A DNA stretch of 59,609 nt, taken from Bacteroidota bacterium. Its GTDB lineage: Bacteria; Bacteroidota; Bacteroidia; Chitinophagales; Saprospiraceae. Numbering within the stretch: the first letter of the stretch is position 1; each line of letters starts with the position of its first letter. Shown piece after piece: positions 1-59,609 of the stretch. Position numbers and translations under genes: made by a program. The stretch is from assembly GCA_029572935.1 (NCBI GenBank), contig JAKQHM010000044.1:1-59609 (forward strand). Reading direction: 5' to 3'. Under the pieces are notes generated by a model. The model was given only the letters and a program-made list of their open reading frames with translations. It ran no database searches and had not been told where the DNA came from.

Positions 1-62
1 GTCCAATTATGAAAGCCGGTTTTCATGTATTTTGAATGCGGCCTAAGACCCCGCAGCTCGGG

Positions 63-217
63 GCCCAACCAGCGAATGTCGCGGCCATGCTAAAAACTGT
101 ATGAGCCCAACTGAGCAGCTTAAACAAATACCGAGTTGACGCAGTGGCGATAGAAATGCCCTGAGGGAGGACATAACGGCGAGTTTTTTTAGCATAGCGA
201 CAAAGCTGATGTTGGGT
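63..217. repeat. Large imperfect inverted repeat with attC-like ends
   Basis: The left arm starts with GCCCAAC (63-69), which fits the integron attC inverse core RYYYAAC. The right arm ends with GTTGGGT (211-217), which fits the core GTTRRRY. Inside these ends further blocks pair across the element: CAGC with GCTG, TGTCGC (79-84 area) with GCGACA (196-201 area), and ATGCTAAAAA with its complement near 184-194. Small unpaired bulges lie between blocks, as is usual for attC sites. At 155 bp it is longer than most classic attC sites. A second GCCCAAC at 105-111, followed by CAGCTT, can also pair with the right arm. No integrase gene is present in the window, so the assignment is inference; it could be another type of foldable intergenic repeat. 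Confidence 0.35.
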
Positions 218-239
218 TAGTGAGGTGAGCGTAGCCTAG

Positions 240-434
240 TATCCTGCGGAGCAGGATACCATCGTACGACAGTGCGATGGCGAAGTGAACCGCGAAAGCG
301 GATGGATGCGACCAAACAAATGAGAGGGTCTGCGGGTAGCTCTCTCCATGCCAATCAAAGGATTGATTGGTTCCCTTCGCTATGGAGTGCCTTTGTGGCA
401 CTCCATTCACACTATAGGTGTGACCGCTCGGTCA
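240..434. repeat. Cluster of consecutive short perfect hairpins
   Basis: Six stem-loops follow each other: TATCCTGC/GCAGGATA with a 3-nt loop (240-258); CCATCG/CGATGG (259-280); CCGC-GAAA-GCGG, a GNRA tetraloop (290-301); CCAATCAA/TTGATTGG with loop AGGA (351-370); a 10-bp stem ATGGAGTGCC/GGCACTCCAT (382-406); and TCACAC/GTGTGA (407-423). The last overlaps a seventh, TGACC-GCTC-GGTCA (421-434). Further left, ATGAAA/TTTCAT (9-26) and CCCCG/CGGGG (49-63) add two more. A T-run after a stem, expected of a terminator, is absent. The stretch could be a structured non-coding RNA or a palindrome-rich intergenic element. No convincing coding sequence overlaps it. Confidence 0.5.
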
Positions 435-464
435 GGCCAAAAGAAAGTAACATACATGTATTTC

Positions 465-472
465 TAATTTTG
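465..472 (+). promoter_or_regulatory. Possible Bacteroidota -7 element upstream of S8 protease
   Basis: TAATTTTG matches TAnnTTTG exactly, but no TTG lies at the expected -33 distance and it is about 190 bp from the protease start codon. The rest of 473-663 shows nothing else recognisable. Confidence 0.2.
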
Positions 473-663
473 AGGAATTGACATTAAAGGTAGGGGATCA
501 ATTCCAAAATCGCAATATTTCAAGAGGTAACTTATTGGAAATCAATTCTGCATTTTTAAAATAAAAATTATTTAGGACAGGTGTGTATTTACAATATGAA
601 TTACTTCCGACCAACAATCCTGCTAATTTTGCGTTTTATTCGCAACAAATCAAATTATCCAAT

Positions 664-2370
664 ATGCATTTCTCTTTCAGGCTTCTTACACTTTTGCTGG
701 TTTTAGTTTTCTCTACTTTTCTCTCTGCCCAACCCCAGGTTCCTAAAAATTGGTTTCACCTGGATCCGTCGAAAGATGGTTACAATGGGGTGGCTTCAGA
801 CCGGGCTCATTCCGAATTATTGAAAGGCAGACCGGCCAGGCAAATTGTTGTGGCTATTCTCGATTCCGGAGTCGATGCAGAGCACGAAGATCTGAAGTCT
901 GTCATGTGGGTCAATCCGGGTGAAATACCGGGAAATGGCATCGACGACGATAAAAATGGTTACATCGATGACATCCATGGATGGAACTTCATAGGAGGCA
1001 AGAATGGCAATGTGGGCCCGGACAGCTATGAGACCACTCGGCTGTACGCCCAGATGAGGTATAAATACGAAGATGCGGATCCAGATAAGTTGACACGAAA
1101 GCAAAAAAAGGAATTCGCACAATACCTGAAACTGAAAAACGAAGTGGAAGGACGCCGTAGCAGCGCCTCCTCTAATCTGGAAGGCATGTTGGCTTCACAA
1201 AATCAGGTGCTCTCCGCCATCGATGCGGTGGTGCAATCACTGGGCGACAAACCTCTTAATCCTGAAAACCTGGATGCGATCGGCGACAACGATTCCAAAA
1301 AATTGTCACTGGGTGTGACCATCGCTAAAAATATCATCAGCCAGGATCCTTCTATTGCCTCTGCACAGGCCCTCAAGGATTTTGTATTGAATGAATACAA
1401 AGAAGGCACCCAACATTTCAAAAAGGAGTTGGAGTATAATTTCAATCCTGATTTCGACAGCCGTAAAATCGTAGGCGACAACTACAATGATGTAAATGAG
1501 CGGTATTACGGAAACAACGACGTGGAAGGTCCTGAAGCAAGTCACGGCACGCACGTGGCAGGACTGGTGGCAGCTGCCCGAAACAATGGGCTGGGTATGG
1601 ACGGCGTAGCCGATCAGGTCAGGATCATGAGTGTGCGTTGCGTGCCGGATGGCGATGAACGCGACAAGGACGTGGCCAATGCGATCCGCTATGCCGTAGA
1701 CAATGGAGCTTCTGTCATCAATATGAGCTTTGGTAAAGGACACTCTCCGAACAAAGAAGCAGTGGACGAGGCGGTGAGATATGCTGCTTCAAAAGATGTC
1801 CTCCTGGTACACGCTGCAGGAAACAGCGGAGCCAACATCGATGAGGTGGAAAATTTTCCCAACCGGTATTACAAGAAAAAGAAACTTTTTTCCTCCAACA
1901 AGGCTAAAAACTGGCTGGAGATAGGCGCATTGTCAGCAGAGCAGGGAACCAATATGCTGGCTGGATTTTCCAACTACGGAAAGAAGAATGTAGATCTCTT
2001 TTCTCCTGGAATGGTGATTTACTCCACCGTACCGGACAGCAAATACCAGAATCTCCAGGGTACTTCCATGGCCAGTCCCATTGCTGCCGGTGTGGCGGCC
2101 ATGATCCGCAGTTATTTTCCTACATTGACTGCCGTACAGGTGAAGGAAATTCTGAGAAATTCCGTAGTAAAAACCGATATCATGGTGAAGGTGCCTGGAA
2201 AATCCGCTGGACAGAAGAAACTGTCTGACCTGTCTTCTACGGGAGGATTCATCAATGCTTACAATGCTGTCCTTCTCGCTTCCAAAACCAAAGGCAAGAA
2301 GAAAGTAAAAGATTGGAAAGACCTCGGCCCCATAGTTCCGGGAAGTCCTTTAAAAGACATCAAACCCTGA
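664..2370 (+). CDS. Secreted S8 (subtilisin-like) serine protease
   Basis: Subtilase-family endopeptidase, probably periplasmic or surface exposed. ATG 664 is preferred over an in-frame GTG at 583 because it places a clean signal peptide (MHFSFRLLTLLLVLVFSTFLSA) at the N-terminus, giving 568 residues. The catalytic Asp is D67 in ILDSGVD, the His is H294 in SHGTHVAG, the oxyanion Asn is N387 in HAAGNSG, and the Ser is S468 in GTSMASP. The Asp and His are about 227 residues apart, far more than in subtilisin, so a large charged, partly helical insertion sits between them. The C-terminus (lysine-rich, ending near KDIKP) is not a recognisable T9SS sorting domain. Pyrophosphatase follows after 48 bp on the same strand. 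The family assignment is secure; the substrate is unknown. Confidence 0.93.
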   Translation: MHFSFRLLTLLLVLVFSTFLSAQPQVPKNWFHLDPSKDGYNGVASDRAHSELLKGRPARQIVVAILDSGVDAEHEDLKSVMWVNPGEIPGNGIDDDKNGYIDDIHGWNFIGGKNGNVGPDSYETTRLYAQMRYKYEDADPDKLTRKQKKEFAQYLKLKNEVEGRRSSASSNLEGMLASQNQVLSAIDAVVQSLGDKPLNPENLDAIGDNDSKKLSLGVTIAKNIISQDPSIASAQALKDFVLNEYKEGTQHFKKELEYNFNPDFDSRKIVGDNYNDVNERYYGNNDVEGPEASHGTHVAGLVAAARNNGLGMDGVADQVRIMSVRCVPDGDERDKDVANAIRYAVDNGASVINMSFGKGHSPNKEAVDEAVRYAASKDVLLVHAAGNSGANIDEVENFPNRYYKKKKLFSSNKAKNWLEIGALSAEQGTNMLAGFSNYGKKNVDLFSPGMVIYSTVPDSKYQNLQGTSMASPIAAGVAAMIRSYFPTLTAVQVKEILRNSVVKTDIMVKVPGKSAGQKKLSDLSSTGGFINAYNAVLLASKTKGKKKVKDWKDLGPIVPGSPLKDIKP

Positions 2371-2418
2371 TGTCCGGGCCAATGGCACTTTCCAGGTTGT
2401 TTCGCTACAGTATTCATC

Positions 2419-2967
2419 ATGTCGCTACCCAATAAAATGACCCAGCATCCCTGGCATGGTCCGTCTCCAGACTGGGACGGCCACACGGTCATGGGTGTAG
2501 TGGAAATCCCGAAAGGAGAGCGCTGTAAGTTTGAAATGCACAAGGATTCGGGTTTGCTGATCCTGGACCGAGTGCTGTCCACGACTTTTGAGTACCCGAT
2601 CAATTACGGATTCATCCCCGGCACCATAGAAGATGATGGAGATCCTCTGGATATACTGATCTTGTCATCCTTTTCCTTGCCTTCCCTTTGTCTGGTGCGG
2701 TGCCGGGTATTGGGTATGCTTCAGATGGAGGATCGGGGTAAACTGGACAGAAAAATTCTTTCAGTCGCAGACACAGACGTCACGAATGCCCACATCCAAT
2801 CCCTGGATGATCTGCCGCGTACTTTTTTTTCGGAACTCAGGCACTTCTTCGAACAATATACCATCCTCGAAAACAAAAAGGTCATCATCAGGGATTTCAG
2901 GGATAAAGCTGAAGCTTCTGGCGTGATTGAAAATTGCATCCGTGACTACAAGCTTAGCTTCAGTTAA
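2419..2967 (+). CDS. ppa: Inorganic pyrophosphatase (family I)
   Basis: Soluble, metal-dependent hydrolase of pyrophosphate to two phosphates, which drives biosynthetic reactions forward. The 182 residues match the bacterial family I length. Visible active-site elements are EIPKG (29-33), DRV (50-52), the signature DDGDPLD with D73, D75 and D78, and the downstream D105, D110 and K112, spaced as D97/D102/K104 are in the E. coli enzyme. A second in-frame ATG at codon 7 is a possible alternative start. It lies 48 bp after the S8 protease and converges on hom. A weak hairpin GAATCA/TGATTC (2989-3006) sits between the two stops. Confidence 0.95.
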   Translation: MSLPNKMTQHPWHGPSPDWDGHTVMGVVEIPKGERCKFEMHKDSGLLILDRVLSTTFEYPINYGFIPGTIEDDGDPLDILILSSFSLPSLCLVRCRVLGMLQMEDRGKLDRKILSVADTDVTNAHIQSLDDLPRTFFSELRHFFEQYTILENKKVIIRDFRDKAEASGVIENCIRDYKLSFS

Positions 2968-2988
2968 TCTGGTAATTTCATCCATCGG

Positions 2989-3006
2989 GAATCATTGTAT
3001 TGATTC
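2989..3006. terminator. Weak hairpin between convergent ppa and hom
   Basis: GAATCA, six-base loop, TGATTC, in the 73-bp gap between convergent stop codons. There is no long T-tract, so termination here is only suggested by position. Confidence 0.25.
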
Positions 3007-3040
3007 AATTATTTCGAATTTTTGGAAAGGACCCGTATTT

Positions 3041-4300
3041 CTATATCTCCATGCTCTCCACCAGCTTTTCTTTTGTGACTGATAGGTCCTGCTGTAGGAC
3101 AATGGATTCAGAACCTCCCTCGGAGAGTGCAAGGAAGATATCTTTCTGGTGGAGGGAGTTTCTTTTTTCGAGCAGTTCCTCCAAAAGAATGCGCCCGATG
3201 ATGTACTGGTAGCCCGGACTGGAATAGCTCTGTTCGATCTCCGTGAATTTCAGATCCTTTATTTCTTCACTGTGCCGGAACCGCACATAAACTTTGATGG
3301 ATGCCTGGTTGGTGAAGGTCAGGTGTTCGTTTTGACGGTATTTCTTGTACTCGTATTTATAGCCGTAAGACAGAGCAGACAGATCTGACAGAACCGCGGC
3401 GCCTGTGGGCAGACTGCCCGCTCCGCGTCCCTGGAAAAACTGCTGACCGGAATACCGGGCCTCCAGCGAGACGGCGTTGAATTCCTGTTCGACGTAGTAG
3501 ATGGGATTCTTTTTGGACACAAATTGAGGTAGTACGAAGGCAACTAAATTATTTGCGCCCAGTCTTTTGACCACGGGAGTCAGTTTGAGTTTTAATTCTT
3601 TTTCCCTGAGGTAATCCATGTCTTCCGATCCCAGCAGGTCAATGCCCAGATTTAAAACCTGATCCGGATGGACGGAGAGGCCAAAGGCATGCCAGCACAT
3701 GATGAGCGCTTTGTATTTGGCATCGTAACCTTCCACATCATTGGTGGGATCGCTTTCTGCAAAGCCCAGCTCCTGCGCCTGTCTCAGAGCTTCCGCATAT
3801 CCGATCCGGTCCTGCGTCATCTTGCTGAGAATGTAATTGGTGGTTCCGTTGAAAATGCCTTCCAGACTTTGTATGGGTTCATTGTCAAAATATTCTTCCA
3901 GTGTGCGGATGATGGGAATACTGCCGCAGGAGGAACCTTCATACAGAAGGGATACGCCATACTTCTGTTGCAATTGGTATAATTCTTCAAAATGATGGGC
4001 AAGCATTTTTTTGTTGGCAGTCACGACATGTTTGCCATGCATCAGGGCAGTTTTGACAATTTCATAAGCCGATTGGGGATCATCTATCAGCTCAACCACC
4101 ACATCGATATCCGGATTGTTCAGGATGTCATTTTTGTCATAGCTGATCAGGGATGGATTGACTGGTCTTTTTTTGTCAGGATTTTTCACCACGATGCGTT
4201 CGATATCCGCCCTGAATCCGGTGCTTTTGTTTAATACTTCGTAAAGTCCCTGGCCTACGCAGCCAAGTCCAAACATTCCGATTTTGATTTTTGAGTTCAT
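3041..4300 (-). CDS. hom: Homoserine dehydrogenase
   Basis: NAD(P)H-dependent reduction of aspartate semialdehyde to homoserine, the branch-point substrate for methionine and threonine. The 419-residue protein has a Rossmann glycine-rich loop GLGCVGQG (11-18), the TANKK motif (94-98) and the family signature SDPTNDVEGYDAKYK (183-197), which includes the proposed catalytic lysine. It is monofunctional, with no aspartokinase domain; the C-terminal roughly 100 residues look like a divergent regulatory domain rather than a clear ACT domain. It is the second gene of a metX-hom unit with a 16-bp gap, so it should fall under the control of the metX leader. Confidence 0.94.
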   Translation of the reverse strand: MNSKIKIGMFGLGCVGQGLYEVLNKSTGFRADIERIVVKNPDKKRPVNPSLISYDKNDILNNPDIDVVVELIDDPQSAYEIVKTALMHGKHVVTANKKMLAHHFEELYQLQQKYGVSLLYEGSSCGSIPIIRTLEEYFDNEPIQSLEGIFNGTTNYILSKMTQDRIGYAEALRQAQELGFAESDPTNDVEGYDAKYKALIMCWHAFGLSVHPDQVLNLGIDLLGSEDMDYLREKELKLKLTPVVKRLGANNLVAFVLPQFVSKKNPIYYVEQEFNAVSLEARYSGQQFFQGRGAGSLPTGAAVLSDLSALSYGYKYEYKKYRQNEHLTFTNQASIKVYVRFRHSEEIKDLKFTEIEQSYSSPGYQYIIGRILLEELLEKRNSLHQKDIFLALSEGGSESIVLQQDLSVTKEKLVESMEI

Positions 4301-4316
4301 GATTGCTTTTGAATGA

Positions 4317-5339
4317 TTAGAGTTGATTTTTTAAATAGAATGGCCTGATGAGTTGGCTGATTTTGTCGTTCTCAATAAGGAATCCGTCATGTCCATAGAG
4401 GGATTCAATTTCCGCGTATTCGGCTTCGGGTATATGTTTGGCCAGAAAGATCTGTTCCTCTGTAGGAAAGAGCAGGTCTGAAGATATCCCGATGACAAGC
4501 GTTTTGGCTCTGATCCATCCCAACACCTCTTCTGCAGATCCTCTGTTTCTACCTATATCATGACTGTCCATCATTTTGGTCAGATACCAGTAGGAAAAAG
4601 CATTGAATCTGGAAGCAAGTTTATCCCCCTGGTATCTTTGATAAGAGGAAGCTCTGAGCGGACCCAGGTTGCCGGAATGCTGTTCAGCCTGGGTTTGCTG
4701 GTACGTGTGGTAGCTTCTGTAACTCAGCAGAGCCGCAGCCCGGGCAACTTTGAGTCCCTCCAGGCCAGCATCTTCATTTTCCTCCGGCCAGGTCGGGTCC
4801 ATTTCAATCGCCATTCTCTGTGTTTCATTAAAGGCCACGCCCCAGGGTGAATGTATGGCGTTGGTGGCCAGCAATACCATGTGTTGATGCAATCCCGGCG
4901 CGTGGACGGACCACTCCAGTGCGGTCTGCCCACCCAGAGATCCGCCGATCAGGGTGTGTATTTTTGAAATTTTGAGTTCGTTCCGGAGCAGTTCCAGTGC
5001 GCGCACCACATCCCGGATCGTGAGCAGGGGAAAATCCCGGTAATATCTTTTTGCGCCTTCCTTGCGCATGGAAAGAGGCCCGGTAGAACCGTAGCATGAA
5101 CCCGGAATATTGGCGCAGATGATAAAGTAATTCTGGGGGTCAAACAGTTTTCCAGTTCCGACCATTCCTGGCCACCAGTCGGAAGCGTCTGCACTGGCAG
5201 TCAGTGCATGACAGATCCAAACGACCGGTTTGTGGCTTGAATTGGAGGGCTCAGAAAGATAATAACGGATGTCCAGTGCATCCAGCCTGCCTCCCTGTTC
5301 TGTTTCAAAGCTATGTTTCCATTCAAATGTTTTTTCCAT
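4317..5339 (-). CDS. metX: Homoserine O-acyltransferase (MetX, acetyltransferase type)
   Basis: Alpha/beta-hydrolase-fold enzyme that acylates homoserine, the committed step to methionine by direct sulfhydrylation. In 340 residues it shows the nucleophile elbow GGSLGG with S134, the catalytic Asp D288 in ISSDLLFP and the His H317 in YGHDGF, plus the family-specific WWPGMVG and IPGSCYGSTGP segments. MetX proteins can use acetyl- or succinyl-CoA, and this cannot be settled by inspection. It starts an operon with hom. Its 5' region of about 230 bases contains the nine-codon leader ORF at 5567-5596, which implies attenuation control by cysteine and/or methionine supply. Confidence 0.94.
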   Translation of the reverse strand: MEKTFEWKHSFETEQGGRLDALDIRYYLSEPSNSSHKPVVWICHALTASADASDWWPGMVGTGKLFDPQNYFIICANIPGSCYGSTGPLSMRKEGAKRYYRDFPLLTIRDVVRALELLRNELKISKIHTLIGGSLGGQTALEWSVHAPGLHQHMVLLATNAIHSPWGVAFNETQRMAIEMDPTWPEENEDAGLEGLKVARAAALLSYRSYHTYQQTQAEQHSGNLGPLRASSYQRYQGDKLASRFNAFSYWYLTKMMDSHDIGRNRGSAEEVLGWIRAKTLVIGISSDLLFPTEEQIFLAKHIPEAEYAEIESLYGHDGFLIENDKISQLIRPFYLKNQL

Positions 5340-5459
5340 TCTTTAAGCTTTATATACTTTTCTAATTTGATTAAAGATGTCTCGTCGCTTTGGTTCGACC
5401 GGTACTTTGTTTTTTTGATGTGTGTATAGAGAATGAATCAAAGGATGCACAGGAAAATA

Positions 5460-5566
5460 AATTTATAAATTGGATGAATGGAAATGAGAACGCCTGTAAG
5501 CACAGACCTCAGAATTCAAACAGCAGAAAAAATAAGTTGAAAAAATCTAAAAGGACACCTGCTGTC
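5460..5566 (-). promoter_or_regulatory. Candidate attenuator region between leader ORF and metX
   Basis: Read on the minus strand, the DNA just after the leader stop contains ACAGCAG, which pairs with CTGCTGT about 40 nt later (7 bp, U-rich loop). Next come a GTCTGT-GCTT-ACAGGC stem-loop (6 bp with one wobble) near 5494-5509 and a 12-nt AT palindrome AATTTATAAATT at 5460-5471. Alternative short pairing of GACA with TGTC directly after the leader stop is followed by T-runs. These are the ingredients of a ribosome-position-sensitive switch, but no single strong intrinsic terminator stands out, so the mechanism is inference. Confidence 0.35.
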
Positions 5567-5596
5567 TTATTGCATGCAACAACAACAATGCATCAT
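5567..5596 (-). CDS. Nine-codon Cys/Met-rich leader peptide (MMHCCCCMQ) upstream of metX
   Basis: On the minus strand the codons ATG ATG CAT TGT TGT TGT TGC ATG CAA TAA encode M-M-H-C-C-C-C-M-Q and stop. Four consecutive cysteine codons and three methionine codons in nine is extremely unlikely by chance. The ORF lies 227 bases upstream of the homoserine acyltransferase start, on the same strand, in a region with no other gene. Known precedent: poly-cysteine upstream ORFs act as cysteine-responsive attenuators in mycobacteria, and amino-acid-rich leaders control biosynthetic operons widely. Here ribosome stalling at Cys (or Met) codons could control entry into metX-hom. A CAT codon precedes the Cys run; no Shine-Dalgarno is seen, as is normal in Bacteroidota. 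Confidence 0.7.
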   Translation of the reverse strand: MMHCCCCMQ

Positions 5597-5719
5597 TACC
5601 GGAAGGGTAAAAGGAAAAAAAGGAAAGGGTGTGGACAGGTTTGCCAAAGAGTTCTTTTGCGCGTTCATTTTCTTTTTCATTGTCGTAACCAATTTATATT
5701 TCTCAGGCTCACATGAAGC

Positions 5720-6100
5720 TGAGTAGGTGGGCACCATAATTCAGTTTGATTTCTCATACCGGATTGGGTTGCCGGAGGGTCATCGAGCCTATTCTCTCTC
5801 CTCGCTCTTTATAAATCCGCTACCTTCAATTTTTTGAGGCAAATCGAATTTCGTACCACAATGATAGAATGCTTTGGGCTTTCGAGGGTATCCCACGGCT
5901 TTTAAAATTTTGTTAAGTATTGCGGGATTAATTTTTTTTACATTTTTTGTTTTGAGTTATTTCACTTGTTTTCAATTCATTACCACACATGGCTGATTTT
6001 TTAAAAGGCCTTGTTTGTTATCATGGAGAACTGGATTATTTTCGGATCAGCGCCAGGTGAGTAGTTTTCCGTAAAGTAGGGTCCGGAAGGGATTATGCTC
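5720..6100. other. Intergenic region, no gene seen
   Basis: This is the distal part of an approximately 545-bp divergent gap between the metX leader and the beta-propeller gene at 6144. It is AT-rich with T-runs near 5926-5955. I see no ORF with coding character, no tRNA fold and no riboswitch consensus; neither strand shows a SAM-I type core. It presumably holds the divergent promoters. Confidence 0.5.
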
Positions 6101-6129
6101 TTGGGAGTGTATCTATTTGTGTAATTTTG
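6101..6129 (+). promoter_or_regulatory. Bacteroidota-type promoter for the 6144 gene
   Basis: TTG at 6101-6103 (-33 element) and TAATTTTG at 6122-6129 (-7 element, exact TAnnTTTG) are separated by 18 bp, within the usual range. The ATG at 6144 lies only 14 bp after the -7 box, so the 5' UTR would be very short. Confidence 0.5.
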
Positions 6130-6143
6130 AACAAATTTTTTGC

Positions 6144-9100
6144 ATGAAACAATTGTTTCTACTGATTGTTATTCTTGTTTTTTCTAATGCATTACCTGCA
6201 CAGATCCAGAGACTTCAGTCATATATTGAAGAGGGCCATAGCTTTGAGGAAATTTACAGAAGGGCCGACCGTATGGTGCGCAGACACCAGCTGGAAGACC
6301 AGTCCTACAAAGAGGAGTTTCATAAAAATCTGCACAAGAAGGATAATCAGGATAATGAACGCCTGAGGCTCGAGCGCTGGGCCTGGTACTGGCGGGATCG
6401 CTTGAATGATGATGGATCTTTTCCTGATCTGCAGCGGCAGCAGCTGCTTTACAAGTCCGTCAAAAGCCAGTCAGCCTACCGAATGGGATTGGATTGGAAA
6501 CACGAGGGACCTGTCCGGAATACGGGCGGCTACTGGGGCATGGGACGGACTACGCATATAGATTTTCACCCTACCCAAAATGCTACCTTCTTCGTCGCGG
6601 CTCCCAATGGAGGTTTATGGAAAACCACAGATGGCGGTCTGACTTATTTTTCTTTGGGCGAAGATCTGCCCCAACAGCCAGTAGGTGTGGTGATCGTGGA
6701 TCAGAAAAATCCAAATAATATTTACATCAGCCTGGGAGAGAAAGAAGGATGGTGGCAGTATGGTCTGGGTGTTTATAAATCCACAGACGGAGGGGCGACC
6801 TGGAAGACTACCGGGCTCAGCTGGAGGCTGACTGAGAGCAAGGTCCTCTTCAGTATGGTCATGAATCCGCGGAATTCTTCCATTTTGATAGCAGCCACCA
6901 ACAATGGTTTATATAAGACTTACAACGGAGGAACCACCTGGCAGAAAGTTCATAACGATCAGTTTTCAGACGTGGTGTACAAGCCGGGAGATACTTCGGT
7001 CGTATATGCCGCCCGCTATGATTATTGGGGAACCAGTGAGGTCTTTCGTTCTGGAGATGGCGGAGCCAGCTGGTCTCAGGTCTCCAGCTTCAATACGCAG
7101 AAAGCCTTTCTCAAATTGGCCGTTACTGCGGCAGCTCCCGCATTTTTGGGAGTGAATGCATCTCAGGATAATGCCAAAAAGTTCTTTCGGTCAGATAATT
7201 CAGGCACTTCGTTTTCTTTTGTCTCCGATATGCCGGAAAATCTTGTATTTTTTGTTTCTCAGCAAAACCCATCTGTCATGTATTGCGGATTTGTCAACCC
7301 ATACAAGTCGACGGATGGAGGAGTCAGCTGGAATCAATTGGCCCATTGGCATGGAGGAACCGCTTTGCCAGAGATCCATGCGGACCAACGATACATCGGA
7401 TTTCACCCTAGACAAAAACAGGATATTTATTTTTGTAACGACGGTGGAATCCACAAGTACAATGAAAACACCAACCAATGGACAGAGCTGGTGAACAACC
7501 TGCCCATTACACAATTTTACAAAATGGCCGTTTCAACGACGAATCCGCCTGCTATGATCGGTGGCAGCCAGGACAACGGAGGTTTCATCAGAAGGGCCAA
7601 TGGTTCTTGGGGAAATACCAACGGCGGGGATGCGATGTGGCAGGAAATCGATCCGGTCAATCCCAATATCGGGTACACGGAATATTGGGGAGGGACCGCG
7701 GTTTATCGCACAAACAATAATTTTTATAACCTCACGGAAATAAGCCAGAACATTCCCGGGAAACCCCAGGGACAATGGGTCACTCCTTTTGGCCTGAATC
7801 CTAAAAATCCCAAGACCTTCGTAATAGGCTACCACGATGTTTTTGTGAGCCATAACAGGGGGGATAATTTTTCCAAACTCAGCAACAATCTGACGGGAGC
7901 AGAGGATCGCGATCTCAGGATCGTGCGATTCAGCCCCCTGGATACAACCACCATCCTGACATCCTATGCCAACAATGTCTATCAGACACGCGATTATGGA
8001 AAAAACTGGACGCGTGCTACCGTGGCCCTCAACCACGATGTGACGGATATTTGTTTTCACACCAGGGACACCAACAAAGTGTGGCTGAGCAGGGCAGGTT
8101 TGGGCTCAATCAAGATTATGGAATCACGCGACCGCGGCAAAACCTGGATTAATGCAACGGGTAATTTTGTCAATACGCCCGTTTTGGCACTTTGTTACGA
8201 TGAGGCCTCCAATGTGCTTTTTGCAGGTACTGATATCGGGGTTTTCTTTGCAGAGCCCGGAGTGTGGGATTGGAAGTATTATGGTGCCGGTCTGCCCAAT
8301 ACCTCAGTGACCGATCTGGATATTCATCACCCTACACGCAGACTGTTTATCTCGACCTATGGGAGAGGTTTCTATTCTATTGATTTACCCGATTGCATGC
8401 CGCTTTCCGTCGATGCAGCACTTCGTTCCGGGGACGGACCGTTCATCAGCAAGGATACCCTGAATGTCTGTATGGGCCAAACCCTTTTTCTCAAATGCGA
8501 TAATGCACTGACACAGGGAGTTTTCAGGTGGACAGGTCCTCTTGGACTGGATACCAGTTTTTCTTCGAATGAAACTCTGAATGTGGGTGTTGCCAATCTC
8601 TCCAGGACGGGATTATACCAATTGACCTACACTTCACCCACAGGTTGTACGCGAAGCGATGAGATCTACATAAAGGTCAATAACAATCCTTCCGCTCGCA
8701 TCAGGTCAGACCATCCTTTTTTGGATTGCAAGCACGCATCAGTCACATTGATATCATCCAACACTTCAGTGGATTTCAAATATCTGTGGCAAACCCAGGG
8801 TAATCCTGTATCCGACAGTTCTGCCCTGGTGGTCAGTCAACCCGGTTTGTATCACTTTCAACTGACCAACAATCGGACTGGTTGTTTTACAAGGGATTCA
8901 TTCAGGCTTACCGAAGCGCTCCCACCGGTGATCCAGTGGACTAGCATGGATCCGCTCTGCTATGGGGACAACAACGGCGCAATCGAATGGACCTTGTCTG
9001 ATGGTCGTCCTCCTTTTCAGTACAGCTTTTCTGATCAGGCTCTGTCTTCTTCGCGGACCAGCTTAAAGGCGGGCGCTTATTCCATCAAGGTAGTCGATTC

Positions 9101-9647
9101 CCTGGGCTGCGAGGCTGTTATGGAAGTCATATTGCAACAACCCGATTCATTGGACCTTCAGGCAGAAGTGGATTTGAAACCGCCTTCCGGCTCTTCCATC
9201 AGGACTAAGGTGAATGGAGGTGTGAGGCCTTATTCTTTCAAATGGACAAAGGATGGATTTGAATTTTCAGTGGACAGCACTCTGGAAGGATTGGAGACCG
9301 GTGAATACAGGGTGGAGGTCACGGACGCCCACAATTGTAAACTAAGCCGGACTTTTATCATATCTGAGCCTTCCTCTTCGGATAATCAGTTTTTGGATGG
9401 AATCAGGTGTTATCCTGTGCCGGCGAGAGATCATTTATTTTTGGAATTGCCGTTTCAATCCAATCGTCCATGTGTCATCAGACTATTGTCCTTGACCGGA
9501 CAAGTGATCCTCGAAAACAGGGAAGTCGTGTCGGTCAGACAACACAAAATCGATTTGAAAAAAATACCATCAGGCAGCTATATACTCAGAGTAGGAGATG
9601 GTTCGCTCACCCGCGACATTCCGGTTCAAATTATTCAATCTAAATAA
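6144..9647 (+). CDS. Large secreted beta-propeller (BNR/sortilin-like) protein with T9SS sorting domain
   Basis: Secreted 1167-residue protein. ATG 6144 is chosen over an upstream TTG (6117) because it starts a signal peptide (MKQLFLLIVILVFSNALPA). The first roughly 740 residues carry repeated Asp-box/BNR motifs of the form S-x-D-x-G-x-x-W (STDGGATW, TYNGGTTW, SGDGGASW, STDGGVSW, TRDYGKNW, SRDRGKTW), as in sialidase, sortilin and YCF48 propellers. Immunoglobulin-like modules follow, then a SprB-like repeat (CYGDNNGAIEW ... SLGC). The last 80 residues form a type A T9SS C-terminal domain (YPVPARDHL ... GSYILRVG). No sialidase catalytic set is evident, so a binding or adhesive role is as likely as hydrolysis. 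The next gene begins 6 bp downstream. Confidence 0.85.
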   Translation: MKQLFLLIVILVFSNALPAQIQRLQSYIEEGHSFEEIYRRADRMVRRHQLEDQSYKEEFHKNLHKKDNQDNERLRLERWAWYWRDRLNDDGSFPDLQRQQLLYKSVKSQSAYRMGLDWKHEGPVRNTGGYWGMGRTTHIDFHPTQNATFFVAAPNGGLWKTTDGGLTYFSLGEDLPQQPVGVVIVDQKNPNNIYISLGEKEGWWQYGLGVYKSTDGGATWKTTGLSWRLTESKVLFSMVMNPRNSSILIAATNNGLYKTYNGGTTWQKVHNDQFSDVVYKPGDTSVVYAARYDYWGTSEVFRSGDGGASWSQVSSFNTQKAFLKLAVTAAAPAFLGVNASQDNAKKFFRSDNSGTSFSFVSDMPENLVFFVSQQNPSVMYCGFVNPYKSTDGGVSWNQLAHWHGGTALPEIHADQRYIGFHPRQKQDIYFCNDGGIHKYNENTNQWTELVNNLPITQFYKMAVSTTNPPAMIGGSQDNGGFIRRANGSWGNTNGGDAMWQEIDPVNPNIGYTEYWGGTAVYRTNNNFYNLTEISQNIPGKPQGQWVTPFGLNPKNPKTFVIGYHDVFVSHNRGDNFSKLSNNLTGAEDRDLRIVRFSPLDTTTILTSYANNVYQTRDYGKNWTRATVALNHDVTDICFHTRDTNKVWLSRAGLGSIKIMESRDRGKTWINATGNFVNTPVLALCYDEASNVLFAGTDIGVFFAEPGVWDWKYYGAGLPNTSVTDLDIHHPTRRLFISTYGRGFYSIDLPDCMPLSVDAALRSGDGPFISKDTLNVCMGQTLFLKCDNALTQGVFRWTGPLGLDTSFSSNETLNVGVANLSRTGLYQLTYTSPTGCTRSDEIYIKVNNNPSARIRSDHPFLDCKHASVTLISSNTSVDFKYLWQTQGNPVSDSSALVVSQPGLYHFQLTNNRTGCFTRDSFRLTEALPPVIQWTSMDPLCYGDNNGAIEWTLSDGRPPFQYSFSDQALSSSRTSLKAGAYSIKVVDSLGCEAVMEVILQQPDSLDLQAEVDLKPPSGSSIRTKVNGGVRPYSFKWTKDGFEFSVDSTLEGLETGEYRVEVTDAHNCKLSRTFIISEPSSSDNQFLDGIRCYPVPARDHLFLELPFQSNRPCVIRLLSLTGQVILENREVVSVRQHKIDLKKIPSGSYILRVGDGSLTRDIPVQIIQSK

Positions 9648-9653
9648 CCTTAC

Positions 9654-11873
9654 ATGATCCAAAATCATACGTTCCGTAGCATACCATTTTTGTTTCTATT
9701 TCTCTTTGTGGGCCAATATCTATGGGCAGGAGAGGGGATGTGGCTGCCTCATCTTCTGAAAGCACTCAATGAAAAAGAAATGCAATCCATGGGCATGAAA
9801 ATGAAGGCCGAGGATATTTATTCTGTAAACAAAGGTTCTCTAAAAGATGCCATCGTTCATTTTGGCGGGGGTTGTACTGCGGAAATCATTTCGGACCAGA
9901 GCCTGTTGCTCACCAATCACCATTGTGGTTATGGTTATATTCAATCTCATTCCACCGTCGAAAAGAATTTATTGAAGAATGGCTTCTGGGCATCCGATCG
10001 AAAATCAGAACTTCCCTGCAAGGGATTGACTGCCACCTTGATCGTCCGTATTGAGGATGTTACCAGGGATATGCTCAAAGGCATTACAGTGAGCATGAAG
10101 GACAATCAGAGAAGATTGATCTACGATCAGAATCAGAATGAATTGATCAAAAAAATAGCAAAGGAAAGTTATCAGGATGTAGTCATCCGTGCATTTTACA
10201 ATGGAAATCAGTTTTTTGCTTTTATTACCGAAACCTATAAAGACGTTCGTTTGGTAGGAACGCCTCCGGAATCCATCGGAAAATTTGGAGCGGATACGGA
10301 TAACTGGGTTTGGCCAAGACACACCGGAGATTTTTCACTCTTTAGGATATATGCAGGTAAAAACAACTTGCCGGCAGAATACAGCGAGAACAATACTCCA
10401 TTGAAGCCGAGGCATTTTCTTCCTGTATCGATGAGTGGGGTGTCAGAAGGTGATTTTACAATGGTATTTGGTTTTCCGGGCCGGACCAATGAATACCTGA
10501 CCCGGGAAGGAGTTCGGCAAATCACCGAAGTTCAGAATCCGGTGCGCATAGGCATTCGCGACCGCGTTCTCAAAATCATGGACAAGTACATGCGCGCGGA
10601 TGAGAAGACCAAGATTCAGTACAGTTCGTTTTATGCAAGTATAGCCAATGCATGGAAAAAGTGGATTGGCGAAAGTCAGGGTGTCAAATTTACCGGAGCT
10701 TTGGACAAAAAGCAGAAGGCAGACGATGAGTTTCTCAGAAAAGTCAATTCCAATCCGGCATGGTCAGGATATAAAAATATCATTTCAGACCTGGAGGACA
10801 ATTATGCCAAACTCGAACCCCTTGCCCTGGCCAAGGATTATTATGCGGAAGCTTATCAACGCAATACCAATTTGTATGGCTGCTACCTTAGATTTAAAAG
10901 ACTCGCTGAAGCGTATGAGGGGCGTGGCGAGGAAATATACCTCAAACGCCGACAGGAAATGACCGATCAGGCAGAACAATTATTCAAGGATGTCCATATT
11001 TCCCTGGAAAAGGAGATCATTGCTGATGTAACCCGGATACTGATCGATGGAATCAAAACTGAATTGCTTTTGCCTTACTTACGGGATCAAATGAAGTTGT
11101 ATAACGGGGATTGCAATAAGTTCTCGATGGAGCTTTTTGATCGCAGTATGTTTACCTCAGCAGAAGGCATTCGCAAAATTAACTCCCTTCCTTATGCAGA
11201 ATGGAAGAAGGCTGTGGAGGCGGATCCGGTCTATAAGTTTTATGAGGAATTAAGTTACTTTCTGAACTATGGTATACAACCACAGGCAGGACTTTTGGAA
11301 GAGAATATTGCCGATCTGCGCAGAACACATATGGCGGCCCTGATGGAGCTTTTTCCTGAAAGGCGTTTTTATCCGGATGCCAATTCGACCTTGCGGGTCA
11401 CTTATGGCAGGGTAGAAGGATTCCGGCCCAGAGATGGAGTCTGGTATCAGCACCAGACCTACCTGGATGGCGTCATGGAAAAGTATGTTCCCGGAGATTA
11501 CGAATTTGACGTACACCCCAGATTGCTCGAGCTATATAGAGCAAAAGATTACGGACCGTATGGAGAAATGGGTAAAATGCCCCTTGCATTTATTGGTTCC
11601 AACCATACGACAGGAGGTAACTCGGGCAGCCCGGCCATCGATGCTTATGGAAATCTTGTGGGACTCAATTTTGACCGGGTATGGGAGGGAACCATGAGCG
11701 ATATCAATTATGACGTCTCCATTTGCAGGAACATCATGGTCGATACGCGGTACATTTTGTTCGTGATTGATAAATTTGCCGGTGCAGGACATTTGGTAAA
11801 AGAAATGAAGCTGGTCTATCCCAAAAAGAAAAACCAAAGAAAAAATATGAATGCGATGCAAAAAGCATCCTGA
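9654..11873 (+). CDS. S46 dipeptidyl peptidase, DPP11-like (Asp/Glu-specific)
   Basis: Periplasmic serine exopeptidase that releases N-terminal dipeptides. In 739 residues it has a signal peptide, the His motif TNHHCGYG (H89/H90), the conserved TDNWVWPRHTGDF block and the catalytic S657 in GGNSGSP. Established for the family: the residue 18 positions after the catalytic Ser decides P1 preference, Arg (R673) in Porphyromonas DPP11 and Gly in DPP7. Here that position is R675 in LNFDRVWEG, so specificity for acidic P1 residues is expected. It follows the beta-propeller gene by 6 bp, so the two are probably co-transcribed. The family is certain; the specificity is inferred from this one residue and its surroundings. 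Confidence 0.92.
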   Translation: MIQNHTFRSIPFLFLFLFVGQYLWAGEGMWLPHLLKALNEKEMQSMGMKMKAEDIYSVNKGSLKDAIVHFGGGCTAEIISDQSLLLTNHHCGYGYIQSHSTVEKNLLKNGFWASDRKSELPCKGLTATLIVRIEDVTRDMLKGITVSMKDNQRRLIYDQNQNELIKKIAKESYQDVVIRAFYNGNQFFAFITETYKDVRLVGTPPESIGKFGADTDNWVWPRHTGDFSLFRIYAGKNNLPAEYSENNTPLKPRHFLPVSMSGVSEGDFTMVFGFPGRTNEYLTREGVRQITEVQNPVRIGIRDRVLKIMDKYMRADEKTKIQYSSFYASIANAWKKWIGESQGVKFTGALDKKQKADDEFLRKVNSNPAWSGYKNIISDLEDNYAKLEPLALAKDYYAEAYQRNTNLYGCYLRFKRLAEAYEGRGEEIYLKRRQEMTDQAEQLFKDVHISLEKEIIADVTRILIDGIKTELLLPYLRDQMKLYNGDCNKFSMELFDRSMFTSAEGIRKINSLPYAEWKKAVEADPVYKFYEELSYFLNYGIQPQAGLLEENIADLRRTHMAALMELFPERRFYPDANSTLRVTYGRVEGFRPRDGVWYQHQTYLDGVMEKYVPGDYEFDVHPRLLELYRAKDYGPYGEMGKMPLAFIGSNHTTGGNSGSPAIDAYGNLVGLNFDRVWEGTMSDINYDVSICRNIMVDTRYILFVIDKFAGAGHLVKEMKLVYPKKKNQRKNMNAMQKAS

Positions 11874-11913
11874 TCGTTAATATATAGTTCAAGCCCAACC
11901 TACCAAACAGAAA

Positions 11914-14900
11914 ATGAAAGATTTAAAATCAGTAAGGTCTTTGTTTATTTTTGTCTTGTTTGTTTTTACCACTGATCTTTTCTCTCAGTGCGCAGGATTG
12001 AATGCCGATGCCGGTCCCGATCTTTTTACCTGCGATCCTGCCAATATGATCATGCTCCAGGGAAATGTTCAAGGAACGTATACCAAGATCATGTGGAGTC
12101 CAGCGGCGGGTTTGAGCAGCACAGATGTTTTGGATCCCATGGTCATGCACAAGACTCCGGGCCGATACACCTATAAGCTTACAGCTGAAGGTCAAACCAC
12201 GACCAATCTGATCAACAACGGAGATTTTGAATCCGGCAATTCAGGCTTTTCTACTCAGTATGTTTATGGTGTTCCTGGAGGGCCCTTTGGTCCTAATAAT
12301 TATGGAGTTGGGTCAAATCCTCAGGCTTATAATGCCGGCTTTAGCCCCTGTGGGGATCATACTTCAGGAGGGGGTCAGATGATGGTGGTGGATGGCTCTA
12401 CCACTCCTGGTCGTGATGTCTGGTGTCAGACCGTTCCGGTGGTTGCCGGGCGCACTTATTTATTTGAATTTTGGGTTCAAAATGTTTTTCCGGTAGCCCC
12501 ATCACAGATGAGTGCGACGGTCAACGGTACAACTTTTGCCAGCGGATCTGCGGGCTCATTATGCGATTGGATTAAAGTGGAAGGATGCTTTAAGGCAACC
12601 GGGTCTTCCGCCCAGTTGTGTATTATTGAAACTTCTGGTGTTGGTTATGGCAATGATTTTGCGCTGGACGATATCGCTCTTTTTGAGAAATGCGTGGATG
12701 AAGATGAAGTCACCGTTGAGATCGTGGACTTGAAAGCCAAAATTGATGTGCCCATCAAACCAAAATGTGGTTCAGAACCATTCGATTTATTTGGAACAGG
12801 TTCTTCATTCGGTCCCAATATAACCTATGAATGGTCTACGGACAGGGGCAAGATTTTGTCCACAAATGGATTGATGGCCAAGGTGAGGGGTTCCGGTATT
12901 TATACCCTCAAAGTAAAATACAAAAACGGAACGGTGGAATGTGAGGCGGAAGCACAATTTGAATACGAAGCACCCGATAACCTGGTCGGGAACATGCGTG
13001 CATCTGGAAAGGTGACCTGCGCCAGGGATACCCTTGAGCTTAACATCGACATGGTTTCGGGAAGCGGTAATTACCGATATTTATGGGCACCTGCTCCCAA
13101 TATTATAGAAGGACAGGGTACCGAAATGGTTTCTGTAGTAAAGGCGGGGAAATATACCGTAACAGTTACAGATGAGTTTTCTGACTGCAACCTTATTTTG
13201 GATTTTGACCTGACAGCAGATACTGTGCGACCTTCCGTGTCCATATCCGGGGATACGTTGCTGGACTGTCTTAAATTGGAGGCACTTTTGAGATCGGCAC
13301 AATCCGATACGACACGTTACAGGATCCAATGGACCAACCCGGCAGGTATTGATACTCTGGGACGGGAGCTGAGGTCTTCATTGGCAGGCATACACAAATT
13401 GACGGTCACCGACAAGCAAAACAGTTGTCTGGACAGCGCGTTTTGGTTGGTTGCCATCGATACAATGAAGCCATCCTTTGAGCTTGGATCGGACCTGTTA
13501 GTGGATTGCGTCAACAACGGCGTTTCGGTGATTCCCACAATCTCTGATTCATTGAGTAATAAGTCCTTCATCTGGACGATTGGCGGAGTAATACAAACCG
13601 CAGAAGATTCACTGACCCCTCGATTTGTGATGAATGCGGGCAAGGTACATTTGAAAATAGTCAATCTTAAAAATGGTTGTGAATCGGAAGATTCTTTGAA
13701 TATTACAGATCAACGCAATATCCCTGCATTGGATGCAGGCTTAAATCAGCTGCTCACTTGTTCAGTGAGACAGATTACCCTCAATTCATCCACCAATCCG
13801 CAGGATACGCTCTTATTCGATTGGAGTACACCGGACGGGAATATTTTATCAGGTGCCAACTCTCCGTCAATTCAGCTGGATCGCAAAGGCTGGTATTGGG
13901 TGAAAGTGACCAATCCATCCAATGGTTGCAGCAATCTGGATTCTGTATGGGTGGATGAAGATATGGCAGCACCTATAGCTTTGGCGGGTCCAGATCTGTT
14001 ATTCCGATGCCTGGATACTTTGCTGACGATCGATGGATCTGCCTCCAGTGCGGGACCCGAGTATCAATACACCTGGACTACATCCGGAGGAAGCATAGTC
14101 TCAGGTCAGATGAGTAGCGTGATCACGGTCAATGCGCCCGGAGTTTATCAGCTTGTGATTGAAAATACCCGCAATGGTTGTCGCGATACTGCATCTGTTC
14201 GTGTAGATCCCGATCAAAATTTGCCCCTGGTCAGTTTGGCAATTCCCGATACGCTCAATTGTGTCAGGGCTATGGTGGTTCTTTCTGCCATTGCCCGTTC
14301 GCAGTCGGGTAATCCTCTTACTCTTTCTTGGACCGGACCGCCTAATGGAACCATCCAGGCACCGTCTTCTCCTTCTACGGCCGTTGATGCACCCGGAATC
14401 TATATGTTGACCGCTGTGGATCCGGGTAATGGATGTAAGACCTCCGTTTCTGTGGAGGTTGCCTTGGATACCCTTCGTCCGCAGGTTTTTGCGGGCGCGG
14501 ATCTGATCTGGAATTGTGCTACGACATCATTGAGTCTGACTGGTTCTGCATCATCCCCCTCCAACAGGTTTACCTATTTGTGGACCACACCGGATGGATT
14601 GATCCAGGGTCAAATGAACAGAGCTGATGTGACTGCAGTAAGAGAGGGTACTTATCAGCTATTGGTGACCGACCTGGCCAATGGATGTACCCATACCGAT
14701 CAGCTTCAGATTACCTTGAATACCCGCAAGCCCATAGTGGTCATTCCATCTGCTGACAGTCTCACATGTACCAAAACCGAAATTGTGTTGAACTCTGCCG
14801 GATCGGATCAGGGACCCAATTTCATCCATACATGGAGCACAGTCGGGGGCAACATTGCTTCCGATCCGGCTGCCCAGTCTATAAGGGTGAATAAACCGGG

Positions 14901-16008
14901 TCAATATTCTCTGACCATCCTGGATTCCTCTAATTTCTGCAGTACCAAAGTAGATATTTGGGTTTTCGAAAACAAGAATCTGCCCGTTCTTTCACTTAGC
15001 GCCCCCCAGCAGCTTACCTGTACCAGGAGAACGGTCACGCTGAATGGAGCTGTGAGCACTCCTGTATCCGGCTTTTCCATTTTATGGACCACTCAAAATG
15101 GAACAATTGTATCAATGCCCAATTCTCCCTCCTGTACCGTTTCCTCACCGGGAATATACCGGATTACCGTGATCGATAATTCCAATGGTTGCCAGTCCTC
15201 AGATTCTCTCACGGTCACCGAAAATACCAATGTGCCAGTCGATGTTTTATTGGACCTCGCACAGCCTTTCTGTAGTGGAGATGAAGCCTCTGTCAATGTG
15301 CTGAATGTGATCGGTGGTGAAAGGCCATTAACAGTTTTTCTGAACAACAATCCACTGTCAGGCACCTCGGCTTCAGGTCTCAATCCTGGTCCACACAGGC
15401 TCCGCATCGTCGATGCAAATGGTTGTATTCTCAACAAAGACTTTGATGTGGACACTCCTTCTCTGGTTTCCGTGACCATCATACCGGAGGTTAAACTCGA
15501 CGAGGGACAATCCTTCAAATTAATGCCTGTCTTTGGCACACCCAAGGATTCAATCGCATGGATCCAATGGTCTCCTTCTGATTTCCTTAGTTGTGACGAT
15601 TGTCCGGAACCGGAGTTGATCAATCCCGACAGGGATTTGGAATATACCGTCACCTATGCCAATCTGAACGGGTGCATCGCCAGTGCCCGGGTCAGGGTTT
15701 CCGTTATTAAGAGAGGGATTTGGTTTCCAACAGCTATCAGCCCCAACGGGGATGGAGTCAATGATTCTTTCTTCCCCGTAGTGACGGAGGACAGCTATAA
15801 GGAGATCCGGATGATGAAAATATTTGACCGTTGGGGTGGTCAAGTGTTCTTCAGGCAAAATCTGAGACCCAATACTCCTGAGGACGGATGGGACGGAACT
15901 TACAAAGGTCAGTTGCTCAATCCAGGTGTCTATGTCTGGCTGGCAGAGATTGAATGGAAAAATGGGGAGACCCAGATTCTGCAAGGAGACCTCACCATCC
16001 TGCGTTGA
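11914..16008 (+). CDS. Giant repeat protein with CHU_C (gliding-type, T9SS type B) C-terminal domain
   Basis: Secreted, 1364 residues, signal peptide at 1-25. After a first short Ig-like unit comes a domain of about 180 residues starting NNGDFESGNSG, resembling a jelly-roll carbohydrate-binding fold. Then about ten tandem units of roughly 83-90 residues follow. Each unit begins with a Cys in a D-x-L-x-C context, has a central W-T/S-x-x-G-x-I core, and ends in G-x-Y-x-L-x-V-x-x-x-x-N-G-C. The regularly spaced Cys pairs suggest one disulfide per unit. A SprB-like unit (FCSGDEASVNV ... ANGC), a PKD-like unit and the CHU_C domain (FPTAISPNGDGVND ... GWDGTYKG) complete it. The CHU_C family is exported by T9SS and often surface bound. 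A large adhesin or matrix protein is likely; the ligand is unknown. Confidence 0.88.
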   Translation: MKDLKSVRSLFIFVLFVFTTDLFSQCAGLNADAGPDLFTCDPANMIMLQGNVQGTYTKIMWSPAAGLSSTDVLDPMVMHKTPGRYTYKLTAEGQTTTNLINNGDFESGNSGFSTQYVYGVPGGPFGPNNYGVGSNPQAYNAGFSPCGDHTSGGGQMMVVDGSTTPGRDVWCQTVPVVAGRTYLFEFWVQNVFPVAPSQMSATVNGTTFASGSAGSLCDWIKVEGCFKATGSSAQLCIIETSGVGYGNDFALDDIALFEKCVDEDEVTVEIVDLKAKIDVPIKPKCGSEPFDLFGTGSSFGPNITYEWSTDRGKILSTNGLMAKVRGSGIYTLKVKYKNGTVECEAEAQFEYEAPDNLVGNMRASGKVTCARDTLELNIDMVSGSGNYRYLWAPAPNIIEGQGTEMVSVVKAGKYTVTVTDEFSDCNLILDFDLTADTVRPSVSISGDTLLDCLKLEALLRSAQSDTTRYRIQWTNPAGIDTLGRELRSSLAGIHKLTVTDKQNSCLDSAFWLVAIDTMKPSFELGSDLLVDCVNNGVSVIPTISDSLSNKSFIWTIGGVIQTAEDSLTPRFVMNAGKVHLKIVNLKNGCESEDSLNITDQRNIPALDAGLNQLLTCSVRQITLNSSTNPQDTLLFDWSTPDGNILSGANSPSIQLDRKGWYWVKVTNPSNGCSNLDSVWVDEDMAAPIALAGPDLLFRCLDTLLTIDGSASSAGPEYQYTWTTSGGSIVSGQMSSVITVNAPGVYQLVIENTRNGCRDTASVRVDPDQNLPLVSLAIPDTLNCVRAMVVLSAIARSQSGNPLTLSWTGPPNGTIQAPSSPSTAVDAPGIYMLTAVDPGNGCKTSVSVEVALDTLRPQVFAGADLIWNCATTSLSLTGSASSPSNRFTYLWTTPDGLIQGQMNRADVTAVREGTYQLLVTDLANGCTHTDQLQITLNTRKPIVVIPSADSLTCTKTEIVLNSAGSDQGPNFIHTWSTVGGNIASDPAAQSIRVNKPGQYSLTILDSSNFCSTKVDIWVFENKNLPVLSLSAPQQLTCTRRTVTLNGAVSTPVSGFSILWTTQNGTIVSMPNSPSCTVSSPGIYRITVIDNSNGCQSSDSLTVTENTNVPVDVLLDLAQPFCSGDEASVNVLNVIGGERPLTVFLNNNPLSGTSASGLNPGPHRLRIVDANGCILNKDFDVDTPSLVSVTIIPEVKLDEGQSFKLMPVFGTPKDSIAWIQWSPSDFLSCDDCPEPELINPDRDLEYTVTYANLNGCIASARVRVSVIKRGIWFPTAISPNGDGVNDSFFPVVTEDSYKEIRMMKIFDRWGGQVFFRQNLRPNTPEDGWDGTYKGQLLNPGVYVWLAEIEWKNGETQILQGDLTILR

Positions 16009-16011
16009 GGT

Positions 16012-16692
16012 ATGGACCTGGAGGTGATTTTTGAGGATAAAGCACTGATCGGCATCAACAAGCCTTCCGGCCTTGCTTGCGAACCCGGAAGGGCAGGAGA
16101 GGAGGATTGCGTGCAATCCAGAGTGCTGACTCACTACAGGGAATCAGGCCAAAAGGCAAAAAATCTGATCGCTGGATTGTGTCATCGGCTGGATAAACCT
16201 GCTTCCGGAATTTTGATTTTGTCCAAAAAACCCTCTGTACTCAAAGTGATGAACGAGTATTTTGAGAAGGGACAGGTCAAGAAGGAATATCTTGCACTGG
16301 TGGAAGGTGCCGCTCAACATATACCATCTTCTCCCAGGCTTTGGCATAAAAAGATCGACAAACATTTCAGGGCTGAAATCAGAAATGAACCCGGATCAGG
16401 ATTTAAGGAGATCAGAGCCGGTTTGGAATGTCTGCAAGCCTCTCCTGAATATTCTTTGGTCAAGGTGAAACTTTATACTGGCAGATACCACCAGATCAGA
16501 GCTACTCTGGCTTTTCTCGGTCACCCTGTCTGGAATGATGAACATTATGGAGCAAGTAAGCGGGTGGAAGAAATGCGGATCGGCCTACATTCTTCGCGGC
16601 TTGAATTTAAACACCCCATCAGTTCGGAACCAGTTATCCTGGAGAGTCCGTGGGCCGGATTCGAATTCTGGGGGCTGAAGCCTTTGGTTTGA
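16012..16692 (+). CDS. RluA-family pseudouridine synthase
   Basis: RNA-modifying enzyme that isomerises uridine to pseudouridine in rRNA or tRNA. The 226-residue protein contains the N-terminal NKPSGL motif (16-21), the catalytic signature HRLDKPASG (58-66) with D61, and the KEYLALVEG and GRYHQIRATLA motifs of the RluA/RsuA superfamily. There is no S4 RNA-binding domain, so it resembles the short RluA/TruC-type forms. The target nucleotide cannot be predicted. The start is 3 bp after the stop of the CHU_C gene, an odd pairing of housekeeping and surface genes in one transcription unit. Confidence 0.9.
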   Translation: MDLEVIFEDKALIGINKPSGLACEPGRAGEEDCVQSRVLTHYRESGQKAKNLIAGLCHRLDKPASGILILSKKPSVLKVMNEYFEKGQVKKEYLALVEGAAQHIPSSPRLWHKKIDKHFRAEIRNEPGSGFKEIRAGLECLQASPEYSLVKVKLYTGRYHQIRATLAFLGHPVWNDEHYGASKRVEEMRIGLHSSRLEFKHPISSEPVILESPWAGFEFWGLKPLV

Positions 16693-16832
16693 GTGGAGAG
16701 CTTATGCTTTTAGATAGGCATGTCTTTTGGTGAGTGAAATCTATTTGTATTTAAAATTGCTCTGACCTGATTTTTTGAATTTGGCTCTTTGACTTGGGAA
16801 ATATGGGTATTCTCTGAGAAATGAAGCCACAG

Positions 16833-16865
16833 TTGCGGATTTATGCTCATACAGTCTTAGATTTG
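16833..16865 (+). promoter_or_regulatory. Bacteroidota-type promoter for the carboxylase/mutase operon
   Basis: TTG at 16833-16835 and TAGATTTG at 16858-16865 (exact TAnnTTTG) are 22 bp apart, and the downstream ATG is at 16889. This fits a -33/-7 promoter with a 5' UTR of roughly 15-20 nt. Confidence 0.5.
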
Positions 16866-16888
16866 CCTCTCTTTTGCAGAGATCTATC

Positions 16889-17368
16889 ATGGCATTATAT
16901 AAAATTAGAATTGGCGCGTTTGAGTATGAAGTTTCTGATGAGGACATCAAAATGCTTGATATCTCAAAGCTCGGCCAGGCACAGTATCATTTGATCTATC
17001 AGAATCTCTCCTTGCAGGGAGAAAGGGTTCATATTTCTGAAAGCGAACGTACCCTTGAATTGCGCGTGGGCGAGAGTGTATACCAGTGCGCGATAGTATC
17101 TGAGTTGGAGCAAATGATATCAGGCCTTAATCTGACAAAAGGCGATGCCGGAAAGGATCAGAATCTGAAGGCACCCATGGCAGGATTGATTCTCCATGTC
17201 CATGTGGATCCGGGCCAGAAAGTCTCTAAAGGAGATAAACTGGTGACCCTGGAAGCCATGAAGATGGAAAACATCATCAGGGCCCAGGCGGATGCACAGG
17301 TAGAAGATGTCCTGGTAAAGTCAGGGGTGAAAGTGGATAAGGGTAATGTATTGCTTAGATTGAAATGA
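16889..17368 (+). CDS. Biotin carboxyl carrier protein of acyl-CoA carboxylase
   Basis: Carries the biotin-bound carboxyl group between biotin carboxylase and carboxyltransferase. ATG 16889 is used rather than an upstream TTG (16874), giving 159 residues. The C-terminal half is a biotinyl/lipoyl domain beginning near KAPMAGLI with the biotinylation motif EAMKM (K125). The N-terminal 80 residues resemble the linker/BT-type extension found in propionyl-CoA carboxylase carriers. The following gene overlaps it by 4 bp (ATGA), and biotin carboxylase and methylmalonyl-CoA mutase follow in the same run. A propionyl-CoA carboxylase role is therefore likely, although an acetyl-CoA carboxylase role cannot be excluded from sequence alone. 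Confidence 0.88.
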   Translation: MALYKIRIGAFEYEVSDEDIKMLDISKLGQAQYHLIYQNLSLQGERVHISESERTLELRVGESVYQCAIVSELEQMISGLNLTKGDAGKDQNLKAPMAGLILHVHVDPGQKVSKGDKLVTLEAMKMENIIRAQADAQVEDVLVKSGVKVDKGNVLLRLK

Positions 17369-18402
17369 TGACCAGCATGATTTCAGGAAATTATTCTTCC
17401 CGTAAAGATTGGATTGAACTCATTGGAAAGGATGCCGGGGGGTTGATCCATCATCCTGCTTTTGGAAACATTCAGGGAAATTCTTTTCCGCATGCAGAGG
17501 ATCTTCAGGGAATAAGCTGGCCGGAGATATCCGTTCTTCCTGATCCTGCACGTCTGTCTGGCATTGTGCTGGACAAAAGTCAGGGATTTTTTTCAGCATC
17601 GGATTTAAGGGCCAGGATACTATATGCATTGACCCACGGAGCCGAACATCTGCGCTTTCATTTAAATCCGGAAGGGAAACCGGAAGATCTATCCTTTTTG
17701 TTGGAAGGCGTGTACCTGGATATGGTTCGATTGTCTTTGGTCCTTTCTGCGGATTGGTTTGTCAGGACAGATAGCTTGTCGAAGGCTGCACTTCAGTCTG
17801 TGGCAGGTCCATTGAATCTGGAAATGGGGCTGGAAGACTTCTGGAACCATCGGGAGGATTTTAAAAATTTGGTTTCCACCAATTCCTCCATCACTTTGAC
17901 TCCGGTCTTGGAATTTTCCTTGAGTCATGCCGATTTATGGGCAGAAACTTTGAGTCGGGCCCTAATCAAATTCCAGTCCATTCAGGCAGAATTTCCAGAG
18001 GCCAGATTCGTTCTGAGACTTCTGCTTTCCGATGATTTTTTGACCGGTATCAGTGCGATCAGAGCGTTTCGCATGTGGTCGGCCCAAACCGGTCTTTATC
18101 CCTTCATTTTTGAAGCAGGTCCTGATTCAGCCCTATTGGGATCAGAACCATTCTCCAATCAGATTTACCAAACGACGGCTGCCCTGGCAGCTGTTTTGGG
18201 TGGTTCGGAAACGGTTTGGATGCTGCCTTCTGATTATAATTTGGAAAATCCCTCACCGGATTGGATGCGGACAGCCCTGCATACCATGCACATATTGAAA
18301 CAGGAATCACATTTGGATCTTGTACGCGATCCTCTTGAGGGATCATACTACGTAGAAGATCTGAGTTTAAAAATAATGGATCACCTGATGACTGCTGTTT
18401 AA
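17365..18402 (+). CDS. Short methylmalonyl-CoA mutase small-subunit-like protein (MutA-like)
   Basis: 345 residues resembling the TIM-barrel part of the non-catalytic mutase subunit. Telltale segments are AALAAVLGGSETVW (compare [13 protein letters not shown] in the large subunit encoded at 19907) and RDPLEGSYYVEDLS (compare [14 protein letters not shown]). No cobalamin-binding DxHxxG domain is present, and it is shorter than typical MutA proteins of about 450-620 residues. In heterodimeric mutases MutA stabilises the catalytic MutB subunit, and that is the likely role. ATG 17365 overlaps the carrier-protein stop, implying translational coupling. The reading frame is intact; the shortness looks like genuine reduction rather than a frameshift. 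Confidence 0.75.
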   Translation: MMTSMISGNYSSRKDWIELIGKDAGGLIHHPAFGNIQGNSFPHAEDLQGISWPEISVLPDPARLSGIVLDKSQGFFSASDLRARILYALTHGAEHLRFHLNPEGKPEDLSFLLEGVYLDMVRLSLVLSADWFVRTDSLSKAALQSVAGPLNLEMGLEDFWNHREDFKNLVSTNSSITLTPVLEFSLSHADLWAETLSRALIKFQSIQAEFPEARFVLRLLLSDDFLTGISAIRAFRMWSAQTGLYPFIFEAGPDSALLGSEPFSNQIYQTTAALAAVLGGSETVWMLPSDYNLENPSPDWMRTALHTMHILKQESHLDLVRDPLEGSYYVEDLSLKIMDHLMTAV

Positions 18403-18418
18403 CCATAAGAAATAGAAA

Positions 18419-19900
18419 TTGATAAAGAAAATACTGATTGCAAACAGAGGAGAAATTGCCCTGAGGGTGATGCGCACCGCGCGCGATCTCGGAATCAATA
18501 CGGTTGCGGTGTACAGCGACGTGGACAGAAATGCGCCCCATGTTTTGGAAGCAGACGAAGCGGTCCACATAGGAGCTGGGCCTTCCCGCGAGTCATACCT
18601 GAATATGGAAAAAGTACTGAGCGCTGCGCTTAGAACTCATGCCGATGCAATTCATCCGGGATATGGATTTCTCAGTGAAAATTCTGAATTTGTAAGAAAA
18701 GTGCAGGGGGCCGGATTAATTTTTATCGGCCCACCTCCCGAAGCCATGGATCAGATGGGATCCAAAATTGCTGCGAAGCAGACTGCGGCCAAACTGAAAG
18801 TTCCATTGGTGCCGGGAACCGATCAGGCGATCAGCTCTCTGGAAGAAGCAACAGAAATCGCCGCCAAAACCGGATATCCTTTGTTGATCAAGGCCAGTGC
18901 CGGAGGTGGCGGAAAAGGTATGCGTCTGGTCCAGAAATCTGATGAGCTGGCAGAACAGATGCGTCAGGCATCCAGCGAAGCGCTCTCTTCATTTGGTGAT
19001 GGGGCGGTCTTCATTGAAAAATATGTATCCAGGCCCAGGCACATCGAAGTACAGGTTTTTTGCGATACACATGGCCAGGGTGTTTATTTGTTTGAACGAG
19101 AATGTAGTATCCAAAGAAGACACCAGAAAATCATCGAAGAGGCACCTTCTTCCTGTCTGTCGCCACAAATCAGGGAGCAAATGGGTAAGGATGCAGTCCG
19201 GCTTGCTCTTGGCTGCGGATATGTGGGGGCAGGTACCGTGGAGTTCCTGGTGGATGAGAATCTGAATTATTATTTTCTGGAGATGAACACGCGCCTCCAG
19301 GTGGAACATCCCGTTACAGAAATGATTACGGGACTTGACCTGGTGGAATGGCAGATCCGGATCGCTGAGGGAAAACCATTGCCCCTGAGTCAGGGCCAGA
19401 TCCAACTTAAAGGTCACTCTATGGAAGTCCGGATATGCGCTGAAGATACCCGAAATCAGTTTTTTCCAAGTATAGGGACATTGGTCCGATATCGTTCCCC
19501 GGAGGCCGCTTGGATTCGGGTAGATGACAGTTATCGGGAGGGTATGACCATACCGGTGGAATACGATCCCATGATCGGAAAACTGATTGTTCATGGTTCA
19601 GACAGGCAGGACGCCATCCGCAAATTGATCAAGGCCATCAGAAGGTTTGAGATACAAGGGGTGGAAACTACCTTGCCGTTTTGCGACTATGTGCTGAACC
19701 ACGATGAATTTGTATCTGGTAATTTTGATACCGGTTTTGTCGGACGCTGGCATGACGATTATTTGAAAAGTCAATTGCCCCGTAATTTGGGCGAAGGGAT
19801 CGCCCGGATGGCTTTGAAGGCCTGGCTGGACTACACCGCTCAAGCAGCTCCGGTGCAGATAGAGGATACAACCTGGCACGATAGAAGAATAGAAAAATAA
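18419..19900 (+). CDS. Biotin carboxylase subunit of acyl-CoA (propionyl-CoA) carboxylase
   Basis: ATP-grasp enzyme that carboxylates biotin on the carrier protein using bicarbonate and ATP. In 493 residues it shows the N-terminal KKILIANRGEIA, the glycine-rich ATP loop KASAGGGGKG (158-167), FERECSIQRRHQK (225-237), and the catalytic E288, N290 and R292 in LEMNTRLQVEHPVTE, matching E. coli AccC numbering. The start codon is TTG, since no ATG fits the conserved N-terminus. It is placed between the MutA-like and MutB genes, with 16 bp and 6 bp gaps. That position favours propionyl-CoA carboxylation to methylmalonyl-CoA. The carboxyltransferase subunit is not encoded in this window. Confidence 0.93.
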   Translation: MIKKILIANRGEIALRVMRTARDLGINTVAVYSDVDRNAPHVLEADEAVHIGAGPSRESYLNMEKVLSAALRTHADAIHPGYGFLSENSEFVRKVQGAGLIFIGPPPEAMDQMGSKIAAKQTAAKLKVPLVPGTDQAISSLEEATEIAAKTGYPLLIKASAGGGGKGMRLVQKSDELAEQMRQASSEALSSFGDGAVFIEKYVSRPRHIEVQVFCDTHGQGVYLFERECSIQRRHQKIIEEAPSSCLSPQIREQMGKDAVRLALGCGYVGAGTVEFLVDENLNYYFLEMNTRLQVEHPVTEMITGLDLVEWQIRIAEGKPLPLSQGQIQLKGHSMEVRICAEDTRNQFFPSIGTLVRYRSPEAAWIRVDDSYREGMTIPVEYDPMIGKLIVHGSDRQDAIRKLIKAIRRFEIQGVETTLPFCDYVLNHDEFVSGNFDTGFVGRWHDDYLKSQLPRNLGEGIARMALKAWLDYTAQAAPVQIEDTTWHDRRIEK

Positions 19901-19906
19901 ACCACC

Positions 19907-22000
19907 ATGGAAGGAGCAACCAAATGGATCAGTCCCGAAGGTATGCCGGTTAAAGATCGGTATCAGGCTTCCAGTCTGGATCCTGAGTGGGCCGGTTGGA
20001 TCGCGGGCAAACCTCCTTTTCTTCGTGGTCCTTACCCAGCCATGTACGTGACACAGCCCTGGACCATTAGGCAATATGCAGGCTTTTCCAATGCACGGGA
20101 AAGCAATGAATTTTACCGCAGAAACTTGGCTCAAGGGCAAAAGGGTCTTTCCGTAGCTTTTGATCTTGCTACGCACCGAGGTTACGACTCTGACCATCCC
20201 CGTGTTGCAGGTGACGTAGGTAAGGCAGGAGTAGCGATTGATTCCGTCGAGGACATGAAACTTCTGTTCGACCAGATCCCCCTGGATCAGATGTCGGTGT
20301 CCATGACCATGAACGGAGCTGTTATACCCATCATGGCCTTTTATATTGTGGCTGCAGAAGAGCAGGGCGTACCTCCCCATTTACTTTCCGGGACCATTCA
20401 AAATGATATTCTCAAAGAATTCATGGTGCGCAACACGTATATCTATCCTCCGGAACCTTCCATGCATTTGGTATCCGATATATTTGCCTATTGCGCCCGG
20501 AATATGCCCCGTTTCAATTGCATCAGCGTCAGTGGGTATCACATGCACGAGGCAGGCGCTCCAGCCGATCTGGAACTTGCGTATACGCTGGCCGATGGCC
20601 TGGAATACATTCGGGCGGGACTGAAGGCTGGGTTGAAAATTGATGACTTTGCTCCCAGAATTTCATTTTTTTGGGGAATTGGCATGAATATATTCATGGA
20701 GATTGCCAAGATGAGGGCAGCCAGGGTGGTTTGGAGTGAGTTGGTCTCAGGCTTTCATCCGGAAAATCCCAAATCTCTTGCCTTGCGTACCCACTGCCAG
20801 ACTTCAGGTTGGAGTTTGACGGAGCAGGATCCCGTGAACAATGTCACCCGCACTACATTGGAGGCCATGGCAGCCGTATTGGGTGGGACACAATCGCTGC
20901 ATACCAATTCCATGGATGAAGCCATCGCACTTCCTACCGATTTTTCAGCAAAGGTTGCACGGGATACCCAAAAATACATACAGCAAAAAACCGGTGTAAC
21001 AAGAGCGGTGGATCCTTTTGGGGGCAGCTGGTATTTGGAAGAGCTGACAAAAGAATTGATCCGTAAAGCCAAAATTCATATCGATGAAGTAGAATCTGTA
21101 GGTGGGATCGCAAAGGCAATTGAGCGAGGACTGCCTAAACTCAGAATTGAGGAAGCAGCAGCCCTCAAACAGGCGCGTATAGATTCTGCCGAGGATCAGA
21201 TCATCGGCGTCAATGTTTTTCGCGAAGAGGCTTCCTATGGATTCGATATTCTTGAAGTGGACAATCAGGCAGTCCGGAATGATCAGATCCAGAGACTTCG
21301 CGATTTGCGGTCTAAAAGGAATGAATCAAGGGTGCAGGATTGTTTGCAGGCTTTGACAGCTGCAGCAGGTCACAGGAAAGAAAATATTTTAAGCCTGGCG
21401 GTTGAAGCAGCTCGGGCTAGGGCAACACTGGGAGAGATCAGCCTCGCGCTTGAAAAAGTATTTGGCCGTTTTCAGGCAAATAATATGGTGGTATCAGGGG
21501 TTTATTCAGGAGCATTTAAAAATCAGAATGAGGTCAGTGAAGTCCGCAAACTTTCAGATCGGTTTGCTGAAGCGGATGGCCGGAGACCCCGGATTTTAAT
21601 CGCTAAACTGGGGCAGGATGGGCACGATCGCGGGGCTCGTATCATCGCATCCGGTTTCGCAGATTTTGGCTTTGATGTGGACATTGCGCCTCTCTTTTTG
21701 ACTCCGGAAGAGGCCGCCATGCAGGCTTTTGATGCAGATGTACACGTATTGGGCATTTCTTCTTTGGCTGCTGGCCACAAAACACTGGTACCGGAAGCTC
21801 TGGCGGCTCTTAAAAAATTGGGTCGGGAAGATATACTGGTGGTAGTAGGTGGAGTAATCCCGCAAAAGGACTATGACTTTCTTTTTGAAGCAGGAGCATC
21901 TGCCATCTTTGGTCCCGGAACCCCCTTGCCTCAGGCTGCCAGAGATGTATTAGAGAAGATGTTTCATAGATTCCATCCCGAGCTGGATCTGAATCCATGA
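19907..22000 (+). CDS. mutB: Methylmalonyl-CoA mutase, catalytic large subunit
   Basis: Adenosylcobalamin-dependent isomerase interconverting methylmalonyl-CoA and succinyl-CoA. The 697 residues comprise an N-terminal substrate-binding TIM barrel ([18 protein letters not shown] near residue 43, [18 protein letters not shown] near 84) and a C-terminal B12-binding domain. In the latter, the cobalamin-ligating His is H573 in DGHDRG. The ATG at 19907 follows the biotin carboxylase stop by 6 bp. It is the last gene of the operon and converges on xseB-xseA-sucC; SucC consumes its product. I saw no dedicated MeaB chaperone or methylmalonyl-CoA epimerase nearby. Confidence 0.95.
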
Positions 22001-22067
22001 CCGGAGCTGTATTTTTTTTGCCTACTTCGTTTTAGATAAAATAAGCCTGCATCATACCTCTTAGTCC

Positions 22068-22250
22068 TTATTCTTTTTCGATCTCATCTTGTATTTCCCT
22101 CAGGGTTTTTCGGCAGGAGTCTACCAGGAGTCGTGCTCTTTGCAGTTTTTCCTGAAGGCGGTCCACAGGAAAATCAGGTTTTCGGATTTCTTCCAGAATG
22201 TGATGGATTTCTTCTAACGCTTCTGAGTACTTGGGGCTGTTTTTTTTCAT
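22068..22250 (-). CDS. xseB: Exodeoxyribonuclease VII small subunit
   Basis: Small helical subunit that joins several copies to XseA to form the single-strand exonuclease used in recombination and mismatch repair. The 60 residues match the family size, with the typical Y-x-E-A-L-E-E-I start (YSEALEEIHHILEEI) and a heptad-rich second helix (LQEKLQRARLLVDSCRKTL). It begins 14 bp after xseA on the same strand. That adjacency makes the call firm despite the short length. Confidence 0.88.
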   Translation of the reverse strand: MKKNSPKYSEALEEIHHILEEIRKPDFPVDRLQEKLQRARLLVDSCRKTLREIQDEIEKE

Positions 22251-22264
22251 CGATGGAAAATCAT

Positions 22265-23518
22265 TTATTTTGTGGATACCCTGTCTGAATCTGAAGGTAC
22301 CATTTTGCTTTTAATCACGCCATCTGAAAGCACCGTGCTGATTTCAGCCATGGGGTGCAGATCTTCCATTTGTCGGATCAATCGATTGTTTTGAATGGTT
22401 ATGCTGAATCCTCTTTTAAGAATCACCTCTGGGTCAGACTGATCAATTTTAGATTCCAGTTGGATAATTTCCTCCTGAGCGGTATGAACGAGAGAGGTGG
22501 AGGAAGTGCGCAAATTCTGTTGGGTTCTTTGCAGATCGTGCTGATGTTGGGCCAGACTTTGCAGGGCGGTCATACGGATTTTTTGATAGCTGCTTTGAAG
22601 CATCAGGGTTTCCTGCTGACTGATTCTACCTGCTTCCTGATTTATTTTTAAATGAATGTCTTGAAGTCTGCTTTCAAATTCCAGCATCCGGTAAATCAGG
22701 AATTCAGCGACTGCAGTTGGAGTTTTAAAGGAAAGGAAAGCGCTGAGATCTGCAATCGATTCATCGGTTTGATGTCCGATTCCGGACAGAACCGGTAAGG
22801 GGCACAAGCTGATGGCTTTTGCGATACCATAATGGTCAAAATCATGCAGATCGGCTTTTGCTCCTCCGCCCCGGATCAATACTATGCAGTCGAAGGAAAA
22901 GCGGTCCATGAGGATATTTTCCATAGCCAGGGTCACTTCAGGACCTGTCATTTCCCCTTGCATACTGGCGGGAAACAGGACCGTTTTAAACTGGTAGCCG
23001 GGCTCATTGGTATATAACTGATCCATGAAATCAGAATAACCGGCAGCAGTCTTGCTGCTGATAATGGCAATGTTTTGAAAAACCAGCGGCGCGGCAGCTT
23101 GTCGGTTTCTCTGCCAGAGTGATTCCTGCATCAGGCGTTGGATGATTGCCTGTTTCTTTTGAAGCAGTTTCCCTTCGGAATATGCCTCATCAATTTCCTG
23201 AACGATCAGTTTCAATCCGTATCTGGGATGAAAGTCCACGTTGACCTTGAGGCGTACTTCGTGTCCTTCCCTGAGGATATCTATGGGATCTTGGCTGAGC
23301 TTCGGCGTTATAAGAGCCAGTTGGGTTTTCCAGAGAACGGCAGACGCCTGTGCCAGTATATCTTCGTCCGACCCTTTCTCCGCAAGCTCCAGATAGATAT
23401 GCCCTCTTACCTTTCGGGCTTGAAGGATTTCTGCGGTGACGTATAAAGAGTCATCAAAATTCAGGGCGATGACCCTGCTTATGTATTGGTGTAACCGGTA
23501 AAGACTGAGTGTTTCCAA
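22265..23518 (-). CDS. xseA: Exodeoxyribonuclease VII large subunit
   Basis: Catalytic subunit of the bidirectional single-strand DNA exonuclease. The 417 residues include an N-terminal OB-fold (LSLYRLHQYISRVI ... ARKVRGHIYLELAEK) and the conserved catalytic region with IAIISSKTAAGYSDF and VLIRGGGAKADLHDFDHY, followed by LSGIGHQTDESIAD. The C-terminal part is coiled coil that binds XseB. It starts 7 bp after the sucC stop and is followed by xseB, so a sucC-xseA-xseB transcription unit is likely, although the functions are unrelated. Confidence 0.95.
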   Translation of the reverse strand: METLSLYRLHQYISRVIALNFDDSLYVTAEILQARKVRGHIYLELAEKGSDEDILAQASAVLWKTQLALITPKLSQDPIDILREGHEVRLKVNVDFHPRYGLKLIVQEIDEAYSEGKLLQKKQAIIQRLMQESLWQRNRQAAAPLVFQNIAIISSKTAAGYSDFMDQLYTNEPGYQFKTVLFPASMQGEMTGPEVTLAMENILMDRFSFDCIVLIRGGGAKADLHDFDHYGIAKAISLCPLPVLSGIGHQTDESIADLSAFLSFKTPTAVAEFLIYRMLEFESRLQDIHLKINQEAGRISQQETLMLQSSYQKIRMTALQSLAQHQHDLQRTQQNLRTSSTSLVHTAQEEIIQLESKIDQSDPEVILKRGFSITIQNNRLIRQMEDLHPMAEISTVLSDGVIKSKMVPSDSDRVSTK

Positions 23519-23525
23519 AAAAAAC

Positions 23526-24728
23526 TCAGGCTAAAACCTGGGAAACCAGGTCTGCGGCCTCCTGCAAGGCAATGGCAGAATGAACCTTGAGGCCGGAAGA
23601 ATCAATGATGTTTTTGGCTAGTTCAGCATTGGTGCCCTGAAGTCTTACAATGATGGGCACCTGGATGTCGCCCATATTTCTGTAGGCATCCACAATACCC
23701 TGTGCGACGCGGTCGCATCGTACGATTCCTCCGAATATATTGACCAGAATGGCTTTTACAGCCGGATCTTTCAGAATGATGCGGAATGCCTGCTCTACGC
23801 GGGCAGCATCCGCCGTACCACCTACATCGAGAAAGTTGGCCGGATTGCCTCCTGCCATCTTGATGATATCCATAGTCGCCATGGCGAGTCCGGCTCCATT
23901 TACCATACAACCTACGTTGCCATCCAGTTTGACATAGTTCAGATTGTTGATGCGGGCCTCAACTTCTGTGGGATCCTCTTCGGTATCATCTCTCATGTTC
24001 TCGTAATCGGGATGACGATATAAAGCATTGTCATCCAGGGCAAACTTGCAATCCACAGCCAGGATCTTGTCATCACCTGTTCTCAGGCAGGGATTGATCT
24101 CGATCAGTGTGGCGTCGGACTCTACAAAAGCTCTGTATAGATTTTTTACAAAGGCGCACATTTCTTTATAGGCCTTGCCTTCCAGTCCCAGATTAAAAGC
24201 GATCTTCCTCAGTTGGAAGTCCTGGATACCGAGAGCCGCGTCGATAAATTCCTTGTGGACCAAATCAGGAGTTTCCTCTGCAACTTTTTCTATGTCCATG
24301 CCCCCCTGACTGGAATAGATGATCACATTCTTCTGGGAACCTCTGTCGGTCAAAACAGAGAAATAATATTCCTTACAGGCATTGAAATCAGGAGCATAGC
24401 TGTCTTCTGCGATCAAAACCTTGCGTACGAGTTTTCCGGAACCATCCATACCACCCGGAGTCTGAGGTGTCTTAAGCATCATGCCCAGGATATTCGAGGC
24501 GTATAATTTCACCTCATCCAGGTTTTTAGCGAGTTTCACCCCACCGCCTTTACCGCGTCCACCCGCATGGATCTGGGCCTTTACGACCGCAAATTGGGTT
24601 CCGGTTTTTCGCTGTAAGGTGACAAATGCTGACTCAGCATCTGATGCATTTTCGATCAATATTCCTTCCTGGACAGGCAGGCCAAATGATTTTAATATGG
24701 ATTTTCCCTGGTATTCGTGTAAGTTCAT
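23526..24728 (-). CDS. sucC: Succinyl-CoA synthetase beta subunit
   Basis: Nucleotide-binding subunit of the TCA-cycle enzyme that forms succinate and ATP or GTP from succinyl-CoA. The 400 residues begin with the ATP-grasp signature MNLHEYQGKSILKSFGLP and include QIHAGGRGKGGGVK (52-65), INPCLRTGDDKILAVD and the C-terminal FGGIVRCDRVAQGIV loop. The alpha subunit (SucD) is not encoded here. The gene sits opposite the methylmalonyl-CoA mutase operon whose product it uses, which may be a meaningful propionate-pathway neighbourhood or coincidence. Confidence 0.95.
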   Translation of the reverse strand: MNLHEYQGKSILKSFGLPVQEGILIENASDAESAFVTLQRKTGTQFAVVKAQIHAGGRGKGGGVKLAKNLDEVKLYASNILGMMLKTPQTPGGMDGSGKLVRKVLIAEDSYAPDFNACKEYYFSVLTDRGSQKNVIIYSSQGGMDIEKVAEETPDLVHKEFIDAALGIQDFQLRKIAFNLGLEGKAYKEMCAFVKNLYRAFVESDATLIEINPCLRTGDDKILAVDCKFALDDNALYRHPDYENMRDDTEEDPTEVEARINNLNYVKLDGNVGCMVNGAGLAMATMDIIKMAGGNPANFLDVGGTADAARVEQAFRIILKDPAVKAILVNIFGGIVRCDRVAQGIVDAYRNMGDIQVPIIVRLQGTNAELAKNIIDSSGLKVHSAIALQEAADLVSQVLA

Positions 24729-24757
24729 TTTCTATGGTTTCTGTTTTGATATTTCAT

Positions 24758-26236
24758 TTAATAAACAACTATCTTGGCGGTAGTCAAGGCATTTTCTTTC
24801 TGAGACCTGAGCAAATAGATTCCCGGAAGGGATTGGTGCAAACGCATTTGCACCTTGTCCTGATCCAAAATGGTAATATCATGTTCTATAACTTTTCCCA
24901 TTTGATCAGTGACCATTAGGATATGGGTCGAAATGTCTTTTTGAATGATGACCATTTCTGCACCTTTTCCCGCTACAGGATTGGGCAGGATCTGAATGGG
25001 ACCTTCTTCAGAAATTTCATGATCCACTGAAGAAAGGACTTCGGTGGAAAAGCTAAGCGTACCAGTTGTAGGATTGCAAAACTCGAATCGGTTTACTGCT
25101 TTTACCCTCCAGTAATATGTGCGACCCGGCAATAAATTATCCACTGTAATTTCATTGGTGTTCAAAACAGAGAATCTGACAGGAAGTGTGAAAGAGGCAT
25201 TTCGGGATAACTGGAACAAATATCCCTCGGCTCCATCCGCGGCGGGCCAGTTGAATTGAATGCTGGTGCCGGGAACGCTGGATGAATCTGGTGGAAACAT
25301 CGCAGTCCGGTCAATGGTGCCCAGGCTTACGGGTATGATCCCTGTTCTTTTTAAATCATTGCGTCTGGTATTCAGGAAGTTTCTCATGCCTTCCGATTGA
25401 TCGGCGGAGAAGCGGGTCATACAGCGGTCATTGGAGTAGGACATGAACAAACTTCCATCCGCATAAAATTCGTCTCCATTAACATCCTTCATAGGCGAAT
25501 TACTTTTCCTGTCTTCTGTGCAGTTCCAGCGATTGCTGATATAGTCAGGATAGGTTTCACAGAAGCCATCCGCCTGATTGGTGCAATCATCCCTTTTTAC
25601 ATTCTCTATTGGACGCCATACCCGAGCCTGAAATTCGATTGTGGGTTTACTGTAATTGTACGCGGTACCTTCCCATCCGAAAAAAGTATGAGGGAGAGAA
25701 AAATAATGTCCCAGTTCATGGGCCCAGGTATGTGTGGTTTTGCCCAGGCAGGATTTACTAAGTGCAACTGCATCTCCATCCCAGGCAAAATATCCGCAGT
25801 TGCCCGCAGGATTTGTCACGATATAACAGTTGACTACTCCTGGTTTATTATTGGTTTTCATCATTTCGATCCCATCGTCGAAGTTTTCATGATTATCCCA
25901 CTTGGTACTGCGTATATAGTTGATCTCATTTTCCATGTAAAACTGGAATCCGGTTTCGGCAAAATCGTTATTCAAAGTACACATGGACTCCTCCAGAGAG
26001 AACATATTGTACAATCCGTTGCCCTGATCAGTAAGCAACATATGGATCTGAATCGGAACATAGATGATACCCCCGTTCTCAGCCTTGGGCATCTGGCCCA
26101 GGGCTAAGCGCTCTTTCAGGATTTGGTTTTGAGAATGATGGCTTGTGCCGCAAAATTCCTGCTGTGCCTGCACATTAGAAATGTATAAACAGGCCATAAG
26201 CATCACAGCCAGGTGAATACCAGGTAATAATTTCAT
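24758..26236 (-). CDS. Secreted M43-like zinc metalloprotease with FnIII and T9SS sorting domain (1)
   Basis: Secreted metallopeptidase, 492 residues, signal peptide at 1-24. The zinc site is HELGHYFSLPH (173-183), a metzincin/pappalysin-type HExxHxxxxxH in which the usual Gly is replaced by Ser. Conserved Cys residues surround it, as in M43. A fibronectin type III-like domain (near residues 310-400, GYLFQL ... GRTYYWRVKAVN) follows, and the C-terminus is a T9SS type A domain (ILPNPVAGKG ... PGIYLLRS). It lies 20 bp downstream of a clear paralogue with the same architecture and probably shares its promoter. Substrates are unknown. Confidence 0.87.
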   Translation of the reverse strand: MKLLPGIHLAVMLMACLYISNVQAQQEFCGTSHHSQNQILKERLALGQMPKAENGGIIYVPIQIHMLLTDQGNGLYNMFSLEESMCTLNNDFAETGFQFYMENEINYIRSTKWDNHENFDDGIEMMKTNNKPGVVNCYIVTNPAGNCGYFAWDGDAVALSKSCLGKTTHTWAHELGHYFSLPHTFFGWEGTAYNYSKPTIEFQARVWRPIENVKRDDCTNQADGFCETYPDYISNRWNCTEDRKSNSPMKDVNGDEFYADGSLFMSYSNDRCMTRFSADQSEGMRNFLNTRRNDLKRTGIIPVSLGTIDRTAMFPPDSSSVPGTSIQFNWPAADGAEGYLFQLSRNASFTLPVRFSVLNTNEITVDNLLPGRTYYWRVKAVNRFEFCNPTTGTLSFSTEVLSSVDHEISEEGPIQILPNPVAGKGAEMVIIQKDISTHILMVTDQMGKVIEHDITILDQDKVQMRLHQSLPGIYLLRSQKENALTTAKIVVY

Positions 26237-26256
26237 CTAATTTCTTGATTTTAGGT

Positions 26257-27780
26257 TTATTGTATAAACACTTTTCCTGTGATCGATCCTGTGGAGTGGG
26301 TAACGCGGTAAACATAGGTGCCAGCAGCTCCCAGGTCTACCTCTACAGCATTGGATCCGACCTGTAGCCTTCTGGAAAATTTTGAACAGGATTTTCCCTC
26401 CAGATTGAAAAACTCAAAATGAGATTCGGATTCGATCGGAGAGTTTACTTCCATGACCACCTGACCATTTCCTGCCTGGTACCAATTGACGCGGGCTACA
26501 TCAGCACCGGGATTGTCGCTGGAGACCGGAAAGCGGCCCGTAGTAAAAGTAACGGGATTGGGCTGGGTATGACAAAAGCTGTTGGCATTATAGGCAAATA
26601 CCCTCCAGACATAACGTTTGTTACTTACCAAATTGGTCAGGGTGGTATCGGTTCTTCTTGTGATGAATCCTGTGTTCTTGATGGTCAGGGAGCCTTCGCC
26701 CATTTCCACCATGTAGTGGGTGGCATTGGGGACCGCCTCCCATTCGAGTTTTACGATGTTAAACCCTTCTGTTAGGTCACCATCAGTGGGCGCGATGATT
26801 TTAACAGCTTGATTTACATCAGCCTGAGGTGTGTAGGTAACAGTCCTCAGATAAGACCTGGCGGTGGAGCTGTAGTCCCTCAGAATGGCAGCTTTTTGCT
26901 CTGCGCTGAAAAACTGAAGGCAGTTCAGGAAATAGCTCATGATGTTTTTTTCTTCCGGATCCAATGGCAAATTATCCGGATCCTTCGCGCAGCCTACATA
27001 GGCACAGTTTCCTCCCACCCAGCCAAAGCCGAGGTTGTAGTCAGCTGGGGTATCGCAGAAACCATCTGATGATATTTTGCAGGATAGCTGGCCATTGATC
27101 CTTTTGTTTCTATCTGCATATTCCACATTGACGACTTGGCCACCTAAATTGACAGTAGTTGGGGTAGGAGTATTGCAGGTGTAAGTGGTGGCTTCCCATC
27201 CAAAGAAGGTATGTGCCAGACTGAAGAAGTGGCCAATCTCGTGGGCCAGCGTCGTACCATTGCCATTTACCTGAGCATTGCCGGAAACGATGTAATCCCC
27301 TCCGGGGTTGTAAAACGCCAGTACACCGGGCTCCGCTGCATTGGCCTTCGAAGCACAGATGATGTTGACAGCATTGCGGTTGTTGTTAGCCAAGCTGGTT
27401 GCCCACCCTCTGCCGAGGTCGCTGCTAGGATTGTCATAAAGGAAGTCATTATTGACAAAATTGATGTTCCGGATATAAAACTGTATTTCCTGATCTTCGT
27501 AGATTTTATTGATCGCACAGAGATTGGTAAAAACATTGCCAATTCTGAGGCGTCCAGTTCTGTCTGCCTTCGCTACCAGATGGTAATTCACTGGGATATA
27601 ACGAATGGCACCGGTACGGGTTTGGACAATATGTCCGAGCTCTTCCCGGTTTTTGAACATTCTGTCACGGATCTGGAGTTGATCTTCTGCGGAGGTTCCG
27701 CACATGCCGGTTGGGGCCTGCTGGCCGGTCAGGAGCGTACTGAAAAGTACTGCCATTGAAAATGTGAGTAACTTATACAT
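26257..27780 (-). CDS. Secreted M43-like zinc metalloprotease with FnIII and T9SS sorting domain (2)
   Basis: Paralogue of the protease encoded at 24758-26236: 507 residues, signal peptide at 1-20, zinc motif HEIGHFFSLAH (180-190) followed by the same TFFGWE segment. It then has an FnIII-like domain (residues about 335-415, THYMVEMGEG ... RYVWRVFAYN) and a divergent C-terminal sorting domain (SSDNPGADVARVNWYQAGNG ... GTYVYRVTH). It is the upstream gene of the pair. A TAATTTTG box on the minus strand at 27808-27815 lies 28 bp before the ATG. Tandem duplication of a secreted protease suggests divergence of substrate range or dosage. Confidence 0.87.
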   Translation of the reverse strand: MYKLLTFSMAVLFSTLLTGQQAPTGMCGTSAEDQLQIRDRMFKNREELGHIVQTRTGAIRYIPVNYHLVAKADRTGRLRIGNVFTNLCAINKIYEDQEIQFYIRNINFVNNDFLYDNPSSDLGRGWATSLANNNRNAVNIICASKANAAEPGVLAFYNPGGDYIVSGNAQVNGNGTTLAHEIGHFFSLAHTFFGWEATTYTCNTPTPTTVNLGGQVVNVEYADRNKRINGQLSCKISSDGFCDTPADYNLGFGWVGGNCAYVGCAKDPDNLPLDPEEKNIMSYFLNCLQFFSAEQKAAILRDYSSTARSYLRTVTYTPQADVNQAVKIIAPTDGDLTEGFNIVKLEWEAVPNATHYMVEMGEGSLTIKNTGFITRRTDTTLTNLVSNKRYVWRVFAYNANSFCHTQPNPVTFTTGRFPVSSDNPGADVARVNWYQAGNGQVVMEVNSPIESESHFEFFNLEGKSCSKFSRRLQVGSNAVEVDLGAAGTYVYRVTHSTGSITGKVFIQ

Positions 27781-27807
27781 TCTGATTAATTTATTTCAAA
27801 TTGGGTT

Positions 27808-27815
27808 CAAAATTA
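27808..27815 (-). promoter_or_regulatory. -7 element (TAATTTTG) upstream of the M43 protease pair
   Basis: An exact TAnnTTTG on the minus strand, 28 bp before the ATG at 27780. No TTG lies at the ideal -33 spacing, so it is a partial match only. The divergent mdh promoter must lie in the same 110-bp gap, and I could not assign it. Confidence 0.35.
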
Positions 27816-27890
27816 CAACAATTTCACCTCTCTACTGATTAGTTTTGCGGCGATTTTACTATCAATTCATCACTATAATAACGTTTAAAA

Positions 27891-28817
27891 ATGAATAAAG
27901 TTACAGTCATAGGTGCGGGCAATGTTGGGGCTACAGTAGCTAATGTGTTGGCTCATAAGGATTTCATAAAGGAAATTGTTCTTGTGGATATCAAAGCTGA
28001 GATGGCTCAGGGCAAGGCTTTGGATTCCTGGCAACAGGCTCCTGTGGATTATTATTCGACCCGGTTGGTAGGTACAGACGATTATGCGCTGACTCAAGAC
28101 TCTGATGTTGTGGTGATTACCGCCGGATTGCCCCGCAAACCCGGCATGAGCCGAGATGATCTGATTTCAACCAATGCCGGCATCGTCAATAGTGTAACTT
28201 CCTCAGTATTAAAGTATTCAAAAAATCCGATTGTCATTGTCGTCTCCAATCCTCTTGATGTCATGACTTATGCGGCTTATAAAGTGAGTGGTCTCGACTC
28301 CAGCAGGGTATTTGGAATGGCAGGTATTCTGGATACCGCTCGTTATAGAGCTTTTTTGGCAGAAGCCATCCAGGTTTCTCCAAAAGATATTCAGGCCATC
28401 CTGATGGGAGGGCATGGTGATTCCATGGTTCCGCTTCCCAGGTTTACCACCGTTTCGGGCATTCCGGTTTCTCAGTTCATTGATGAGGACAGCCTCAACA
28501 AGATCGTTGAAAGAACCAAATACGGTGGGGGAGAATTGGTCAAACTGATGGGTACCTCTGCCTGGTATGCCCCGGGAGCTGCTGCAGCCCAGATGGTGGA
28601 AGCCATTTTAAAGGATGAGCAAAGGATATTCCCCTGTTGTGCCCTCTTGAATGGGGAGTATGGGCTCGACAATGTTTTTGTCGGGGTGCCGGTTAAGTTG
28701 GGTAGAAATGGTATCGAGAAAATAATCGAGCTGGATTTGAATGAATCCGAAACCGCCCTGCTCAATCAATCCGCAGAGGAAGTGACCGCCATGATGAAGG
28801 TATACGATTCTCTCTGA
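27891..28817 (+). CDS. mdh: Malate dehydrogenase (LDH-like type)
   Basis: NAD-dependent interconversion of malate and oxaloacetate in the TCA cycle. The 308 residues have the Rossmann loop GAGNVGA (8-14), the substrate arginines R82 and R88 in PRKPGMSRDD that distinguish malate from lactate dehydrogenases, D149/R152 in LDTARYR and the catalytic H175 in GGHGDS. It is divergent from the M43 pair and followed after 44 bp by a peroxiredoxin-like gene. With sucC and the mutase operon it gives this segment a central-carbon flavour. Confidence 0.96.
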   Translation: MNKVTVIGAGNVGATVANVLAHKDFIKEIVLVDIKAEMAQGKALDSWQQAPVDYYSTRLVGTDDYALTQDSDVVVITAGLPRKPGMSRDDLISTNAGIVNSVTSSVLKYSKNPIVIVVSNPLDVMTYAAYKVSGLDSSRVFGMAGILDTARYRAFLAEAIQVSPKDIQAILMGGHGDSMVPLPRFTTVSGIPVSQFIDEDSLNKIVERTKYGGGELVKLMGTSAWYAPGAAAAQMVEAILKDEQRIFPCCALLNGEYGLDNVFVGVPVKLGRNGIEKIIELDLNESETALLNQSAEEVTAMMKVYDSL

Positions 28818-28861
28818 ACCGATCCACTTGAACTTATCAATGCTTATGGTGTTTTTAGACC

Positions 28862-29389
28862 ATGAGCAGCATGCAGGAAGAACTAAAAACCATGCAGACC
28901 CACAGCGGCAAAAGCGTTGTGGAGTTAAGTAAAAAGAAGCAGGTATTGCTTGTCTTTCTACGTCATTTTGGCTGCACTTTTTGCAGGGAAGCCCTCGAAG
29001 AGATCAGTGAGTTGAATAAGACCACGGATCCTGAGTTGGCTGAGATCATTTTGGTGCACATGGCTGAACCGAGCATTGCCATGACCTATTTTGAAAGATA
29101 CAAGATTTCTCATCTGGAACATATATCCGATCCTGGCTGCCGCTATTATCAGGCCTTTGGTCTGGTGAAGGGACGTTTTAATCAGTTGTTTGGATTCAGA
29201 TCCTGGATCAGAGGTGTGGACGCAGGTATTTTAAAAGGCCACGGATGGGGCGTGCAATTGGGGGATGGTTTTCAAATGCCGGGTGTGTTTACTGTACTCG
29301 ATGGCAAGATCGTTTCTGAATTTCGCCACCAATACGTATCAGATAAGCCGGATTACAGAAGTATGATATCTTGCCAACCGACACAATAA
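28862..29389 (+). CDS. Peroxiredoxin-like (AhpC/TSA_2 family) protein
   Basis: Thioredoxin-fold protein of 175 residues resembling the PF13911-type AhpC/TSA relatives. The redox motif is CTFC (C38, C41) in FLRHFGCTFCREAL, at the end of the first beta strand where thioredoxin-like proteins carry CxxC. The middle holds DPGCRYYQAFGL, typical of this subfamily. A thiol-dependent reductase or peroxidase role is inferred; no substrate is known. No signal peptide is seen, so it should be cytoplasmic. It lies 44 bp after mdh and may be co-transcribed. Confidence 0.8.
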   Translation: MSSMQEELKTMQTHSGKSVVELSKKKQVLLVFLRHFGCTFCREALEEISELNKTTDPELAEIILVHMAEPSIAMTYFERYKISHLEHISDPGCRYYQAFGLVKGRFNQLFGFRSWIRGVDAGILKGHGWGVQLGDGFQMPGVFTVLDGKIVSEFRHQYVSDKPDYRSMISCQPTQ

Positions 29390-29447
29390 GCTGCCATTAC
29401 AGGCGTTTCGGAATTGGGTCGTTCATAATTTTTCTAAAACATTTGCT

Positions 29448-30338
29448 TTGAACCGAATTAGCTTACTAGCCTTCGTTGCGTGTTTCCAGATTTCCGTCAC
29501 GATGCCTGTTTTTGCTCAGTCTGGCCTCAACACCCATCTGGATAGCTTGAAATTTTGGGGAGAGGTAATGGTACATTCTGTAACCCCTGCCTACAGGAAA
29601 ATGGCTGCCGGGGAGGTCTCAAAACACATTGAGTCCGTCCTGTCTGCCGGATCATTGGATACATCCGTACAGATTCCGGGATTCATGGCTCTTAGACCGG
29701 TTGACCAGTCTTTTACCTTGTACACTTGGCAGTATGAAACTGAAAAAGGGTTGTGGAACTATAGGGGTATGATAAAATTGGCAGATGGCAGCCTGATTAA
29801 GTTGGCCAACGAGAAGAGGGACTATCTGAAAATCCGGAGGGATCCTTTTGATCAGGATCACTGGTATGGAGCGCTGTATTATCAAATATCGCCAAGATTC
29901 TATGGCAATGCCGATCCTTATTACGTCTTGATCGGTTATGCTCAAAACAACAGGAAGGAAAAATTCAAAATCATTGATGCTATAAGTATCCGGAATGGTA
30001 AAGTGGAGTTTGGTTTCAAAGGTCTAACCCTGGAAGAAACAAAAGGTGAGGAATATGAGGCTTCACGACAGGTTATCCGATATTCCCCGGAAGCTTCCTG
30101 CGCCGTCAGTTTTGATGGAGATCAAATCGTGTACGACCATATGACCAGAGTGGATGATCTGCGAGGTGGTGGGCCTGCCTTATATGTCCCGGATGGCACC
30201 TATGAAGCCTTAGAGTATAAAGATGGAAAATGGCGGCACATTTCTCAACTTGAAAACACACAGATGAATGAACCGCCCAGGGAAAAACCCATCCTGGACA
30301 GCAGACCGAAAGATCTTTTTGGCAGACCAGGTAAATAG
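29448..30338 (+). CDS. Secreted protein of unknown function
   Basis: 296 residues. The likely start is TTG 29448, because it yields a full signal peptide (MNRISLLAFVACFQISVTMPVFA); no ATG gives one. The mature part contains WYGALYYQISP and YYVLIGYAQNNRKEKFKIID and is rich in aromatic and charged residues, suggesting a beta-sheet-rich periplasmic protein. The C-terminus is proline- and arginine-rich (PPREKPILDSRPKDLFG). I recognise no catalytic motif, lipobox or T9SS sorting domain. It is 58 bp downstream of the peroxiredoxin-like gene and converges on tilS. Confidence 0.65.
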   Translation: MNRISLLAFVACFQISVTMPVFAQSGLNTHLDSLKFWGEVMVHSVTPAYRKMAAGEVSKHIESVLSAGSLDTSVQIPGFMALRPVDQSFTLYTWQYETEKGLWNYRGMIKLADGSLIKLANEKRDYLKIRRDPFDQDHWYGALYYQISPRFYGNADPYYVLIGYAQNNRKEKFKIIDAISIRNGKVEFGFKGLTLEETKGEEYEASRQVIRYSPEASCAVSFDGDQIVYDHMTRVDDLRGGGPALYVPDGTYEALEYKDGKWRHISQLENTQMNEPPREKPILDSRPKDLFGRPGK

Positions 30339-30488
30339 CTACACCACACACATGTTGCGATCCCACATTACACGGGTATGAACTATGGGATTATTGTTAC
30401 CTCAGATTGTCTCTAAATTCTTTTTGAAGTAAACAAAATTAATCTCCTTAGCTCAGATGGAGAAGGGCACTTGGGGCACATGTTACAT

Positions 30489-31829
30489 TTATGCTGAATT
30501 CTTTCTGCCTATTCTCTTGCAGGTCCACAGCATAATTTTTTCAGATTCTTTGTATCGGCTGATCTTTTCTGAAATGGCGTGTCCGGGAACCCAAAGCATT
30601 TCATCGCCAGACCACCAAAGGGGCAATTCAGCTCTTGTGAGCAGGTCGGTACCATTTTCATTGAATATTTTTTTTAGTTTTTTTTGCCTCCCTTCCATAC
30701 CCGGTATTCTTATTCGGTCACCGGGTGAGAACCGACGAATTGTTAATGGGAATTTTATATCCGAACAATCAGCGAGGATTGCCCACTCGTTGTTTTTGAA
30801 ATCAGGATCGCTGCTTACAGGCTTTTGTATTTCCAGTTCAAAATTTCCAAATCTTACTTTCCCGGAATCGGCATAGATTAATATTTCAGTACACGAAACT
30901 TCATCGGATTCTTCTGACAGAACCCAAAAGTCTCTGGCTTTAACCAAACTTAATCCATTGGGGGACCGGAAAGTTCTTCCGGGAGAATTTGGGTCTCTGC
31001 AAATATTTTGAATGGTGTCATAGTTGAATCCAAGTCCCGATGCGTAATGGCGAAACAGAGCTAGATCCGATTGGGGAAAATCCAGGATCAGGATCCTGTC
31101 TGCATCCTTTCGAACATAAGTATCTTTCCATTTCTCCAACTTCAGATCCATATAATTTCTCAGTTCGCTGATTAGTTCCATGGAGTGGGACAGAGAGGAG
31201 CTAAATCCTGGTTTTACCTCTGCCAGGATAGGAAATACCTGGTTCCTTAGTTTGTTTCTCGCATAATCGTTTTTCAGATTTGAAATATCTTCCCTCCATG
31301 GGACTTGATACGACACGGCATAATGATAAAGATCCCTTTTACTCAAATACTGAAAAGGTCTGATGGCGCGCTTGTTTGCGTTTGACAAAACGTCCAGTCC
31401 TCTCAATCCTGAGCCACGGATCAGGTTCAGGATAAAAGTTTCTTCCAAATCGTCCCGATGGTGTGCTGTGAGTAAAATGTCATAGCCAAATTGATCGCTT
31501 AGTTCCTTAAAGTAATCATAGCGTGCTGTTCTGGCTGATTCCTGGATTCCGCTTTTTTGTCCTGTCAGAGGGAAATGGCCTGTATGACAAATTATACCGT
31601 GGGTAGTCGCCCAGTCTTCCACCAGCTTTTGATCTGCATCGGAATCAGCAGCTCTCAGATGAAAATTACAATGCGCTATAGCAAAGTCAGCGGATACCTG
31701 ATGTAAAGTATGGGCTAGTACCATGGAATCCATGCCTCCACTTACTGCAGCCAGGATTTTTTTATTGGACCAATGCCGCAGCAGATTTTCCATCGCCAGG
31801 AGGACAGGATCGTGACTTTCTTTCTTCAA
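30489..31829 (-). CDS. tilS: tRNA(Ile)-lysidine synthetase
   Basis: ATP-dependent enzyme that converts C34 of tRNA-Ile(CAU) to lysidine, essential for decoding AUA. The N-type PP-loop motif SGGMDS is at residues 30-35, followed by HCNFHLRAADSDAD, YDILLTAHHRDDLEETFILNLIRGSG and the C-terminal TilS domain (LTIRRFSPGDRIRIPGM ... KKLKKIFNE). The frame begins at TTG 31829 (446 residues); an ATG 12 codons further in is an alternative. It is isolated between convergent and divergent neighbours. Confidence 0.94.
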   Translation of the reverse strand: MKKESHDPVLLAMENLLRHWSNKKILAAVSGGMDSMVLAHTLHQVSADFAIAHCNFHLRAADSDADQKLVEDWATTHGIICHTGHFPLTGQKSGIQESARTARYDYFKELSDQFGYDILLTAHHRDDLEETFILNLIRGSGLRGLDVLSNANKRAIRPFQYLSKRDLYHYAVSYQVPWREDISNLKNDYARNKLRNQVFPILAEVKPGFSSSLSHSMELISELRNYMDLKLEKWKDTYVRKDADRILILDFPQSDLALFRHYASGLGFNYDTIQNICRDPNSPGRTFRSPNGLSLVKARDFWVLSEESDEVSCTEILIYADSGKVRFGNFELEIQKPVSSDPDFKNNEWAILADCSDIKFPLTIRRFSPGDRIRIPGMEGRQKKLKKIFNENGTDLLTRAELPLWWSGDEMLWVPGHAISEKISRYKESEKIMLWTCKRIGRKNSA

Positions 31830-31919
31830 AAGTTAATTTTTTGCAAGTTTCAATAAATCACTGCTATTTTTCAACGGGAATTGATTTTTTTGCATGATTA
31901 TTCTTTTAAAACCATTGAA

Positions 31920-32444
31920 ATGAGCCGTTTATTTTACCTATTGATTCTTATCGGGGCTGCATTTTCCTCCTGTAAATCCGATTCCAAAGCAGATAAGCCC
32001 GCGCCAGCTCCCAATGACGAAACCGGTACCGTGCGGAAAATTCAGACCACCGGAAAAATTTACGGCAAACTGGATGAAGCATTTATTCAGGCATCCAAAA
32101 CCCAAAAGCCTGAACCTAATCTGACAGATAGTATTTGGCATATCTATTTTGCCCTGTCTATTGCAGAAGAAACCCCTAAAAGCAATATTTACCAAGGACA
32201 TTGGATTGACTTGCTCGAGGATGGCAGTTACAAGAAAGGCATTTATAGTGAAACCACAGATGCAGGAAGGTATCTCTACACATCTGCAATAAAAACTTTG
32301 GAATTGCGCTCAGAAAAGGACAGTTCCAGCGAATGGACAGTCAAGGTCGACCCGGATGCCATGCTCCTGGTGGGTACCCAAAAATATGGCAACAATCCCT
32401 GGCAGATCAAGTTACTCAGAAGAAGTAATCCCCCTTCGAAGTAA
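31920..32444 (+). CDS. Small putative lipoprotein of unknown function
   Basis: 174 residues from ATG 31920, chosen because it starts a lipoprotein signal (MSRLFYLLILIGAAFSSC) with a near-consensus lipobox F-S-S-C (Cys18); an in-frame TTG at 31881 would spoil it. The mature part starts with a charged, proline-rich linker (KADKPAPAPNDE) and then an NlpE-like or lipocalin-like beta-rich domain (YQGHWIDLLEDGSYKKGIYSE). That resemblance is weak and I assign no function. It converges on mltG with only 17 bp between the stops. Confidence 0.6.
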   Translation: MSRLFYLLILIGAAFSSCKSDSKADKPAPAPNDETGTVRKIQTTGKIYGKLDEAFIQASKTQKPEPNLTDSIWHIYFALSIAEETPKSNIYQGHWIDLLEDGSYKKGIYSETTDAGRYLYTSAIKTLELRSEKDSSSEWTVKVDPDAMLLVGTQKYGNNPWQIKLLRRSNPPSK

Positions 32445-32461
32445 ATTCTCCCTTAACTTGG

Positions 32462-33487
32462 TCAATGGATGTTTTCATCATTGAGCCACTTTCGGTAAAT
32501 TCTTGCATTTTCAAAATGTTGCTCAGCGTTCTGTGCGAACGCATGACGACCTTCGTAGCCTGGTTTGGCGCAGAAAAACAAGTATTCGTGCTTTTCGGCC
32601 TTAATTACAGACTCCAGGCTGTTTAAGGACGGCATGCAGATTGGTCCCGGCGGCAAGCCGTCCACCTGATAAGTGTTGTAAGGGGACTGAATAGATAAAA
32701 TTTCATGAGAAACCCTTTGAATGCCTTCCAGTCCGCTGGCAAAAACCGCGGTGGGATCGGCCTGAAGTCTCATCCCCGATTTCAGGCGGTTCAGGTAGAC
32801 CCCTGCGATGGCAGGCCTTTCAGGTTCGAATTGGGATTCTTTTTCTACGATGGAGGCAACAATGTATATCTGCTTCGTGTCCAGGCCCAGCTCTTTCAAA
32901 GCAATCGCCTTACTTTCAGATGCCCAGTATCGGTCGTGTTGGGCTTTTAATTTTTTATAAAGCTGCTGGGGGCTGCTGTTCCAATAAAATTCATAGGTAT
33001 CCGGTAAGACAGAAGTGAGGATGTTTTCTGCGGTATAGCCCAGGCTGTCCAGCAAAATGGTGTCCAGCAGGAATGAAACCAATTCCATAGAGTCCATTTC
33101 CATCTGAGCAGCCACTTTGCCACTGAATTGGTAGACGTCCCTGACCTCCTGAATGACCAGCCTCACGGGATCCTGCGCCCCTGACCGGAGTTTTCTGTAA
33201 ATATCCAGGTTGCTCATGCCGGGACGGATCAGGTACCTTGCCGAACGCTTCTCGATGGATTCTTTTGGGAGAATGGAAAGGAGGATCTGCAAAGTGCTTC
33301 CATTTTTCAATATAGCACTGTCTTTCAGTGTCCGGACAATGTTCCCTACCGGAGTTCCGGAACGGATTTCCAATGGAAAGGGTTCCGCACGGGCAGTTAC
33401 ATTGTCTTTGAATATAAAAAAGTAAATGACCAACAATAAGCCTGCAACTGTTGGAACCAACAGCAAGGCTATCGCTCTTTTTTTCAT
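32462..33487 (-). CDS. mltG: Endolytic murein transglycosylase MltG (YceG family)
   Basis: Inner-membrane lytic transglycosylase that cuts nascent peptidoglycan strands and sets glycan length. 341 residues from ATG 33487; a TTG one codon earlier is possible. An N-terminal transmembrane helix (AIALLLVPTVAGLLLVIYFF) is followed by a LysM-like region and the catalytic YceG domain. That domain has the key Glu in VASIVEKES (E217, equivalent to E218 in E. coli), then AGVYLNRLKSGMRLQADPT. The start shares one base with the panB stop (TGATG), so translation is probably coupled to panB. Confidence 0.94.
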   Translation of the reverse strand: MKKRAIALLLVPTVAGLLLVIYFFIFKDNVTARAEPFPLEIRSGTPVGNIVRTLKDSAILKNGSTLQILLSILPKESIEKRSARYLIRPGMSNLDIYRKLRSGAQDPVRLVIQEVRDVYQFSGKVAAQMEMDSMELVSFLLDTILLDSLGYTAENILTSVLPDTYEFYWNSSPQQLYKKLKAQHDRYWASESKAIALKELGLDTKQIYIVASIVEKESQFEPERPAIAGVYLNRLKSGMRLQADPTAVFASGLEGIQRVSHEILSIQSPYNTYQVDGLPPGPICMPSLNSLESVIKAEKHEYLFFCAKPGYEGRHAFAQNAEQHFENARIYRKWLNDENIH

Positions 33488-34302
33488 CAATACTGTTCTT
33501 TTTCGTTGGGAAAACTTCCGGATTTCACATCCCTGGAATATTGGTTTACCGCCTCCAGAATTTGACTGTGAAGATCCAGATATCGTCTCAAAAACCTGGG
33601 ATGGAATCCTTTATTAAGGCCCAGCATATCATGGGAGACCAAAACCTGGCCATCTACACCGGACCCAGCACCGATTCCGATGGTGGGTATGTTGATGGAT
33701 TGAGTCACCTCGGTGGCCAGATTGGCCGGAATTTTTTCAAGGACCAGGCTGAAACAGCCTGCCTGTTCTAAAATTTGGGCGTCTTCTTTAAGTTTTATAG
33801 CCTCGGCTTTTTCCTTGGCCCTTACGTTATAGGTTCCGAATTTGTATATGGATTGGGGTGTGAGTCCCAGGTGCCCCATGACAGGTATACCGGCTGTGAG
33901 GATCCTTTTGATGGAATCGGCGACCTCTGCTCCTCCTTCGAGCTTTACCGCATGGGCTCCGCTTTCTTTCATGATCCGGATGGAAGATTCCAGAGCACGC
34001 TTTGTGTTGCCCTGATAACTGCCGAATGGCAGATCCACCACCACCAAAGCCCGGGAAACACCCCTTACCACCGATTGGGCATGGTATATCATCTGGTTCA
34101 GGGTGATGGGCAGGGTGGTTTCATGTCCTGCCATTACATTGGAAGCGGAATCGCCCACCAGTAAAACATCTATTCCCGCTTCATCCAGGATTCTGGCCAT
34201 GGAATAATCGTAGGCAGTCAACATGGCGATTTTCTCACCATTTATTTTCAGCTCTTGAAGTGTCCTCGTAGTGATTTTTTTTAATTCTTTGTGGACTGAC
34301 AT
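33487..34302 (-). CDS. panB: 3-methyl-2-oxobutanoate hydroxymethyltransferase
   Basis: First committed step of pantothenate and coenzyme A synthesis: it transfers a hydroxymethyl group from methylene-tetrahydrofolate to ketoisovalerate. ATG 34302 gives 271 residues, the usual length; the frame stays open 30 codons further upstream, but that extension has no family similarity. Motifs include [27 protein letters not shown] (47-63, metal-binding D51), [10 protein letters not shown] and VKLEGGAEV. It is upstream of and overlaps mltG. The base pattern TATCTTTA just before the start resembles a -7 box with one mismatch. Confidence 0.95.
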
Positions 34303-34605
34303 GGCGTAAAGATAGGCATTGAATTTGTTTTTGCAGCGGATCGAATTCATTCCCACAGGCAGGATTATGGCAGTAAGGATCCTGGGTTGCAATTCATTTG
34401 TATTTACAGATTAGGAGGAAATACATGTAGTACCTCAATAGGCAATCCGAAACGGATGGGATCGGGAATCAGGCAGTTGCCATTCTGAGGATTAATGGAT
34501 GAATATCAACCCCAGGCAAGATTACTAAGAATAAAAGTCAAGATTCGGTTGGTGACTGAAATATTCCTGAACCAGCTAATTCAACCCTTTTTGTAATTTT
34601 GCCTT
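34303..34605. other. Divergent intergenic region between panB and a lipoprotein gene
   Basis: 303 bp without a credible gene. It contains a CAGGAT/ATCCTG inverted repeat (34360-34384, 13-nt loop) and, at the right end, the TAATTTTG box for the lipoprotein gene. Nothing else was recognised. Confidence 0.5.
34594..34601 (+). promoter_or_regulatory. -7 element (TAATTTTG) immediately before the 34606 start
   Basis: An exact TAnnTTTG ends only 4 bp before the ATG at 34606, which would make the mRNA leaderless or nearly so. The -33 element is not obvious. Confidence 0.4.
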
Positions 34606-35583
34606 ATGATGCGCAATTTGATTTTAGCGGGTAGCCTCCTTTTTTTGGGATCCTGTACTACTGATTTTGTTCTGACGGAGGAGTGGAGGGATGTTCCGGT
34701 AGTCTATGGGTTCATTAATCGCACAGATACGGCGCATTATATCCGGGTGGAAAAGCTCTTTGTAGATGAAAACAGATCTGCTGTGGAGATTGCCCAGATC
34801 GCAGATTCGCTGTATTATCCCAATGCAAAAGTGAGCCTGTTCAATATCACAAAGAACAGATCCCACGGTTTGATCCGTGTAGATGCTAACCTGGAGGGTT
34901 ATCAGAGAAAACCGGGACCGTTTGCGACAGCGCCTAATTTCATGTACAAAATCAAGGCTTCCGATATCCCCCTGTCTGCTGGTGACAGCCTTGTCTTTCA
35001 ATTGGATCGGGGTGACCAGAAGCCATTGGTAACAGCCCGGATCGCCCTGATCAGGGATTTTGCTTTTACTTCCCCTGCCGATCAGACCCGTGAGATAAAA
35101 TTTGATCCGGCTTTAAGTCAGAACTTTTCCTGGCGCGGAAGTGGATTGTCGGCATCGACCATTTATGATTTTGAGATTCTGGTCCAGGTGCAGGAGGAAA
35201 ATACAGTGACAGGAGCCATACAGACTAAAACTGTTCGCTGGGCACTCCAACAAGGGGATATCAAGACCTCAGTAGCTGTTCAGGGTCTTTCTTTCTTTTC
35301 CTTGCTCAAAAATAACCTCACTGTAGATCCGGCCATTTCCAGAAAGATTCTGAGCCTTGACTTTCAGGCTCGTGCAGGAGGACCTGAAATCACAGACTTC
35401 AATGCCATCATCAATGCCAACACAGGGATTACCGCCTCTCAGGAGATTCCACGTTTTACCAATCTCTCAGAAGGATTCGGCCTTGTTTCAAGCGTTCATA
35501 CCATACGCAGATCACTGGGTATTACCGCCGAAACCCGAAACCTGCTTCGAACAGTAGAGGAAACCCGTCTCCTGAATTTCTGA
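34606..35583 (+). CDS. Putative outer-membrane lipoprotein, possibly DUF4249-like
   Basis: 325 residues with a lipoprotein signal (MMRNLILAGSLLFLGSC, lipobox L-G-S-C, Cys17). The mature protein begins VLTEEWRDVPVVYGFINRTDTAHYIRVEKLF, which recalls DUF4249-type Bacteroidota lipoproteins that sit beside TonB-dependent receptors. No receptor gene is adjacent here, and the similarity is by eye only. The rest is predicted beta-rich with no catalytic motif. It precedes dnaK by about 138 bp and probably has its own promoter. Confidence 0.65.
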   Translation: MMRNLILAGSLLFLGSCTTDFVLTEEWRDVPVVYGFINRTDTAHYIRVEKLFVDENRSAVEIAQIADSLYYPNAKVSLFNITKNRSHGLIRVDANLEGYQRKPGPFATAPNFMYKIKASDIPLSAGDSLVFQLDRGDQKPLVTARIALIRDFAFTSPADQTREIKFDPALSQNFSWRGSGLSASTIYDFEILVQVQEENTVTGAIQTKTVRWALQQGDIKTSVAVQGLSFFSLLKNNLTVDPAISRKILSLDFQARAGGPEITDFNAIINANTGITASQEIPRFTNLSEGFGLVSSVHTIRRSLGITAETRNLLRTVEETRLLNF

Positions 35584-35640
35584 CATTTTTAAGGAAAGCC
35601 GGCCTGTTTGTCATATTAATTGAGGCCAAATTTTAAAGGT

Positions 35641-35659
35641 TGTCAGGTTTTTACTGACA
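35641..35659. promoter_or_regulatory. Hairpin in the dnaK 5' region
   Basis: TGTCAG, seven-base loop, CTGACA, about 60 bp before the dnaK ATG. A T6 run lies 11 bp further on, so it could end the upstream lipoprotein transcript or act in dnaK regulation. No CIRCE (TTAGCACTC) operator was seen. Confidence 0.3.
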
Positions 35660-35721
35660 TTATTACCGTTTTTTGCGTTGGCACACAGATTGATGCCCAG
35701 GAGATATATAAACAAATTAAA

Positions 35722-37620
35722 ATGGGAAAAATAATAGGTATAGACTTAGGAACAACCAACTCTTGTGTGGCGGTCATGGAAGGAAATGAGCCGGTGGTCA
35801 TCGCAAATGACGAAGGCAGACGGACTACGCCATCGATTGTGGCATTTTTAGACAATGGTGAAAGGAAAGTAGGCGATCCCGCCAAAAGGCAGGCCATCAC
35901 CAACCCAAAACGCACCATTGCTTCTATCAAGAGGTTCATGGGGCAGAGGTTTAGCGAATCAGGTTCTGAAATCGGAAGATCTGCTTACAAGGTAGTCAAT
36001 GGCGATAACAACACCTGTCGCGTGGACATAGACGGAAGATTGTATTCCCCACAGGAAATCTCAGCTATGATCCTTCAAAAAATGAAAAAAGTGGCAGAAG
36101 ATTTTCTGGGACATGAGGTCACAGAAGCTGTCGTAACAGTTCCAGCATACTTCAACGATTCTCAGAGGCAGGCTACGAAGGAGGCTGGTGAGATCGCCGG
36201 ATTGAATATCAAGCGGATCATCAACGAACCTACTGCGGCAGCTTTGGCATATGGTCTGGATAAGAAGCATAAGGATATGACCATTGCGGTCTATGACCTG
36301 GGAGGAGGTACTTTTGATATCTCCATCCTGGATCTCGGTGATGGCGTATTTGAGGTTAAATCTACAAATGGGGATACCCACCTGGGGGGAGATGATTTTG
36401 ACCAGGTGATCATTGATTGGATGGCCGACAATTTCAAAACTCAGGAAAACATCGATCTGAGAAAAGACCCGATGGCCCTGCAAAGACTGAAGGAAGCCGC
36501 TGAGAAAGCCAAAATTGAGCTTTCTTCGGGTAATGAGACGGAGATCAATCTGCCTTATATTACAGCGGTGGACGGGGTTCCCAAGCACCTGGTGCTCAAA
36601 CTGAGCCGATCAAAATTCGAGCAATTGGCTGATGAACTGGTTCGCAGAACCTTGAAGCCTTGTGAAGACGCTCTCAGGGATGCAGGATTAAGCAAGAATG
36701 ATATTGATGAGGTCATCCTGGTAGGAGGCTCTACGCGAATCCCGAGAATTCAGCAAGTGGTAGAAGAGTTTTTTGGCAAAAAGCCCAATCGTGGTGTAAA
36801 CCCCGATGAGGTGGTGGCCATCGGTGCGGCCATCCAGGGCGGGGTGTTGACAGGAGAAGTGAAGGACGTTCTGTTGTTGGATGTAACGCCACTCTCATTG
36901 GGTATTGAAACAATGGGAGGAGTTTACGATGTAGTCATCGAATCGAATTCCACCATACCCACCAAAAAATCAAAAACATATTCAACTGCTGCAGACAACC
37001 AGCCTAGTGTGGAAATTCACATCCTGCAGGGTGAAAGGCCCATGGCAAAGGACAATCGCACGGTCGGAAGATTTATACTGGATGGAATTCCTCCTGCACC
37101 AAGAGGTGTGCCGCAGATCGAGGTTTCCTTTGATATGGACGCCAATGGTATCCTGAGTGTATCCGCACTGGACAAGGGGACAGGCAAGAGTCAGAACATC
37201 CGTATCGAAGCATCAACGGGTCTGTCCAAGGAGGAAATCGAAAAAATGAAGAACGAAGCAGCTGCCAATGCCGATGCAGACAGGAAAGCTCGCGAGCGGG
37301 TGGACAAAATCAATGAGGCCGATGCAATGATCTTTCAGACAGAGAAGCAAATGAAAGAATACGGGGATAAAATACCGGCTGATAAAAAATCAGCCATTGA
37401 CAAAGCATTATCAGATCTCAAAGCAGCCCATCAGGCGCAGGATTTGGATGGAATCACCGCTAAGCTCGAAGTGCTCAATCAGGCATGGATGGCAGCATCC
37501 CAGGATATGTATCAGGCTTCTCAGCAGGCGGGTCAATCCAATGGAGGTAATGCAGCAGATGGATCAGGTGCATCTGAGCCGGTGACGGATGTGGAATTTG
37601 AAGAGGTCAATAAAAATTAA
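35722..37620 (+). CDS. dnaK: Chaperone DnaK (Hsp70)
   Basis: ATP-dependent chaperone for folding and stress protection. ATG 35722 gives the canonical N-terminus [15 protein letters not shown]; the frame is open 34 codons upstream, but that extension is not Hsp70-like. The 632 residues contain the nucleotide-binding domain (phosphate loops IDLGTTNSC and [14 protein letters not shown]), the linker [14 protein letters not shown], the substrate-binding domain and a glycine/asparagine-rich tail ending [14 protein letters not shown]. dnaJ and grpE are not adjacent. A strong intrinsic terminator follows. Confidence 0.97.
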
Positions 37621-37663
37621 GACCTAAAATAATTTCAATTCCGTTCAGGAAAAATAATATAAG

Positions 37664-37693
37664 AAAAGGCGTCATCATGACGCCTTTTTTTTT
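37664..37693 (+). terminator. Intrinsic terminator after dnaK
   Basis: An 8-bp perfect stem AGGCGTCA/TGACGCCT with a TCA loop is followed by nine T residues; flanking A and T bases extend the stem. It lies 45 bp after the dnaK stop. Confidence 0.92.
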
Positions 37694-38015
37694 GAGTAAG
37701 AACCAATATAAGTGCTTCCAGAATAGTATGATGACTTATTAGATCAATATTGACCATTTGATAAAATAAGAAAAAACGATCAGCAGATCAATGGAAAGAG
37801 GAACATTTAGCCCATTCTTAATTTTGAATGCCTGAGGTGGTTTTGAAAAATCCAAATAGTCTATAATTCACAAACCCGTTGGATTTGATTTTCAGTATGA
37901 TGGGTCCTGGTGGCTTGAAATCTTAATATAGCTTAAGGAATGTTTAATTATCAAACGATTACGAAACAAATCTCCTCTCCATGCAGTTTACCGTTCAAAC
38001 AAAAATTACTGAACG
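37694..38015. other. Intergenic region upstream of the YceI gene
   Basis: About 320 bp, AT-rich. It contains an exact TAATTTTG box at 37819-37826 without a clear -33 TTG, an inverted repeat AAATCCAA/TTGGATTT (37848-37886, 23-nt loop), and a CGTTCA/TGAACG hairpin (37992-38015) ending at the base before the YceI start codon. No gene is evident. Confidence 0.45.
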
Positions 38016-38594
38016 ATGAAATTATTTGCAACATTGAGTCTGGTAGCGCTCCTTTCTTTTAATGCTACCGCAGAAGTAACTCCGGCACCGGGTAAAGTTG
38101 ATATTGCCAAGAGTAAAATTGTTTGGACGGGTAAAAAAGTAACCGGACAACACACTGGTAATATCATTTTGAAAAGTGGAAGTCTGGAATTCAATAAAAA
38201 CGTACTCACAGGAGGCATGTTCGAAATGGATATGTCAACGATCACTTGTACAGATCTTACGGGAGAATACGCTGGTAAACTGATTGGTCATCTGAAAAGT
38301 GACGATTTCTTTAGTGTTGAGAAGTTTAGAACCGCAAGCTTCAAAATCACCAAGGTGATGCCAGGATCTAAGGCAAATACGTACAGAGTAGAGGGTAATA
38401 TGACCATCAAAGGCATTACCGCTCCTGTTAGCTTTGAGGCAATGTTGGATGGTGCAAAGGCTTCTGCCAGGATCGTGATCGATCGCACCAAATACGATAT
38501 CAAATACGGCTCCGGTAGCTTTTTTGATAACCTCGGAGACAAGGCCATTGACAACAACTTTGAACTGGACGTAACGCTTGCATATTCTATCTAA
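38016..38594 (+). CDS. YceI-family periplasmic lipid-binding protein
   Basis: 192 residues with a signal peptide (MKLFATLSLVALLSFNATA) and the YceI lipocalin-like beta-barrel: DIAKSKIVWTGKKVTGQHTG, the L-x-G-H-L-x-S-D-D-F-F motif (IGHLKSDDFFSVEKFRTASF) and the C-terminal DRTKYDIKYGSGSFFDNLGD. Family members bind isoprenoid or polyprenyl lipids or amides in the periplasm; the ligand is unknown here. It is monocistronic, between a long 5' region with a hairpin abutting the start codon and a good intrinsic terminator. Confidence 0.92.
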   Translation: MKLFATLSLVALLSFNATAEVTPAPGKVDIAKSKIVWTGKKVTGQHTGNIILKSGSLEFNKNVLTGGMFEMDMSTITCTDLTGEYAGKLIGHLKSDDFFSVEKFRTASFKITKVMPGSKANTYRVEGNMTIKGITAPVSFEAMLDGAKASARIVIDRTKYDIKYGSGSFFDNLGDKAIDNNFELDVTLAYSI

Positions 38595-38626
38595 TATTGT
38601 AAGTCTAATATTTTCAGAATAAAGGG

Positions 38627-38655
38627 GGCGGGCCAATTGGCTCGCCTTTTTTTTT
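38627..38655 (+). terminator. Intrinsic terminator after the YceI gene
   Basis: Stem GGCGGGCC/GGCTCGCC (one G-U wobble) with an AATT loop is followed by nine T residues, 33 bp after the stop. Confidence 0.9.
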
Positions 38656-38718
38656 GCTCAAACCTGACTGCAAGAATACATTATGGAGATAGGAGTCGGG
38701 TTTTGATTTCGAGATGGT

Positions 38719-39477
38719 TTAATTGATTTTAACTACCAGGGATTTGGCGTAAAGTTCACCTTGGTTGATTGAGAATACATAATTCCCCGCAGGCCAGTTT
38801 TCTGAAAGAACCCTTAAATAATATTTGGATTTAAGTGAATGAAGACTTCCGGAAGCCCATTTCCTGCCCATCAGATCGGTTACCTGCCAGGTAGCCATCT
38901 GATCGGGAATGAGATCAATTTCTGCCTGGAATTGTCTGCTGAAAGGATTGGGCAACAAGCGAACTTTTAAGTCTATCTCTGACGCTGTTTCATCCAGGTT
39001 GTCTGATATGATGACCTCTTCGGCTTCAAACATCACTTCACCCAGACCATAACAACCGGATGCTCCGAAATTTTCCAAAGCAGTCAAAAGGATATACTTT
39101 GCTTCGGGAATGGTCAGCGATTTCCAATCCATGCCTTCATACCGGTTGTGTCCGGGAGCAGGGTCCAGATCCAGGTCGCGGTCATGGTACCATCTGATGG
39201 AATCTCCTGAATAATGAATGGACAGTTTGGAAATGCCTCGGGCCAACAGGTCCGGATCGTTGTAGTTCCATATGCGGATACCTCGGATGCTGTATCTTTT
39301 ACCAAGATCAAAGAGCAACCAGTGACCTGCTTTGAGATTTGGGTCAGGAGAAGCTTGAGGATTACAGGACATCCACCCGTCAAACCAATTTGTGGAGTGA
39401 CGATCCGGAAAACACTGTGCGTTCAATGAGAGGAAAGTGGAAATCCCTAAAGCAATTGTGAAAATGATTTTTTTCAT
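38719..39477 (-). CDS. Secreted discoidin-like (F5/8 type C) protein with T9SS sorting domain
   Basis: 252 residues from ATG 39477, which starts a signal peptide (MKKIIFTIALGISTFLSLNA); a TTG five codons earlier overlaps the upstream stop and is less likely. Residues of about 25-150 look like a galactose-binding/discoidin domain (HWLLFDLGKRYSIRGIRIWNY, RGISKLSIHYSGDSIRW). The C-terminal 80 residues are a T9SS type A domain (LLPNPFSRQF ... AGNYVFSIN). It is the last gene after DUF1800 and DUF1501 genes, with essentially no gap, so it belongs to that operon. A surface-bound carbohydrate-binding role is plausible. Confidence 0.8.
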   Translation of the reverse strand: MKKIIFTIALGISTFLSLNAQCFPDRHSTNWFDGWMSCNPQASPDPNLKAGHWLLFDLGKRYSIRGIRIWNYNDPDLLARGISKLSIHYSGDSIRWYHDRDLDLDPAPGHNRYEGMDWKSLTIPEAKYILLTALENFGASGCYGLGEVMFEAEEVIISDNLDETASEIDLKVRLLPNPFSRQFQAEIDLIPDQMATWQVTDLMGRKWASGSLHSLKSKYYLRVLSENWPAGNYVFSINQGELYAKSLVVKIN

Positions 39478-39488
39478 GTCTTGTAACT

Positions 39489-40892
39489 TCAAATATTCAG
39501 GAATCCGAGAGGTGGCTTTCCGGATCGGATGTCATAAAAATTACCAATATTGGGCAGTACATAAGGCAGGTCAGATGGCTTAACGCCCATCCACAGTGCG
39601 AGTTCGGCAAAATATAGGTCAACTGAGGTTTCGGGGATGATCACTCCTTCGTAGACATTGAGGTCTGAATTCAAATCTAGATCAGGGTATTGTCCGAAAA
39701 TATTCCCTCCTTTCACATCTCCGCCCATAACAAACACATTTCCTCCCCAGGCATGATCTGTTCCATTTCCGTTCGAAGTGAGAGATCTTCCAAATTCAGA
39801 AATGCAGAATAGTGTAACTTGGGATCCCAGACCCAGTTCTTGGATGGCGGCATAAAATTCGCCGACTGCATCGGAAAGCTGACCCAGCATCTCAGTTTGG
39901 TTATTCAATACTTCGTCGTGGTGATCCCAGCCATAAAAATCGACATAGAAAATTTGCCTTTTAAATCCCAGTTTTTCGTGAACAGATATGGTCTTTGCGG
40001 CCATTTGCAGAGATTCTGAAAGGTAGTTATCGGAGAATGGGGTTTGGATTACAGGACCATGGTCGAGGGCATCTTTGAATTTCAGATGTCCGTCCCTGGC
40101 ATTGCGGATGACATCCGTGTAGGTTTTTTCAAAGGCATCCGAATAGTTTTGAGCCAAAATGCTGTCAATGGCCTGTGACTTGGCGATATTGAACTGGTCG
40201 TACATATTGTCAGGCCTGTAATCCCTGATTCCAATGCTGCCCTGTCGGCGGTCGATGACATATTCGATCACCTCATTGCCTACTTCCAGGATATTGGAAC
40301 CGGAGAGGGAGATGTTCATGGAGATTTTGTCCTCTGTGTTCATATCCCGGATCAGGTCAGCCATTCTGCCCCCCCAACCAATGTTGGATCTGTTTTGGGG
40401 GATACCGGTCTGCCAATGTTGAGCCTGGTCGGAATGAGAAAACAATCCCAAAGGCAGTGCCGTGCGATCATTATAAAAATCATCGCGCCTGGTAGGTTCC
40501 AACAGCGTGCCAATGTTGGAGACAAAACCCGCTTTGCCCTGATTGAAAAGATTTTGCAGGCCGCTCATCGATGGATGCAGGCCAAAGGTTCTACCGGGTG
40601 TATTGCGAACCTGAAGATTAAGCAATTCCTGCCTAGATAGCGCGAGGTTGGAACGGACCTTCTGATAGGTTTGATATTCATTCGGGCTGGTAGGTACCAA
40701 CATATTAAAGGAATCATTTCCCCCGGATAGGTTGATACATACCAGGGCTTTGTAATCCTTATCCAACAAGCCTGCAGAGGCAGCCAGTGCATTTATTCCT
40801 TTTAGGTTGAGCAGTGAATTGTACAGGGTAGTATATCCTACGGCCGCACAGCTTATCTGCCCTAAAAACTTCCTGCGTGAATATGAATTCAT
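39489..40892 (-). CDS. DUF1501 domain protein (Tat-type signal)
   Basis: 467 residues. The N-terminus has a twin-arginine-like signal SRRKFLG (5-11), followed by a hydrophobic stretch. The body shows the DUF1501 hallmarks CINLSGGNDSFNMLVP and, near the C-terminus, CISEFGRSLTSNGNGTDHAWGG, which resemble alkaline phosphatase/sulfatase-fold metal sites. The family is uncharacterised and almost always accompanies DUF1800, as here (6 bp gap). Export by Tat suggests a cofactor- or metal-loaded periplasmic enzyme. The function is unknown. Confidence 0.9.
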   Translation of the reverse strand: MNSYSRRKFLGQISCAAVGYTTLYNSLLNLKGINALAASAGLLDKDYKALVCINLSGGNDSFNMLVPTSPNEYQTYQKVRSNLALSRQELLNLQVRNTPGRTFGLHPSMSGLQNLFNQGKAGFVSNIGTLLEPTRRDDFYNDRTALPLGLFSHSDQAQHWQTGIPQNRSNIGWGGRMADLIRDMNTEDKISMNISLSGSNILEVGNEVIEYVIDRRQGSIGIRDYRPDNMYDQFNIAKSQAIDSILAQNYSDAFEKTYTDVIRNARDGHLKFKDALDHGPVIQTPFSDNYLSESLQMAAKTISVHEKLGFKRQIFYVDFYGWDHHDEVLNNQTEMLGQLSDAVGEFYAAIQELGLGSQVTLFCISEFGRSLTSNGNGTDHAWGGNVFVMGGDVKGGNIFGQYPDLDLNSDLNVYEGVIIPETSVDLYFAELALWMGVKPSDLPYVLPNIGNFYDIRSGKPPLGFLNI

Positions 40893-40898
40893 GGTGGT

Positions 40899-42707
40899 TT
40901 ATTTGAAAATGGCGTAATCAGGTGACATCATGATCAGGTATAAGGCAAGTCGCGACCTGTCGTTTCGGAAATCTCCTCTTCTTAAAGTATTCATAGCGGT
41001 TTTAATATATTGTCTGTTCCGGTCAGAGAGCCGCCCATGGGTCAACAGGATGTCCAGCCGGTTGAGCAATGCCTCAGGGTCGCGTGCCAGCCGGTCCAAT
41101 TCCTGTAAGGTCAGCACGGAAGATACGTCGTTGTTTTCCCAGGAGTAAAGCACATAATCATAGATCCAATTATTAACCTGGTTCAGAAATCCGATCCCCG
41201 TTCTTGCATTGTGAATCTGAAATTCCGGTCCAACCAGCTTCTGATCTGTCAAAGCCCCTTTGGGTTGATGGGAGGGTAGGAAAAAATTGAAGACAGTCGG
41301 AGCATGGAGGGGGTGTTGTCCGGCATTGTCCAGAAAATCGTAACCACTGTTCCAAAGTCTTCCATAATATTGTTCTACGCCTACCGCCTGGACAAAATGT
41401 GTATACCGCAATAAAGGTTCTCTAAGTTGGCCGTTGTCCGGATGTTCCAGCCACTCGCAGGTTCTGGCTTCATCGTCCATCAAGATTGCTTGTATGACGG
41501 ACGCCAGATTGCCGCGCTCTCCTTTTTTGTTTTTTTCAAATACCGATGAAACCCTCGCTACATAGGCTGGACTGGGATTGGATTTAATGAGTCGCTGTAT
41601 AAGTTGTTTGCAAATAAATGGCGCCGTATTCGGATGGTGAAAAAGGACATCAATCGCATCCTCAATATCTTTCATGCCGCTTTGTCCGGAAGGTATGATG
41701 TGGCCGCCCAGAATTTGCTTCGGTCCGGGTTCGTGCCATTGGTCAAACATCCTCATCGGCTTTGTCGGGATACCCAGATAAATATTTACACCAAATTGTG
41801 GCGTGTCAATCCATTGATTGGGCATGATCTCTGAAAAACTTAGCCCTGTAAATACTTTGGCAAGCTCTTGAATATCTCTCTGGGTGTAAGTAGGAATGTC
41901 TCTTCCCAGACTGTCCTTCTTTCGGGTTCCATCGGGATTCAGTTCATACAATCCAATGGTGAATAATTGCATGATTTCACGAGCGTAATTTTCATCGGGG
42001 CGTATGTTTTCCCGAGGGTTTGATTTTGGATTGTTGAGGTGGGATAAATAGATCCCCATAGCCGGGTGAAGGCTGACATCCATCAGAAGGTCTCTGAAGT
42101 TTCCAAATGCATTTCGGATCAGCACGTCGTAGTAACTGGTCATTCCTCTGGCATTGCCCCCGACATCGGAATTGGCAGAAACGACCAATATTTCACTAAG
42201 GGCAAGGGCGACTCTTTGTCTGAGCTTATCCCGGTTGGTCAGGTTCATTTGCCACCATGCATAATTGAAATGAAGGGAATAAAAATAAGAAGGTTCGTCT
42301 ATCGAGTCACCGCCATTGACATAATACCAATCGACCACCTCATCAAGCACTTCGTCCAGTTGTTTGCTCAGATTGGAAGCGGGGAGATTGAACTGTTCCG
42401 TGATCCAGTTTTCAAACCCCATGGAAGCCGTTCTCTTTACCTCATCCATGTTGGCTCCCAGAGTGGCCTGATATAAGAATCTGCTGGCATTATATAAGTC
42501 GTAATTCAAACCGGAACCATCAAATACAGATTGGGCCAGAGCAGAGTCCTGCCAAAAATTTTGATTCCACTGATCACTGGCAGTAATCCGCACCTCTGGG
42601 TTTTTACCTGCTCCTAAAAATAAGGTTTGTGCTGGTAACGGGCGGCTGTTAATGAACAAAAGGAAGAAAAGAAGCAATTGGAAACACTTTAGATAATTCA
42701 TAAGCAT
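40899..42707 (-). CDS. DUF1800 domain protein
   Basis: 602 residues with a signal peptide (LKCFQLLLFFLLFINSRPLPA). Characteristic DUF1800 segments are ASRFLYQATLGANMDEVKR, DKLRQRVALALSEILVVS, PDENYAREIMQLFTIGLYELNPDG, FKRAT-like helices replaced by HPNTAPFICKQLIQRLIKSNPSP, and HPLHAPTVFNFFLPSH. The biochemical role of the family is unknown; its constant pairing with DUF1501 implies a shared complex or pathway. It is the first gene of the three-gene operon. TAAATTTG on the minus strand (42721-42728) lies 13 bp before the start and fits a -7 box. Confidence 0.9.
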   Translation of the reverse strand: MLMNYLKCFQLLLFFLLFINSRPLPAQTLFLGAGKNPEVRITASDQWNQNFWQDSALAQSVFDGSGLNYDLYNASRFLYQATLGANMDEVKRTASMGFENWITEQFNLPASNLSKQLDEVLDEVVDWYYVNGGDSIDEPSYFYSLHFNYAWWQMNLTNRDKLRQRVALALSEILVVSANSDVGGNARGMTSYYDVLIRNAFGNFRDLLMDVSLHPAMGIYLSHLNNPKSNPRENIRPDENYAREIMQLFTIGLYELNPDGTRKKDSLGRDIPTYTQRDIQELAKVFTGLSFSEIMPNQWIDTPQFGVNIYLGIPTKPMRMFDQWHEPGPKQILGGHIIPSGQSGMKDIEDAIDVLFHHPNTAPFICKQLIQRLIKSNPSPAYVARVSSVFEKNKKGERGNLASVIQAILMDDEARTCEWLEHPDNGQLREPLLRYTHFVQAVGVEQYYGRLWNSGYDFLDNAGQHPLHAPTVFNFFLPSHQPKGALTDQKLVGPEFQIHNARTGIGFLNQVNNWIYDYVLYSWENNDVSSVLTLQELDRLARDPEALLNRLDILLTHGRLSDRNRQYIKTAMNTLRRGDFRNDRSRLALYLIMMSPDYAIFK

Positions 42708-42720
42708 GGCGCTGATCGCC

Positions 42721-42728
42721 CAAATTTA
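42721..42728 (-). promoter_or_regulatory. -7 element (TAAATTTG) for the DUF1800 operon
   Basis: An exact TAnnTTTG on the minus strand, 13 bp before the start codon. The -33 TTG is not evident. Confidence 0.35.
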
Positions 42729-42911
42729 ATTGACTAATTGGAATAAAATGTATTGCGGCTGAATTTTCTGTAAAAAATAGGTGTTTACCCTGAGTTTTAA
42801 TAGGAGTTTTATCATGGGAATCCCTGATCTTTTAGGATGAATCATCCTGCACAGGAGGAAAGGGAATGGCTAAAATGTCTTATCTATGTACTCTCAAATA
42901 AGTGAAATGCT

Positions 42912-43676
42912 ATGATATCGATCATTTCCCCATCCAAGGATTTGAATTTTAATCTGCCAGGTCCGGCTATTGATGCTGAAATTCCCAGACTATGGGATAA
43001 ATCCTGGCAAATAGCAGAGGCGCTGAAGAAAAAGAAGGTCAGAGATCTTCAAAAATTGATGGACATTTCTCCCAAGCTGGCAGAGGAAAATTTTAAAAGA
43101 AATCAGGAGATGCAAAAGGAAATGTCTCCGGACAGGTCATGTCCTGCTCTTTTTGCATTCGACGGAGATGTTTACAGGGGACTGGATGCCAGAAGTCTTG
43201 ATCAGTCGGAGATCAGTTACTGCATCAAACATCTTAGAATTTTGTCGGGATTATATGGACTGCTCAGACCCCAAGACCTAATCCAGCCTTATCGGCTTGA
43301 AATGGGTACAGCTCTGAAGTTGGGACGGGCAAAGGATCTTTACGCGTTTTGGAAGAAGGAAATTACCGAATTGTTAATCAAGGATCTGTCTGATACCGGA
43401 TCTGAATGCCTGGTCAATCTGGCTTCGCAGGAGTATGCAGCAGCAGTGGATTTTGGAAGATTGGGTGTGCCGGTTATAGAAGTTCATTTTCGCGAATTAA
43501 GAAACGGTAAACTTCAGTTTCTTTCATTCAATGCTAAAAAAGCCAGAGGGGCCATGGTGCGCTATATGGCAGAGATAAAGGCCCTGTCCGCTTCAGATTT
43601 GCATGGTTTTGACCGCGATTCCTATTCATTTGATGAAAGGAATTCAACTGAGCACTCTTTCATGTTTGTTCGTTAA
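42912..43676 (+). CDS. yaaA: YaaA/DUF328 peroxide-stress protein
   Basis: 254-residue cytoplasmic protein with the complete YaaA pattern: MISIISPSKDLNF at the start, CPALFAFDGDVYRGLDA (about 76-92), RILSGLYGLLRPQDLIQPYRLEMGT (about 114-138), LVNLASQEYAAAV and the C-terminal KARGAMVRYM ... FDRDSYSFDE. In E. coli YaaA lowers intracellular iron and limits Fenton damage during peroxide stress and has DNA-binding features. It is 3 bp upstream of the penicillin acylase-family gene, so the two are probably co-transcribed. Confidence 0.94.
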   Translation: MISIISPSKDLNFNLPGPAIDAEIPRLWDKSWQIAEALKKKKVRDLQKLMDISPKLAEENFKRNQEMQKEMSPDRSCPALFAFDGDVYRGLDARSLDQSEISYCIKHLRILSGLYGLLRPQDLIQPYRLEMGTALKLGRAKDLYAFWKKEITELLIKDLSDTGSECLVNLASQEYAAAVDFGRLGVPVIEVHFRELRNGKLQFLSFNAKKARGAMVRYMAEIKALSASDLHGFDRDSYSFDERNSTEHSFMFVR

Positions 43677-43679
43677 TTC

Positions 43680-46106
43680 ATGTTTATGAAGAAGTACTTT
43701 GGCTTTTGTTTCAGCGTTTTTTTGTGTTTTTTCTGGGGTTTTATAATGAATCATTCCTGGAAGGTAGAAGGTAAATATCTCCCCGCCATCGGGCCTTTTT
43801 TTGGTCTGTATGAAGGTTTTTGGAAAAATGTTTACATGGCTGGCAAGATGCCTACCGTGTCAGCTGAATCCTTTTCAACCCACGGTAAATTATATCTGGA
43901 CGTACGCGAGGTCCCCCATATCGTCGCGGATGACCTGAAAAGGGCATATTTTATTCAAGGATATGTCCATGCCATGCACCGGTTATGGCAAATGGATTTT
44001 TCCACAAGAGCTGCTGAAGGAAGGGTGTCAGAAATTGTGGGCCCGCTTGCGTTGGATTTTGACAAGAACAAAAGGAGAAAAGGATTAGCCGAATCTGCAA
44101 GATTGAGTATTGAGACCTGGAAAAAATTTCCCGAAACCTTTAGTCTGGTGGAGGCTTACAGTGATGGAGTCAATCAATATATCCGCGAACTCGATCCTTC
44201 TGAATATCCGGTGGAATATAAAATCATGGGTTTTTCCCCCGAGCTTTGGTCTCCTTTCCGTTCTGCCTTGTTTCACAAATCCATGTCCGAAGTGCTGTGT
44301 GGTCGAGATAAGGACATTGAGTTGACCAATGCCCGTCTTTTCTTTGGTAAAGATTTTGATCTTCTTTTTCCTGAGGAGAATGATTTGATGGATCCAGTCA
44401 TTCCTGCCCAAACGGAATGGGCTTTTAGTTCAGATTCCATCAGAGATCTCAGTCCAGGAAATTTCGGGTGGAAAGACACCGGTATTGGATATATCCCTTG
44501 GCAAAGAGAGCAAGGCGAATCCGGTCTGGGATCCAATAATTGGGCTGTAGCTGCTTCTAAATCAGCCTCAGGTAATCCCATTTTGTGCAATGACCCTCAC
44601 CTGACTCTAACCCTGCCTTCCATTTGGTATGAGCAACAAATCATGACTCCGGATTTGAACGTTTATGGAGTGACTTTTCCCGGAATTCCCGGGGTCATCA
44701 TTGGATTCAATGAATCCGTAGCCTGGGGTGTGACCAACGGGGGGTGGGACGTGATGGATTGGTACAAGATACAATGGCGGGACAGCAGTCAGACTGAGTA
44801 TCTGCTGGATGGAAAATGGGAGAAAACTGAATTCAGGATCGAAACGCTCCAGGTGAGGGGATGCGAACCGGTCTTTGATACCATCCGGGTTACCCATTGG
44901 GGTCCAGTGGTGTACGATGATCCTATGCACTATAAATACGGACTCGCCATGCACTGGGTGATCAGGTATGGTTCACAGTTTTGTGAGTTGGATATGTTCC
45001 GTGAAATGAATAGCGCAAAGAATTTTCAGGACTACCGGAATGCAATCCGCAAGTTTCCCTATCCTGCACAAAACATAGCCTTTATTTCCAGAGAAGGGGA
45101 TATAGCCCTAACGGTGCAAGGCGCCATGCCCATTAAGTCAAAAGGTCAAGGCAGATTTGTTTTGGATGGTGCGGAAAGTAAAAATGCCTGGAACGGTTTC
45201 CTCCCCTATGAATGGAATCCGTTTACGCATAATCCTGAAAGAGGATTTGTTTCTTCAGCAAACCAAAAATCAACAGACTCCAGTTTTCCTGTTTACTACA
45301 ACGACGGGGATTTCAGAGAATACAGAGGAGCAATTTTGAACAGGTTCCTGCAATCAAGAAATGATTGGACGATACAGGATTTAAGGGATCTTCAATTTAA
45401 TTCCTACAGTCTGAAAGCAGAAACGGCTCTTCCTCTCATGCTGGCATGTACGGATACACTGTCTGATAAAAAGAACCGACCCTTTTTAAACTCGCTCAGG
45501 GAATGGAATTTTCATTATGATTCTGCCGCAATACAACCAGTAGTTTTTGATCTCTGGTTTGATTATCTTCACAAGCTGGTTTGGGATGAAATCACCCTGG
45601 ATACGACGCGTAAGGCCATTTCCGTGCCTTCTGACCAGACCACCATTCATCTGATGAAGAATTCTGCAAATTTGACTTATTACGACTTGGTTTCAACATC
45701 CCAAAAAGAAAATTTGGCTGATTTGATAAGCATCGCATACGACAGCATGGAGATTTTTTTGGGTAATGATGAACTGAAAAACTTAAATTGGGGCAGGTAT
45801 AAATCTGCTTCCATTCCACATCTTGCAAAAATTCCCGGTTTTGGCTTAAGCAATCTATCCTCTTCTGGAACGAAAGATGTACTTAATGCTCACGCCCGCA
45901 CTTTTGGTCCGTCCTGGCGAATGGCAGTAGAGCTGACCGAAGATGGGCCTGTTGCTTACGGAATTTATCCGGGAGGGCAAGACGGTCGGCCTGGAGCAAA
46001 GAATTACAAATCCATGATAACGTCCTGGAGGGAAGGCAAATATTATGAACTTCTCTATTTGAAAAATGGCAACGATCCCAGGATTCAACAACTAAAATCT
46101 TTTTGA
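43680..46106 (+). CDS. Penicillin acylase family (S45) N-terminal nucleophile hydrolase
   Basis: 808-residue precursor that should be exported and self-cleaved. The N-terminal hydrophobic segment serves as signal or anchor. The alpha chain contains HAMHRLWQMDFSTRAAEGRVSEI. The beta chain is predicted to start at the catalytic S285 in GSNNWAVAASKSASGNP, followed by NDPHLTLTLPSIWYE and FPGIPGVIIGFNESVAWGVTN. Relatives hydrolyse amide bonds of penicillins, acyl-homoserine lactones or cyclic lipopeptides; the substrate here is unknown. It lies between yaaA and a small membrane protein gene with gaps of 3 bp each. Confidence 0.92.
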   Translation: MFMKKYFGFCFSVFLCFFWGFIMNHSWKVEGKYLPAIGPFFGLYEGFWKNVYMAGKMPTVSAESFSTHGKLYLDVREVPHIVADDLKRAYFIQGYVHAMHRLWQMDFSTRAAEGRVSEIVGPLALDFDKNKRRKGLAESARLSIETWKKFPETFSLVEAYSDGVNQYIRELDPSEYPVEYKIMGFSPELWSPFRSALFHKSMSEVLCGRDKDIELTNARLFFGKDFDLLFPEENDLMDPVIPAQTEWAFSSDSIRDLSPGNFGWKDTGIGYIPWQREQGESGLGSNNWAVAASKSASGNPILCNDPHLTLTLPSIWYEQQIMTPDLNVYGVTFPGIPGVIIGFNESVAWGVTNGGWDVMDWYKIQWRDSSQTEYLLDGKWEKTEFRIETLQVRGCEPVFDTIRVTHWGPVVYDDPMHYKYGLAMHWVIRYGSQFCELDMFREMNSAKNFQDYRNAIRKFPYPAQNIAFISREGDIALTVQGAMPIKSKGQGRFVLDGAESKNAWNGFLPYEWNPFTHNPERGFVSSANQKSTDSSFPVYYNDGDFREYRGAILNRFLQSRNDWTIQDLRDLQFNSYSLKAETALPLMLACTDTLSDKKNRPFLNSLREWNFHYDSAAIQPVVFDLWFDYLHKLVWDEITLDTTRKAISVPSDQTTIHLMKNSANLTYYDLVSTSQKENLADLISIAYDSMEIFLGNDELKNLNWGRYKSASIPHLAKIPGFGLSNLSSSGTKDVLNAHARTFGPSWRMAVELTEDGPVAYGIYPGGQDGRPGAKNYKSMITSWREGKYYELLYLKNGNDPRIQQLKSF

Positions 46107-46109
46107 TAC

Positions 46110-46472
46110 ATGAAGTTTAATTCTAAAGTGCTTTTTTTTATCGCAATGGTTTTGGGTGCAGGGGTCAGTGCATTGTTTGCACCTTGGTGGGTGCTGATGC
46201 CTGTGTCTGCAATCCTGGGTTGGTTTTTTAAACTGAAATGGTGGAGTGCCGGAATCCTGGCCTTGGTCTCTGTGTTTCCGGTTTGGTATCTGATCGCTTG
46301 GGCTTATCAATATTCTTCCGGATCAGAGCTTGCCGTCATGATTGGTGATATGTTCATGGGGCTTGGCATAAATCAGCTGTTTATGCTGACAGCACTCATT
46401 GGGGGCATCTCTGCTGCCCTGGGGGCAATAGCTGGTTCAACCTTTGGTCACCTTTTTAAAACGGCCCGGTGA
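46110..46472 (+). CDS. Small membrane protein of unknown function
   Basis: 120 residues with four predicted hydrophobic helices: VLFFIAMVLGAGVSALFAPW, a short WVLMPVSAILGWFF, AGILALVSVFPVWYLIAWAY, and LFMLTALIGGISAALGAIAG. There is no recognised family or charged catalytic motif. The gene is sandwiched tightly between the acylase gene (3 bp) and the next gene, whose GTG start overlaps its stop (GTGA). It therefore probably works with one of its neighbours in the envelope. Confidence 0.7.
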   Translation: MKFNSKVLFFIAMVLGAGVSALFAPWWVLMPVSAILGWFFKLKWWSAGILALVSVFPVWYLIAWAYQYSSGSELAVMIGDMFMGLGINQLFMLTALIGGISAALGAIAGSTFGHLFKTAR

Positions 46473-47350
46473 GAGTATTTAACTCATTTTGTTTTTTCAT
46501 CTGCCTGTATTCATTGACAGGACAGAATGCCAATCCGTCTTTTATGGTGTACGACCGGGGACAGTCAGATGTACGTTTTTTTACAAATACCTATCTGGAA
46601 AAACCCGAGAGTGGTCCGGATTATTTATTTCATACACTATTTGCAGATGTCATGGCTGGTACATCAGGTCGGGTCAATGTTGGCTTGAGGATGAGATATC
46701 GTACCGTACTCAGAGGAGAAGGTTTGGGACCTGCTGATGCCTGGACCTTTCAAAATAAGGATTTGGATTCTGTGGGCAATTATAAGAGACACGGACTGGC
46801 AGGCGCTGAAATCTTGATACGCCATAATCTGCTTGGTTCGCTTAACTGCTTGAGTATGCAGCATTCACTGGGGGTTCCGGCGGGAAATCAGCTTCAACAA
46901 CATCTGAATAAAGGATTTTTGGATTGGGATGGATTGACCTGGCACAGTCAGTTATTTCTGAATTATATAGCAGGCAAGTTTCAGTTATTTTCAGATCTGG
47001 GCATTCGCTTTGAAAATATTCATAGACGCATTCTGGATAAAAACAAACCTGCCTATTTTACTATAAGCTATCCTTGTTCGGTATTGCCTGGAATTCTGCC
47101 TAATCCCCGGCACTATTTTTATGCTCTGATCCAGCTCATTCCTGGACATTCTTTTCAACGCAATGGATCAGACCGATCATTGTCTCCAGATTTTAATTTT
47201 CAGCACCAATGGGGAATGGGCTATAAATTTTTCTTTGGCAAAAGATGGGAGTTGGAGGCAATTGGAAGTCTATTCAATCCGGATGCAGATAATCGGGCAT
47301 ATACACTCAATCTCGGAATCAGACATTATTGGGGCAGAGTGTTGTATTGA
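46469..47350 (+). CDS. Putative outer-membrane protein of unknown function
   Basis: 293 residues beginning at GTG 46469, overlapping the previous stop. The N-terminus is a signal peptide (MRVFNSFCFFICLYSLTG). The mature part is aromatic- and Gly-rich with alternating hydrophobic segments (VNVGLRMRYRTVLRG, FQLFSDLGIRFENIHR, ELEAIGSLFNPDADNR) and ends with aromatic residues (YTLNLGIRHYWGRVLY), consistent with a small beta-barrel. No family was recognised. Translational coupling to the membrane protein suggests a shared envelope role. Confidence 0.65.
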   Translation: MRVFNSFCFFICLYSLTGQNANPSFMVYDRGQSDVRFFTNTYLEKPESGPDYLFHTLFADVMAGTSGRVNVGLRMRYRTVLRGEGLGPADAWTFQNKDLDSVGNYKRHGLAGAEILIRHNLLGSLNCLSMQHSLGVPAGNQLQQHLNKGFLDWDGLTWHSQLFLNYIAGKFQLFSDLGIRFENIHRRILDKNKPAYFTISYPCSVLPGILPNPRHYFYALIQLIPGHSFQRNGSDRSLSPDFNFQHQWGMGYKFFFGKRWELEAIGSLFNPDADNRAYTLNLGIRHYWGRVLY

Positions 47351-47361
47351 TTTAGTTAAAG

Positions 47362-49245
47362 TCAATTGATAAATTTCCATTGGATGGTCACCCTCATCCC
47401 AAAATCGTAGATGGGGTAGCCGGGCAACCAGCTGGGTCGGCCATCGGTCCAGAATGAATCGATCTGGTCAAAGGACAGGACGAATTTGAACTCTTCAATT
47501 CTCAAAGAAATGTCAGCTCCTACCAGCGGAATGATTGCAGGTTTGCTCGTTTCGCCGCTTTTGAAATATTGTCCGGTCAAAGAGTGATAGGCCATATGGT
47601 TTCCGGGTTTCAAAAGCCTAAGGTTGGGTGCGATACCCAGTCTGCTGAACTTACCAAAGAAACGGGTTTCAATTCCCATATCGTGATAAGAATACCAGGC
47701 TGACCAACCTGCCGGATCTGGATTCAGGATGTGCACATTGAATTCATGGTGGCTGCGAAACCAACCCCATTGCAAAGTCTCGCTCCCGCGTAAATGCAGG
47801 TGTCTGACAGATGCACCCTGTTGATTAAAATTCCGGCTGGTGTCCATAAAGATGAATCCTCTGTAATCGTGAAAGGATAGAGTAAACACAGGCAGAAATC
47901 TTTTGCCGGGATTAAAGTTGACAATATGACTGATGACTTTTACATTCTCAAAATCAGTTTGCCAAATATTCCTTTGATTTGCATAGAAAGTTTGTTCTAC
48001 CAGGGACGGAATTCTGGAATCAATGTTCATCTGGTAAGAAATTTCGCTTGCTTTTGTTGATTTCCAGGCAAGTTTTGCATGCAAATGACTGCCCGATCTT
48101 CCTTTTTGATCAATAAGCTGTCCCTGTAAACTCAGATGAAAGGGCTTTATATTTAAGTGGGAGTTAAATCCTGATTTGACAAAGGGAATGTTCACATAGA
48201 TCCCACTATCGAATTGTACACGGTTAAAATCATACGCGGCATAGAGTTGGATTTTGAAATCCGGATGGCTGGTGAGATCCAAAGCAGCATGAGACCAAAG
48301 TCCCTGAATTCTGTGGTCGCGAGTGACCAAGGTGCTGTCTAGGCTGTAAAATCGGCCATATTGACTGAGGGATGATACAGGCTGCCTGTCTTCAAACCGC
48401 AGTGTCTGAAAATGATAATAACTACTCAGGCTCAGGATGGGAGCAAACCATCTGTTACTTTTTGCCAATCGCAACCAGCCAGAAAAACCGTATTGTCCGT
48501 TTTTTAATCGGGTGTTGGCTGAATTACTGATAACCGGTATGGTTTCGCGGATTCTGAAGCGGCTTTGAGTGAGAAAGGAATCTGAGACGATGCCGTGGTT
48601 GTGTTCCAGTTTATCAGTATTGCTTGCCAGACTAATTTCAAAACCACTTTTTCCGGAAGGAGAGATCCTGAATATTTTAGAGGCCAGGCTGCTTAGGAAG
48701 TTTCGGTTGTGTTGATAACTTCCTTTAAAATTAATCCGGTCGTAAAAAAAGTTAAAATGGAAATGGTTTCGGAAAGGAATGCTCAAAAATGTATTGACGG
48801 TTAGATTGTCTATCAATCCGGATTGTGATCTGCCTGGGAAATTACTTTGGGTGATGGTCACTTCGGACATGGCTTTATTGGAGCGATAGAGACCCAATTG
48901 GTCTGCATGCCGGTGAAAGAAAAGAGTCTGTGTGTAACCGTCCTGCAGGTGATTTCCTCCTGCCATTGCTTCCCTTAAGGTAGATCTGGGAGAGCCATAA
49001 TTATTAGTCTGGATATATCCTTTCCAATCATGCGGACGGGTCATGTATTGAAAGGTATCTGTTGGCTGCCAGTTCAGTGGAATCAGAGTTTCACTGTAAT
49101 CGAGCTGAAGTGGCTCCCGCTCCAGAGCCAGCTTGAGAGAATCTCGTTCTGATTTTAAAGTAGAGTCCCCGGGACTGGATTGCGCCAGGCCATGAAGGAA
49201 GCTTGAGATCAAAATAGCTGAGATCAGGAAAATCCTCACAGTCAT
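47362..49245 (-). CDS. Putative outer-membrane porin (PF14121-like)
   Basis: 627 residues, signal peptide MTVRIFLISAILISSFLHGLA. It then has a plug-like or linker segment and a long run of amphipathic beta strands with aromatic girdles, ending in an aromatic strand (YDFGMRVTIQWKFIN). Segments such as THPHDWKGYIQTNNYGSP-like spacing and FHFNFFYDRINFKGSYQHNRN resemble Bacteroidota putative porins. The pore substrate is unknown. It is the last gene of a five-gene minus-strand run, 3 bp after the LVIVD-repeat gene, and converges on the gene at 46469-47350. Confidence 0.7.
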   Translation of the reverse strand: MTVRIFLISAILISSFLHGLAQSSPGDSTLKSERDSLKLALEREPLQLDYSETLIPLNWQPTDTFQYMTRPHDWKGYIQTNNYGSPRSTLREAMAGGNHLQDGYTQTLFFHRHADQLGLYRSNKAMSEVTITQSNFPGRSQSGLIDNLTVNTFLSIPFRNHFHFNFFYDRINFKGSYQHNRNFLSSLASKIFRISPSGKSGFEISLASNTDKLEHNHGIVSDSFLTQSRFRIRETIPVISNSANTRLKNGQYGFSGWLRLAKSNRWFAPILSLSSYYHFQTLRFEDRQPVSSLSQYGRFYSLDSTLVTRDHRIQGLWSHAALDLTSHPDFKIQLYAAYDFNRVQFDSGIYVNIPFVKSGFNSHLNIKPFHLSLQGQLIDQKGRSGSHLHAKLAWKSTKASEISYQMNIDSRIPSLVEQTFYANQRNIWQTDFENVKVISHIVNFNPGKRFLPVFTLSFHDYRGFIFMDTSRNFNQQGASVRHLHLRGSETLQWGWFRSHHEFNVHILNPDPAGWSAWYSYHDMGIETRFFGKFSRLGIAPNLRLLKPGNHMAYHSLTGQYFKSGETSKPAIIPLVGADISLRIEEFKFVLSFDQIDSFWTDGRPSWLPGYPIYDFGMRVTIQWKFIN

Positions 49246-49248
49246 TTT

Positions 49249-50667
49249 TTAATCCAGAATGTGGATTTGCCTGACCTTCCGGCTACCGTCTTCACTGTAT
49301 ATCCGGACGAAATACAAGCCCTGATGAAAGCTGCTTGCATCGATTTCAAGCACTTCACTCCTTACAGGATACTGGATGCTTTTCAATAACTGACCTTGCG
49401 CTTGAATGATTTCTACTTTTATAATACTTTTTATACTTCTGATCTGGATTAGATCTCTGACCGGATTGGGGCTGATGAGGAGGTCTGAATCAATTTGGGA
49501 AGTTGCATGGTCGGTTTGACTGATCTGGTCGCAAGATCGAACCGTATTGCAGGGCTGTTCGACTCCTTCAAATATGAACAATCCATCCTGCATGTCGGCT
49601 ACGGCTATCCTGCCTGATGGAAAAAAGGGATACACACCCCATGCACCTTCATAACTTCCTTTATTCGCAATTTTGGATGTCGGGTAGTAATATTTTCTTT
49701 CCGGTGCATCGGGGTTTCGAATGTCATAAACCTGAACACCATCGTAATAGTAGGCCACATAGGCGTAGTCACAACTCACCAGGGGATTGTGCGGAATCTC
49801 GAGTTTGCTGCGATTGACTCCCAAGAGGCCGCTGATGCGAACATCGTCCCAATCAGAAAAATCAATGAGTTTCATAGGCGCCCCATGCGTTTCATCAGCC
49901 ATCACATATTTACTGCCATCAGGAGTAAGCCAACCTGAATGGTTATATCCGGGAAACGGGTACTCAGTAGGTTTTAAAGTGTAAAGCGTTCTAGGTAGGG
50001 CAGGATCCCGGAAGTCGACAATGGCAAAACCATCGTTACCACAATTCAAGTAAGCGGTATCGTTACGTACAAATGCATCGTGCACATGACCTGCCGTAAT
50101 GCCGCCAAAACGGTTGTAATGTCCAATGAATTGAGGTTTGACCGGATCGCTGATGTCATATAATCCTAGGGCAAAAAAACCGTTGGCCCCTCCTTCTGCA
50201 CAAGTGTACAATCTGGCCTTTGGGATGTCGATGTAAATATTGTGAGAGCGGATAAAGTGCTCATTGGAATCATAAACGACCGTGACTTTTTGTGGGAGTT
50301 GGCTGAAATCGATGATTTGAAGGCTGCTCCTGGATCCTTCGTCACAGACTGCATACAGGTAGCACTGATAGTCGTCATAATCGCGATGGATCACCTGAGG
50401 TCCCGAAGTGCCCCCGGCTACTCGTGCCACTTCTATAGGTTTACCGGGATCGGTTATGTCGATAAAGTGGGTCCCGTAGGTGGATCCGATCACCGCATAT
50501 TCCCTACCTTTATTCCAGATGCCCCAGACCTCGTTGAATGCATTGTTATAGGCAGAGGAGCCCACGATAGAGGAATCTCTCCAATGTCCCAGAAGCTTGA
50601 GCTGATCGGGTTGTCCCATCAATCTGATGGCGAGTATTAAAAAAACAAAAGTGTTGAAATTTCTCAT
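49249..50667 (-). CDS. Choice-of-anchor B (LVIVD-repeat) protein with T9SS sorting domain
   Basis: 472 residues with a signal peptide. Repeats of the form F-I-D-I-T-D-P-x-x-P-x-x-V and Y-D-I-S-D-P-V-K-P-x-F-I (THFIDITDPGKPIEVARV, LGLYDISDPVKPQFIGHY, VQVYDIRNPDAPERKYY) build an LVIVD-type beta-propeller. These belong to the choice-of-anchor B group. The C-terminal 85 residues are a T9SS type A domain (ISPNPVRDLIQIRS ... GLYFVRIYSEDG). It should be a cell-surface or released propeller protein of unknown ligand. It starts 1 bp after the fabI stop, so it is co-transcribed with a lipid-synthesis gene. Confidence 0.85.
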   Translation of the reverse strand: MRNFNTFVFLILAIRLMGQPDQLKLLGHWRDSSIVGSSAYNNAFNEVWGIWNKGREYAVIGSTYGTHFIDITDPGKPIEVARVAGGTSGPQVIHRDYDDYQCYLYAVCDEGSRSSLQIIDFSQLPQKVTVVYDSNEHFIRSHNIYIDIPKARLYTCAEGGANGFFALGLYDISDPVKPQFIGHYNRFGGITAGHVHDAFVRNDTAYLNCGNDGFAIVDFRDPALPRTLYTLKPTEYPFPGYNHSGWLTPDGSKYVMADETHGAPMKLIDFSDWDDVRISGLLGVNRSKLEIPHNPLVSCDYAYVAYYYDGVQVYDIRNPDAPERKYYYPTSKIANKGSYEGAWGVYPFFPSGRIAVADMQDGLFIFEGVEQPCNTVRSCDQISQTDHATSQIDSDLLISPNPVRDLIQIRSIKSIIKVEIIQAQGQLLKSIQYPVRSEVLEIDASSFHQGLYFVRIYSEDGSRKVRQIHILD

Positions 50668-50668
50668 T

Positions 50669-51472
50669 TTAGAGATTTAGCAAGGCCGGGCTCATGCCCA
50701 TGGAAGAAAATCCACCGTCGTGGTATAGGTTTTGCATGGTGACCATCCTGGTGAGATCTGAAAACATCACTACGCAGTAATCAGCGCAGGAATCGGCGGA
50801 TGCATTGCCGAGCGGACTCATTTTGTCGGCATAATCAAAAAATTCCTTGAATCCTTTTACGCCGGAGCCCGCGGTTGTCCAGGTTGGGGATTGCGAGATG
50901 GTATTTACCCTTACTTTTTTTGAAATACCGTAATGGTAACCAAAGCTGCGGGCAAAAGATTCCAGCAAAGCTTTGGATTCGGCCATTTCGCTGTAATCCG
51001 GAAAAATCCTCTGTGCCGCGATGTAGGTGAGTGCGAGGATGGATCCGCCATCCTGAATGGCATCCAACTTGTATGCCGACTGCATGAGTTTGTGAAAGGA
51101 AATGGCTGAAATGTCAAAAGTCTTTTGCATAAATTCATAGTTCAGATCGGTGTACGATTTTCCCTTTCTGACGTTTAGGCTCATGCCTATGGAGTGCAAC
51201 ATAAAATCGATCTTTCCACCAAGTTCTTCCATGGATTTCTGCAAAAGATTGTCAAGATCTTCAACAAGCGTGGCATCTGCAGGGATCACAGGAGCGTTGA
51301 GCCGAGTGCCCAATTCAAATATTTTTCCGAATCGCATGGCCACAGGAGCGTTGGTAAGCGTGATGCGAGCACCCTGTTCTACGCACTTTTCAGCTACGTG
51401 CCAGGCTATGGATTGCTCATCGAGGGCGCCAAAAATGATTCCTCTTTTGCCGGCTAAAAGTTGATTTGACAT
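50669..51472 (-). CDS. fabI: Enoyl-[acyl-carrier-protein] reductase (FabI)
   Basis: Short-chain dehydrogenase that reduces trans-2-enoyl-ACP in the last step of fatty-acid elongation. The 267 residues include the FabI-type cofactor segment GKRGIIFGALDEQSIAWHVA, the HSIGMS loop (93-98), and the catalytic pair Y160 and K167 in PDYSEMAESK with the FabI spacing Y-x6-K. The SPTWTTAGSGVKGF substrate-loop region (about 195-208) is also present. The gene is flanked by recN (25 bp upstream) and the LVIVD protein. Confidence 0.95.
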   Translation of the reverse strand: MSNQLLAGKRGIIFGALDEQSIAWHVAEKCVEQGARITLTNAPVAMRFGKIFELGTRLNAPVIPADATLVEDLDNLLQKSMEELGGKIDFMLHSIGMSLNVRKGKSYTDLNYEFMQKTFDISAISFHKLMQSAYKLDAIQDGGSILALTYIAAQRIFPDYSEMAESKALLESFARSFGYHYGISKKVRVNTISQSPTWTTAGSGVKGFKEFFDYADKMSPLGNASADSCADYCVVMFSDLTRMVTMQNLYHDGGFSSMGMSPALLNL

Positions 51473-51497
51473 ATCAGTATTTTTAAAAGTTTCACAT

Positions 51498-53150
51498 TCA
51501 GTTTAACGAAATTAATTCTTTTGCATTATTCATGGCTGTTTCTGTGGGAGGATCTCCGCTCAGCATTTTGGCAATCTCCGAAATTCTCTCTTGCGGGTCC
51601 AGTGGGCGGAGACGAGTAAGGGTATGGTCACCTCTGGAATCCTTGTACACATAGAAGTGATGCTGTGCCCTGGAGGCTATCTGCGCCGAGTGGGTGATCG
51701 TGATGACCTGGTGGTGATCGGAGATCTCCTTTAATATTCTGCCCATCTGAAGAGCGATCTGGCCGGATACGCCACTGTCTATTTCATCGAAAATCAGAGT
51801 GGGCAGCAGGGTTCTGCTGGCTATGATCGATTTTATGACCAGATTCAATCTGGATATTTCACCTCCCGAAGCCTGATTCTTAATGGCTTTTAATTCAGAA
51901 CCCTTGTTGGAAGAAAAGAGGAATTCTATTTTATCCATTCCATAAGGTCCCGGAATAGTATCGGGTTTTAACTCGACCTCAAATCTCGAATATTCCATGC
52001 CCAATTGCTTCAGAAGAGCAATGATCTCTTCTTGAAGCTGAGGGCTCATTTTTTTTCTGATGGCTGATATTTCAGATGCCTGAATTTTCAGTAGTTGATT
52101 CAATTTCTGCTCCTCCTCCTTTAGTTTTATAAGTTCCTCCCTGAATTGATCCATGGATCCGATCCTTCCGGCCAATTCATCCCGCATCTGGATCAAATCA
52201 TCTATACCGGTAACTCGGTACTTTTTGAGCAGTTTGCTGAGCAGATCGTAACGCTCCTGCATGCTCTTTAATCTGTCCGGATCAAAATCCATTTTGTCTT
52301 TAAGTCTTTCCAGACCGCTGGCCATCACTTTAAATTCTTCACGTATATCCTGGATCTTTTCATAGGATTCATCCAGAAAGGGGTCAATTCTGATGTTGCG
52401 CAAAAGTTGTGCACAGTTAAGCAGTTGGTCCAGTATGCCCTTGTCCCCATCGATGAGATGTTGTATATTTTCCGTGTTTTGGAGGATAATTTCTGATTGG
52501 GATGCCAGATTGAGTTCTTCTTCGAGACTGCGGTATTCATTACCAGAGAGAGAGGCTTGTTCCAATTCCTGACACTGAAATCGGATAAAATCCTGTTCGG
52601 CTTCAGATTTGCTGATTTGGTCCTCCAGGTCCTGGATTTTTCTGGAGAGGGATTGTCTGGACCTGAATGTGTTTCTATATTCCTCCACCTTTGTGCGGTT
52701 TCCACAGTAATGGTCCAGAAATTCAAATTGTTTGGAATCGTCCAGCAGGTCCAGCTGGTCGAATTGTTGGTGAATACCGATCAGCAGGGGGGAGATTTGG
52801 TTCAGTGATTGCACCAGGGCTGGAGAATCATTGATAAAGGTTCTGGATTTTCCACTGGGAAGTATCTCTCTTCTGAGGATGACCTGGTCGGAAACGGGTT
52901 CTTCCAGGATTTTTTCAATTTCCTGAGCGAGGGGCCCCAATTTTTCAAAACTTACTTCGACAATGCATTTTTCTTCCGGATTGCGGAGTACTCTGCCATC
53001 TGCACGTGCACCCAAAACAAATTGGAGTGCTCCGATCATAATGGATTTTCCGGCACCTGTTTCGCCCGTTATAGCGATCAGTCCATCCGGCCACTCAATA
53101 TCGAGCTGGTCAATGATCACGTAATTCCGGATGGACATTTTTTTAAGCAT
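51498..53150 (-). CDS. recN: DNA repair protein RecN
   Basis: SMC-like ATPase that acts early in double-strand-break repair, tethering DNA ends. The 550 residues contain Walker A GETGAGKS (29-36), a long coiled coil with a central hinge region, and the C-terminal ABC signature ASGGEISRLNLVIKS with Walker B TLIFDEIDSGVSG. A second Met at codon 5 (MSIRNYVIIDQ) is also a good start. It follows the TPR membrane protein gene by 33 bp. Confidence 0.96.
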   Translation of the reverse strand: MLKKMSIRNYVIIDQLDIEWPDGLIAITGETGAGKSIMIGALQFVLGARADGRVLRNPEEKCIVEVSFEKLGPLAQEIEKILEEPVSDQVILRREILPSGKSRTFINDSPALVQSLNQISPLLIGIHQQFDQLDLLDDSKQFEFLDHYCGNRTKVEEYRNTFRSRQSLSRKIQDLEDQISKSEAEQDFIRFQCQELEQASLSGNEYRSLEEELNLASQSEIILQNTENIQHLIDGDKGILDQLLNCAQLLRNIRIDPFLDESYEKIQDIREEFKVMASGLERLKDKMDFDPDRLKSMQERYDLLSKLLKKYRVTGIDDLIQMRDELAGRIGSMDQFREELIKLKEEEQKLNQLLKIQASEISAIRKKMSPQLQEEIIALLKQLGMEYSRFEVELKPDTIPGPYGMDKIEFLFSSNKGSELKAIKNQASGGEISRLNLVIKSIIASRTLLPTLIFDEIDSGVSGQIALQMGRILKEISDHHQVITITHSAQIASRAQHHFYVYKDSRGDHTLTRLRPLDPQERISEIAKMLSGDPPTETAMNNAKELISLN

Positions 53151-53183
53151 AAATATTTATTGGGGGCTTTTGCTGGATGGTGA

Positions 53184-55079
53184 TTATTGATTGATGTTGA
53201 TTCCTAAACTGGACGCCGTGTTAAGGTCTTGCAAAGCTTTTTCTTCCTGTCCCATTGCCCTCAGAGTTCTGCCTCTTTCCAGATAGGCCTGGCCCAATTT
53301 TGGATTGTGGCGGATAGCGGTACTAAAATATTCAATGGATTTGGGAAGGTCATTCAAAGCTCGGAGGCATCTGGCTCCTTCATACCAAAGATCGGCATTT
53401 CCGGGTTCCAATTTCAGATAACTTTCGATGTCGGCCAGCGCTTTTGCAAAGTCACCTTTTACGTTGTACAGGATTGACCGGTTCAAATAAGCCACTTTCC
53501 AGTTGGGATCGAGGATGACGGCCTGATCCAGATCGGCCAGAGCCTTGTCATACTGTCCCGTTTTTGCGTAGGCGGCTCCTCGGTTGGTGTAATATTCAGC
53601 TGTTTTAGGGCTTTTTTGAATGGCCACATTGTAGTCCTCAATGGCCTTGTAGTCTTCGTTTCTGTTAAAATATAATTTTGCCCTGCTGTTGAAGGTGGCA
53701 TGGCCTGCGTTCAGAGAAATAGCCATGCTGTAATCATCCAACGCCTTGTCAAATAGTTTCAGATCGCGGTAATAATTTGCGCGGTTGTTATAGGGAAGCG
53801 GGGTATTGTCGTAGAATTCGATAACCCGGGACCATAGGGTACCGGAATCTTTCCAATATTTGCATTGTCTGTAACTCAAGCCTGCCAGTACGATCAGGTA
53901 GGCAATTATAGCATAACGTATCAGGTTTTTATATTCGGATTGATAATAAGCCTGAGCGTAGTGTCCGCCGATAAAAAACAAACCCAGATAGGCAACGTAG
54001 GTAAAACGGTCTGCCAGGTATCCCTGTCCTGCGCCCAAAATCTGGAGCAAAAAGAAGACATTGACAAAGAAAAATGCAAAACCAAAAACAAGGGGTTTTA
54101 AATTTTTACGCCAGGCCGTCCAAAATAAAAAGAGAATTCCACCGGCCACAGGAAGGGATAAATAATGCCAAATCGTCAACTTTTCGGGATAGGGATATAG
54201 CGGCAGGGTCATATAAGGGACGATCCACTTGATCAGGTAGGTGATCAGACTGTAAGATCCTATAAAGATCCTCTGAAAGCCAGCATGGGTCTGGTTTGCC
54301 TCCAGTGAACCTTCCTGTTGCAGCATATAAATACCCAACAGTCCAAAAGCGAGAGAACCCAGGAAAAATGCCCATTTTTCAATTACCAGTTTTATTCCTA
54401 GAGGACGCCCTTTCCAATAGTCAGCCACCAGCATGGCGAGGGGGAGACTCACCATTTGGATCTTGGCAAATAAACCAATCGCAAACAGGGAAAAAACAAA
54501 AAATGAAGTCTTAAATCCCGGCCGTTCCGGGGCTCTCAGATAGAAATAGAAGGCGGGTAAGAAAAAAGCTGCAAAGAGGACGTCTTTTCTTTCGGTGATC
54601 CAGGCTACAGATTCCACCCGCATCGGATGGATGCCAAAAAGCAAGGTGGCGAATGCGGCAAACCAGGGATTTAACCCGAGGGTTCTGAATATCCGGAACG
54701 CAAAAAACACACATATCAGATGAAGGATCAGATTGGTCCAGTGCATGACCTGAGGGTTCATGCCTGCAAAATGATGCTCGATGGCAAGTGTCCAGTTGCT
54801 GAGCGGGTTATAGTTTCCTATGACCGGAGTCGTGAATATTTCCCGGTGCAAGATCTCCTTCTGATTCTGTATCAAAGGGTTTTCATACACATTTCGGTCG
54901 TCGTCCCAGTTGACAAATCCGTTTTTGAGGGAAGGGGAAAATACCAGAAATGTGATGGCCAGGATAGCAGCAAGTAACCAGGAAGGTCCTTCCTGATTTT
55001 GTTTTGCAGAATTGGACTTGCCGGAGTCCGTTTTTGTAATTACCTCCGAAGACTTCCTGGTCTTGTTTTTATTTCCCAT
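53184..55079 (-). CDS. TMTC-like polytopic membrane protein with C-terminal TPR repeats
   Basis: 631 residues. A charged N-terminus is followed by about ten transmembrane helices (residues about 33-410) with the loop motif NGFVNWDDDRNVYENPLI (D59-D61). The segment LLFGIHPMRVESVAWITERKD is characteristic of the DUF1736/TMTC-type GT-C superfamily, where acidic residues in the first loop are catalytic. From about 425 onward five to six TPR units follow (DKALDDYSMAISLN, DKALADLDQAVILDPN, AKALADIESYLKLEPGN). Eukaryotic TMTC proteins are O-mannosyltransferases, so a glycan-transfer role at the membrane is plausible but unproven. A TAATTTTG box (minus strand, 55093-55100) lies 13 bp before the start. 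Confidence 0.82.
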   Translation of the reverse strand: MGNKNKTRKSSEVITKTDSGKSNSAKQNQEGPSWLLAAILAITFLVFSPSLKNGFVNWDDDRNVYENPLIQNQKEILHREIFTTPVIGNYNPLSNWTLAIEHHFAGMNPQVMHWTNLILHLICVFFAFRIFRTLGLNPWFAAFATLLFGIHPMRVESVAWITERKDVLFAAFFLPAFYFYLRAPERPGFKTSFFVFSLFAIGLFAKIQMVSLPLAMLVADYWKGRPLGIKLVIEKWAFFLGSLAFGLLGIYMLQQEGSLEANQTHAGFQRIFIGSYSLITYLIKWIVPYMTLPLYPYPEKLTIWHYLSLPVAGGILFLFWTAWRKNLKPLVFGFAFFFVNVFFLLQILGAGQGYLADRFTYVAYLGLFFIGGHYAQAYYQSEYKNLIRYAIIAYLIVLAGLSYRQCKYWKDSGTLWSRVIEFYDNTPLPYNNRANYYRDLKLFDKALDDYSMAISLNAGHATFNSRAKLYFNRNEDYKAIEDYNVAIQKSPKTAEYYTNRGAAYAKTGQYDKALADLDQAVILDPNWKVAYLNRSILYNVKGDFAKALADIESYLKLEPGNADLWYEGARCLRALNDLPKSIEYFSTAIRHNPKLGQAYLERGRTLRAMGQEEKALQDLNTASSLGININQ

Positions 55080-55092
55080 CAGTTGATACCGG

Positions 55093-55100
55093 CAAAATTA
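55093..55100 (-). promoter_or_regulatory. -7 element (TAATTTTG) for the TPR-recN-fabI run
   Basis: An exact TAnnTTTG on the minus strand ending 13 bp before the ATG at 55079; no clear -33 TTG. It sits back-to-back with the lpxD promoter. Confidence 0.4.
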
Positions 55101-55163
55101 GACCATTTTACATTATTTCCTAAAGCCGCTTTCCAAAGGGTGAATCAGGTCTGCTTATGGTCC

Positions 55164-55190
55164 TTGGATGCACAATATGGCTTACCTTTG
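55164..55190 (+). promoter_or_regulatory. Bacteroidota-type promoter for the lpx operon
   Basis: TTG at 55164-55166 and TACCTTTG at 55183-55190 are 16 bp apart. The ATG of lpxD begins 4 bp after the -7 box, so the transcript would be nearly leaderless. Confidence 0.45.
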
Positions 55191-55194
55191 CACG

Positions 55195-56265
55195 ATGAAG
55201 ATATCTGCCGGGCAACTGGCCGCTCTGGTAAGCGGTACTTTGGAAGGGGATCCTGAAATTCTTTTGGAACGTCCCAGTAAGATCGAGGAAGCAGTTCCGG
55301 GTAGTGTATGTTTTTTGGCCAATCCAAAATACGAGCATTATTTGTACGACTCCAAAGCATCCCTGGTCATTGTACAGGATGATTTTGTGCCCCGCTCGAC
55401 CGACCATCCTGCATTGTTGAGGGTTCCAAATGTTTATCAGACTGTGAGTCAGTTACTTGGGATGTTTGAAGAAGGCCCGGGAAATGAACCCGAGATTCAT
55501 GCATCCGCCGTCATTCACCGGGGGGCAAAGCTCGGAAAAGGGTTGTCCATTGGCGCGTGTACCGTAGTGGAAGAAGGAGCAGAAATAGGGGAAAATTGCC
55601 GGATAGGGCCTCAGGTTTATTTAGGGAAAAATGTTAAATTGGGTCACTCCGTGACCATACACCCGGGAGTACGGATATACCGGGACTGTGTTATAGGAGA
55701 TCGGGTCATCCTTCATGCGAATTGTGTCATCGGGAGCGATGGCTTTGGATTTGCACCCCTCGAAGATGGAAGCTTTAAAAAGATCGCTCAGATTGGCAAT
55801 GTCGTTATAGAGTCCGATGTAGAGATCGGGGCCAACACCTGTATCGATCGCGGAACCATGGGCTCTACGCTCATTGGACAAGGATCTAAACTGGATAACC
55901 TGATCCAGATCGCACACAATGTTCAGGTGGGCAGTCATACAGCTATTGCCGCACAGGTAGGAATAGCAGGAAGTGCGAGGATTGGCAGCCGATGCATGAT
56001 TGGTGGGCAGGTGGGCATAGCGGGCCATCTGACTATTGCTGACAGGTCCGTTATTCAGGCTCAAAGTGGAATTGCCTCCACAATTGAAGAAGAAGGCAAG
56101 AAATGGTATGGTTCGCCGGCCATGGATTATTTTACTTTTCTGAGAGTATATAACGAGTTTAAAAAATTGCCACAGATCGCTAAAAAATTAAGGGAAATGG
56201 AGGCGGATTGGCAAGAATACAGCAAAAATCATAAGGAAGATGAATCAAACCACCATCAGAAATGA
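55195..56265 (+). CDS. lpxD: UDP-3-O-(3-hydroxyacyl)glucosamine N-acyltransferase
   Basis: Adds the second 3-hydroxyacyl chain in lipid A synthesis. ATG 55195 gives [21 protein letters not shown], the conserved LpxD N-terminus; an upstream GTG-type extension is not needed. The 356 residues comprise the uridine-binding N-domain and a left-handed beta-helix of hexapeptide repeats ([41 protein letters not shown]) with the catalytic His in AHNV. The C-terminal helix is charged. It overlaps lpxC-fabZ by 26 bp. Confidence 0.95.
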
Positions 56266-57631
56266 AACCACAGTAACCGGTGTCGGTTTACATACCGGCA
56301 AAACGGTTCAAATGACCATGAAACCGGCACCGGCTGATCATGGTATTGTGTTTGTCAGAACTGATTTGGTGGGTCAGCCATCTATCAAGGCGGATGTTTC
56401 CAAAGTAGTCTCAACTAACAGAGGCACAACGCTTCAGGAAGGTGAGGCGCAAGTGTGGACGGTGGAACATACCTTGTCTGCACTGACCGGAATGGGAGTG
56501 GATAACCTTATCATTGAGCTGGATGGACCTGAGATTCCGATCATGGATGGTAGTGCCAGGCCTTTTGTGAATATGATCGAAAAGGCAGGAATTCAATCTC
56601 TCGAGGCACCAAGGGAATATTACATCATTTCGGAACCTTTTTCTTTCGAAGATGAGCTCACTGGAGCCAGCTACATGGCCTTGCCAAGCGATCATTTTGA
56701 GCTGACCACTATGATTGACTTCAACTCTTCGGTTTTGGGGCAGCAATATGCCACATTAATCAATTTGAAGGATTATAAGTCTGAGATTTCTCCGTGCAGG
56801 ACTTTTGTATTCCTGCACGAGTTAGAGAAGCTTCTGGATCAAAACCTGATTAAGGGAGGAGATCTCGATAATGCCATTGTGCTGGTAGACCGCGTAATGA
56901 ATCAGACAGAACTGGATGCTTTAGCTAAAAAACTCAATAAACCAGCTGTAAAGGTGGAAAAGGAAGGGGTCTTGAATACCATTTCACTTCATTTTGCCAA
57001 TGAGCCTGCCCGCCATAAATTGTTGGATGTATTGGGAGATCTTACTTTAATGGGAAAACCGATCCAAGGTAAAATTATCACCTCCCGTTCAGGTCACAAA
57101 TCAAATATTGAATTTGCCAGAGCCCTCAAAAAGAAATTGGCTGAACTTAAAAAGGGGGAGGGGGTGCCCGTGTATGATCCTGATGCTGAACCGGTCGTGG
57201 GGATCCAGAAAATTCAAAATATGTTGCCCCACCGATATCCCTTCCTTCTGGTCGACAAGGTGATCGAAATGGGTGAAAATCATGTGGTTGGAATAAAAAA
57301 TGTCACCATCAATGAAGGCTTGTTCCAAGGTCACTTTCCCGGGAATCCGGTATTTCCAGGGATGTTGCTTTTGGAGGCACTGGCCCAGACGGGGGGCGTA
57401 CTGGCTTTGAGCAAACAAGATGAGCCTGATCGCTATGATACTTACTTTGTTAAGGTGGAAAACGCACGTTTTCGGCAGAAAGTAGTCCCGGGAGATACCT
57501 TGATATTGAAAATGGAATTAATTTCGCCCATTCGCAGAGGATTGGTCCATATGATGGGGACTGCGTTCGTAGGGTCCAAGCTGGTATGTGAAGCCGAATT
57601 AACCGCCCAAATAGTCAAACGAGTTTCATGA
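56240..57631 (+). CDS. lpxC-fabZ: Bifunctional LpxC deacetylase / FabZ dehydratase fusion
   Basis: The N-terminal roughly 305 residues are the zinc-dependent UDP-3-O-acyl-GlcNAc deacetylase, committing step of lipid A. They show the zinc ligand His in [12 protein letters not shown], the substrate loop [15 protein letters not shown], and [20 protein letters not shown] followed by the catalytic His in SGHKSN. From about residue 320 comes 3-hydroxyacyl-ACP dehydratase: [13 protein letters not shown] with the catalytic His, and [20 protein letters not shown] with the catalytic Glu. This fusion is well known in Bacteroidota and couples lipid A to fatty-acid synthesis. It overlaps lpxD upstream and lpxA downstream (4 bp). 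Confidence 0.96.
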
Positions 57632-58404
57632 TGTCTCCACAATCCAATGTCAGCCCGATTGCAAAAATAGGAGAGGGCACAATCATCGAGCCATTTGCCA
57701 CAATCAACGATGATGTTGAGATTGGAAGGAATTGCTGGATAGGACCTTACGTTACGATCATGAATGGTGCCCGGATCGGGGACAATGTCAAAATATTTCC
57801 TGGTGCAGTCATCAGTGCCATTCCCCAGGACCTGAAATACAATGGCGAGTATACCACCCTGGAAATTGGCAACAATACCATCATCAGGGAATTTTGTACT
57901 CTGAACAAAGGCACAAAAGCAGCAAGTACCACCCGCATTGGCTCCAACTGCCTGCTGATGGCTTATGTACACGTTGCGCACGATTGCGTCATTCACGATC
58001 ATGTTATATTGGCGAACAATGTCACGCTCGCCGGCCACATTGAAATTTTTTCCCATGCTACATTGGGAGGCTTGACTGCTGTTCATCAATTTGTTAAGAT
58101 AGGTTCTCACGTCATGATCGGCGGAGGATCACTGGTTTCCAAGGATGTGCCTCCTTTTGTCAAAGCAGCAAGAGAACCCCTCATGTACGAGGGAGTCAAC
58201 ATCATAGGCCTGAGGCGCAGAGGATTTACGAAGGATCAAATTGACCGAATCCACGAAATTTACAGGTACATGTTTGTGAAACACAGAAATGTAACCAAGG
58301 CGGTTGAGGATATTCAACGGGAACTGCCCGATAGTCCTGAAAAAACCTACATTCTGGATTTTCTGAAAACCAGCGAAAGGGGGATCATGAAGGGACTTCG
58401 CTGA
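57628..58404 (+). CDS. lpxA: UDP-N-acetylglucosamine O-acyltransferase
   Basis: First enzyme of lipid A synthesis. The 258 residues form a left-handed beta-helix (IEPFATINDDVEIGRNCWIGPYV, IFPGAVISAIPQDLKYNGE) with the catalytic His in AYVHVAHDC and the GGLTAVHQFVKIG segment. The C-terminal helical domain contains INIIGLRRRGF-type sequence (VNIIGLRRRGFTKDQI). Start ATG 57628 overlaps the lpxC-fabZ stop. The order lpxD, lpxC-fabZ, lpxA gives all three early lipid A acyl-chain steps in one operon. Confidence 0.96.
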   Translation: MMSPQSNVSPIAKIGEGTIIEPFATINDDVEIGRNCWIGPYVTIMNGARIGDNVKIFPGAVISAIPQDLKYNGEYTTLEIGNNTIIREFCTLNKGTKAASTTRIGSNCLLMAYVHVAHDCVIHDHVILANNVTLAGHIEIFSHATLGGLTAVHQFVKIGSHVMIGGGSLVSKDVPPFVKAAREPLMYEGVNIIGLRRRGFTKDQIDRIHEIYRYMFVKHRNVTKAVEDIQRELPDSPEKTYILDFLKTSERGIMKGLR

Positions 58405-58408
58405 TCCT

Positions 58409-59026
58409 ATGGAAATTCATCTGAATCAATTATCCAAACGATATGGACAGGTCCATTGGGTGATCAGAGGGCTGAGTTTTCGTTTTTTCACAAACCGGGT
58501 TTATGGTATTTCGGGCAGCAACGGTGCCGGGAAAACTACCTTATTATCCATTATGGCCGGTATGCAGATCCCTTCTAAAGGGGTGGTTCAATACCTTGGT
58601 TCCGATGGTTCAAAGATTCCACCCGATCAATGGTATCGATATTTCACTCTTGCTGCTCCCTATGCGGACCTGTACGATTATCTGACCCTGCGCGAGCAGG
58701 TAGTTTTGTTTCAGAAATTCAAGGGTTTTATCCAGGGTCAGGATGCCGAAGATGTCTTGAGGGTGGTCATGTTGGATCACAAGGCGGATGATTTTGTAAA
58801 AAATCTTTCATCCGGCATGAAGCAAAGACTCAAGCTGGGTCTTGCTCTGCTTTCGAACTCTGAAATTATCTTCTTAGATGAACCACTTACCAATCTGGAT
58901 GCGGGCATCCGTGCCTGGTATGCAGGCCTGCTGCAGCAGGTCAGGAGTAACCGTTTGATTATCATTGCATCTAATGAACCTGAAGATTTTAAAATGGTCG
59001 ACGAGATCCTGGACTTGAATAGATGA
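58409..59026 (+). CDS. ABC transporter ATP-binding protein
   Basis: 205-residue single ATPase domain: Walker A GSNGAGKTT (36-44 region), signature LSSGMKQRLKLG, Walker B IIFLDEPLTNLD and a short C-terminal end. It is small, like CcmA- or gliding-type (GldA-like) ATPases. No permease gene is visible before the window edge, so the transported substrate is unknown. It starts 5 bp after lpxA and probably shares its operon, which hints at, but does not prove, an envelope role. Confidence 0.93.
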   Translation: MEIHLNQLSKRYGQVHWVIRGLSFRFFTNRVYGISGSNGAGKTTLLSIMAGMQIPSKGVVQYLGSDGSKIPPDQWYRYFTLAAPYADLYDYLTLREQVVLFQKFKGFIQGQDAEDVLRVVMLDHKADDFVKNLSSGMKQRLKLGLALLSNSEIIFLDEPLTNLDAGIRAWYAGLLQQVRSNRLIIIASNEPEDFKMVDEILDLNR

Positions 59027-59238
59027 TATTTTGGCTCTCTAAACGGGGTGGTTTTTGATTTCTGGGAATGCTGGTTTGTTTGTTTCGCAGGAATTTTTTT
59101 TTCGATCACCTCAAATCCATTCAGGTCTTAATTCATAATCAAAATTCAGGTGAGAAGATTGACAATCAAATCTTATATTCGGTAGCTGGACATAATAGCT
59201 TAATTTTACTCAACAAAAGTGTCACTTCACTCCGGCCT

Positions 59239-59609
59239 ATGAGTTTATTTTTCGGGAACTCCAAAAAAAAGAGATACGATTCACTGTTGAATATTTGCCT
59301 GGAAGCAAAGCTTGAGCCTCTGGATCCCTCTCTATCAGGTCTTGTGTCCCAGTTGAAGGATATGGAGCTGTTCAGCCGAGGAGGCAGCAGGAAGGTTGAA
59401 AATTTGTTTGGGAGTAAGAGTTTCTATTCGGATCAATATCTTTTTGATTATTCCTATGTGGTTTCTTCCGGAAAGTCCAGCCACAAGTTCAGTCAGACGG
59501 TCATGTTCTACGATTGCAGGAACCTGGCCTTGCCTGATTTTTTTCTGAAACCTGAGAACTTTTTTGATATCCTGAAAGAGTGGTTTGGCTTTACGGATAT
59601 CGATTTTAT
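59239..59609 (+). CDS. Partial protein of unknown function (runs off the right edge)
   Basis: The frame is open from ATG 59239 to the window end (123 codons plus two bases) with no stop. It begins MSLFFGNSKKKRYDSLL and continues with LSGLVSQLKDMELFSRGG, SYVVSSGKSSHKFSQTVMFY and FFLKPENFFDILKEWFGF. The pattern of a charged linker, then a VVSSGKSSHKF-QTVMFY hairpin and an LALPDFFLKPENFF motif, recalls uncharacterised bacterial membrane-associated proteins. The same frame is open back to an ATG at 59068, an alternative start adding 57 residues. A frame from ATG 59023, overlapping the ABC stop, closes after 11 codons. Confidence 0.6.
   Translation, partial: MSLFFGNSKKKRYDSLLNICLEAKLEPLDPSLSGLVSQLKDMELFSRGGSRKVENLFGSKSFYSDQYLFDYSYVVSSGKSSHKFSQTVMFYDCRNLALPDFFLKPENFFDILKEWFGFTDIDF

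Follow-up and report, generated by a model that had tools for sequence, protein, structure and literature searches.

Among the systems closest to the locus described here, the mgtA/mgtL leader of Salmonella is said to combine within one leader an ion or metabolite signal with codon-specific ribosome stalling at proline codons; it reportedly responds to Mg2+ and proline, carries no SAM aptamer and belongs to the gamma-proteobacteria, in all of which it is unlike the present case. The poly-cysteine short ORFs of mycobacteria are reportedly leaderless, going by the title of a 2020 report by Canestrari. Poly-cysteine leaders of Actinobacteria are described, in the accessible part of PMC1262725, as short ORFs with a run of cysteine codons near the stop codon that lie upstream of cysteine genes and have no conserved terminators, and M. 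smegmatis genes with such leaders are described as being under translation attenuation (PMC13236596, accessible part). In M. tuberculosis, the first target of a B12 riboswitch is a translated upstream ORF, uPPE2, that is needed for ppe2 and acts as a relay through overlapping stop and start codons; the accessible part of the source (PMC11260477) mentions no amino-acid run in that ORF. In Rhodobacterales, the uORFC-8-2 motif before cysS is a predicted ribosome-mediated attenuator with two tandem cysteine codons and a U-run such as an intrinsic terminator would have, and the accessible part of PMC8632094 mentions no riboswitch. The author of an earlier note on this DNA knew of no such system in the phylum, but leader-peptide attenuation has been suggested in a flavobacterium (PMC9723704) and leader-like short ORFs have been described in Bacteroides thetaiotaomicron (PMC7366714), in the accessible parts of both papers. 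For a SAM riboswitch that gates a cysteine leader, no description was found in titles and abstract openings among the literature matches listed, a scope that leaves most subscription papers aside. Each component has precedents, and the union of SAM riboswitch and cysteine leader is a new version of familiar systems.

Within the window (the whole stretch of 59,609 nucleotides that was analysed), the minus strand carries, in order, a predicted SAM-I aptamer, a 10-nt spacer, a leader ORF with the C-terminus MMHCCCCMQ, an interval of 227 nt, metX and hom (Table 1). Like other SAM-I riboswitches (RF00162), the aptamer scores above the curated cut-off and lies upstream of methionine genes; unlike them, it has the start codon of the leader ORF as the first element past P1, where others have a terminator or the gene under control. 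With the actinobacterial leaders this group shares a cysteine run near the stop codon, 29 of 45 leaders in the window's family (f1) ending their run right at it, and a place upstream of cysteine or sulfur genes; it differs in the fusion to a SAM riboswitch, in the targets metY, cysH and metX, in the methionine codons beside the run and presumably in phylum. Unlike the leaderless ORFs of mycobacteria, the ORF here follows an aptamer of 98–142 nt, and 37 of the 45 leader loci have the promoter-like motif TAnnTTTG upstream of that aptamer. The resemblance to uPPE2–ppe2 is that an upstream ORF is the riboswitch's first target, and that to uORFC-8-2 is the tandem cysteine codons of a predicted ribosome-mediated attenuator. 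The window and 44 further f1 loci, of 149 read, show one mark of such attenuators, a putative short ORF ahead of the gene in which codons for an amino acid of the pathway stand in a row.

Table 1. Features of the predicted SAM-I aptamer, leader and metX–hom locus in the window.
Feature	Position	Strand	Basis
Weak promoter −7 candidate TATCATTG, 5/6 fixed positions of TAnnTTTG	5859..5866	-	motif match
Second 5/6 TAnnTTTG candidate TCGATTTG	5847..5840	-	motif match
Predicted SAM-I (S-box) riboswitch aptamer, RF00162; J3/4 ~2 nt short of model consensus	5691..5817	-	Rfam 53.5 bits vs cut-off 44.4
P1 helix 3' side and 10-nt spacer before leader ATG; proposed leader ribosome-binding region	5681..5700	-	position; SAM binding would occlude it
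Predicted leader ORF, 37 codons + stop, MKKKMNAQKNSLANLSTPFPFFPFTLPVMMHCCCCMQ	5567..5680	-	sequence; matching placement and Cys run in 45/149 family SAM loci
Codons for M M H C C C C M, putative site of ribosome stalling	5573..5596	-	sequence; Cys runs and neighbouring Met recur in leaders; stalling inferred
Stretch from leader to metX, expected to hold the expression switch	5340..5566	-	family loci on average more paired than shuffles 0–75 nt past stop; window z +0.95
metX-like homoserine O-acyltransferase, 340 aa	4317..5339	-	NCBIfam and Pfam matches
hom, homoserine dehydrogenase, 419 aa	3041..4300	-	Pfam Homoserine_dh E 3.5e-51; NCBIfam NF004976 326 bits vs cut-off 205

The earlier note had read M-M-H-C-C-C-C-M-Q-stop as a nine-codon minus-strand ORF and a candidate attenuator. 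These codons are indeed encoded at 5596..5567, and the distance of 227 bases from the leader stop codon to the metX ATG at 5339 is correct; the nine codons, however, are only the tail of a 37-codon frame that opens 84 bases further upstream, and the SAM-I aptamer, which had been overlooked, lies directly upstream, 10 nt from the leader ATG, so the element does not stand alone. The nine-codon ORF as a complete unit is ruled out, since the frame is open up to 5680 and the starts in relatives match. A second in-frame ATG lies at 5737, within the aptamer; 5680 was chosen as the leader start because the leaders of relatives begin at the matching place. Of all ATG-initiated ORFs no longer than 100 aa, on either strand of the entire window, this frame alone contains CCCC. 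Among 20,000 dinucleotide shuffles of the 351 nt from aptamer to metX, one contained an ATG ORF with CCCC at any place, and none contained one beginning within 22 nt of the aptamer.

The metX-like protein has MetX_acetyl as its top NCBIfam match (E 1.8e-94; 316.7 bits, under the curated cut-off of 500) and also matches Pfam Abhydrolase_1. The hom gene starts 16 nt past the end of metX, and the two are likely one operon. A related-locus search with metX returned a single locus, in Rufibacter sediminis (51%), and a metX match at E 1e-20 was missing from eight nearly complete genus-mates; at this threshold metX is found in one of nine genus genomes, counting that of the window, and the locus may have been gained here or lost in the others. 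In the window's own assembly (67% complete) a close metY was not found, the top match having 42% identity.

A search for SAM riboswitches gave matches in 33 of 60 relatives, 159 of 298 genomes of the family, 210 of 298 of the order and 314 of 395 of the phylum; these sets overlap and include the window genome. We read 288 loci, comprising 149 in f1 (134 genomes), 70 elsewhere in the order and 69 outside it. The order and phylum matches were read in part (those 70 and 69 loci), selected partly by score, and the family matches in G244, G291, G172, G315 and G164, with matches beyond those listed, were left out. Flanks extended about 1000–1500 nt downstream of the aptamer, and less at contig ends. 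A fused leader was defined as an ATG at most 22 nt past the aptamer that opens an ORF of 6–90 codons with at least three consecutive cysteines. One locus (L072) was too short for this scoring, hence 287 were scored, and a further leader locus, L312 (G105), stands outside the counts. Gene classes rest on motif tests that were checked with family models on eight proteins; in L062, aptamer and metY are 862 nt apart, possibly with another gene before metY.

Fused leaders were found in 46 of the 287 scored loci, against 0.1 expected from shuffles. All but one belong to f1 (45 of 149 SAM loci read, from 43 genomes and 27 genera), where the ATG lies 2–19 nt past the aptamer (median 10) and the ORF has 26–64 codons with at least three consecutive cysteines; the remaining one lies in family f18. 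A cysteine leader, fused or separate, was found at none of the 69 loci examined beyond the order. By gene class within f1, the leader is present at 38 of 47 metY loci, at all four cysH loci and at one of 23 metX loci, namely that of the window. It is absent from metH (0/17), hom (0/7) and metB-like loci (0/34), 0/58 together; the remaining classes gave 2/14 for other genes (OsmC-like and peroxiredoxin), 0/1 for an aspartokinase-like gene and 0/2 without a class. Leaders thus stand at 42 of 51 metY or cysH loci vs 3 of 98 of all others (Fisher p 1.5e-24, with loci counted ignoring relatedness). MetY takes up sulfide and CysH reduces sulfate. The idea of a cysteine/methionine leader for metX–hom therefore survives in part: the cysteine-run ORF recurs in relatives, but metX is an exception as its target, the usual ones being metY and cysH.

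Nine of the 47 f1 metY loci lack a run of three cysteines. Three of them (L081, L083 and L110) have an ORF at the leader position with CC near its end, and three more, without an ATG within 60 nt, come from the three genomes of genus g108. In each of these three genomes (L099/L054, L104/L094, L126/L077), metY follows a riboswitch without a leader and cysH has a leader behind another SAM riboswitch, which indicates that the leader goes with the sulfur step and not with one gene. Separately, one g108 genome (G205) has an additional leader before an OsmC-like gene (L152), and the f18 locus, outside the window's family, has its fused SAM riboswitch and cysteine leader before an OsmC-like gene as well (L237). 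Within f1, a SAM riboswitch and a leader with nine consecutive cysteines precede a peroxiredoxin assigned by family model (L156); in family f23, a SAM riboswitch without a cysteine leader precedes a gene that resembles a peroxiredoxin by look only (L264), and in two further f23 loci (L265, L267) the gene behind a SAM riboswitch has what we take, from its motif, to be a cysteine desulfurase-type start. A metY locus of family f17 (L017) has the nine-codon ORF MTYLRCRMR 12 nt past its SAM aptamer; this ORF is arginine-rich with one cysteine and is perhaps a different leader.

Two other explanations of the cysteine runs were considered and rejected on the loci read. One is an RNA-only TGY repeat without coding meaning; (TGY)4 or longer occurred in 2 of the first 134 non-fused loci, both of them metY loci with a distal cysteine ORF, and TGT and TGC are mixed. 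The other is that poly-cysteine leaders are spread over genomes without regard to SAM; TGYx5 followed by a stop codon is present in 125 of 298 family genomes, with some of the matches in the window's own genome, but of 30 such loci fetched, only five had an in-frame ATG within 200 nt. Among these five, a SAM-like motif with a downstream metY was found only in L312 and L317.

Turning to the leader peptide itself, the longest cysteine run per leader spans 3–9 residues across the 45 f1 leaders. Cysteine is encoded by TGT 205 times and by TGC 74 times, and this mixing points to the amino acid being kept, not one RNA string. Leaders of near relatives (18 pairs, 15 loci) differ by 127 non-synonymous and 61 synonymous codon changes; at codons with cysteine on either side the corresponding figures are 17 and 10. 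Of those 17, six lie one residue outside the run in genus g70, one lies at a run edge and ten are in the hard-to-align genus g21. At the level of these alignments, the leader peptide drifts outside the cysteine run and the run stays. The earlier note had proposed such a check on relatives, and for the run its expectation was borne out, with the cysteine-run leader ORF conserved and the remaining peptide drifting. Its further suggestion that cysteine and methionine codons belong together is also upheld: methionine falls within four residues before the run in 27 of 45 leaders, against 2.2 expected, and immediately before it in 18 of 45 (10 of 27 at −1 when one leader per genus is taken), and is rare in the leader body (13/1049).

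The family aptamers are classed as SAM-I, and the window copy is an atypical, predicted aptamer. It aligns over the full RF00162 model (1–108) with a 2-nt gap at J3/4, which belongs to the conserved SAM-pocket core. In a pattern test for that core, 44 of 45 family leader loci fit, with the window as the sole exception, as did 256 of 288 over all loci. On average, A and T make up 95% of the P1 helix in leader loci; the value is 76% for the remaining f1 loci and 67% for the sister family f20. Within 100 nt upstream of the aptamer, 37 of the 45 leader loci and 66 of 102 leaderless f1 loci have the promoter-like motif TAnnTTTG, described for a flavobacterium (PMC9723704, accessible part); one of the 45 leader loci has it between aptamer and gene. 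With the motif upstream of the aptamer and rarely inside, a single transcript should span aptamer, leader and gene, and a metX transcript beginning downstream of 5567 is disfavoured on these motif positions in relatives. In the window, no perfect TAnnTTTG was found just upstream of the aptamer or from there to metX.

Together, these features lead us to favour, with moderate confidence, a two-input attenuator that is gated by SAM, senses cysteine and methionine supply, and controls metX–hom. We infer that SAM stabilises P1 and so closes the leader start region. When SAM is bound, the A/U-rich P1 would be stable and cover that region, no ribosome would enter and the operon would be off, much as an untranslated trp leader keeps its operon off. 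When SAM is low and cysteine plentiful, the ribosome would complete the leader and leave at the stop codon, a structure beginning at the stop would form and expression would be low. With little SAM and a shortage of Cys-tRNA (or Met-tRNA), the ribosome would linger on the run and hinder the post-stop structure, and transcription would continue into the gene. The gate would thus compute an AND of low SAM and low cysteine or methionine; that cysteine shortage raises expression is suggested by cysH being a target. The downstream step may be an intrinsic terminator, Rho or another device, and the window has no visible structure for it.

How far the window copy itself still works in this way is a matter of its own. 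Possibly, though on balance we doubt it, this copy is decaying, with a leader that persists, an aptamer that no longer binds SAM and a downstream switch that is gone; such decay would be compatible with an attenuator in the family. The shortened J3/4, the weakest best-hit E-value (1.4e-11) among the 159 family genomes with a match, the lack of a perfect promoter motif and the unusual target metX all fit decay, and so does the 227-nt post-leader stretch, which has no structure above chance (z +0.95; of 200 shuffles, 162 equalled or exceeded its stability). The pairings ACAGCAG/CTGCTGT and GTCTGT/ACAGGC, to which the earlier note had drawn attention, can form within this stretch, but it folds no better than the shuffles. 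Against decay stand the intact 37-codon frame, the full Met/Cys run and the usual spacing, a combination that the shuffles did not reproduce in 20,000 trials. Given the atypical aptamer and its E-value, it is for the family that the mechanism has its best support; the window copy may be altered or decaying.

At the family level, the RNA past the leader is structured close to the stop codon. Over the first 0–75 nt, the mean paired fraction in the 45 f1 loci is 0.56–0.66 vs 0.40–0.53 in shuffles, and in the final 30 nt before the gene it is 0.31–0.33 vs 0.52–0.53; the gap from leader stop to gene measures 96–227 nt. Taken across all 52 leader loci, fold z averages −1.34, and 16 of the loci fall below −2. 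A terminator-like hairpin with a T-tail follows the leader in 12 of 45 f1 loci (3.1 expected) and is absent from 33. No general signal was found for pairing of the cysteine codons with downstream RNA (mean z −0.06; p ≤ 0.05 in 4 of 52), which leaves the classical competition between 1:2 and 2:3 pairings without support. An alignment of 5 sequences from g70, with 36 pairs, showed no double compensatory change at any base pair, and among these close relatives base pairs are kept by one-sided changes only. The 30 nt before the gene contain 2–7% G at f1 metY loci with or without a leader, and 13–16% at metX and metH. We rejected this G-poor zone as an attenuator feature, as leaderless metY loci have the same zone; the open, G-poor gene start, a trait of metY with or without a leader, argues against hiding of the gene's own ribosome site.

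A sub-form of the two-input attenuator would use Rho, with post-leader RNA loading Rho and the ribosome held on the cysteine run covering the loading site; we consider it a tentative and rather unlikely version. Its model is E. coli tna, in which a held ribosome covers a Rho loading site. Rho sites are usually not highly paired, and the excess pairing over 0–75 nt past the stop speaks against this version. In its favour, most runs end at the stop codon (29/45), 33 of 45 loci have no intrinsic-terminator-like site past the leader, the first 15 nt past the stop are rich in C (0.29) relative to G (0.15), and the accessible part of PMC1262725 offers Rho as a weak prediction for the actinobacterial cysteine leaders.

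It is improbable, in our assessment, that SAM alone is sensed and that the cysteine-run ORF is a relay whose translation protects the transcript or hands on ribosomes, with no sensing of cysteine or methionine. A riboswitch-controlled relay of this kind does exist, since M. tuberculosis ppe2 requires uPPE2 translation (PMC11260477, accessible part); uPPE2, however, overlaps ppe2, whereas the leaders here end 96–227 nt before their genes. Moreover, a mere relay needs no cysteine run, and runs of 3–9 cysteines recur in 27 genera, mostly at metY and cysH and at 0/58 metH, hom and metB-like loci. Least probable is a metal or redox sensor in which the run acts as nascent peptide and not through hungry codons, as in Bordetella pertussis CruR, which senses copper via a CXXC in the uORF product and controls Rho termination (PMC9426467, accessible part): two leaders before OsmC-like genes and one before a peroxiredoxin would suit it, but no shared arrest motif was seen, run length varies from 3 to 9 while the remaining peptide drifts, 42 of 45 family targets are metY or cysH, and the methionine enrichment fits amino-acid supply.

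Returning to the two-input attenuator, the sister family f20 presents its parts in another arrangement. A terminator-like hairpin lies near the aptamer end in 39 of 42 f20 loci vs 3 of 47 f1 metY loci, all three of the latter leader loci. Six of ten f20 metY loci have a separate cysteine leader, in every case behind the terminator-like hairpin (L162, L168, L175, L241, L252 and L253). With the f20 leader placed behind the riboswitch terminator, two sensors would stand in series in both layouts. In folds of five of these loci (L162, L175, L241, L252 and L253), a small hairpin ATGCC...GGCAT starts at a methionine codon just past the cysteine codons. Within f1, the metX ATG lies 7–13 nt past the aptamer in 5 of 22 leaderless metX loci; with the gene's own start codon at the spot that the leader ATG otherwise occupies, this position probably controls translation starts. 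A reading on which we are evenly divided makes a sensor the direct target of the riboswitch: the SAM aptamer would admit the ribosome to the leader, the ribosome there would read Cys-tRNA and Met-tRNA, and one RNA would be an AND gate over product, sulfur donor and end amino acid, fused in evolution from the tandem layout still seen in f20.

A regulator is usually regarded as either a riboswitch or a leader-peptide attenuator; in these loci a single RNA repeatedly unites the two, ahead of the enzymes through which sulfur enters methionine and cysteine. If the proposed mechanism is true, an aptamer for a metabolite would govern a ribosome that in its turn gauges the supply of amino acids, which would make a compact logic element of natural origin, and one RNA would integrate the end product, SAM, with the supply of cysteine and methionine. 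In the sister family f20 the two parts lie next to each other, so that it can readily serve for comparison on how the fusion arose, and this lineage of Bacteroidota gains a testable circuit for the control of sulfur metabolism.
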